Below, piece after piece: positions 1-38,336 of a stretch of 38,336 nucleotides of DNA; positions within the stretch are counted from its first letter, which is position 1; every line of letters begins with the position of its first letter. The stretch lies in contig SVPW01000021.1 of assembly GCA_015065645.1 (NCBI GenBank), forward strand, positions 1 to 38,336, in the 5' to 3' direction. This DNA is from Oscillospiraceae bacterium. Lineage in GTDB: Bacteria > Bacillota > Clostridia > Oscillospirales > Acutalibacteraceae. The notes beneath the pieces were generated by a model. The model made no database searches. It was not told where the DNA came from and worked only from the letters and a program-made list of their open reading frames with translations. The position numbers and the translations under genes were made by a program.

Positions 1-127
1 AAGATGTTGAGCTAAAATTTAGTGTGTCGCTGATTTCTTGAACGGATTTATTTGTAGTAGTAAGAAGTGATATGGCTTTTTCACAAAGTATCTCATTGCG
101 AAATTGATTTGGTGTTTTATCAAGATG
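1..127 (-). pseudogene. AraC-family regulator fragment (DNA-binding domain), broken
   Basis: Read on the minus strand from about 127 down to 1, this stretch has an open frame containing FKKHLDKTPNQFRNE, then EKAISLLTTT and VQEISDTLNFSS. These match the linker between the two helix-turn-helix motifs, and the start of the second motif, of AraC/XylS transcription factors (usual pattern: FKK..G.TP..YR...R...A..LL....SV.EIA...GF.S..YF). The N-terminal sensor domain and first helix-turn-helix are absent because the frame runs into the oxidoreductase fragment at about 120-140. The C-terminus lies beyond the window edge. It is either a remnant left by a deletion or an assembly join. The family call rests on motif recognition only. 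Confidence 0.6.
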
Positions 128-472
128 CTTTTTGAATATAAAAACGGTATTTCTTTTGCTAAGACAAGTGCAGTGGAATTAGGTGGATTTGAAAGACGTC
201 AGTTGGTTGTTACAGGAACTAAGGGCTCGATTGAATTGAAACCGCTTGAATGGTATGTGGCCGATTCAAGTAGAATGCAAACCTACAGAAGTATTCGCAC
301 TTCATCTGAGTGGGGAGAAAAGGGTGAAGAAAATGTTTGTCCTCCTTATGATAGATATGCCAGTATGATGGAATCTTTTGCCGAGTATGTATGTGGCGAT
401 AAAGAAAACCCATACACCCTTGATTATGAATTGGAATTATACAAAACTCTTTTAAAGGCTTGTGGAGAATAA
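125..472 (+). pseudogene. Gfo/Idh/MocA family oxidoreductase, C-terminal fragment
   Basis: Encodes about 115 residues beginning MLFEYKNGISFAKTS and continuing AVELGGFERRQLVVTGTKG, then a Pro-Tyr-Asp-Arg-Tyr segment and a C-terminal LYKTLLKACGE. This is the C-terminal alpha/beta dimerisation domain of NAD(P)-dependent sugar/inositol dehydrogenases (Gfo/Idh/MocA), in which the 'KTSA.E.GG..RRQL.V.G.KG.IE..P' block is typical. The N-terminal Rossmann domain (about 200 residues) is missing: upstream of 125 the DNA reads as an AraC fragment on the other strand. There is no good ribosome binding site at 125. A TTG start at 104 is formally open but lies inside the AraC-like sequence, so I treat the gene as truncated. 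Its stop overlaps the next start (TAATG), showing that it was the upstream member of the following operon. Confidence 0.65.
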
Positions 473-1134
473 TGGTTAAAGAGGATTTATCAGTTTATCG
501 TCTAAAATACGCTGAATCAATGCTTTCTGAAAGTATGGTTTTTGACGGTGGGTCTACAGAAAAATATATACCTATATCCTTTGTGGTGTATTTAATTAAA
601 TACGGAAATAGAAATATTCTAGTAGATGCAGGATGCGATACAATGCCAGGTTTTCAAATGAGGAAATTTTATTCGCCTGCATTTGTTTTGCGAAATATAG
701 GCTTATCTGCTGAAGATATAACCGATGTTATAGTAACTCATTCCCACCACGACCATATTGAAGCTGTAAAACATTTTAGTAATGCAGTAGTTCATATATC
801 TAAATCTGAATACGAAAGCGGAAAGAAATATATTCCAAATGATTTTGAAATTTCGACATTTAAAGATGAATATAGTATTTGTTCGCAAATCAAGATTTTG
901 GAGTGGGCGGGACATTCGAAAGGTTCCTCAATAGTTGAAATAAAAACGCAGGATACGATACATATCCTTGCGGGTGATGAATGTTATACCAATGCAAATA
1001 TAGAAAATAAGATTTGCACAGGATTGTTTTTTAATAAAGAAAAATCTAATTTATTCATAAAAAAATATAGTAATAAAAAATACCGTGTGCACACCTGCCA
1101 CGACATATCTTTAAAAACAGAAAGGATAATATAA
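472..1134 (+). CDS. MBL-fold metallo-hydrolase (lactonase-like)
   Basis: 220 residues with the metallo-beta-lactamase zinc motif THSHHDH at about 89-95, a further His at 148 (WAGHSKG), the bridging Asp at 169 (LAGDECY) and a late His at 210 (HTCHD). Together these give a full set of binuclear metal ligands. Spacing and size resemble the AiiA/AttM N-acyl-homoserine-lactone lactonase and related small hydrolase subfamily, but the substrate cannot be read from sequence. Given its place after a sugar-dehydrogenase fragment and before a quinone oxidoreductase, a sugar-lactone hydrolase role is as plausible as lactone quenching. The ATG at 472 overlaps the previous stop by one base, indicating translational coupling. 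A longer in-frame start at 460 lies inside the upstream gene and is less likely. Confidence 0.8.
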   Translation: MVKEDLSVYRLKYAESMLSESMVFDGGSTEKYIPISFVVYLIKYGNRNILVDAGCDTMPGFQMRKFYSPAFVLRNIGLSAEDITDVIVTHSHHDHIEAVKHFSNAVVHISKSEYESGKKYIPNDFEISTFKDEYSICSQIKILEWAGHSKGSSIVEIKTQDTIHILAGDECYTNANIENKICTGLFFNKEKSNLFIKKYSNKKYRVHTCHDISLKTERII

Positions 1135-1135
1135 A

Positions 1136-2119
1136 ATGAAAGCAATACTTGTAAATGATGATAGAAGTCTTCGTTGGGATAATGTCCCAAATCCGGTTTT
1201 GGGTAATGATGATTGCCTTGTAAAAATAGAAGCAGCAGCTCTTAACCGTGCAGATCTTATGCAAAGAGAGGGTGATTATCCGCCTCCTCCGGGTTGTCCT
1301 GAATGGATGGGTTTAGAGATTGCGGGAACTATTGTTGAAATTGCAGACGGTGCAAAGGAAAAATCCAATTGGAAAATAGGTGATAAGGTTTGCGCTTTGC
1401 TTGGCGGCGGAGGTTATGCCGAATATGCAAACATTAAGTACGATATGCTTATGCCTGTACCCAAAAACTGCTCTATGGTAGAAGCGGCTGCTATTCCCGA
1501 AGCCTTTGCAACAGCTTATCTTAACCTTTTTATAGAGGGTAATATTAAGGCAGGCGATACCTTACTTATGAATGCAGGTGCCTCGGGTCTTGCTTCGGTT
1601 ATCGTTCCTATGGCAAAGGCATTTGGTGTTAGGGTTATCACAACCGTTTTAACCAAAGAAATAGCCGAAAACATCAAGCATCTTAATGCAGATAGGGTAG
1701 TAGCAACCAATGAAGAGGATATCGTGGCCGTATTAAAGGAAGAGCTTGATAACGGCCATCCTGTTGATGTTGCTATCGATTGCTTGGGCGGTGAGATAAT
1801 GGGTAAATGTATTCATTATTTACGTCACGGCGCTCGTTGGATAATGATTGCAGCGTTAGCTGGTCAGAAAACCGAAATTGACCTTAAAAATATTTATGTA
1901 AGAAATGTTCGTATAATCGGTTCAACTCTTCGCTCCCGTACACCCGAAGTTAAGGCTCAAATACTTGCAAGTCTTGTTCGTGATGTATGGCCTAAGGTTG
2001 AAACAGGTGAGGTTAAGCCCACAATTTATAAGGTACTACCCATACAGCAGGCCGAAGAAGCCCACGATATCCTTTATAAAGGAAAGAATATCGGAAAAGT
2101 AGTGCTTACTGTTGGATGA
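1136..2119 (+). CDS. Zinc-independent quinone oxidoreductase (PIG3-like MDR family)
   Basis: 327 residues of the medium-chain dehydrogenase/reductase superfamily. The N-terminal block NRADLMQREGDYPPPPG followed by GLEIAGTI is characteristic of the PIG3/TP53I3-type NAD(P)H:quinone oxidoreductases. The nucleotide-binding stretch is NAGASGLASVIVPMAKAFG (about 146-164). There is no catalytic-zinc GHE motif and no structural four-cysteine lobe, so zinc-independent quinone or enone reduction is expected. The start codon is one base after the preceding stop, so it is probably co-transcribed with the hydrolase. Transcription ends at the hairpin at 2183-2229. The physiological electron acceptor is not evident. 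Confidence 0.88.
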   Translation: MKAILVNDDRSLRWDNVPNPVLGNDDCLVKIEAAALNRADLMQREGDYPPPPGCPEWMGLEIAGTIVEIADGAKEKSNWKIGDKVCALLGGGGYAEYANIKYDMLMPVPKNCSMVEAAAIPEAFATAYLNLFIEGNIKAGDTLLMNAGASGLASVIVPMAKAFGVRVITTVLTKEIAENIKHLNADRVVATNEEDIVAVLKEELDNGHPVDVAIDCLGGEIMGKCIHYLRHGARWIMIAALAGQKTEIDLKNIYVRNVRIIGSTLRSRTPEVKAQILASLVRDVWPKVETGEVKPTIYKVLPIQQAEEAHDILYKGKNIGKVVLTVG

Positions 2120-2182
2120 TATTTTATGTAATATATTATGTTATCTACCTATTATATAATATAAATAACGATTAAATTATTC

Positions 2183-2229
2183 GCTAACCATTTGTTGTGA
2201 TTTTAATTGCAATAAATGGTTAGCTTTTT
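2183..2229 (+). terminator. Rho-independent terminator of the first operon
   Basis: GCTAACCATTTGTTG (2183-2197) pairs with CAATAAATGGTTAGC (2210-2224) over 15 positions with a single G-U, loop of 12, followed by five T. It separates the operon ending at 2119 from the rpoB promoter. Confidence 0.9.
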
Positions 2230-2291
2230 GTATTTAAAAAGCAAATAAGCAATCACTTTTCCATTATTTTGAAAAAAATTAAAATTTACTC

Positions 2292-2320
2292 TTGACTAAG
2301 TGAAAAAATTAGTATATAAT
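2292..2320 (+). promoter_or_regulatory. SigA-type promoter of rpoB
   Basis: TTGACT (2292-2297), a 17-base spacer and a perfect TATAAT (2315-2320). Transcription would start near 2327, giving a leader of about 134 bases before rpoB. Confidence 0.85.
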
Positions 2321-2326
2321 AATGAC

Positions 2327-2460
2327 TTACTGATAATGATGGGGGAAAGTGCGCTTTTTTGAAGGTATCCCTTCATTCAAATTGCACAAAAACCACTCAT
2401 TATGTCGCTCTTGCGGTTGTAAAACAGCCGTAAAATATATGGAGGAGTGATTGTAAACCT
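2327..2460 (+). promoter_or_regulatory. Structured 5' leader of rpoB
   Basis: The leader can fold into a nested structure. ATAATGA (2333-2339) pairs with TCATTAT (2397-2403), GTGC (2349-2352) with GCAC (2384-2387), and TGAAGG (2360-2365) with CCTTCA (2370-2375) around a four-base loop. A second stem-loop, CGGTTGT (2414-2420) with ACAGCCG (2424-2430), lies just before the ribosome binding site GGAGGAG (2441-2447). There is no T-tract after any stem, so translational control or protein binding is more likely than termination. I do not recognise it as a named RNA family. Confidence 0.5.
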
Positions 2461-5400
2461 ATGGAGCCAAATAAAATGGTAAAAGAAGTCCAGATGGGTA
2501 AAAACACTCGTATGACATTCTCGAAAATCAATGAAGTTATTGATATGCCAAACCTCATTGAAATTCAGAAAGATTCATACAACTGGTTCGTTACAGAAGG
2601 ACTGCGTGAGGTATTCAAGGATATGTCGGCTATCACCGATTACAGCGGAAACCTCGTATTGAGCTTTATTGACTATCGTCTTGATTCTCAGCCCAAATAC
2701 GATGTAACCGAATGTAAGGCAAGGGATACCAACTATGCCGCACCTCTTCATGTTACCGCCAGACTGCTCAACAAAGAGACAGGTGAGATTAAAGAAAGCG
2801 AAGTTTATATGGGTGATTTCCCATTGATGACTGATTCCGGTACCTTTATTATAAACGGTGCCGAGCGTGCTATCGTTTCTCAGCTTGTAAGGTCACCAGG
2901 TGTTTATTTTGAGGGCACTATTGACACCAAAACAGGTAAACCTCTCTTTTCTTCAACCATTATCCCTAACCGTGGTGCGTGGCTTGAATATGAAACCGCT
3001 ATCAGCGATGCACTCTATGTTCGTATTGATAAAAACCGTAAGTTGCCGATAACTACATTTATCCGTGCACTCGGTTATAATTCAAATCAGGATATTCGTG
3101 AGGCAATCGGTGAAGAGGAGCGTTTACTTGCTACATTTGATGTTGATGAAACCAAAAACACCGAAGATGCTCTTGTAGAGGTATATAAAAAACTGCGTCC
3201 AAATGAGCCTGTTACCATTGAGGGTGCTAAGACCTATCTTGAACAGCTCTTCTTTGATGCACACCGTTATGACCTTTCAAGAGTTGGCCGTTATAAATAT
3301 AATAAAAAGCTTGCTCTTGCAAAGCGTATCAGGGGTAGAGTAGTATCCCGTGATGTTGTTGATCCTATGACCGGTGAAATTTTGGCACAGGCAGGGGAGA
3401 AGCTTAATAAAGATTTAGCAGAGCGCATTGAGCGCTGTGGTGTATCATCTGTATATATCACCCTTGCTGAACATGATAACATGGAGCTCAAGGTTCTTTC
3501 CAACGGTATGGTTAACCTTTCTGATTTTGTTGATTTCTCTGCTGAGGAGCTTTCTGAGCTTGACCGTGAGGGTATCAATGAAATGGTTTCCTTTGAATGG
3601 CTTAAAAGCATCCTTGAGATGAATGAGTCTAAAGAGGAAATTCGTGCAGCACTTTTAGAGCATTGTGATGATCTTATTCCAAAGCACATCACCGTTGATG
3701 ATATTTTAGCTACCGTAAACTATTTTATAGGTCTTCCTTACGGAGTGGGCAATGTTGATGATATTGACCACCTTGGCAACCGCCGTATCCGTTCTGTTGG
3801 TGAGCTTTTGCAGAACCAGTTCCGCATTGGCTTCTCACGTATGGAGCGTGTTATCCGTGAAAAGATGACATTGCAATCTCAGGATTCTGAAAATATCACT
3901 CCTGTTTCTATTATAAATAACCGTCCTGTAACAGCCGCAATTAAGGAGTTCTTCGGTTCTTCTCCGCTGTCACAGTTTATGGATCAAACCAACCCGCTTT
4001 CTGAGCTTACTCATAAGCGTCGTTTGTCAGCTCTTGGTCCCGGCGGTCTTTCTCGTGACCGTGCATCCTTCGAAGTTCGTGACGTTCACTACACCCATTA
4101 CGGCCGTATGTGTCCTATTGAAACTCCTGAAGGTCCTAATATCGGTCTTATCTCCTATCTTGCTACCTATGCAAAGATTAATAAGTATGGCTTTATTGAA
4201 GCCCCCTTCCGTCCTATAGACAAAGCAACAGGCCGTGTGCTTGATGATGTTGTTTATATGACTGCCGATGAAGAGGACGAGTATATCGTAGCTCAGGCAA
4301 ACGAACCTCTTAATGCAGACGGTACTTTTGCCAACGATAAGGTCCATGTTCGTTATCTTGACTCCTTCCAGGAGATTGATAAGACAAAGGCAGACTTTAT
4401 GGATGTTTCGCCTAAAATGGTAGTATCTGTTGCTACTGCTATGATTCCGTTCCTTGAGAATGACGATACCAACCGTGCACTCATGGGTTCAAACATGCAG
4501 AAGCAGGCTGTGCCGCTTCTTAAACCCGAAAATCCTGTTGTTGCAACAGGTATGGAGTATAAAGCAGCTGTTGACTCAGGTGTTGTAGTGCTTGCAAAGC
4601 GTTCCGGTACCGTTACCTATGTAAGTGCGGATGTTATTAAGGTTCGTGCTGCTAATGGCGAAATTGATGAGTATGAGCTTATTAAGTTCACCCGTTCAAA
4701 CCATGGTACTTGTATTAATCAGCGTCCTATCGTTAAGGTAGGTCAAAACATTGTGGAGAACGAAGTTATTGCTGATGGTCCCGCAACTAATACAGGTGAA
4801 ATTTCTCTTGGACGCAATGCCCTTATCGGCTTTATGACCTGGGAAGGTTATAACTATGAGGATGCTGTTCTTATTAATGAGCGTCTTGTTCGTGATGATA
4901 TTTATACCTCTATCCATATTGAGGAATATGAAATTGAATCCCGTGATACCAAGCTTGGTCCGGAGGAGATTACTCGTGACATTCCTAATGTCGGCGATGA
5001 TGCTTTAAAGGATCTTGATGAACGTGGTATTATCCGCATCGGTGCGGAGGTTTCTGCCGGTGATATTCTTGTAGGTAAGGTTACACCTAAGGGTGAAACT
5101 GAGCTTACTGCAGAAGAGCGTCTTCTTCGTGCAATCTTCGGCGAAAAGGCTCGTGAGGTTAGGGATACATCCTTGCGTGTACCCCACGGTGAATACGGAA
5201 CAATCGTTGATGTTAAGGTATTTACCCGTGAAAATTCTTCTGAGCTCAGCCCCGGTGTAAATGTTGTTGTACGCTGCTATATTGCTCAAAAGCGTAAAAT
5301 ATCTGTCGGAGATAAAATGGCAGGTCGCCACGGTAATAAGGGTGTTGTTTCCCGCATTTTACCAAGTGAGGATATGCCGTTCTTACCGGATGGTACTCCG

Positions 5401-6249
5401 CTTGATATCGTTCTTAATCCTTTGGGTGTTCCTTCCCGTATGAACATCGGTCAGGTACTTGAGGTTCACTTAGGCTATGCTGCCCGTGCTCTCGGTTGGA
5501 ATATCTGCACACCTGTATTTGACGGTGCTCACGAAGCAGATATCCGTAAGTGCTTTGAGCTTGCCGAAGAATATACTAAGAGTGATGCTTATCCCGATAA
5601 GGATTCTTCTAAGCTTGACTTCTCACGCATCACATTCAGTCAGGATGCTAAGACTCAGCTGTTTGACGGTCGTACAGGCGAACCCTTTGATAACCCTGTA
5701 ACCGTTGGTTATATGTATTATCTCAAACTGCATCACCTTGTTGATGATAAGATTCATGCTCGTTCCACAGGTCCGTATTCTCTTGTTACGCAGCAGCCAT
5801 TGGGCGGTAAAGCTCAGTTCGGTGGTCAGCGTTTCGGAGAAATGGAAGTTTGGGCACTTGAAGCTTATGGTGCTGCCTATACTCTTCAGGAAATTCTTAC
5901 TGTTAAGTCTGACGATGTTGTTGGTCGTGTTAAGACCTATGAGGCTATCGTTAAGGGTCAGAATGTTCCTAAGTCCGGCGTGCCTGAGTCATTTAAGGTT
6001 CTTATCAAGGAATTGCAGTCCTTGGGTCTTGATGTTAAGGTTCTTGACCGCAATAATGAGGAAATTGACCTTCGCCAGAATTTTGATGAGGATGATGACA
6101 TCGGTTTACCTCCTCCCGCAATGCCTGATGATTTCAATGATGGTGATCTTGACGGCTTCGGTTATGAGGACGAAAACGGTGATAGCATTGATGATGGTGA
6201 AGACGATTATTCCAATGACGATTATGATGACAACGAAGAAAATATGTAA
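2461..6249 (+). CDS. rpoB: DNA-directed RNA polymerase subunit beta
   Basis: 1262 residues, full-length RpoB. Diagnostic blocks include [11 protein letters not shown] near the N-terminus, the rifampicin-pocket region [19 protein letters not shown], the [19 protein letters not shown] block, [16 protein letters not shown], and a [13 protein letters not shown] block near the active site. The sites equivalent to E. coli D516, H526 and S531 are wild type; residue 502 is Pro where E. coli has Gln510. The C-terminus carries a strongly acidic tail of about 50 residues. The ATG at 2461 lies 13 bases after GGAGGAG, slightly far. An internal ATG at 2476 matches the usual N-terminus of relatives but has no ribosome binding site. 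rpoC follows 11 bases later. Confidence 0.98.
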
Positions 6250-6260
6250 CGGAGGGCATT

Positions 6261-9200
6261 ATGGAAGGAATTGAATTTGAATCAATAAAGATCGGCCTTG
6301 CATCTCCTGAGCAGATCAGAGCTTGGTCTCACGGTGAGGTTACCAAGCCGGAAACAATAAATTACCGTACCTTAAAGCCCGAAACAGGCGGTCTTTTCTG
6401 CGAACGCATTTTTGGACCTCAAAAGGACTGGGAATGTCATTGCGGAAAGTACAAGCGTATCCGCTATAAAGGTAAGGTCTGTGAACGCTGCGGTGTTGAA
6501 GTAACCCGTGCAAAGGTTCGCCGTGAGAGAATGGGTACTATTGAGCTTGCAGCTCCCGTTTCTCACATTTGGTATTTTAAGAATATCCCATCAAGGATGG
6601 GTGCTGTTCTTGATATTTCTCCCAAGGCTTTGGAGCAGGTTCTTTATTTCTCCCGTTATATCGTTACCGATCCGGGCTCTACACCGCTTGAAAAGAAGCA
6701 GTTGCTTAATGAGAGCCAGTATAATGATATGCGTGAAAAGTATGAAAATGACTTTGAAGCAGGAATGGGTGCAGAGGCTATTAAGAAGCTTCTTAGCGAA
6801 ATTGACCTTGAGGAAGCATGCCGTGAGCTTCGTGAGGAGCTTGAAGGTGCTACCGGTCAAAAGCGCATCCGTATTATTAAGCGTCTTGAGGTTTTGGATG
6901 CTTTCCGTGTTTCGGGAAATAAGCCCGAATGGATGATACTTGATGTTATCCCGGTAATTCCGCCCGATATTCGTCCTATGGTTCAGCTTGATGGTGGTCG
7001 TTTCGCTACAAGTGACCTTAATGACCTTTATCGCCGTGTTATTAACCGTAATAACCGTTTGAAGAGGCTTTTGGAGCTTCATGCTCCCGATATTATCGTT
7101 CGTAATGAGAAGCGTATGCTTCAGGAAGCTGTTGACGCTCTTATTGATAACGGTCGTCGTGGTAAGCCCGTAACAGGTCCTAATAACCGTGCTTTAAAAT
7201 CCCTTTCGGATATGTTAAAGGGTAAGCAGGGTCGTTTCCGTCAGAATCTTCTCGGTAAGCGTGTTGACTATTCAGGTCGTTCGGTTATCGTTGTAGGTCC
7301 TGAACTTCAGATGTATCAGTGCGGTCTTCCTAAGGAAATGGCATTGGAGCTCTTTAAGCCATTTGTTATGAAGCGCCTTGTTGAGACCAAGCAGGTACAG
7401 AATATAAAAACTGCCCGTAAAATGGTAGATCGTGCATCGGCTGAAATTTGGGATGCACTTGAAATGGTAATTAAGGAGCATCCTGTGCTTCTTAACCGTG
7501 CTCCTACACTTCACCGCCTTGGTATTCAGGCATTTGAGCCTGTTTTGGTTGAGGGTAAGGCTCTTAAACTTCATCCGCTTGTTTGTACAGCTTATAATGC
7601 TGACTTTGACGGTGACCAGATGGCTGTCCATGTACCGCTTTCTGCTGAGGCTCAGGCTGAGGCTCGTTTCCTTATGCTTGCAGCAAATAACCTGCTTAAA
7701 CCTTCTGATGGTAAGCCTGTTGCAGTTCCTACACAGGATATGGTTCTTGGTTCATATTATCTTACTCTTGTTAAGGCAGATGAAAAGGGCGCTAATAAAG
7801 TATTCCGCAATAAGAACGAAGCTATAATGGCTTATAATGATGATATTGTGGGCTTGCATGCTCCTATTCGTGTTCGTGTAACTGATGATGCTGGTCATAA
7901 TGCTCTTATTTGGTGTACTGTTGGTTTCCTTATCTTTAACGAATCCATTCCGCAGGATTTGGGATTTGTTGATCGTAATGATCCTGAACACCGTCTTGAT
8001 CTTGAATGGTGCTTCACTCTTAAAGATCCTTCTAAAAAGGTTGTTGAATCCAACGATGATGTTATTCAGAATAAGGTTGGTAAAAAGCAGCTTGGAAAGA
8101 TTATTGACCGTTGTATCGAACTTCACGGAACCAGTAAATCCGCTATAGTTCTTGACAATGTAAAGGCAACAGGCTTTAAGTATTCTACTAAGGGTGCTAT
8201 CACCGTTGCCGTTATAGATGCCGTTATTCCTGAGGCTAAGCGTACAATTATTGCTGATGCTGAGCGTCAGATTGATGAAATTGCAGCTTATAAGGAAATG
8301 GGTCTTTTGACCGATGAGGAAAAGAGCCAAAAGGTAATTCAGGTATGGAATGATGCTACCGAAGATGTTGCTGATGCTCTAAAGGGTAACCTTGATGAGT
8401 TTAACCCCATTTTTATGATGGCTGACTCCGGTGCCCGTGGTTCTATGAGCCAGATTCGTCAGCTTGCAGGTATGCGTGGTCTTATCGCAAATACTGCAGG
8501 TAAGGTTATTGAAGTTCCTATTCGTGCTAACTACCGTGAAGGTCTTAACGTACTTGAATACTTCATCTCCTCTCGTGGTGCTCGTAAGGGTCTTGCCGAT
8601 ACAGCGCTCCGTACAGCTGACTCGGGTTATCTTACCCGCCGTTTGGTTGACGTTGCACAGGATGTTATCGTTCGTGAGGATGATTGTGGTACCGAAGAAG
8701 GTCTTACCGTATTCGATATTAAGGATGGCAATAACATTCTTGAGCCTCTTCGTGAGCGTCTTGTTGGTAGATATTTGCTTCACGATGCCGTTAATCCTCA
8801 AACAGGTGAGATTATTTGGTTTGCTGATGATATTCCAAATATCTCAAATAGCGGTATTGTTACAGAAGCAGGTGCTAAGGCTATTGTTGATGCAGGTATT
8901 GAGCGTATAGAAATCCGTTCAAGTCTTACCTGCCACAGCTACCACGGTGTTTGCCGTAAGTGCTATGGTAGAAACCTTGCTACAAATAAGCCTGTTACAG
9001 TTGGTGAGGCTGTTGGTATCGTTGCTGCTCAGTCTATCGGTGAACCCGGTACTCAGCTTACAATGCGTACCTTCCATACCGGTGGTATCGCAAGTACTGA
9101 AGATATTACACAGGGTCTTCCCCGTGTTGAGGAATTGTTTGAGGCACGTCGTCCCAAGCATTGCGGTATAATCGCAAAAATTTCAGGTACTATCAACTTT

Positions 9201-9902
9201 ATAGAAGAGAAGAAGAGCCGTGTTGCCATGGTTACAGGTGATAACGGTGAATCTGAAAAGATACCGCTTCCTTACGGTGCTCACACACTTGTAAATGACG
9301 GTGATTATGTCAAAGCAGGTGACTCTATTGTTCCCGGTGCTAAATATCCGCAGGATATTCTTGAAGCACAGGGTGCCGGTGCTGTTCAGGAGTATATTAT
9401 TGCCGAAATTCAAAATGCTTACCGTACACAAGGTGTTGATATCAACGATAAGCATATTGAGATTATCATTCGTCAGATGATGCGTAAAAACCTCATTACA
9501 AATCCGGGCTCTACCAATTTGCTTGAGGGTCATCAGTACGAATATAAGGAAATTAAGGAAGCAAATGATGCTGTTGCTGCAAGAATTGAAGCAGGTGAAA
9601 CCGATCTCAGCTTTGCTGTATCTGCTCCTGTACTTCGTGGTATCACAAAGGCATCTTTGGCTACCGATTCATTCCTTTCGGCAGCATCCTTCCAGGAGAC
9701 TACTCGTGTTCTTACCGATGCCGCTATTAACGGTAAGGTTGACCCATTGTTCGGTCTTAAAGAAAACGTTATTATCGGTAAGCTTGTTCCTGCCGGTACA
9801 GGTATGCGTTGTGATGAAATCAATCCTATAGAAGAATTGGTTAATAATGCAAATGCAGATGAAATTGTACCTTCAGAGGAAAATGAAACCTCGGAAGCAT
9901 AA
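6261..9902 (+). CDS. rpoC: DNA-directed RNA polymerase subunit beta'
   Basis: 1213 residues. The N-terminal zinc ribbon reads [20 protein letters not shown]. The catalytic magnesium loop NADFDGDQM is at about 446-454, with Asp448/450/452 as ligands. The second zinc site ([15 protein letters not shown]) and the trigger-loop/bridge-helix region ([15 protein letters not shown]) are intact. The start is set by GGAGGG at 6251-6256 and the 11-base gap after rpoB, so the two subunits are translated from one message. A strong hairpin at 9945-9992 ends the operon. There is no L7Ae-like gene between rpoC and rpsL, unlike many Bacilli. Confidence 0.98.
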
Positions 9903-9944
9903 TTTATGTATTTTTTGATAGAAAAATACAAGCATTAATGTGTA

Positions 9945-9996
9945 AAAAGAGCGTATTTTGTTAATTTGCTATATTGACAAATACGCTCTTTTGTGT
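9945..9996 (+). terminator. Terminator after rpoC
   Basis: AAAGAGCGTATTT on the left and AAATACGCTCTTT on the right (right arm about 9978-9992) form a stem of about 14 pairs around a loop containing ATATTGA, followed by a T-rich run. The loop and right arm also carry the -35 of the rpsL promoter. Confidence 0.85.
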
Positions 9997-10002
9997 TATC
10001 AT
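9974..10002 (+). promoter_or_regulatory. SigA-type promoter of the rpsL-rpsG-fusA operon
   Basis: TTGACA (9974-9979), 17-base spacer, TATCAT (9997-10002). The -35 box spans the loop and the first bases of the right arm of the rpoC terminator. The leader to rpsL is about 75 bases, with AAGGAGGTG at 10067-10075. Confidence 0.75.
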
Positions 10003-10083
10003 TTATTATTGTGTGGGATTGTGTTTTTATATATTTTTTAAAAATCACCCGCATTGATACTATAGCAAGGAGGTGCAACGAAT

Positions 10084-10506
10084 TTGCCTACGTTTAACCA
10101 ATTGGTTCGCAGTGGCCGTGAGACCATAGAGAAAAAAGCTAAGGCTCCTGCTCTTTTGAAGGGCTTTAACTCTATGAAGCGTACTCTTACTGACAATGAT
10201 TCACCGCAGAAGCGTGGTGTATGTACTGCAGTTAAGACTTCCACACCTAAAAAGCCTAACTCAGCTCTTCGTAAGATTGCCAGAGTTCGTCTTTCAAACG
10301 GTATTGAAGTATCCGCTTATATTCCGGGTATCGGTCACAACCTTCAGGAACACAGCGTTGTCCTGATCCGCGGCGGCCGTGTTAAGGACCTGCCTGGTGT
10401 GCGTTATCACATCATCCGTGGTACCCTTGATACTCAGGGCGTTGCCAAGAGGATGCAGTCCCGTTCTAAGTACGGTGCAAAGCGTCCTAAGCCAGGTGCG
10501 AAGTAA
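10084..10506 (+). CDS. rpsL: 30S ribosomal protein S12 (uS12)
   Basis: 140 residues, the longer Gram-positive form of S12. It contains [21 protein letters not shown], the decoding-centre loop with both lysines intact, and [20 protein letters not shown] with the conserved DLPGVRYH. No streptomycin-resistance substitution is visible at the usual lysine positions. The start is TTG at 10084, fixed by AAGGAGGTG eight bases upstream and by the conserved N-terminus PTFNQLVR. It leads an operon with rpsG and fusA, separated from rpsG by a 176-base structured spacer. Confidence 0.97.
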
Positions 10507-10682
10507 TTAGGGGGCGAAATCTCAGAATTAAACCAGCAGCGGCGAAAAAAATTCGCCACGGTTTGTACCCGACAGGAATAAAGTTAATATTTATTATTGT
10601 CGGGTGCAAACCCTGCTTGGTGCAAACGGGACTTTGTCACTCGAGTACCTATGATATCATTTCTATGAAGGAGGGAAGTAAA
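10507..10682 (+). promoter_or_regulatory. Structured spacer between rpsL and rpsG
   Basis: A first hairpin GGCGAA/TTCGCC (10541-10546 and 10552-10557) is followed by a long one. GGTTTGTACCCGACA (10560-10574) pairs with TGTCGGGTGCAAACC (10598-10612) over 15 positions with one G-U, and AATAAA (10577-10582) with TTTATT (10590-10595) continues the stem. GGTGCAAAC occurs again at 10619-10627 and can replace the inner copy in pairing with the left arm. In E. coli the equivalent spacer binds S7 for translational feedback; a similar role here is an inference from position. Confidence 0.65.
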
Positions 10683-11153
10683 GTGCCAAGAAGAGGCTTT
10701 ATTGCAAAGCGCGATGTATTGCCGGATCCTATCTACAATTCCAAGACCGTTACAAGACTTATCAATAATGTTATGTTGGACGGTAAGAAGGGTGTAGCTC
10801 AGAAGATCGTATACGGTGCTTTCGACATTATTAGTGAAAAAACCGGGAAGGACCCGCTTGAGGTATTTGACGCAGCAATGGAAAATGTAATGCCTTTGCT
10901 CGAATGTAAGGCTGTCCGTAAGGGCGGTGCTACCTATCAGGTACCTTTCGATGTTCGCCCCGAAAGAAAACAGACACTCGGACTTCGTTGGTTGACTCAG
11001 TTCAGCCGCACCCGTTCCGAGCGCACAATGAAGGAGCGTCTCGCAGCTGAGATTCTTGACGCTGTCAATGGTATGGGCAGCGCAGCTAAGAAGCGTGACG
11101 AGATGCACAGAATGGCAGAAGCAAACCGTGCGTTTGCTCACTACCGCTGGTAA
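10683..11153 (+). CDS. rpsG: 30S ribosomal protein S7 (uS7)
   Basis: 156 residues, the usual size of S7. It begins [19 protein letters not shown], has the [13 protein letters not shown] block, and ends in [12 protein letters not shown]. The start is GTG at 10683 with AAGGAGGG at 10668-10675. A longer reading from 10563 would run through the spacer hairpin and has no family support. fusA follows 26 bases later with its own ribosome binding site. S7 nucleates assembly of the small-subunit head and is the likely ligand for the upstream spacer structure if autoregulation exists. Confidence 0.97.
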
Positions 11154-11179
11154 TTTACCGGTATTTTTAGGAGGATAAT

Positions 11180-13261
<2,082 letters not shown>

Positions 13262-13277
13262 TTTTATTAATTAATAC

Positions 13278-13306
13278 TTGCAATTTGGTGTATTTTTTGG
13301 TACACT
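13278..13306 (+). promoter_or_regulatory. Probable promoter of tuf
   Basis: TTGCAA (13278-13283), 17-base spacer, TACACT (13301-13306). A small palindrome AATAACT-aa-AGTTATT lies between it and the AAGGAGG of tuf. An extra tuf promoter inside the str operon is common; this one is judged by eye only. Confidence 0.5.
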
Positions 13307-13351
13307 AATCTATGTAACAATAACTAAAGTTATTTAAGGAGGAAATTTACA

Positions 13352-14554
13352 ATGGCAAAAGCAAAATTTGAACGTAGCAAGCCGCACGTTAACATCGGTA
13401 CCATCGGTCACGTTGACCATGGTAAGACTACCCTCACAGCAGCTATCACAAAGTACCTTTCTCTTAAGGGACAGGCTTCTTTTGAGGATTATTCAAACAT
13501 CGATAAGGCTCCCGAAGAGAGAGAGCGTGGTATCACAATCAATACCGCACACGTTGAGTATGAGACTGACGTACGTCACTATGCACACGTTGACTGCCCC
13601 GGACACGCTGACTATGTTAAGAACATGATCACCGGTGCTGCTCAGATGGACGGTGCTATCCTCGTTATCGCTTCTACTGATGGACCTATGGCTCAGACTA
13701 AGGAGCACCTTCTCCTTGCTCGTCAGGTTGGCGTTCCTTACATCGTAGTATTCATGAACAAGACTGACCTCGTTGACGATCCTGAGCTTCTTGAGCTCGT
13801 TGAGATGGAAATCCGTGAGACACTCGACAAGTACGAGTTCCCCGGCGACGATACTCCTATCATTAAGGGTTCTGCTTTCCAGGCTCTTGACAGCGCTTCT
13901 TCTGATCCTTCTGATGCAGTATATGCTCCTATCGCTGAGCTTATGGATGCTGTTGACAGCTATATTCCTACTCCTGATCGTAAGTCTGACATGCCATTCC
14001 TTATGCCTGTTGAGGACGTTATGACTATCTCCGGTCGTGGTACTGTTGTTACCGGCCGTGTTGAGCGTGGTCAGCTCCATGCAGGTGATGAAGTTGAAAT
14101 CATCGGTCTTACCGAAGAGCGTGCTAAGACTGTTGTTACTTCTATGGAAATGTTCCGTAAGATTCTTGACTACTGTGAGGCTGGTGATAACATCGGTGCT
14201 CTTCTCCGTGGTGTATCCCGTGAAGATGTTGAGCGTGGTCAGGTTCTTTGTAAGCCCGGTTCAATCAACCCCCACACCAAGTTCCGTGGTCAGGTTTACG
14301 TATTGAACAAGGAAGAAGGCGGCCGTCATACTCCGTTCTTCAACAACTATCGTCCTCAGTTCTATTTCAGAACTACTGACGTTACCGGCGTTGTATCCCT
14401 TCCTGCAGGCACTGAGATGTGCATGCCTGGTGATAACGTAGAGATGGACGTTGAGCTCATCACTCCTATCGCTATTGAAGAGGGTCTTCGTTTCGCTATC
14501 CGTGAGGGTGGCCGTACAGTTGGTTCCGGCGTTGTTACCGCTATCAACGAATAA
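13352..14554 (+). CDS. tuf: Elongation factor Tu
   Basis: 400 residues. GTPase motifs GHVDHGKTT (about 19-27), DCPGHADY and NKTD are intact, as is the switch-I region [17 protein letters not shown]. The protein ends in the usual [12 protein letters not shown]. It delivers aminoacyl-tRNA to the ribosome. The start is fixed by AAGGAGG about ten bases upstream. Codon choice is noticeably more C-ending than in rpoB/rpoC, as expected for a very highly expressed gene. A strong terminator follows directly, so tuf closes the str operon. Confidence 0.98.
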
Positions 14555-14565
14555 TTAAACCTTTT

Positions 14566-14599
14566 AAAATCCGATGCACTTTGTGCATCGGATTTTTTT
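14566..14599 (+). terminator. Terminator after tuf
   Basis: AATCCGATGCAC and GTGCATCGGATT form a 12-pair stem with a three-base loop, followed by a run of T to 14599. Confidence 0.95.
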
Positions 14600-14633
14600 A
14601 TACCTATTTGAAACCATTACCATTTCTTTTTGG

Positions 14634-14662
14634 TTGACATAATACATACTGAAGTATATAAT
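14634..14662 (+). promoter_or_regulatory. SigA-type promoter of the glucosaminidase gene
   Basis: Perfect TTGACA (14634-14639), 17-base spacer, perfect TATAAT (14657-14662). The ribosome binding site GGAG lies at 14688-14691. Confidence 0.85.
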
Positions 14663-14699
14663 TATTTATGTAGTTTTTTTGTAGAATGGAGAAAAAATA

Positions 14700-16637
14700 A
14701 TGACTTTAAAGAAATTTAGCCGTAAGCTTATTGCTTTTGGTGTAGCTTTTCTTTTGATTATTTCGGTTTTTTGTATAAATCTAACGGCAAGTGCCGCATC
14801 AACAGGTTATATAAACGGAATTAATGTGCATATTCGTTCAGGCCCTTCAACTGCTACTACTTCTCTTGGTAAGTATACACATATTTATGTTGAACTGCTC
14901 GGTTCTGTTGAGGGGCAAAATGCAACAGATTGGGGAACTACATGGTACAATATCAGATATGGCGATATTGTAGGTTATGTTTATGGTGAATGGTTTACAG
15001 TAATAGAAACAGTTGAGCCTGAACCCGAACCTGAGCCAACACCCACACCTGATGTTGATTTTGAAACTCAGCTTCTTTCTTTCCCTGAAAGCTATAGGGA
15101 TTCTTTGCGTCAGCTTAAAGCCGCTTATCCAAATTGGAGCTTTAAGGCGGATGAACTTTCTCTTACCTTTGCAGAAGCGGTAGCAGGGGAGGATGTATTT
15201 CCTTTAAAGCTTGTGCCGGCAGGTTATAGCAGTTCTTGGAAATCAATGGGAGAAAAAGCGTATAATTGGGAGACAGGTACTTGGTATTACGATGCAGGCA
15301 ACTGGCAGGCAGCATCCCGTGAGGTTATAGCTTACTATATGGATCCTCGGAATTTCCTTAATGCAAATAATATTTATATGTTTGCACAGCAGTCTTATGA
15401 TTCGTCAATGCAGTCGCAAAGCGGACTTGAAAAGATAGTTGCGGGAACCTTTCTTGCAAACGGTTACAGTGACCCTAATGATACTGCATACGGTGGTTCT
15501 TATGTAAATGTTATTATGGAGGCTGCAAGGCAATCGGGTATGAGTCCGTATGTAATTGCTTCTCTTATACTTATTGAACATGGCTCATCAGGTAACGGTC
15601 CGCTTATTTCAGGTGCTTCCGGATATTATAATTTCTTTAACTATGGTGCTTCGGGAAGTACAAATGCTGATGTTGTTGCAAACGGACTCAAAAAGGCACA
15701 GGAATTAGGGTGGAATACTCGCTCTAAATCAATTATAGAGGGTGCAAAACGCTCTTCAAATAATTATATATCTAAGGGTCAGGATACATATTACTATATG
15801 GATTTTGATGTTAAATCAGCACCTTATTTCAGCTTTCAGTACGCACAGTCAATTATGGATGCTCTTAATAAGGGATCTAAAATGCGTAGTTATTACAGCG
15901 AAAACCCCCAAGCCGCATTAAGCTTCACTATTCCCGTTTATAAGGATATGCCCTTAACTGCGGCTCCTGCGGTTGAATCAAGTGATAAGCTTAATAATTA
16001 TTATTTTACATCACTTTCTGTAGACGGTTTTTCAATGTATAACAAAAATTATTCGATTTCGGTTAGTGAAAACACACGCATAACCTATTCTGTTCCAAGC
16101 GGTGCAGAATACGTTGGTTCTTCTGTTTTTGAACTAAAAGCAGGCTCTAATACGGTGGTTTTGCCCGTTAAATCGCAAACGGGATATATAAATAATTACA
16201 CACTTAATATATCAGCCGCTAATGATTGTTATCTTGTTATAGGTGATGGCCCTTTCCCGGTAAAGGACGGCGATATAAATGCTGATGGTATTGTGGACCG
16301 CTATGATTGTGATATTATTTATAATTATTTGCTTGGAATAGGTAATATGGATAATGAAAGCTTTGAAAGGGCGGATATAAACAATGACGGTGTAGTTGAT
16401 ACACTTGACCTTGGTATTGTTACCGAAACCGTTTCAAATACCACATATTATGGCGATGCCGATAATAATAAAGCGGTTGATGCAAATGACCTTATATGTT
16501 TAAGGAAATACATTTTGGGAATTATAACTTTACCTCAAGTATCACTTTGTGATGTAAATTCAGATGGTATAGTAAATGTTAAAGATCTTGTTCGTTTAGA
16601 AAGATATATGGCAGGGCAGGATGTAACGCTTGGATAA
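14700..16637 (+). CDS. Secreted SH3b-glucosaminidase with two dockerin-like modules
   Basis: 645 residues. Residues 1-33 form a signal peptide ending in ASA. An SH3b wall-binding module (about 36-103) precedes a Glu-Pro/Thr-Pro linker (106-118). The catalytic region (about 125-415) looks like an endo-beta-N-acetylglucosaminidase: IASLILIEHGSSGNGPLISG with Glu293 as likely acid, then GYYNFFNYGASGS. A beta-sandwich (about 435-507, cadherin-like) follows. Two dockerin type I-like modules (523-575 and 584-638) each hold two calcium loops of the form DxNxDGxVxxxD. The protein should cut peptidoglycan glycan strands outside the cell, in growth, separation or sporulation. No cohesin or scaffoldin gene is in view, so what the dockerins dock to is unknown. 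It has its own promoter and shares a terminator with convergent ddh. Confidence 0.85.
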   Translation: MTLKKFSRKLIAFGVAFLLIISVFCINLTASAASTGYINGINVHIRSGPSTATTSLGKYTHIYVELLGSVEGQNATDWGTTWYNIRYGDIVGYVYGEWFTVIETVEPEPEPEPTPTPDVDFETQLLSFPESYRDSLRQLKAAYPNWSFKADELSLTFAEAVAGEDVFPLKLVPAGYSSSWKSMGEKAYNWETGTWYYDAGNWQAASREVIAYYMDPRNFLNANNIYMFAQQSYDSSMQSQSGLEKIVAGTFLANGYSDPNDTAYGGSYVNVIMEAARQSGMSPYVIASLILIEHGSSGNGPLISGASGYYNFFNYGASGSTNADVVANGLKKAQELGWNTRSKSIIEGAKRSSNNYISKGQDTYYYMDFDVKSAPYFSFQYAQSIMDALNKGSKMRSYYSENPQAALSFTIPVYKDMPLTAAPAVESSDKLNNYYFTSLSVDGFSMYNKNYSISVSENTRITYSVPSGAEYVGSSVFELKAGSNTVVLPVKSQTGYINNYTLNISAANDCYLVIGDGPFPVKDGDINADGIVDRYDCDIIYNYLLGIGNMDNESFERADINNDGVVDTLDLGIVTETVSNTTYYGDADNNKAVDANDLICLRKYILGIITLPQVSLCDVNSDGIVNVKDLVRLERYMAGQDVTLG

Positions 16638-16640
16638 TAA

Positions 16641-16679
16641 AAACAGGCTATTTCACTATTATAGTGAGATAGCCTGTTT
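16641..16679. terminator. Bidirectional terminator between convergent genes
   Basis: AAACAGGCTATTTCACTAT (16641-16659) faces ATAGTGAGATAGCCTGTTT (16661-16679), a nearly perfect 19-base palindrome with A-rich left and T-rich right flanks. It can serve both the glucosaminidase gene (plus) and ddh (minus). Confidence 0.85.
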
Positions 16680-16698
16680 AAACTTATGGTTTTTAAAT

Positions 16699-17685
16699 TT
16701 ACAGCAATTCTTTTATAAGCTCTTCATACGGCTTTACACTAAGTAAAGCGGGAGGTACATCAAATACCGTTTTGCAGCCGCTTTCACCGTTTTTATTCAT
16801 TCTGTATGCCGCACGTGCAAATGCAACTATTACAGATGCCGTAAATTCAGGGTTTGAGTCAAGCTTTAGGCTGTACTCAATAATGTGGTTGTGTTGAGAA
16901 TTAAGCCCTGTTTTACCTGTTCTTATAACAAATCCTCCGTGGGGAATACCGCTGTGGTCACGCTTCATTTCCTCTTCGGTTATAAAGTGAACAATGGTGT
17001 TATAATCTGCAAAATAGTTTGGCATTTCCTTGATCTGCTTTTCAATAAGAGCCTTGTCTGCATTCTCAGCTGCCACCACAAAGCATTCTCTTATGTGCTT
17101 ATCTCTTGTGGTAAGCTCAGGGCAAACACCGCTTCTAACCGCATCTAAAGCTTCATCAACAGGTATTGTGTACTGCCTTGCATCTAAAACACCCTCAATA
17201 CGGCGAACGGCATCGGAATGACCTTGGCTTACGCCCTTACCCCAAAAGGTATAATCCTTTCCCTCAGGTAAAATAGCCCCTGCATAAAGGCGGTTAAGTG
17301 AAAACATTCCCGGATCCCAGCCCACAGAAATCATAGCAATTTTTGATTCTTTTTTTGCTATGGCATCAACATTTGCAAAATGCTCGGGAATTTTTGCGTG
17401 TGTATCAAAGCTGTCAACAACATTAAACATTGAAGCAAGCTGAGGGGTTTGCGTGGGAAGGTCGGTAGCGCTTCCGCCACAAAGTATCATAACATCAATT
17501 TTGCCAATAAAATCCTTAACGGTGTCTGCAGCACAAACCGCAACATCCGGTGTGTTTATTTTTAAGGTAGCAGGGTCACGGCGTGTAAAAACTGCAACAA
17601 GCTCCATATCTGAGTTTTGGCGAATTGCACTTTCAATTCCGCGTCCCAAATTTCCATAACCGTAAATACCAATTTTAATTTTCAT
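16699..17685 (-). CDS. ddh: meso-Diaminopimelate D-dehydrogenase
   Basis: 328 residues, close to the usual size. The N-terminus IGIYGYGNLGRG is the NADP-binding glycine motif. VGWDPGMFSLNR and GKGVSQGHSDAVRRIEGV are highly characteristic of Ddh substrate binding. It catalyses NADPH-dependent reductive amination of tetrahydrodipicolinate to meso-diaminopimelate in one step, feeding lysine and peptidoglycan synthesis. The start at 17685 is preceded by GGGGG on the minus strand. It stands alone, divergent from spo0A and convergent with the glucosaminidase gene. Which other lysine-pathway variants the genome holds cannot be seen here. Confidence 0.95.
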   Translation of the reverse strand: MKIKIGIYGYGNLGRGIESAIRQNSDMELVAVFTRRDPATLKINTPDVAVCAADTVKDFIGKIDVMILCGGSATDLPTQTPQLASMFNVVDSFDTHAKIPEHFANVDAIAKKESKIAMISVGWDPGMFSLNRLYAGAILPEGKDYTFWGKGVSQGHSDAVRRIEGVLDARQYTIPVDEALDAVRSGVCPELTTRDKHIRECFVVAAENADKALIEKQIKEMPNYFADYNTIVHFITEEEMKRDHSGIPHGGFVIRTGKTGLNSQHNHIIEYSLKLDSNPEFTASVIVAFARAAYRMNKNGESGCKTVFDVPPALLSVKPYEELIKELL

Positions 17686-17715
17686 AATTTGCCCCCAATG
17701 GTTGAATATAAAAAA

Positions 17716-17744
17716 ATTTTAACACAAATATATCTTCATTTCAA
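17716..17744 (-). promoter_or_regulatory. SigA-type promoter of ddh
   Basis: On the minus strand: TTGAAA (17744-17739), 17-base spacer, TAAAAT (17721-17716), placing the start of transcription about 20-25 bases before the ddh start codon. Confidence 0.65.
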
Positions 17745-17878
17745 GATGTTACCCAATAAAAACATAAAAAATTAATTTTTTATTAAAAGATTTATTTATC
17801 GTACTTTTTTATTGTAAAAAAATTGCAGAAGAATGTAAATTTGTGTCGGTGCAACATTTTTTGTGCAGAACCGTGGAA

Positions 17879-17887
17879 AATGTCGAA
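17879..17887 (+). promoter_or_regulatory. Spo0A binding site (0A box) upstream of spo0A
   Basis: AATGTCGAA contains the exact core TGTCGAA and matches the TTTGTCRAA consensus at 7 of 9 positions. It lies about 40 bases upstream of the -35 of the spo0A promoter. This fits Spo0A autoregulation known in other endospore formers; it is an inference here. Confidence 0.5.
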
Positions 17888-17927
17888 CGAAAATTTAGCT
17901 TTCCGCAAGAAAAAAATAGCAAAAAGC

Positions 17928-17956
17928 TTGATTTTTGTATCGAGTTGTGTTAAAAT
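17928..17956 (+). promoter_or_regulatory. SigA-type promoter of spo0A
   Basis: TTGATT (17928-17933), 17-base spacer, TAAAAT (17951-17956). Ribosome binding site TGGAGGT sits just before the ATG at 17986. No convincing SigH-type promoter was seen. Confidence 0.65.
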
Positions 17957-17985
17957 ATGGAACATAAACTTGGTGGAGGTAAATT

Positions 17986-18762
17986 ATGGAAAAGAAATTA
18001 AAAGTCATTATAGCAGATGATTCGACCGAACTTGGACAAAATTGTGCAAAGGCATTAAAAAGCTACGGTATGGATGTCGTACTTTGCGAAAAGGACGGTC
18101 GTTCGGTGGTAGAAAGAACCCGTACACTTCATCCTGATGTGGTTTTAGCTGATGTTTTTATGCCCAATCTTGATATTTTAGGTGTTTTGGGTGCGGTTAA
18201 GGATATGGATGAAAAGGATCGTCCTATAGTTATGGCAATGTCAAGCTTTGATAATCAGCGCTTGGAGCGAGAAACACTTGAAGCAGGAGCAGGGTATTAT
18301 TTTATAAAGCCGTTTGATACTAATATTATGGCAGAACGCATTATACAGCTTTCGGGATGGCGAAATAAGAAATCACCCGTTGTATTGCGTGATAATGTTG
18401 TAACAGACCCTGAGCTTGAAATGATGGTTACCGAAATAATACATCAAATAGGTGTTCCGGCACACATTAAGGGTTATCATTATTTGCGTGAAGCAATAAT
18501 CCTTTCAATAAAGAATAACGAAATGATAAATTCCGTAACAAAAATTCTTTATCCCACGGTTGCTAAAAAACATTCAACAACCTCTTCCCGTGTTGAGCGT
18601 GCAATACGCCATGCAATAGAGGTTGCTTGGGATAGGGGAGATATTGATGTACTTAATTCCTATTTTGGTTATACCGTTCAGAATGAGCGTGGCAAACCTA
18701 CCAATAGTGAGTTTATTGCAATGATAAGCGATAAACTTCGTTTAAGATTAAAAATAGCATAA
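17986..18762 (+). CDS. spo0A: Sporulation master regulator Spo0A
   Basis: 258 residues. The receiver domain has the acidic pocket D11-D12, the phosphoacceptor Asp56 ([12 protein letters not shown]), and the conserved Lys in FIKPFD. The C-terminal effector domain carries [12 protein letters not shown] and [21 protein letters not shown], the SpoA-type DNA-binding helices that read the 0A box. When phosphorylated by the phosphorelay or orphan kinases it starts sporulation and other stationary-phase programmes. The start is set by TGGAGGT. The usual neighbour spoIVB is not present next to it; a palindromic repeat follows instead. It is strong evidence that the host descends from an endospore-forming lineage. 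Confidence 0.97.
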
Positions 18763-18829
18763 AAAACAATAAATTAAATATAGATTATGTGAGGCGGAAT
18801 AACACAATTCACCGTCTTTATCTAACACC

Positions 18830-18973
18830 GCCTTCCCCTTGATGGTAGCGGGGACGGCGAAGTTGGTGGATGAGGTGAGGCAGACTAATAGAATATTTAT
18901 TTCTATTATCAATCCCCCTCATCCGCCTCGTTACACTCGGCACCTTCCCCACAAAGGGGGAAGGCTTTTTTTT
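18830..18973. repeat. Imperfect palindromic repeat element (MITE/REP-like)
   Basis: GCCTTCCCC (18830-18838) pairs with GGGGAAGGC (18957-18965) at the ends, GGATGAGG (18868-18875) with CCTCATCC further in, and TAATAGAA (18886-18893) with TTCTATTA (18901-18908) at the centre. The whole 136 bases fold on themselves. A run of eight T follows, so it could also end transcription of spo0A and, read backwards, of the XRE gene. The sequence resembles the dispersed palindromes often seen between genes of gut Clostridia. Only one copy is in this window, so mobility cannot be shown. Confidence 0.65.
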
Positions 18974-18982
18974 ATAAATATA

Positions 18983-19294
18983 TCATTTATTAATCATTGT
19001 GTTCACAAATGCCGAAAGTGTTTCAAGCTGTTTGCTGTCAAGCTTTTTAAGGTCTTCAACAAGTGAATTAAGCTGTGACGGTGCTTTTGATTCGGTATCA
19101 AAGAATTCTTTAGGTGAAATTTTTAGGTATTCACAAATATAAAAAAACACCGGCATTGACGGTAAAGATTTACCGTTTTCAATAGTGTTTATATAGCTTT
19201 CGTTCTGTCCGATTGATAAACTCATTTCTCTTGCAGATACTTTTTTACCCAATCTTAACTTTATTAATCGCTCTCTAAATTCATTCTCGTACAA
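18983..19294 (-). CDS. XRE-family (Cro/C1-type) transcriptional regulator
   Basis: About 103 residues. Residues 7-63 form a Cro/C1-type helix-turn-helix: FRERLIKLRLGKK, VSAREMSLSIGQNESYINTIENGKSLPSM, then YLKISPKEFF. This is the standard operator-binding domain of short XRE regulators. The C-terminal 35 residues are a predicted helix (LVEDLKKLDSKQLETLSAFV), probably for dimerisation. I favour a TTG start at 19294, because the GTG at 19303 sits inside the Shine-Dalgarno-like AGAGGTG; starting at 19303 would add three residues. It is transcribed away from the hydrogenase-maturation cluster. Palindromic sites in the shared region (19309-19430) are its likely operators. Signal and targets are unknown. 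Confidence 0.8.
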   Translation of the reverse strand: MYENEFRERLIKLRLGKKVSAREMSLSIGQNESYINTIENGKSLPSMPVFFYICEYLKISPKEFFDTESKAPSQLNSLVEDLKKLDSKQLETLSAFVNTMINK

Positions 19295-19308
19295 AGTAAT
19301 CACCTCTG

Positions 19309-19430
19309 TACAATATTGTATGTTGCATTTATGTATAAATTATTGTATTTTATACTATAATAGTATTGAAGTATAGTATTAAATATGATATAATATGCAA
19401 TGATAACGCAAATAAACTGTTACAATATTG
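19309..19430. promoter_or_regulatory. Candidate operator array in the XRE/hyd divergent region
   Basis: TACAATATTGTA (19309-19320) is a perfect 12-base palindrome and its first ten bases recur at 19421-19430. ATACTAT-a-ATAGTAT (19352-19366) is a perfect 15-base palindrome, and the half site ATAGTAT recurs at 19373-19379. The sites cover and flank the promoter at 19366-19394, suggesting repression or autoregulation by the XRE protein. Confidence 0.5.
19366..19394 (+). promoter_or_regulatory. SigA-type promoter of a short transcript
   Basis: TTGAAG (19366-19371), 17-base spacer, perfect TATAAT (19389-19394). The palindrome at 19352-19366 touches the -35 and another half site lies in the spacer. 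Transcription would begin near 19401 and meet the terminator at 19483-19515. Confidence 0.55.
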
Positions 19431-19515
19431 AAAAATACTCCACCAAAGTTTTTGAAATGAGTGACGGCGTGTTATCAAATTTGAGGGTATGTTCTGCTAT
19501 ACATATCCTCTTTTT
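19401..19515 (+). ncRNA. Candidate short RNA or attenuated leader (about 115 nt)
   Basis: Bounded by the promoter at 19366-19394 and a terminator: GAGGGTATGT (19483-19492) with ACATATCCTC (19501-19510), then TTTTT. Within it GATAAC (about 19402-19407) can pair with GTTATC (about 19471-19476), closing the body of the RNA. No convincing reading frame with a ribosome binding site is seen inside. It could be a trans-acting RNA or an attenuated leader of the hyd cluster. It does not match a riboswitch family that I recognise. Confidence 0.4.
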
Positions 19516-19535
19516 AAATTTATGTAATAAAGCTC

Positions 19536-19564
19536 TTGATTTTACTTTAAAAGTATGTTAAAAT
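19536..19564 (+). promoter_or_regulatory. SigA-type promoter of the hydrogenase-maturation cluster
   Basis: TTGATT (19536-19541), 17-base spacer, TAAAAT (19559-19564), the same two hexamers and spacing as the spo0A promoter. The leader to the first start codon is about 130 bases. Confidence 0.6.
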
Positions 19565-19698
19565 AATAACAAATCTGACATTGAAATATTTTATTGAGAT
19601 GAAAGATGCAGAAAAAATATCATTATCGTATGGGCTTTTGCTTTATACGTGTGTTTTGCTGTATCTTTTTGGTACGGCAATTTTTTTTAGGAGGAATT

Positions 19699-19956
19699 AT
19701 GGAAGATAGGGTAGCAGTGATTGGAATAATAGTTGAAAACCCCGATGCCGCAGGGCACTTGAATGCAATTCTTCACGAATATGGTGAGTATATAATCGGC
19801 AGAATGGGTATTCCTTATAAAAAACGGAATATAAATGTTATAAGTATAGCGGTTGATGCTCCTCAGCCAATAATAAGTGCTCTTTCCGGAAAGATTGGAA
19901 AACTTAGCGGTGTAAGTGCTAAAACTGCTTATTCGGGTGTGATTGCCAATGAATGA
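19699..19956 (+). CDS. TM1266-family iron-only hydrogenase system regulator
   Basis: 85 residues beginning MEDRVAVIGIIVENPDAAGHLNAILHEYG and containing IIGRMGIPYKKRNINVISIAVDAP, matching the small ferredoxin-fold (NikR C-terminal-like) TM1266 family that is repeatedly found with HydEFG. It is presumed to be a ligand-binding regulator, since it lacks a DNA-binding domain. The ATG at 19699 has AGGAGG just upstream. A longer in-frame start at 19606 adds a hydrophobic, cysteine-rich extension without family support. Its end overlaps the start of hydE by eight bases, implying coupled translation. Confidence 0.85.
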   Translation: MEDRVAVIGIIVENPDAAGHLNAILHEYGEYIIGRMGIPYKKRNINVISIAVDAPQPIISALSGKIGKLSGVSAKTAYSGVIANE

Positions 19957-20998
19957 AAGGGTAAAAAAATTAATTGATGCTCTTTATAACGGCAAAAATT
20001 TAACGCTTTCAGAGTATGAATATTTGGTATCTGAGTGCAATGAAGAAAATGCCGCTTATGCCGCAGCTCTTGCAGTAGAAAAAAGAAAAGCTGTATATGG
20101 TAATAAGATTTTCATTCGTGGGCTTATTGAAATAAGCAGCTTTTGTAAAAATGATTGTTATTACTGCGGTATACGCAAAAGCAATAAAAATTGTGAACGC
20201 TACCGCTTAACACGGGAAGAAATTTTAGATTGCTGTGATGCAGGTTATGAATTAGGTTTTAGAACCTTTGTAATGCAGGGCGGTGAGGATGCGTTTTTTA
20301 CTGATGATTTTCTGTGTGAAATTATAAGTGAAATAAAACGCCGTTATCCCGATTGTGCTGTAACGCTTTCTTTAGGAGAGCGCTCAAGGGATAGCTATGA
20401 AAGGCTTTATAATGCGGGTGCAAACCGTTATCTTTTGCGCCACGAAACGGCAGATGAAACCCATTACGGAAAGCTTCATCCTCCAAAGCTTACACTTAAA
20501 AACCGTATGAAATGCCTTTATGATTTAAAGGAGATAGGCTTTCAGGTGGGTTGCGGATTTATGGTTGGCTCTCCGTATCAAACCTATAAAACCATTGCAA
20601 GTGATTTAAAATTTATTGAACAGTTTAAGCCTGATATGTGCGGTATAGGACCGTTTATTCCTCATAAGGATACGGATTTTCGTAATGAGAAGGCGGGTTC
20701 TTTGTTACTTACTTGTTATCTGTTATCATTGGTAAGGCTTATTTATCCCAATGTTTTACTTCCCTCAACCACAGCACTTGGAACTATTGACCCTATGGGT
20801 CGTGAAAAGGGTGTGCTTTCGGGAGCAAATGTGGTAATGCCGAATTTATCACCTATGAATGTGAGGAAAAAATACGCCCTTTATGATAATAAAATATCAA
20901 CCGGTGAAGAAGCGGCAGAATGTAAAGCGGCACTTGAAAAGAAAATGAACGCAATAGGTTATAAGATTGTAACCGAGCGTGGAGATATAAAACTTTAA
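19949..20998 (+). CDS. hydE: [FeFe]-hydrogenase H-cluster radical SAM maturase HydE
   Basis: 349 residues. The radical SAM cluster motif is C66xxxC70xxC73 (SFCKNDCYYCG). Typical HydE blocks follow: FVMQGGED, NRYLLRHETAD, LKEIGFQVGCGFMVGSP and STTALGTIDPMGREKGVLSGANVVMPN. HydE works with HydG and HydF to build the 2Fe subcluster and its dithiomethylamine bridge. The optional second iron-sulfur cluster seen in Thermotoga HydE is absent: no cysteines occur in the corresponding C-terminal stretch. The ATG at 19949 overlaps the preceding gene; a TTG two codons earlier is formally possible. Confidence 0.95.
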   Translation: MNERVKKLIDALYNGKNLTLSEYEYLVSECNEENAAYAAALAVEKRKAVYGNKIFIRGLIEISSFCKNDCYYCGIRKSNKNCERYRLTREEILDCCDAGYELGFRTFVMQGGEDAFFTDDFLCEIISEIKRRYPDCAVTLSLGERSRDSYERLYNAGANRYLLRHETADETHYGKLHPPKLTLKNRMKCLYDLKEIGFQVGCGFMVGSPYQTYKTIASDLKFIEQFKPDMCGIGPFIPHKDTDFRNEKAGSLLLTCYLLSLVRLIYPNVLLPSTTALGTIDPMGREKGVLSGANVVMPNLSPMNVRKKYALYDNKISTGEEAAECKAALEKKMNAIGYKIVTERGDIKL

Positions 20999-21019
20999 AA
21001 TAAAAAAGAGGTAATTATT

Positions 21020-22468
21020 ATGGCAATTTATGATCCTAAATCGCTTAAAGCGGAAGAATTTATTAATGACGGCGAAATAAGAGCAACCTTGGAATATGCT
21101 GAGGCTAACAAGAATAATGTTGAGCTTATTGATGCCATTCTTGAAAAGGCAAGACCTAAAAAGACCGAAACAGGCTGTGTATGCTCAGGCCTTACTCACC
21201 GTGAAGCATCTGTATTGCTTGCTTGCGATATTCCCGAAAAGGTTGAAGAAATTTATAAAATAGCAGAGGAAATAAAGCTTGCTTTTTACGGAAACCGTAT
21301 AGTTATTTTTGCGCCGCTTTATCTTTCAAACTACTGCGTAAATGGCTGCGTTTACTGCCCTTATCATGCAAAAAATAAGCGTATTCCACGCAAAAAGCTA
21401 ACGCAAGAAGAGGTTAAGGCAGAGGTTATTGCTTTGCAGGATATGGGTCATAAGCGTTTGGCTATTGAAGCAGGCGAGGACCCCGTGAATAATCCTATTG
21501 AGTATATTCTTGATTGCATTAAAACCATTTACAGCGTAAACCATAAAAACGGTGCCATAAGGCGAGTAAATGTTAATATTGCGGCAACCACTGTTGAAAA
21601 TTATCGCAAGCTTAAAGAAGCCGGTATCGGTACATATATCCTTTTCCAGGAAACCTATCATAAGGAAAGCTATTTGAAGCTTCATCCCACAGGTCCCAAG
21701 CACGATTATGATTATCATACCGAAGCTATGGATAGAGCAATGCAGGGCGGTATTGATGATGTAGGTCTTGGAGTGTTGTTTGGTCTTGAGCTTTATAAGT
21801 ATGAATTTGCGGGACTTATTATGCACGCAGAGCATCTTGAGGCAGTTCACGGAGTTGGCCCTCATACTATAAGTGTTCCAAGAATTAAGCGTGCAGATGA
21901 TATTGACCCCACAGCATTTGATAACTCAATTTCAGATGAAATTTTTGCAAAAATCACCGCTTGTATCCGTCTTGCAGTTCCTTATACGGGAATGATTATC
22001 TCCACCCGTGAAACCGAAGAGGTGCGTTCAAAACTGCTTCGTCTTGGCATTTCTCAGGTAAGCGGCGGTTCTCGAACATCGGTTGGCGGCTATACTCAGC
22101 AGGAGCGTCCTCACGATACAGAGCAGTTTGATGTTTCCGATCAGCGCACATTGGATGAGGTTGTTCACTGGCTTATGAAAAACGGTCATATTCCGTCTTT
22201 CTGCACAGCTTGCTATCGTGAAGGCAGAACGGGTGACCGCTTTATGAGTCTTTGCAAAAGCGGTCAGATTCTTAACTGCTGCCACCCAAATGCACTTATG
22301 ACATTAAGCGAATATCTTGTTGACTATGCTTCAGCGGAAACTAAGGAAACAGGCTTTAAGATGATAAAGGATGAGCTTTTGAGAATACCAAAGGATAAGG
22401 TTCGTGCTATAGCTGAGCAAAATATTGATGATATTAAAAATTCAAACCGCCGTGATTTCAGATTTTAA
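21020..22468 (+). CDS. hydG: [FeFe]-hydrogenase H-cluster radical SAM maturase HydG (tyrosine lyase)
   Basis: 482 residues. The radical SAM site is C106xxxC110xxC113 (NYCVNGCVYCPYH). The auxiliary five-iron cluster ligands follow the CX2CX22C spacing at C395, C398 and C421. HydG cleaves tyrosine to p-cresol and a glycine-derived fragment, supplying the CO and cyanide ligands of the H-cluster. All cluster cysteines are present, so it should be active. It starts 21 bases after hydE, and hydF follows 16 bases after it, consistent with one operon. Confidence 0.97.
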   Translation: MAIYDPKSLKAEEFINDGEIRATLEYAEANKNNVELIDAILEKARPKKTETGCVCSGLTHREASVLLACDIPEKVEEIYKIAEEIKLAFYGNRIVIFAPLYLSNYCVNGCVYCPYHAKNKRIPRKKLTQEEVKAEVIALQDMGHKRLAIEAGEDPVNNPIEYILDCIKTIYSVNHKNGAIRRVNVNIAATTVENYRKLKEAGIGTYILFQETYHKESYLKLHPTGPKHDYDYHTEAMDRAMQGGIDDVGLGVLFGLELYKYEFAGLIMHAEHLEAVHGVGPHTISVPRIKRADDIDPTAFDNSISDEIFAKITACIRLAVPYTGMIISTRETEEVRSKLLRLGISQVSGGSRTSVGGYTQQERPHDTEQFDVSDQRTLDEVVHWLMKNGHIPSFCTACYREGRTGDRFMSLCKSGQILNCCHPNALMTLSEYLVDYASAETKETGFKMIKDELLRIPKDKVRAIAEQNIDDIKNSNRRDFRF

Positions 22469-22484
22469 TTAAAAGGGTGATATT

Positions 22485-23690
22485 ATGGGACTTAATTCCA
22501 CTGTATCTGCAAACAGATTGCATATTGGCTTTTTCGGTATGCGTAATGCAGGAAAATCAAGCCTTGTAAATGCTGTTACAGGGCAGGAGCTTTCGGTTGT
22601 TTCATCTGTTTTGGGTACTACTACCGATCCCGTTTTAAAAACAATGGAGCTTTTGCCTTTAGGCCCTGTTGTGATAATTGATACCCCGGGTTTTGATGAT
22701 GAGGGGGATCTTGGTGAAATGCGTGTTAAAAAGACCCGTGAGATATTAAGGCGTGTGGATATTGCCGTTTTGGCTGTTGATGCAACTGTGGGTCTTAGCA
22801 AAGCCGATAGTGAGCTTATTGATATTTTCACTCAGCGCAAAATCCCGTTTATCACTGTTTTTAATAAGTCTGATCTGCTTGAAAGCATACCACAGCCCGC
22901 TGCAAATGAAATATATGTAAGTGCTGTTAATAATGAAGGTATTTTTGAGCTTAAAGAAATGCTTTCCAAAATAAGACCTAAAGGTGAAATATGCGGAAAA
23001 TTGGTGGGTGACCTAATTAAAAAGGATGATACCGTGCTTTTAATTACCCCCATTGATTCAGCTGCCCCCAAGGGAAGGCTTATTCTGCCTCAGCAGCAGG
23101 TTATCCGTGATATTTTGGATGCCGATGCCGCCTCCTTTGTTGTAAAGGAAAACGGTATAGAAAATGCACTTTGCTCATTAGGTGTAAAGCCTGCACTTGT
23201 TATTTGTGATTCTCAGGTGTTTGCACTTGCAAATAAAGCTGTGCCAAAGGAAATTCCGCTTACATCCTTTTCTATACTTATGGCACGCAGTAAAGGCTTT
23301 TTAAATACCGCAATAAATGGGGTAAAGGCAATAGAAAAACTTAAAGACGGCGATACCGTGCTTATTAGTGAGGGGTGTACACACCACCGTCAATGCGGAG
23401 ATATAGGAAGTGTTAAAATTCCGGCTCTTTTGCGTAAATTTACAGGCAAACAGATAAATATTGAGCTTTCAAGCGGAAATCATTTTCCTGAGGACCTTTC
23501 AAAATATGCTCTTGTTATCCATTGTGGCGGTTGTATGCTTAATAACCGTGAAATGCAGTACCGTATGGAAACCGCAATAGATAACGGTGTTCCTTTTACC
23601 AATTACGGAACGGCACTTGCCTTTATGAACGGCATTTTGGAGCGTAGTATAACCCCTATTCCCGAAGCTTTTGCAGAATTTAAAAAATAG
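22485..23690 (+). CDS. hydF: [FeFe]-hydrogenase H-cluster maturation GTPase HydF
   Basis: 401 residues. The N-terminal GTPase domain has the P-loop GMRNAGKS (18-25), DTPGF (66-70) and NKSD (about 127-130). A central dimerisation domain follows. The C-terminal iron-sulfur domain has the characteristic C298-T-H300 pair and HCGGC (346-350). HydF is the scaffold on which the 2Fe subcluster is assembled before transfer to the hydrogenase. The ATG at 22485 follows an AAAGGGTGAT ribosome binding site. No hydrogenase structural gene (hydA) lies in this window, so the apoenzyme must be encoded elsewhere. Confidence 0.96.
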   Translation: MGLNSTVSANRLHIGFFGMRNAGKSSLVNAVTGQELSVVSSVLGTTTDPVLKTMELLPLGPVVIIDTPGFDDEGDLGEMRVKKTREILRRVDIAVLAVDATVGLSKADSELIDIFTQRKIPFITVFNKSDLLESIPQPAANEIYVSAVNNEGIFELKEMLSKIRPKGEICGKLVGDLIKKDDTVLLITPIDSAAPKGRLILPQQQVIRDILDADAASFVVKENGIENALCSLGVKPALVICDSQVFALANKAVPKEIPLTSFSILMARSKGFLNTAINGVKAIEKLKDGDTVLISEGCTHHRQCGDIGSVKIPALLRKFTGKQINIELSSGNHFPEDLSKYALVIHCGGCMLNNREMQYRMETAIDNGVPFTNYGTALAFMNGILERSITPIPEAFAEFKK

Positions 23691-23692
23691 TA

Positions 23693-23721
23693 TTGCTTTT
23701 TTTAAAAAGATAAATTATAAT
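23693..23721 (+). promoter_or_regulatory. SigA-type promoter of the cobalamin operon
   Basis: TTGCTT (23693-23698), 17-base spacer, perfect TATAAT (23716-23721). Transcription would start near 23728, about ten bases before the riboswitch P1 stem. Confidence 0.7.
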
Positions 23722-23738
23722 TGATTCAAACAGAATAA

Positions 23739-23880
23739 CTGTATACAGCATCAAATTGATGTGGGGCAAAGGGAAACCTTTGTTTTACCCGTAAGGGAAG
23801 TGCGGTGAGAATCCGCCACAACAGCCATTACCGTATGGCGGCAAAAAGCCGTTTTGAGTCGGAATGCTTACTGTATACAG
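23739..23880 (+). promoter_or_regulatory. Cobalamin riboswitch aptamer
   Basis: The conserved core reads AAAGGGAA, then GGGAAGTGCGGTGAGAATCC and GCCACAACAGCC, then GAGTCGGAATGC, in the order expected for the cobalamin aptamer, although the B12 box is divergent from GAGxCxGGAxACCUGCC. The closing stem P1 consists of two identical copies of the self-complementary CTGTATACAG (23739-23748 and 23871-23880). The downstream genes are an ECF transporter and transcobalamin-like proteins, which agrees with a B12 signal. Confidence 0.85.
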
Positions 23881-23993
23881 CGGTTAGAAAAACACTTTCG
23901 GGCAAGGGAGGGTGTAACCGACAGACGGTTTTTCAAGCCGTCGGTTTTGTCGTGTTAAATTCCGAGCACCCGTGAAAAAACGGGTGCTTTTTT
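23881..23993 (+). terminator. Riboswitch expression platform with intrinsic terminator
   Basis: The terminator is GCACCCGT (23966-23973) with ACGGGTGC (23980-23987), loop GAAAAA, then six T. GGGTGT (23910-23915) can instead pair with the left arm GCACCC, a likely antiterminator. Between them a second hairpin, GACGG (23924-23928) with CCGTC (23938-23942), precedes TTTT. Transcriptional OFF control by cobalamin is inferred. Confidence 0.75.
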
Positions 23994-24022
23994 CTGTTAA
24001 TTAGAAAAAAGGAGTTTTAAAA

Positions 24023-24850
24023 ATGAAAATCAAAAAAATCTTATCAGTTGTAGCCGCTTTAGCGGTGGTATTATGTGTGTGTCTTTCGGTATCTGCAGAA
24101 GAAAACACAACCGTTTTTGTCTCAATAGCTGACGGTGATATAAAGCTTTGCAATAAAAGTGTAACCGTTACAGATATTGATAATGACGGCAAATTAACCA
24201 TTAACGATGCGCTTTACATAGCTCATGAGCAGTATTATGAGGGCGGTGCCGCCGCAGGATATGAAAGTGCCGATTCGGCTTTTGGTTTAAGCCTTGCAAA
24301 GCTTTGGGGAAATGATAACGGCAGCTATGGTTATACCCTTGATAATGCCTCTGTTTTAACTTCTCTTGCACAAACGGTAGTATCAGGCAATCGCATTTAT
24401 GCCTATTGCTATACCGATTTAACCGCATGGTCTGATGCATATTCTTATTTTGATAAAAATGAGGTAAGCGCAAAGCAGGGAGAAAGTATTGAGCTTACCC
24501 TTTTAAAGCATGCTTATGACAGTAATTGGAATACAATATCCGTTCCTGCAGAAAATGCTGAAATTTATATAAACGGTAATCCAAGCGGAGTTAAAACCGA
24601 TAGTAACGGTAAAGCTGTTGTAACACTTAATTCTTCGGGTGAAGTGGTTATAACCGCAAAATCTCGGGATTATATTCTTGTGCCACCGGTATGTGTTGCA
24701 AATGTTGAAGCAGAACAGAAAGAAGAAATAAAGCAAGACGAACAAACAGAATCTCCTAAAACAGGCGATAATATCGGCAAAGAAGTTTGGCTTTGTGTAA
24801 TTTTTATGGCGGCTGTTTGCGTTTGTGTAAAGCGTGTTTATGAAAAATAA
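24023..24850 (+). CDS. Secreted, SPKTG wall-anchored protein of the cobalamin operon
   Basis: 275 residues. A signal peptide (1-25, ending VSA) is followed by a dockerin/EF-like calcium loop DIDNDGKLTIND (51-62). An aromatic, glycine-rich region then has the pattern GYTLDNASV....V.SGNRIYAYCYT, echoing the beta-hairpin motif of the DUF4430/transcobalamin C-terminal domain in the next gene. A beta-rich segment (about 150-230) and a charged linker precede SPKTG (244-248), a hydrophobic stretch and a Lys/Arg tail. SPKTG is a variant of the sortase motif used by clostridial class B sortases, so covalent wall attachment is expected. As first gene after the cobalamin riboswitch it probably binds B12 or helps deliver it; that role is inferred. 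The family has no name I can state with certainty. Confidence 0.7.
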   Translation: MKIKKILSVVAALAVVLCVCLSVSAEENTTVFVSIADGDIKLCNKSVTVTDIDNDGKLTINDALYIAHEQYYEGGAAAGYESADSAFGLSLAKLWGNDNGSYGYTLDNASVLTSLAQTVVSGNRIYAYCYTDLTAWSDAYSYFDKNEVSAKQGESIELTLLKHAYDSNWNTISVPAENAEIYINGNPSGVKTDSNGKAVVTLNSSGEVVITAKSRDYILVPPVCVANVEAEQKEEIKQDEQTESPKTGDNIGKEVWLCVIFMAAVCVCVKRVYEK

Positions 24851-26561
24851 GCTTTTAGTTATTTTATTAAGTTTGCTGTTAATACTTTCAGGTGGTTTAA
24901 TTGTGCAGGCTGATACTGCCGATGTGGCTGAACAAATAATTACCCTGCGTGTAAAAAATGACAATGCCGATTCACTGCAGCATTGGCTTGATACAAAGGC
25001 GGTATCTTCTGCGGGAAACGGTATTGAATGGTATGTGATGGCACTTTCTCACAGCAATCAGTATGATTTTTCAAAGTATGCCGCCGCCCTTTCTGAAAAA
25101 ATGCTTAACGGCAAAATCAAGGGTGCGGTAGCTCAGCAACGCTGTGCCTTAACGCTTATTTCCTGTGGATACACAAATTCCGAAGTATTGCGTATAGCAT
25201 TGGAAAATTCAGGAAAACAGGGAGTAATGAGCTATATTTACGGTCTGCATTTATTGAATAATTTTCAAAATCCACCTGTTTCAAAGGAAAAAATAATTGA
25301 TAATATTTTATCCTCTATGATAGGTGATAACACCACAGGCTTTGGTTGGGCAATTTCTGGTACAGTTCCTGATGTTGATGTTACTGCAATGGCTGTGCAG
25401 GCATTAGCTCCGTTTTATATAACAAACGGCTCTGTAAAGCAAAGTGTTGATATTGCATTGCAGTTTTTATCGGCTTCCCAGCTTGAAAACGGGGATTTTA
25501 AAAGTATGGGAATTGCAAATCCCGAAAGCGGTTCTCAGGTGCTTATGGCACTTTCAGGATTGGGAATAGATTGCCGTAATGATAGCCGTTTTATAAAAAA
25601 CGGAAACACTGTTATTGATGGTATTATGCGTTATAGCCTTTCAAACGGTGAATTTTGCCATATTTACGGAAAAGAGGCTAACCAAAATTCTTCAATGCAG
25701 GCGTTTTGTGCCTTTGTGGCAGAAGGCTTGCGTGACAAAAATATAAACTTTTATAGCTTTGCAAAGAATAATCTTTATGACCTCACACCTAATGATACAA
25801 CATTGCCATCGGGAAATAATTCTTCTTCACAGCAAATACCGCCTTCAACCTCTCAAAACGATGTGCCTTCATCAGAAAATAGTTTGGTAAATTCCAATAT
25901 AAACGAAAGCACTGAAACAAAGGATGAACAGCAAGAGTTTTTGGAAAGCAGTGAGCCGGATAATACCAATAATTCAAACAAAAATGATAATCCAAATAGA
26001 AAATCAAAAACACCTTGGCAGTTGTGGTTTGCAATAGCGGTTTTATCTATTGTGGCAGTGTGTATTGCGATACTTTATATAACCAAAAGGGCAACGGCTA
26101 AAAATATTATATCGGTAATAATCATAGCCTTTGTTTTGATTTTAATTTCTCTTTTTATAAAAATTGAGTCATCTGAGCAGTATTATTCCAATACGCAGGT
26201 TGGTAAAATCAAGGGAACCGTAACCTTAGAAATAGTTTGCGATGAAATAGCAGAGTTTACAAAATATCCTGATGGCTGTATTATGAATGCTTGTGAAATT
26301 GAATTTTCCGCAGGGGAGAGTGTTTTTGATGTTACCTCCCGTGCTGTGCGTAAAAATGGGCTTTTAATCGAAAAAAACGGTGGCTCAAACAGTGTTTATA
26401 TTTCGGGGATAGAGGGTATTTATGAATTTGATTACGGTGAGCTTTCGGGTTGGGTTTATCTTGTGAACGGTGAGTCGCCAAATGTTGGCTGTGCAAGTTA
26501 TGAGGCTAAGGATGGCGACAAAATAGTATGGGCATATACTACAGGAAAGGAAATATCATAA
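24840..26561 (+). CDS. Membrane-anchored transcobalamin/intrinsic-factor-like protein (alpha/alpha barrel + DUF4430)
   Basis: 573 residues. Signal peptide 1-24. Residues about 30-315 have the repeating helical pattern of the prenyltransferase-like alpha6/alpha6 barrel, including GFGWAISGTVPDVDVTAMAVQAL (160s-180s) and GSQVLMALSGLG. A Ser/Asn/Glu-rich linker (about 318-390) leads to two membrane helices (393-415, 421-441). Residues about 456-566 form a DUF4430 (transcobalamin C-terminal-like) domain with GWVYLVNGESPNVG (537-550) and DGDKIVWAYTT. Barrel plus this beta domain is the architecture of animal intrinsic factor and transcobalamin. Both lobes should face outside, joined through a membrane hairpin. 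The start ATG at 24840 overlaps the previous gene by 11 bases. Control by a cobalamin riboswitch supports B12 binding; direct proof is absent. Confidence 0.8.
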   Translation: MKNKLLVILLSLLLILSGGLIVQADTADVAEQIITLRVKNDNADSLQHWLDTKAVSSAGNGIEWYVMALSHSNQYDFSKYAAALSEKMLNGKIKGAVAQQRCALTLISCGYTNSEVLRIALENSGKQGVMSYIYGLHLLNNFQNPPVSKEKIIDNILSSMIGDNTTGFGWAISGTVPDVDVTAMAVQALAPFYITNGSVKQSVDIALQFLSASQLENGDFKSMGIANPESGSQVLMALSGLGIDCRNDSRFIKNGNTVIDGIMRYSLSNGEFCHIYGKEANQNSSMQAFCAFVAEGLRDKNINFYSFAKNNLYDLTPNDTTLPSGNNSSSQQIPPSTSQNDVPSSENSLVNSNINESTETKDEQQEFLESSEPDNTNNSNKNDNPNRKSKTPWQLWFAIAVLSIVAVCIAILYITKRATAKNIISVIIIAFVLILISLFIKIESSEQYYSNTQVGKIKGTVTLEIVCDEIAEFTKYPDGCIMNACEIEFSAGESVFDVTSRAVRKNGLLIEKNGGSNSVYISGIEGIYEFDYGELSGWVYLVNGESPNVGCASYEAKDGDKIVWAYTTGKEIS

Positions 26562-27437
26562 ATGAACTTATATAGATTTCATCCCTTTGCAGAAGCGGTG
26601 TATTTTCTTTCAGTAATAGTTTTTTCCTGTATGATTCAAGATGTTGTATGGGCATTTGTTTCATTTGTGGCAGCCTTTGCTTTTTGTGTGGTGCTTTCGG
26701 GCGCTAAGGCTTTTTCAAATTTTAAATATTTATTACCTGTTGCGGTATTGATAACCGTTACAAATCCGTTATTTTCACATAAGGGTAAAACGGTATTGTT
26801 CTTTTTAATGGGTAATCCGGTCACTGCAGAGGCCTTTGTTTACGGTGCGGTTTTTGCAATTACTCTATGCGGTGTTTTTCTGTGGTGTAAGGCATTAAGC
26901 CGTGTTTTTACTGCGGATAAATATTTATTGCTTTTATCAAAGCATCTGCCAAAAACCGCTTTGGTGCTGTCGGCAACACTGCGTTTTATTCCGCTATTAA
27001 GCCGCCGTGCAAAGCAGGTGATTTCTGTGCGCCGTGCAATGGGGATTACATCCTCACTAAGCTATATTGACCGTGTTAAAGGTGCGCTTAACAGCTTTTC
27101 GGCACTTATTGGTTGGTCTTTGGAACACGCAGTGGAAAGCAGCAGGTCAATGCTTTCACGAGGATATGGTATAAAAAAATGCGGCCATTTTTCAGATAGG
27201 CATTTTAAAATGTGTGACCTTTTGGCAATAATGGTTGTTTTGTTGCTTGATGCAGTTCTATTTTGCGGTATGGCTTTAGATGCATTTACTTTTTCTTTTT
27301 ATCCTTTAGTTGAATTCGGTGTGGTTAAACCTTTACTTATTCTATCATATTGCGCCTTTGCGCTGCTTTGCTTTATCCCTGTAATTATCAGTTTATCGGA
27401 GGTGTTAAAATGGCATTTTTACAAATCGAAAATTTAA
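26562..27437 (+). CDS. ECF transporter transmembrane subunit T (CbiQ/EcfT family)
   Basis: 291 residues with five to six predicted membrane helices. The cytoplasmic coupling region carries VISVRRAMG and SRSMLSRGYG, versions of the two Ala-Arg-Gly-type motifs of EcfT through which the T subunit contacts the ATPases. It starts directly after the stop of the preceding gene and overlaps the ATPase gene by 28 bases, so translation is tightly coupled. Within this operon it is presumably dedicated to cobalamin rather than being the shared module of a group II system, because its own ATPase and S subunit follow. Confidence 0.88.
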   Translation: MNLYRFHPFAEAVYFLSVIVFSCMIQDVVWAFVSFVAAFAFCVVLSGAKAFSNFKYLLPVAVLITVTNPLFSHKGKTVLFFLMGNPVTAEAFVYGAVFAITLCGVFLWCKALSRVFTADKYLLLLSKHLPKTALVLSATLRFIPLLSRRAKQVISVRRAMGITSSLSYIDRVKGALNSFSALIGWSLEHAVESSRSMLSRGYGIKKCGHFSDRHFKMCDLLAIMVVLLLDAVLFCGMALDAFTFSFYPLVEFGVVKPLLILSYCAFALLCFIPVIISLSEVLKWHFYKSKI

Positions 27438-29071
27438 GCTTTTCATATCCTGAATGTAGTGAAAATGCTATTTCCGATATTTGCTTTTCGGTAAATGAGG
27501 GTGAGATTATTTTAATTATCGGTGGTTCGGGAAGCGGAAAAACTACGCTTTTGCGTTCGCTTAAACCAATGATTGCACCGCATGGAAAAAAGAAGGGGAA
27601 AATTCTTTTTAAAGGTGAGGATATTGATTTATTATCTGCAGAAAATTCTGCATTTGATATAGGTTATGTGGGGCAGCATCCTGATGAACAAATAATTACC
27701 GATAAGGTTTGGCATGAGCTTGCGTTTAGTGTGGAAAATCAGGGCTTTGAAAGTGCGGTTATCAGGCGTCGTGTTGCCGAAATGGCAAGCTATTTCGGTA
27801 TAGAGGATTGGTTTTATAGGGATACCGATACCCTTTCGGGTGGTCAAAAGCAGCTGCTTAATTTGGCATCGGTTATGGTTAGCTCTCCAAAGCTTTTGCT
27901 TCTTGATGAGCCAACATCCCGTTTAGATCCCATTTGCGCTTCTGATTTTACCGCAACCGTTCAAAAGCTTAACCGTGAGCTTGGGCTTACCGTAATCTTG
28001 GCGGAACACCGTTTTGAAGAGCTTTTTCACATTGCTGATAAAATTGTTTATCTTGAAAACGGAAGGGTGTCTTTTTGCGGCACTCCTCAAAAGGCTTGTG
28101 AGTATATCAGCCATACGGCATTTTCTGCCTGCTTGCCGTGTGCGGCACGAATTTTCAGCGCATTAAAACCAAACAGTGCTTTGCCGCTTACTGTGCGTGA
28201 AGGCAGAAATATGATTGAAGCTGAGTATCAAGTATTAAAAGGGATGGCAGTAGAAGAAAAGAACAATGATTTTTCGGAAAATGTAATTGAGGCTCAGAAT
28301 GTTTGTTTTCGTTATGAAAGAAAGGATAAGGATATTCTTTCTGATTTTAATTTGTGCGTAAAAAAAGGCGAGGTTATATCATTGCTTGGCGGAAACGGAG
28401 CAGGTAAAACCACCGCTTTAAAGGTATTGGCGGCATTGGAAAAGCCGTATAAGGGAAAAATTAAAATTAACGGTAAAAAAATAAGCTCATACCATGATAA
28501 TTCTCTTTATAGGGGAGTATTGGGTCTTTTGCCGCAAAATCCTCTTACCGCTTTTTCAAAGGATACTGTATTTGATGACCTTGCAGAGGTTTTGCTCTTT
28601 AACGGTATGACAAAAGAAAATATTGAAAAACATATAAAAATTCAAACAGAAAAATTTGCCGTAACGCATTTACTTGCAAGGAACCCTTATGATTTAAGCG
28701 GTGGTGAGCAGCAACGCTGTGCCATTATAAAGCTTTTGCTTAATAATCCGCAAATAATTTTAATGGATGAACCCACAAAGGGTATGGATGCCGTTTTAAA
28801 ACAGCAGTTTTGTGAAATTATTGCAGAACTTAAAAAAGAGGGGAGAACGGTTGTAATCGTAACACATGACCTTGAGTTTGCGGCAAGGGTTAGTGACCGT
28901 TGCGGATTGCTGTTTTCGGGAGAAATCGTTTCCATCCAAAGCTCAAACAGCTTTTTTTCGGGTAATAAATTTTACACAACATCCGCCCACAGAATTTCAT
29001 CAGGTATTTTTTCAAATGCTGTTTTGTGTGAGGAAGTGGTGGAATTGTGCCTGAAAGGAGAAGGTTTATGA
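27410..29071 (+). CDS. ECF transporter fused double ATPase (EcfA-EcfA')
   Basis: 553 residues holding two complete ABC ATPase domains. The first has Walker A GGSGSGKTT (38-46), signature LSGGQ (142-146), Walker B LLLLDEP and switch His200. The second has Walker A GGNGAGKTT (327-335), signature LSGGEQ (429-434) and Walker B ILMDEP (about 450-455). Both sites look catalytically intact. A fused pair replaces the usual separate EcfA1 and EcfA2. The start ATG at 27410 follows GGAGGTG and lies within the end of the T-subunit gene. It powers uptake of the substrate, most likely cobalamin. Confidence 0.9.
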   Translation: MAFLQIENLSFSYPECSENAISDICFSVNEGEIILIIGGSGSGKTTLLRSLKPMIAPHGKKKGKILFKGEDIDLLSAENSAFDIGYVGQHPDEQIITDKVWHELAFSVENQGFESAVIRRRVAEMASYFGIEDWFYRDTDTLSGGQKQLLNLASVMVSSPKLLLLDEPTSRLDPICASDFTATVQKLNRELGLTVILAEHRFEELFHIADKIVYLENGRVSFCGTPQKACEYISHTAFSACLPCAARIFSALKPNSALPLTVREGRNMIEAEYQVLKGMAVEEKNNDFSENVIEAQNVCFRYERKDKDILSDFNLCVKKGEVISLLGGNGAGKTTALKVLAALEKPYKGKIKINGKKISSYHDNSLYRGVLGLLPQNPLTAFSKDTVFDDLAEVLLFNGMTKENIEKHIKIQTEKFAVTHLLARNPYDLSGGEQQRCAIIKLLLNNPQIILMDEPTKGMDAVLKQQFCEIIAELKKEGRTVVIVTHDLEFAARVSDRCGLLFSGEIVSIQSSNSFFSGNKFYTTSAHRISSGIFSNAVLCEEVVELCLKGEGL

Positions 29072-29739
29072 AAAAACTTTCAATTATCATAACCGCCTTG
29101 ATAATACCTGTTTTTTTAACTCTTGGGTACATCTTTTTCAATTTGGGATATTACAATCTTTTGGGTGTTTTTACAACCGTTGCGGTATGTGTAATATTTT
29201 TTATGTATTTTGAGCGTAAACATACCGAGCCTTGTGTTCTTGTGCTTATTGCTGTTTTTACGGCACTTTCGGTTGCGGGAAGAATAATGTTTGCACCAAT
29301 TCCCGGCTTCAAACCCGTTACTGCTGTTGTGGTAATTGCCGCAGTTTATTTTGGCCCTGCGGCAGGTTTTATGATAGGCTCTCTTTCTGCGTTTGTTTCA
29401 AATCTTTATTTTGGGCAAGGACCATGGACCCCTCTTCAAATGTTTGCTTGGGGTATAATAGGTCTTATTGCGGGTGTGATTTCAAATCCACTGCTCAAAA
29501 GCCGTGTTCTAATGCTTGTTTATGCCGTTTTTTCGGGTGTGCTTTTTTCACTTATTATGGATATTTGGACAACCCTTTTTGCCGAAAAAACATTTAATTT
29601 TACACGCTATATTGCAGTGCTTGCAACATCATTGCCGTTTACTGTGGTGTATGCATTTTCAAATGTTGTATTTATGATTATTTTAATGCCTCTTGTTTCA
29701 AAAAAATTGCAACGCATAAAAATCAAATACGGAATATAA
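29068..29739 (+). CDS. ECF transporter substrate-binding (S) subunit, probable cobalamin
   Basis: 223 residues with about six membrane helices. The motif GPWTPLQMFAWG (118-129) is typical of the CbrT-like S subunits predicted or shown to carry cobalamin. The ATG at 29068 overlaps the ATPase stop (ATGA), with AGGAG just upstream. As last gene before the terminator at 29740-29772 it completes a self-contained importer: capture protein, T, fused A and S. Substrate assignment rests on the riboswitch and neighbours; a B12 precursor is a possible alternative. Confidence 0.8.
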   Translation: MKKLSIIITALIIPVFLTLGYIFFNLGYYNLLGVFTTVAVCVIFFMYFERKHTEPCVLVLIAVFTALSVAGRIMFAPIPGFKPVTAVVVIAAVYFGPAAGFMIGSLSAFVSNLYFGQGPWTPLQMFAWGIIGLIAGVISNPLLKSRVLMLVYAVFSGVLFSLIMDIWTTLFAEKTFNFTRYIAVLATSLPFTVVYAFSNVVFMIILMPLVSKKLQRIKIKYGI

Positions 29740-29772
29740 AAAAACTACCGAAAAATTTTTTCGGTAGTTTTT
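29740..29772. terminator. Bidirectional terminator at the end of the cobalamin operon
   Basis: AAAAACTACCGAAAAA (29740-29755) and TTTTTTCGGTAGTTTTT (29756-29772) form a long stem with A and T runs on both sides, serving this operon and the convergent gene at 29781-30482. Confidence 0.9.
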
Positions 29773-29780
29773 GTGTTAGT

Positions 29781-30482
29781 TTAAGAATTAGCCTCTTCGG
29801 ATTTATTTTTTCCTTTTTTACTGCGCTTTTTATCCTTGGCGTTTTGGGTGTCATCGCCTTTTTCGCTTTCAGCTACGCTTTTTTTAAGGAAAGCCTGCCA
29901 ATTTTCATCACTTGTATCATCTGTTTGCGACCTGAACAAACGATAAAGCTCATCTTCAATCCTTTTATAAAGCTTATTGTAGTTGATTTTTGCTGAAATA
30001 TCAATAAAGGTCATCCATAAAAGTATCAAAACACCAACTACTGCAGGTATACCGTGACGCCAATAGTAATAAAACGGCATTCCCCAAAGCCTTGTAATTT
30101 CAATAGCTGAGTTAGATTGTGAATTTCCAACTGCTATATAAAGCGCTATTGCTATTGTTGCCAAAGCGGCTATGCCTATAAATCTTCCATACCAACGGGT
30201 TTTATTTATTATTGTGAGTATAAGACCTAAAACCAATCCGCCTGTAGCAGAGGCAACTATTGCAAAGAACTTCATTGATTCCTCATTATCAAATCCGGGT
30301 GATTCTCTTGAAACCAAAATTACCAATATGTAAAATATACTGAAAACAAAGTTATACGCAAATACTAATCCGTAAATCCATTTTAAAAATCTGTAAAGAT
30401 CGCCCTCATGAGTAGCATATCTTATACCACGCTTATTCTGGTGCTGTTCAACCTTCTTAATTATATTCTCATTCTTTTTCAT
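29781..30482 (-). CDS. Four-helix membrane protein of unknown function
   Basis: 233 residues. Predicted membrane helices lie at about 36-57, 72-92, 101-119 and 144-163. The N-terminus (MKKNENIIKK) is basic. The long C-terminal tail (about 165-233) is hydrophilic and ends in alternating Lys and Glu (DKKRSKKGKNKSEEA), probably cytoplasmic. I recognise no functional motif. The start is ATG at 30482 with AAGGAG eight bases upstream; the longer reading from 30503 begins inside that ribosome binding site. It is divergent from trmL, with promoters that share a -35 element. A role in membrane or envelope organisation is conceivable but not supported. Confidence 0.75.
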   Translation of the reverse strand: MKKNENIIKKVEQHQNKRGIRYATHEGDLYRFLKWIYGLVFAYNFVFSIFYILVILVSRESPGFDNEESMKFFAIVASATGGLVLGLILTIINKTRWYGRFIGIAALATIAIALYIAVGNSQSNSAIEITRLWGMPFYYYWRHGIPAVVGVLILLWMTFIDISAKINYNKLYKRIEDELYRLFRSQTDDTSDENWQAFLKKSVAESEKGDDTQNAKDKKRSKKGKNKSEEANS

Positions 30483-30513
30483 ATTAAAACTCCTTGGAAT
30501 CACAATTAAATTT

Positions 30514-30542
30514 ATTATACATCATAGTATTGCTCTTGACAA
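30514..30542 (-). promoter_or_regulatory. Minus-strand promoter of the four-helix membrane protein gene
   Basis: Read on the minus strand: TTGTCA (30542-30537), 17-base spacer, perfect TATAAT (30519-30514). Its -35 overlaps the plus-strand -35 of trmL. Confidence 0.65.
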
Positions 30543-30563
30543 GTAAAAAATTTGGGTTAAAAT
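30536..30563 (+). promoter_or_regulatory. Promoter of trmL
   Basis: Perfect TTGACA (30536-30541), 16-base spacer, TAAAAT (30558-30563). The same bases read TTGTCA on the other strand and form the -35 of the divergent promoter. Confidence 0.65.
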
Positions 30564-30580
30564 AAAAAACGGTGATAATA

Positions 30581-31081
30581 ATGTCGGTTATAAATATAGT
30601 TATGGTTGAGCCGGAAATTCCTCAAAATACCGGAAATGTCGCAAGAAGCTGTGCGGCAACAGGTGCAAGACTTCATCTTGTGGGACCAATGGGTTTTAAA
30701 ATTGACGATAAAAAGCTTAAAAGAGCAGGTCTTGATTATTGGCAATTTTTGGATATAACATATTATGACAATATTGAGGATTTTTTTGCTAAGAATAAAG
30801 GTGAGTTTTTCTTTTTTACCACAAAGGCAAGGCATACCCATTCGGATGTTTCCTATCCCGATAATTGCTATCTGCTTTTTGGTAAGGAAACAAAGGGTCT
30901 TCCTGAGGAGCTTTTGCTCCAACACCCCGAAAGCTGTGTTCGTATTCCAATGGCAGGCGGTATAAGGTCTCTTAATCTTTCGAATGCCGTTGCGGTGGGG
31001 CTTTATGAGGTGCTTCGCCAATGGGATTATCCGGAACTTCAAAATTTCGGTCAACTGCACAATTATAAATGGGAAGAATAA
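30581..31081 (+). CDS. trmL: tRNA (cytidine(34)-2'-O)-methyltransferase
   Basis: 166 residues of the SPOUT family. It begins INIVMVEPEIPQNTGNVARSC, which is diagnostic of TrmL/YibK, and has the knot-forming GKETKGLPEELL and IPMAGGIRSLNLSNAVAV. It methylates the wobble-base ribose of leucine tRNAs using S-adenosylmethionine. I place the start at ATG 30581, because the GTG three codons earlier forms part of the likely GGTGA ribosome binding site. It stands alone between its own promoter and that of pgk. Confidence 0.93.
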   Translation: MSVINIVMVEPEIPQNTGNVARSCAATGARLHLVGPMGFKIDDKKLKRAGLDYWQFLDITYYDNIEDFFAKNKGEFFFFTTKARHTHSDVSYPDNCYLLFGKETKGLPEELLLQHPESCVRIPMAGGIRSLNLSNAVAVGLYEVLRQWDYPELQNFGQLHNYKWEE

Positions 31082-31088
31082 TGCTATT

Positions 31089-31143
31089 TTTTACCACTTT
31101 TTAAAAATTTTTATTTTGCAAATATTGAAAAATGTGGTAAAAT
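31089..31143 (+). promoter_or_regulatory. Promoter of pgk with overlapping inverted repeat
   Basis: TTGCAA (31116-31121), 16-base spacer, TAAAAT (31138-31143). An inverted repeat TTTTACCAC (31089-31097) / GTGGTAAAA (31134-31142) has its right half on the -10, a possible repressor site. Confidence 0.5.
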
Positions 31144-31182
31144 ATATATTGTAAATTTTTAAACCTCGAAAGGATGTTATGT

Positions 31183-32394
31183 ATGAGCGCTCTTAACAAA
31201 AAAACTGTTGACGATATTAACGTCAAAGGTCAAAAGGTTTTAGTTCGCTGTGATTTTAATGTTCCGCTTAAAAACGGCGTTATCACCGATGAAAACCGTA
31301 TCAATGCTGCCCTTCCCACCATTAAAAAGCTTATTGCTGACGGTGGTCGTGTAATTCTTTGTTCTCACTTAGGTAAGCCGAAGGGTGAACCCAAGCCTGA
31401 GCTTTCTTTGGCTCCTGTTGCAAAGTGCCTTTCCGAAAAGCTCGGTAAAGAGGTTGTTTTTGCTGCGGATGACAATGTTGTAGGTGAAAATGCAAAGGCT
31501 GCTGTTGCCGCTATGAATGATGGCGATGTTGTTCTTTTGCAAAACACCCGTTATCGTGCAGAGGAAACCAAGAACGGCGAAGCTTTTTCTGCTGAGCTTG
31601 GTTCTTTAGCTGATATTTTTGTAAATGATGCTTTTGGTACTGCTCACCGTGCACACTGCTCAACAGTTGGTGTTGTTTCCCATGTTAAGGAAGCTGTTGC
31701 AGGCTATCTTATCGGTAAAGAGCTTCAGTACCTTGGAAATGCTGTTGAAGATCCGGTTCGTCCTTTTGTTTGCATTTTGGGCGGTGCTAAGGTAGACAGC
31801 AAGCTCCCCGTAATTGAAAATCTTCTTACCAAGGCTGATACTCTTATTATCGGCGGCGGTATGGCTTATACCTTCTTGGCTTCTAAGGGCTACAGTGTTG
31901 GTAAGTCTCTTATTGATGAAACCAAGATTGATTATTGCCGTGATATGATGGCTAAAGCTGAGGAAAAGGGAGTTAAGATTCTTCTTCCCGTTGATTGCAC
32001 AGTTGTTGCAAACTTCCCTGATCCTATTGATGCTCCTATTGATGTTGAGTATGTTGATGCAGATAAGATTCCTGCTGATAAGGAAAGCCTTGATATAGGA
32101 CCTAAGACAGCTGCCCTTTATGCCGATGAGGTTAAGAACGCTAAGACCGTTGTTTGGAACGGACCTATGGGCGTATTTGAGAATCCCACTTTGGCTGCAG
32201 GTACTTTGGCAGTAGCTAAGGCTCTTGCTGAAACCGATGCTGTTACAGTTATCGGTGGTGGTGACTCTGCTGCTGCAGTTAATAATTTGGGCTTTGGCGA
32301 TAAGATGACCCACATCTCCACAGGTGGCGGTGCTTCCCTTGAATTCCTTGAGGGTAAGGAGCTTCCCGGTATCGCAGCACTTAACGATAAGTAA
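31183..32394 (+). CDS. pgk: Phosphoglycerate kinase
   Basis: 403 residues. [11 protein letters not shown] at the N-terminus is the substrate-binding motif, the glycine-rich nucleotide segment is [10 protein letters not shown], and [13 protein letters not shown] lies near the C-terminus. It transfers phosphate from 1,3-bisphosphoglycerate to ADP in the cytoplasm. ATG 31183 is favoured over ATG 31174, since only the former leaves a proper gap after GAAAGGA. It is the first gene of a glycolytic set with tpiA and gpmI. gap and eno are not beside it. Confidence 0.97.
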
Positions 32395-32406
32395 TTTGTA
32401 ATTTTT

Positions 32407-32447
32407 GCGGGACGGCGCATTTTTCCTTGGGATATGCTCCGCCCTGC
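32407..32447 (+). promoter_or_regulatory. Hairpin between pgk and tpiA
   Basis: GCGGG-a-CGG-c-GCAT (32407-32420) pairs with ATGC-t-CCG-c-CCTGC (32434-32447): 12 pairs with one G-T and two single mismatches, loop of 13. The following bases are only moderately T-rich, so it may be a partial terminator or an mRNA-stabilising element. Confidence 0.55.
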
Positions 32448-32505
32448 ATTTGTGTGTTTATAAATGTTGTAATTTGTTAAAATAAAAATTAAAGGAGTTT
32501 TCAAA

Positions 32506-33273
32506 ATGGATAAAACTAAAAGAACTGCTGTTATAGCAGGTAACTGGAAAATGAATAACACCCCTGCTCAAACCACAGCACTCATTAATGAGATGAAGCC
32601 TCTTGTAGCAGATGCTGATTGCAAGGTTGTTCTTTGCGTACCTTTCGTTGATATTCCTGCCGCAGTTGCTGCTGCAGAAGGCTCTAATATTGAAATTGGC
32701 GCTGAAAATGTTCACTTCAAATCAAACGGTGCTTATACAGGTGAAATTTCTGCTGAAATGCTCGTAGCTTCGGGTGTTAAGTATGTTGTTGTTGGTCACA
32801 GCGAGAGAAGACAATACTTTGGTGAAACAGATCAAACCGTTAATCTCCGCACACTTGCCGCTGTAAATGCAGGTCTTACCGCTATCGTTTGCGTTGGTGA
32901 AACCTTGGAGCAGAGAGAGCTTGGTTATACCGAAACTCTTCTTAAATTCCAAACCAAGATGGCTCTTACCAATGTTACAAAAGAGCAGTTAAAGAATATT
33001 ATTGTAGCTTATGAACCTGTTTGGGCTATCGGTACAGGCGTTACCGCTACTGCTGAGCAGGCTGATGAGGGTAACGGTTATGTTCGTGCCGCTATTGCTG
33101 AGGTTTACGGTGCAGATGTTGCTGAAACCGTTACAATTCAGTACGGCGGTTCTATGAACGCTAAGAATGCCGATGAATTGGTTGCAAAGGTTAATGTTGA
33201 CGGCGGTCTTATCGGCGGTGCTTCCTTGAAGGCTGAAGATTTCTCTGTTATAGTAAAGGCTGCAAGCAAGTAA
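32506..33273 (+). CDS. tpiA: Triosephosphate isomerase
   Basis: 255 residues. All active-site residues are present: Asn13 and Lys15 in GNWKMN, His98 in VVGHSERR, and Glu170 in [11 protein letters not shown]. The phosphate-binding GGS (YGGSMN) and GGAS are also intact. It interconverts dihydroxyacetone phosphate and glyceraldehyde 3-phosphate. The ATG at 32506 follows AAAGGAG. It lies 111 bases after pgk and 73 bases before gpmI, each gap carrying a GC-rich hairpin, so the three genes may be one transcript with internal control points. Confidence 0.98.
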
Positions 33274-33291
33274 TAAGTTTTATTTGTAGGG

Positions 33292-33314
33292 GGGAGGGTC
33301 TTCTGCACCCTCCC
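33292..33314 (+). promoter_or_regulatory. GC-rich hairpin between tpiA and gpmI
   Basis: GGGAGGGT (33292-33299) pairs perfectly with ACCCTCCC (33307-33314) around a seven-base loop. Only a short, interrupted T-run follows, so it is more likely an attenuator or RNA-stability element than a full terminator. Confidence 0.6.
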
Positions 33315-33346
33315 GTTTGATTTAGTAATTATTTAGGAGAACTGTA

Positions 33347-34879
33347 ATGAAAAAACCTATAGTTTTAACTATTATGGACGGCTTCGGTTTTAATGCCGAA
33401 ACAAACGGTAATGCAATTTATTCCGCAAAAACTCCCCGTCTTGATAATATTATGAAAAACTGCCCCAATACCCTTATCGGTGCTTCGGGTATGGATGTAG
33501 GTCTGCCTGATGGTCAGATGGGTAACAGTGAGGTTGGTCATACCAATATAGGTGCAGGCCGTGTTGTTTATCAGGAGCTTACCCGTATTACCAAGTCTAT
33601 TGTAGATGGTGATTTTTTCCAAAATGAAGCATTTTTAAATGCTGTTGAAAACTGTAAGAAGAATGACAGTGCGCTTCATCTTATGGGTCTTTTGTCCGAT
33701 GGTGGTGTTCACAGCCATATTGAGCATCTTTACGGTCTTGTAGAGCTTGCTAAGAAAAATGGGCTTGAGCGTGTTTATATCCATGCTTTGCTTGATGGCC
33801 GTGATGTTCCGCCTGCATCTGCCGCTGATTTTATTGATCAGTTAAATGATAAGCTTGCCGCTATCGGTTGCGGAAAGCTTGCTACTGTTATGGGCAGATT
33901 CTATGGTATGGACCGTGATAACCGTTGGGAGCGTGTAGGCAAGGCTTATGCAGCGCTTGTTTACGGTGAGGGTATCGAAACAGATGATGCAGCAGCTGCT
34001 GTTCGTCATTCTTATACCGTTAAGGATGAAGAAGGCAAGTTTATTACTGATGAATTTGTGCTTCCCACCGTTGTAACAGGCACTGAGCGTATTAAGACCG
34101 GTGACAGCGTTATATTCTTTAACTTCCGTCCTGACCGTGCAAGAGAAATTACCCGTACCTTTGTTGACGATGATTTCACAGGCTTTGAGCGTAAGGGTGG
34201 CAGACAGAAGGTTTATTATGTTTGCTTTACCCAGTATGATGCTTCTATGCCTAATGTTGAGGTTGCCTTTAAGCCGCAGTCTCTTGTTAATACTCTTGGT
34301 GAATTTTTGGCAAATAACGGCCTTACTCAGCTTCGTATTGCCGAAACAGAGAAGTATGCTCATGTAACCTTCTTCTTTAATGGCGGCCGTGAGGTTATGT
34401 TTGAGGGTGAGGATAGAATACTTGTTAATTCACCCAAGGTTGCAACCTATGACCTTCAGCCTGAAATGAGTGCTGTTGAGGTTTGTGATAAGGTTTGTGA
34501 GGCTATTGAAACAGGTAAGTATGATGTTGTTATCCTCAACTTTGCTAACTGCGATATGGTAGGCCACACAGGTATTTTTGAGGCTGCTGTAGCCGCTGTT
34601 GAAACGGTTGATGAATGTGTAGGCAGGGTAGAGGATTCCACCCGCAAAATGGGCGGTGTTATGCTTCTTACTGCAGACCATGGTAATGCTGACCGTATGG
34701 TAGATGTTGATGGTTCACCCTTTACCGCACATACCACAAATCCCGTACCGTTTGTTGTTATCGGTAAGGATTGTGAGCTTCGTGAGGGCGGTAAGCTTTG
34801 TGATATTTCTCCCACAATCATTAAGTTGTTGGGTCTTGAACAGCCTGCCGAAATGGACGGTAAATCCATAATTCTATAA
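33347..34879 (+). CDS. gpmI: 2,3-Bisphosphoglycerate-independent phosphoglycerate mutase
   Basis: 510 residues, the usual length. TIMDGFG (Asp11) and GNSEVGHTNIGAG (catalytic Ser61) bring the first metal and the phosphoserine; the second metal site includes TADHGNAD. This manganese-dependent alkaline-phosphatase-fold enzyme interconverts 3- and 2-phosphoglycerate. The ATG at 33347 follows TAGGAGAA. Clostridial endospore formers commonly use this pH-sensitive form, which in Bacillus is held inactive in the forespore; that link is family knowledge, not seen here. Confidence 0.97.
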   Translation: MKKPIVLTIMDGFGFNAETNGNAIYSAKTPRLDNIMKNCPNTLIGASGMDVGLPDGQMGNSEVGHTNIGAGRVVYQELTRITKSIVDGDFFQNEAFLNAVENCKKNDSALHLMGLLSDGGVHSHIEHLYGLVELAKKNGLERVYIHALLDGRDVPPASAADFIDQLNDKLAAIGCGKLATVMGRFYGMDRDNRWERVGKAYAALVYGEGIETDDAAAAVRHSYTVKDEEGKFITDEFVLPTVVTGTERIKTGDSVIFFNFRPDRAREITRTFVDDDFTGFERKGGRQKVYYVCFTQYDASMPNVEVAFKPQSLVNTLGEFLANNGLTQLRIAETEKYAHVTFFFNGGREVMFEGEDRILVNSPKVATYDLQPEMSAVEVCDKVCEAIETGKYDVVILNFANCDMVGHTGIFEAAVAAVETVDECVGRVEDSTRKMGGVMLLTADHGNADRMVDVDGSPFTAHTTNPVPFVVIGKDCELREGGKLCDISPTIIKLLGLEQPAEMDGKSIIL

Positions 34880-34885
34880 TTTTTT

Positions 34886-34918
34886 AAAACCGGGCAGTCA
34901 AAATAATCTGTCCGGTTT
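34886..34918 (+). terminator. Terminator after gpmI
   Basis: AAAACCGGGCAG (34886-34897) pairs with CTGTCCGGTTTT (34907-34918) with one G-T, followed by a T-rich end. Confidence 0.8.
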
Positions 34919-34941
34919 TATGCTATTAAGAGGTAAATAAT

Positions 34942-35955
34942 ATGTATTTAATTTCACCTGATAAAAAACAGTTTAAGGCAAATCTTCATTGCCATAGTGT
35001 GATTTCTGACGGTAAGCTCACCCCTGAAGAGCTTAAAAAGGCTTATAAGGAAAACGGATATAGTGTGCTTGCCATAACCGATCACGAAACACCGTGCAGT
35101 CATACTGAGCTTTCTGATAGTGATTTTTTGTTGATTACCGGATATGAGGGTTATATTCGTCCGACTGCAACCTGCGTATATGATAAATACAGCTGTGAAA
35201 CACATCTTAATTTATTTGCAAGGGATCCCGAAAACGAAACTATTATCTGCTTCAATCCCAAATACTGCAAATATATTTCCGAAGAGCAAAAGGAAGCCCT
35301 TAAAAAGGCAGGAAGTCAGCGCACCCGTGAGTATACTGTTGAGTATATGAACGAGTATATTAAAACAGCTAAAGAAAATGGCTATATTGTGGCTCATAAT
35401 CATCCTTATTGGTCTATGGAATCTGAGGAGGTTATATTGGGGTTAGAGGGCTGTTTCAGTATGGAAATGGTAAATTACGGTTGTTATGTCGGAAGCGGTA
35501 TAGAGTATAATGGGCAAATATATGACAAAATGCTTATGAGTGGCAAACGCATTTTCTGCCATGGAGCAGATGATAATCATAATGATGTACCGCTTGATTC
35601 TCCTTATAGTGATTCATTTGGCGGTATTACAATGATTCTTGCCGATAACCTTGAGTATGGTGAGATTTTCTCCGCAATGGAAAAAGGGGAGATGTACTCA
35701 ACCATGGGTCCCACCTTTAAAGAGGTTTCTTTTGATGGTGAGAAATTACATATAGAATGTTCAGATGTTGAGTCGATATATGTTTACTATGGAAGTAAAG
35801 GCCCCGCACGAAGGCATGCACCAAAGGGCGAAAGCATAAATTGCGTAGATATTCCTATTGATAAAAACTGCAGATATATCCGTGTATCTATTGCCGATAA
35901 ATACGGTAAGCGTGCTGATACACGTGGCTTTTTCAGGGATGAATTAGGTCTTTAA
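34942..35955 (+). CDS. PHP-domain metal-dependent phosphoesterase
   Basis: 337 residues. The PHP metal motifs are NLHCHSVISDGK (His16, His18, Asp24) and ITDHE (47-49), with later histidines in AHNHPYWS and FCHGADDNHN. The PHP fold hydrolyses phosphoesters using three metals. The C-terminal third is beta-rich (YVYYGSKGPA and onward). The substrate is not evident; this family covers phosphodiesterases and nucleotidases. A ribosome binding site AGAGGT precedes the ATG. It is followed by a hairpin and a separate promoter, so it is not in the same transcription unit as the next PHP gene. Confidence 0.85.
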   Translation: MYLISPDKKQFKANLHCHSVISDGKLTPEELKKAYKENGYSVLAITDHETPCSHTELSDSDFLLITGYEGYIRPTATCVYDKYSCETHLNLFARDPENETIICFNPKYCKYISEEQKEALKKAGSQRTREYTVEYMNEYIKTAKENGYIVAHNHPYWSMESEEVILGLEGCFSMEMVNYGCYVGSGIEYNGQIYDKMLMSGKRIFCHGADDNHNDVPLDSPYSDSFGGITMILADNLEYGEIFSAMEKGEMYSTMGPTFKEVSFDGEKLHIECSDVESIYVYYGSKGPARRHAPKGESINCVDIPIDKNCRYIRVSIADKYGKRADTRGFFRDELGL

Positions 35956-35976
35956 AAAAGTATATACTAATTATTT

Positions 35977-36003
35977 AATGGGCAGGTGTTTTTTCTGCCC
36001 ATT
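35977..36003 (+). terminator. Hairpin after the first PHP gene
   Basis: AATGGGCAG (35977-35985) pairs with CTGCCCATT (35995-36003), loop of nine. The T-tract is weak (GTTATTAT), so termination may be partial. Confidence 0.65.
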
Positions 36004-36016
36004 GTTATTATATTAC

Positions 36017-36045
36017 TTGATTTTTATTAATATAAGGAATATAAT
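36017..36045 (+). promoter_or_regulatory. SigA-type promoter of the second PHP gene and eutH-like gene
   Basis: TTGATT (36017-36022), 17-base spacer, perfect TATAAT (36040-36045), placing the transcription start about 30 bases before the ATG at 36082. Confidence 0.7.
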
Positions 36046-36081
36046 AATTAATTAGATATGTTTTGCGGTGAGGTTAAGGTT

Positions 36082-36897
36082 ATGAATTATAAGCAAAATT
36101 TGCACACACACAGTTCTTTTTGTGACGGAAAACAAACACCGCGTGAGGTGGTTGAAACCGCAATTACTTTGGGCTTTGATTCGGTAGGGTTTTCTGGGCA
36201 TTCGCCAATGTTTTTTTCTCCCAAAAACGGTATGGATCCCGATCGGGTGAATGAATACTTTGAAACAATAAATTCTTTAAAGGAAGAATATTCATCAAAA
36301 ATCAAGGTTTTTTGCGGTTGGGAATATGATATGTACTCTGATATATCGCTTCCTCAAGGCGATTATTCAATAGGTTCGGTTCATTATTTCAATCTCAATG
36401 GTGAATATGTCGGATTTGACCGTTCTCAGGATGAGGTTAAAAGGGTAATAGATACATATTTTGGCGGTAATGGTCTGCTTTATGCCCAAAAATATTATGA
36501 AGAAATTGAAAGATTGCCACAATACGGCAAGTTTGATATAATCGGCCATTTTGATTTAATTACAAAGCATTGTGAAAATGCCGATTTTTTTGATATTCAT
36601 TCGGAAGAGTATTTGCAGTATGCTAAAAATGCAATAAGAGCACTTGCCGGCAAAATCCCTTATTTTGAGGTCAATACAGGCGCAATAGCTCGTGGCTATC
36701 GTACCACTCCTTATCCTATGGAAAATTTGGTAACGGAGTTTAAAAATCAGGGCTTTGGTGCGGTGATTTCTTCCGATTGCCACGATGCTCAAAAACTTGA
36801 CTGCAATTTTGAACAAGCGGTCAAACTGCTTAAAAACTGCGGTTATAATGAGCATATAATTCTTACTGAAGATGGCTTTAAGGCTGTGCCGTTGTAA
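36082..36897 (+). CDS. HisJ-like PHP phosphatase (histidinol-phosphatase family)
   Basis: 271 residues. NLHTHSSFCDGK (His8, His10, Asp15), GFSGHSP and the late SSDCHD are the metal motifs of the HisJ/HisK branch of PHP phosphatases. GWEYDMY and SIGSVHYF are typical of this branch as well. Histidinol phosphate is the classic substrate, but many orphan members act on other phosphate esters, and no histidine gene lies nearby. The ATG at 36082 has AAGG upstream and agrees with the family N-terminus. eutH-like begins 20 bases after its stop, probably in the same transcript. Confidence 0.82.
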   Translation: MNYKQNLHTHSSFCDGKQTPREVVETAITLGFDSVGFSGHSPMFFSPKNGMDPDRVNEYFETINSLKEEYSSKIKVFCGWEYDMYSDISLPQGDYSIGSVHYFNLNGEYVGFDRSQDEVKRVIDTYFGGNGLLYAQKYYEEIERLPQYGKFDIIGHFDLITKHCENADFFDIHSEEYLQYAKNAIRALAGKIPYFEVNTGAIARGYRTTPYPMENLVTEFKNQGFGAVISSDCHDAQKLDCNFEQAVKLLKNCGYNEHIILTEDGFKAVPL

Positions 36898-36916
36898 TAG
36901 GGGGAGGTAAGTTTAA

Positions 36917-38017
36917 ATGAATTTTGTGTCGGTTTTTATGACATTTTTTGCAATACTTGGTGCACTTGACCGTATTTTCGGTTGCCGTTTTAAAATAGGT
37001 AAAGAGTTTGAAAGGGGATTTTATCTCTTTGGTAATATGGCTCTTTCAATGATTGGTATGCTTATTGTTTCCCCGCTTATTGCGGATGTGATGTCACCTG
37101 TTTTTGATTGGTTTGCAAATGTTTTAAAATTAGACCCCTCAATAATTCCTGCTTCACTTTTTGCAAACGATATGGGGGGCGCTTCTCTTTCCAAAGCCAT
37201 AACGCTTGATAAAAATATTGGAATGTATAACGCTTTGGTAGTTTCTTCTATGATGGGCTGTACCATTTCTTTTACCATCCCTTATGCTTTGAATGTTGTA
37301 AAGCCTGAGCATCATAAGGATGTACTTATAGGCTTTCTTTGCGGTATCGTAACCATACCGATAGGCTGCTTTGTGGGCGGATTGTTTACCGATGTTTCGG
37401 TTTTGGGATTGCTTTTTAATTTATTACCGCTTATACTTTTTGCCGCTTTAATTGCGGTGGGTCTTTTGCTCAAGCCAATGCTTTGTGTTAAAATATTCAG
37501 CATTTTCGGAAAAATTATAAATATAATCATTATTATAGGCCTTTGTATGGGTATAATTGAGTTTCTTATTACCAAAAAAGTGCTTATAAAGGGGCTTGAA
37601 ACCTATGAGAATGCCGCACTTGTTTGCGTTAATGCCGCAACCGTAATGGCGGGTGCTTTCCCATTTATTTATATTCTTTCAAAGCTTGTAAATCCATTGC
37701 TTAAATATTTCGGTAAAAAGCTTAAAATAAACGAAACTGCCGCTTTGGGCTTTGTTTCAAGCCTTGCAACCAGCGTTACAACATTTGACCTTATGGGTAA
37801 AATGGATAAAAAGGGCAGGGTGTTGAATAGTGCTTTCACAATTTCTGCCGCATTTGTTTTTGCGGGTCATTTGGCATTTACGCTTGCATTTGATACCGAT
37901 TACATTTTGCCTATGATAATCGGCAAGCTTGTTGCAGGCATTGCATCGGTATTCGTGGCTTTGTTTATGTATAAAAGGCTTAATAAGGAAGATAAATCTA
38001 ATTCGGTGGCACAATAA
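36917..38017 (+). CDS. EutH-like ethanolamine permease family protein
   Basis: 366 residues with about ten membrane helices. The N-terminal arrangement ILGALDRIFGCRFKIGKEFERGF, followed by ASLFANDMGGASLSKA, matches the EutH family (LLANDMGGYPLA in characterised members). EutH carries ethanolamine in bacteria that use it through the eut microcompartment. No other eut gene is in this window, so the substrate is uncertain and it may be an orphan paralogue. The ribosome binding site GGGGAGG lies at 36901-36907. It probably shares a transcript with the PHP gene just upstream. A terminator follows at 38074-38117. Confidence 0.82.
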   Translation: MNFVSVFMTFFAILGALDRIFGCRFKIGKEFERGFYLFGNMALSMIGMLIVSPLIADVMSPVFDWFANVLKLDPSIIPASLFANDMGGASLSKAITLDKNIGMYNALVVSSMMGCTISFTIPYALNVVKPEHHKDVLIGFLCGIVTIPIGCFVGGLFTDVSVLGLLFNLLPLILFAALIAVGLLLKPMLCVKIFSIFGKIINIIIIIGLCMGIIEFLITKKVLIKGLETYENAALVCVNAATVMAGAFPFIYILSKLVNPLLKYFGKKLKINETAALGFVSSLATSVTTFDLMGKMDKKGRVLNSAFTISAAFVFAGHLAFTLAFDTDYILPMIIGKLVAGIASVFVALFMYKRLNKEDKSNSVAQ

Positions 38018-38073
38018 ACTAAAAAAACGGGCAAATAAGAGTCGTACAGTAAGGGACAGTACAACAAGACACG

Positions 38074-38117
38074 AAAACACCCATAGTTTTTTAAAAAAAA
38101 TATGGGTGTTTTTAATA
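38074..38117 (+). terminator. Terminator after the eutH-like gene
   Basis: AAAACACCCATA (38074-38085) pairs with TATGGGTGTTTT (38101-38112), with an inner T/A stem possible, followed by a T run. Confidence 0.9.
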
Positions 38118-38142
38118 TTTCCTTTCTTTGTTAGTCAAGTCG

Positions 38143-38151
38143 TGCTATAAT
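38143..38151 (+). promoter_or_regulatory. Extended -10 promoter of the last gene
   Basis: TGC-TATAAT (38143-38151) is a perfect -10 with the TGn extension; there is no good -35 at the right distance (best is TTTCTT). The leader to 38191 is about 33 bases. Confidence 0.6.
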
Positions 38152-38190
38152 ATAACTAACCGATAAATAAGAATTTGGAGGAACGATGCT

Positions 38191-38336
38191 ATGAAAAAGG
38201 CATTTCATGTAATTTGTTGTGCGGCAGGCAGTGGAATGATTGGTTTCTTTGCCAATCAGTTGAATACGGTTGTGGGATGTGTGTTCTTTACCCTTGGCAT
38301 AGTTTTGCTTGTTGGTTCAATCGTTCTTGTATCAAA
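38191..38336 (+). CDS. Small membrane protein, cut by the window end
   Basis: 48 complete codons are visible, beginning MKKAFHVICCAAGSGMIGFF and continuing with VVGCVFFTLGIVLLVGSIVLV, which reads as two membrane helices separated by a short polar turn. The reading frame is still open at the right edge. The start follows GGAGGA (38177-38182) by eight bases; a nearer ATG at 38186 opens only a two-codon frame. I do not recognise a family, and the rest of the gene lies outside the window. Confidence 0.6.
   Translation, partial: MKKAFHVICCAAGSGMIGFFANQLNTVVGCVFFTLGIVLLVGSIVLVS

Follow-up and report, generated by a model that had tools for sequence, protein, structure and literature searches.

A 38,336-nucleotide stretch of an Oscillospiraceae genome (contig SVPW01000021.1; hereafter, the window) contains an ORF, P0001, which was proposed in an initial annotation to place an alpha/alpha barrel and a DUF4430 domain on one polypeptide beside an ECF importer. 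Do the two lobes make up a vitamin B12 clamp like that of animal intrinsic factor, and how did they come to be joined by a membrane hairpin? I performed a computational analysis of the operon, the predicted protein structures, and the related loci.

Layout of P0001 and its fused relatives

The P0001 gene (24840..26561, + strand) starts with ATG and encodes 573 amino acid residues. Its hydrophobic N-terminus, read directly, is probably a signal peptide of about 25 residues (1-25; 24840..24914, +), and the model has a helix at residues 2-18. It is followed, on the same strand, by the alpha/alpha barrel lobe (residues 26-305; 24915..25754), a polar linker (residues 306-388; 25755..26003), a predicted membrane hairpin (26016..26156) whose loop carries a charge of +3, and a DUF4430 or transcobalamin-beta-like lobe (26202..26540). 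The DUF4430 family (PF14478) matches residues 492-567 (26313-26540) with 70.4 bits, the cut-off being 23.8. AlphaFold2 was run without templates on an alignment (A2) of 78 sequences, namely the window and 77 of 80 fused loci described below, and gave a model with a mean pLDDT of 85.5 and a pTM of 0.69. In this model, the barrel helices span residues 26-298, residues 311-387 are disordered (pLDDT <50), two membrane helices occupy residues 393-414 and 420-439, and the beta lobe starts at residue 457. Thus, the single chain with a polar linker and two membrane helices between the barrel and DUF4430, as initially annotated, was recovered from the ORF, the PF14478 match, and the AlphaFold2 model.

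The fused layout was found in 80 further loci. Since these loci were selected by a match to the fused-family profile, the value of 80/80 is not a frequency; furthermore, judged by contig name and length, three loci (L096, L100, and L118) are repeats of L032, L036, and L037, and the set overlaps with a 20-locus set described later. All 78 aligned fused proteins, the window included, have a PF14478 match (E up to 0.1). In all 78, the net charge of the loop joining these helices ranges from +3 to +5, which fits a topology with both lobes of P0001 outside the membrane. Six barrel residues (D178, D180, E229, S230, Q233, and H274) are invariant in 78/78, and W538 is also invariant. The six residues are only candidates for B12 contacts like those of transcobalamin, as the fold comparisons give residue ranges, not residue pairs.

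The operon order in the window is riboswitch, P0002, P0001, and the T, A, and S genes of an ECF importer. The P0001 start overlaps the P0002 end by 11 bases, and the T gene begins one base past the P0001 stop codon (at 26562). This arrangement recurs in the 80 fused loci, as counted by phmmer with the window proteins on script-called ORFs. The T and A genes lie near the fused gene in 70 loci, where homologous T genes stand beside A, and the S gene is found as well in 60. In 73 loci, the fused gene is preceded by a recognized gene of the P2 or DUF4430 type, at a distance of at most 80 nucleotides in 71; most commonly, the two called ORFs again overlap by 11 bases. This recurrence with ECF genes sets aside chance as an explanation for the fused gene. 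The system is patchy even inside the genus, since a 99% complete genome of the same genus (G066) had no P0001 match; 63 more genomes had none in the same search. Directly upstream of the operon, at 19943-23690, the window encodes the [FeFe] hydrogenase maturases HydE, HydG, and HydF.

Fold likeness to animal B12 carriers

When the P0001 model was compared with the PDB using Foldseek, the first 17 rows were transcobalamin, intrinsic factor, and haptocorrin, including 5NO0 (E 1.7e-4) and 5NP4 (E 3.8e-4) with TM scores by target of 0.78 and 0.77. The C-terminal lobe is predicted to adopt a beta-grasp fold like that of the C-terminal domain of transcobalamin, and the two modeled lobes face each other in an intrinsic-factor-like pose. 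In VIA, intrinsic factor (2PMV) superposes over both lobes of the predicted model, with 347 residues aligned in the range 23..569, while it is the sole B12 carrier among the best 50 rows, at rank 48. Thus, the proposed likeness to transcobalamin and intrinsic factor emerged for both lobes, at the level of a predicted structure. The identity with the animal carriers across both lobes is 11-16%. Searching with phmmer gave transcobalamin beta only at E 1.9, the 25 chains matched by the A2 profile included no B12 carriers, and the DUF4430 profile found nothing at E up to 10. The 17 families that the Pfam search of P0001 listed up to E 10 do not include PF01122, the family of eukaryotic cobalamin-binding proteins. 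Hence the modeled link between P0001 and the animal carriers is visible by fold comparison only, the sequence routes failing. The animal carriers are soluble secreted proteins, and P0001 departs from them by the two predicted membrane helices between its lobes.

Might the barrel be an extracellular enzyme or a sugar-binding toroid, with the DUF4430 lobe as a mere scaffold? Superposed alone, the barrel resembles terpene cyclases best, followed by sugar epimerases and hydrolases, and relatives match the Pfam toroid families of squalene cyclase and prenyltransferase. However, position 181 aligns to the last D of a DVDD stretch (presumably the DxDD motif of class II cyclases) in a drimenyl diphosphate synthase; 75 of the 78 proteins have V there and none has D, and a terpene cyclase or sugar enzyme was rated low on this account. 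In addition, the full two-lobe model prefers B12 carriers, and the gene accompanies a riboswitch and ECF genes. An enzyme or sugar-binding toroid with a scaffolding DUF4430 lobe is thus very improbable.

The leader and cobalamin control

Upstream of P0002, a diverged cobalamin riboswitch aptamer resembling AdoCbl-II was found at 23775..23882 (+) by R1, a search model built from the leaders of 22 relatives with the window excluded (64.5 bits, E 6.2e-15). The R1 structure from RNAalifold has 8 pairs only, and R1 is no proof of a conserved fold. At the Rfam gathering score, no riboswitch of clan CL00101 was matched in the window; AdoCbl-II gave 24.3 bits against a gathering score of 36.5. The aptamer is followed by a hairpin which may serve as the expression platform (23916..23956, +, coordinates counted by hand; fold of 23883-23962, z -3.2) and by an intrinsic terminator-like hairpin (23964..23993, +; fold z -5.6) with a T run that was read directly. 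In the window's genome, the leader is the single R1 match among the 150 scored of 654 first-look candidates.

The relatives carry the assignment further. Among nine related loci, RF00174 exceeds its cut-off in L032 (twice), L038, L041, and L045, and it does so in 12 of 20 whole genomes of relatives. By coordinate arithmetic alone, 12 of the 16 genome matches would lie at the operon leader and 4 elsewhere. Over the 80 fused loci, R1 gave 62 matches, which are spread over 56 loci and without exception on the strand of the operon. The model had not met 39 of these loci before, 16 had supplied training sequences, and L096 repeats L032. Of the 62 matches, 58 lie within 900 nucleotides upstream of a family gene. 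As for the other four, in L098 and L121 the start of the P2 gene was called too early, in L114 the match precedes a locus without a recognized P2, and in L109 it lies 3' of the fused gene, close to where the contig ends. Cobalamin control of the operon, another part of the initial annotation, is therefore supported by the R1 score of the window, the leaders of some relatives exceeding the RF00174 cut-off; the window itself stays below the Rfam gathering score.

A second riboswitch was observed 3' of the fused gene in L053, L065, L075, L096, and L115 (R1, between 11563 and 11777), in L109 (6364-6468), and in L032 (7781-7921, RF00174). It precedes the T gene wherever T is on the contig. In these seven loci, the capture gene and the ECF genes may be under separate cobalamin switches.

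The importer and the B12 need of the host

As had been claimed, an ECF importer adjoins P0001, with T, duplicated A, and CbrT-like S directly downstream. The CbiQ-like T component (26562..27437, +) scores 24.3 bits with PF02361, just under the cut-off of 25. The A component (27410..29071, +) has two ATPase domains on one chain, matched by TIGR04520 in two stretches (332.1 bits, cut-off 315). The S component (29068..29739, +) matches PF07155 and PF12822 over their cut-offs, and among the PDB sequences it is nearest to chain A of 6FNP, ECF-CbrT (E 1.2e-10), the runner-up being 4HZU (E 0.035). According to passages of PMC5997447, ECF-CbrT has been shown to import cobalamin. In the genome of the window (1.86 Mb, 85.7% complete), the B12-binding domain was matched twice, once in a frame read as MetH. 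No CbiD match was found in this 85.7% complete genome, and FecCD gave weak matches only, one over the cut-off. Because of the MetH-like enzyme, the lack of a CbiD match, and the weak FecCD matches, the host probably depends on outside B12.

Is cobalamin then the ligand? A related compound, such as cobinamide, a cobamide precursor, or another tetrapyrrole, is possible though doubtful. Burroughs et al. and a reviewer allowed other ligands for the clade (PMC1796856), cbrUVT is catalogued as a cobyrinate diamide uptake system (PMC8123684), and ECF-CbrT also transports a precursor (PMC5997447). Against this, the leader is nearest the AdoCbl-II type and the S component is CbrT-like, and with a MetH-like enzyme and no CbiD match a finished cobamide is the likelier need.

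A putative B12 clamp at the membrane

The fold match, the cobalamin-type leader, and the CbrT-like importer together predict a bacterial intrinsic-factor-like B12 clamp, and this putative assignment is well supported. Considering the architecture, the two-lobe fold match, the leader, and the S component, P0001 quite likely captures corrinoids for a CbrT-type ECF importer while tethered to the membrane, through putative steps of binding, clamping, and hand-over. Both lobes would lie outside the membrane. B12 or another cobamide would bind one of them, most likely the small one, and the second lobe would shut over it. Closure has a precedent in transcobalamin, whose two lobes, when produced as separate proteins, come together on cobalamin and whose beta lobe binds cobalamin by itself (passages of PMC5599065). 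The hairpin would keep the loaded clamp at the membrane, where B12 would be passed on to the CbrT-like S component, and the T and A subunits would power its inward transport. With ample B12, the riboswitch and the terminator would turn the operon off.

The preceding gene in the operon bears on which lobes pair. P0002 (24023..24850, +) encodes an exported protein with an Ig-like domain (residues about 135-232) and a C-terminal SPKTGD followed by a hydrophobic tail. It was revealed by VIA that residues about 26-130 form a second transcobalamin-beta-like lobe, missed by Pfam; the beta domains of haptocorrin and transcobalamin came out on top with a clear gap below. Foldseek on P0002 was noisy, with phage capsid and Ig folds first and haptocorrin at rank 23. 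Gram_pos_anchor (PF00746, E up to 0.1), the family for LPXTG-type sortase substrates, was matched in 6 of 53 aligned proteins, P0002 not being among the six. P2-type genes with two P0002 matches occur in L036 (4127-6355), L054 (8524-10011), and L084 (8279-9829), and the L036 protein ends with choline-binding-like repeats, as read by eye.

It was considered whether the lobes of one chain stay unpaired and the barrel pairs instead with the beta lobe of P0002 or of a second P0001 molecule. P0002 would supply such a lobe from the same operon, the linker length varies widely across the fused family (median 68.5, range 22-144), and the lobes are encoded by separate genes in relatives, so that pairing in cis is not required. 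On the other hand, the model, in which a single chain was folded and trans pairing never offered, shuts the lobes in cis in the intrinsic-factor-like pose. Pairing in trans is thus unlikely, and the cis clamp is preferred. As a speculation in which I place little confidence, a wall-anchored P0002 lobe might catch B12 far out and deliver it to the barrel, after which the beta lobe of the hairpin would close the clamp atop S, as a swinging gate loading the ECF transporter with a carrier that never leaves the cell. In the usual view, ECF importers bind their substrate through the S component. If such a relay exists, there would be ECF importers with two-stage substrate capture, against that view.

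Relation to known systems

The initial annotation knew of no characterized system with the hairpin layout. This held insofar as no experimentally characterized member is among the open-licence literature matches listed, but the B12 role itself had been predicted. B12 scavenging by such proteins has been in print since 2007, when Burroughs et al. predicted it for surface proteins with a toroid and a transcobalamin C domain encoded beside CbiO/CbiQ genes, and proposed module transfer to animals (PMC1796856). Their transcobalamin-like SLBB proteins with toroids have the same two domains and CbiO/CbiQ-like neighbors, often with a second SLBB protein in the operon. By its PF14478 match and its predicted beta-grasp fold, P0001 falls into this DUF4430 or transcobalamin-like clade of SLBB domains. 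The passages of that paper covered here, figures aside, mention neither a membrane hairpin nor a riboswitch, and neither an S gene like that of CbrT nor two anchored proteins that became fused. Added here are the hairpin as a probable gene fusion, the fused layout in 80 further loci, and the second beta-like lobe in P0002.

Like P0001, animal intrinsic factor, transcobalamin, and haptocorrin have an N-terminal alpha/alpha barrel and a C-terminal beta-grasp lobe. In contrast, they are soluble and taken up through receptors, while the lobes of P0001 are tied to the membrane by the predicted hairpin, with a longer linker and an adjoining importer. If the assignment is true, one and the same capture device serves the B12 carriers of humans and an importer of bacteria, in line with the 2007 prediction, and here it is fixed to a membrane. 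It would become testable how B12 moves from a tight two-lobed clamp into an ECF transporter while the carrier itself is not imported, and by what route separate lobes could have been combined into the two-domain carrier of animals. Competition for B12 among Clostridia would also become testable, many of the fetched relatives being from animal gut samples.

ECF-CbrT (6FNP) shares the S family and the A module with the window importer, and the T module too if the CbiQ-like protein, just under its cut-off, is counted. In L. delbrueckii, one module is predicted to be common to eight S components, according to passages of PMC5997447, whereas here T, A, S, and two exported proteins are in one operon. 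An "additional lipoprotein component of putative cobalamin ECF transporter", named in a table of PMC9963975, is likewise an extra extracellular part, as are the lipobox-like DUF4430 proteins of three split relatives. It is listed at 14.3 and is small, with no space for a barrel; the annotation may denote a DUF4430 protein.

BtuG is a surface B12 binder of Bacteroidetes that catches B12 for an importer. BtuG and BtuH have different folds and belong to outer-membrane systems. According to passages of PMC8941943, BtuH of Bacteroidetes is a surface B12 catcher for an importer, as proposed for P0001, and a Firmicutes btuH homolog, EUBSIR_01285, is located close to an ECF-like cobamide transporter.

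Split relatives and the origin of the hairpin

In 10 loci of the 20-locus set (L041-L043 and L045-L051), the barrel and DUF4430 are encoded by separate neighboring genes before T. Six loci are fused, and four (L035, L038, L039, and L044) are unclassified owing to a stop-broken frame (L035), a cut at a contig end, or a single recognized lobe. Split and fused forms coexist inside one bacterial family. In a simple scan of hydropathy, a single hydrophobic segment was seen at the C-terminus of the split barrel protein in 8/10 loci (weak for L046, missing from L050) and at the N-terminus of the split DUF4430 protein in 10/10; the DUF4430 segments of L045, L046, and L050 are lipobox-like as read by eye. 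The barrel half of P0001 is 34% identical to the separate L043 barrel protein, and its beta lobe is 54% identical, over 94 residues, to the stand-alone L043 DUF4430 protein. Joining the split proteins end to end yields barrel, linker, helix, positive loop, helix, and beta lobe. The hairpin most likely resulted from the fusion of a C-terminally anchored barrel protein and an N-terminally anchored DUF4430 protein, while fission of a fused gene may have given the separate genes instead.

A tree of T proteins was made with 53 rows, comprising the window, the 6 fused and 10 split loci of the 20-locus set, and every second T-bearing locus of the 80. The fused/split character needs three changes on this tree, so that a single fusion event is not supported and more than one fusion or fission is possible. 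L032, L096, and L115 cluster with split relatives, and modules may have been swapped between loci. The split barrel protein of L050 (8491-10536) has two barrel matches and no membrane anchor, and ends with two dockerin-like repeats as read by eye, hinting at docking on a surface scaffold.
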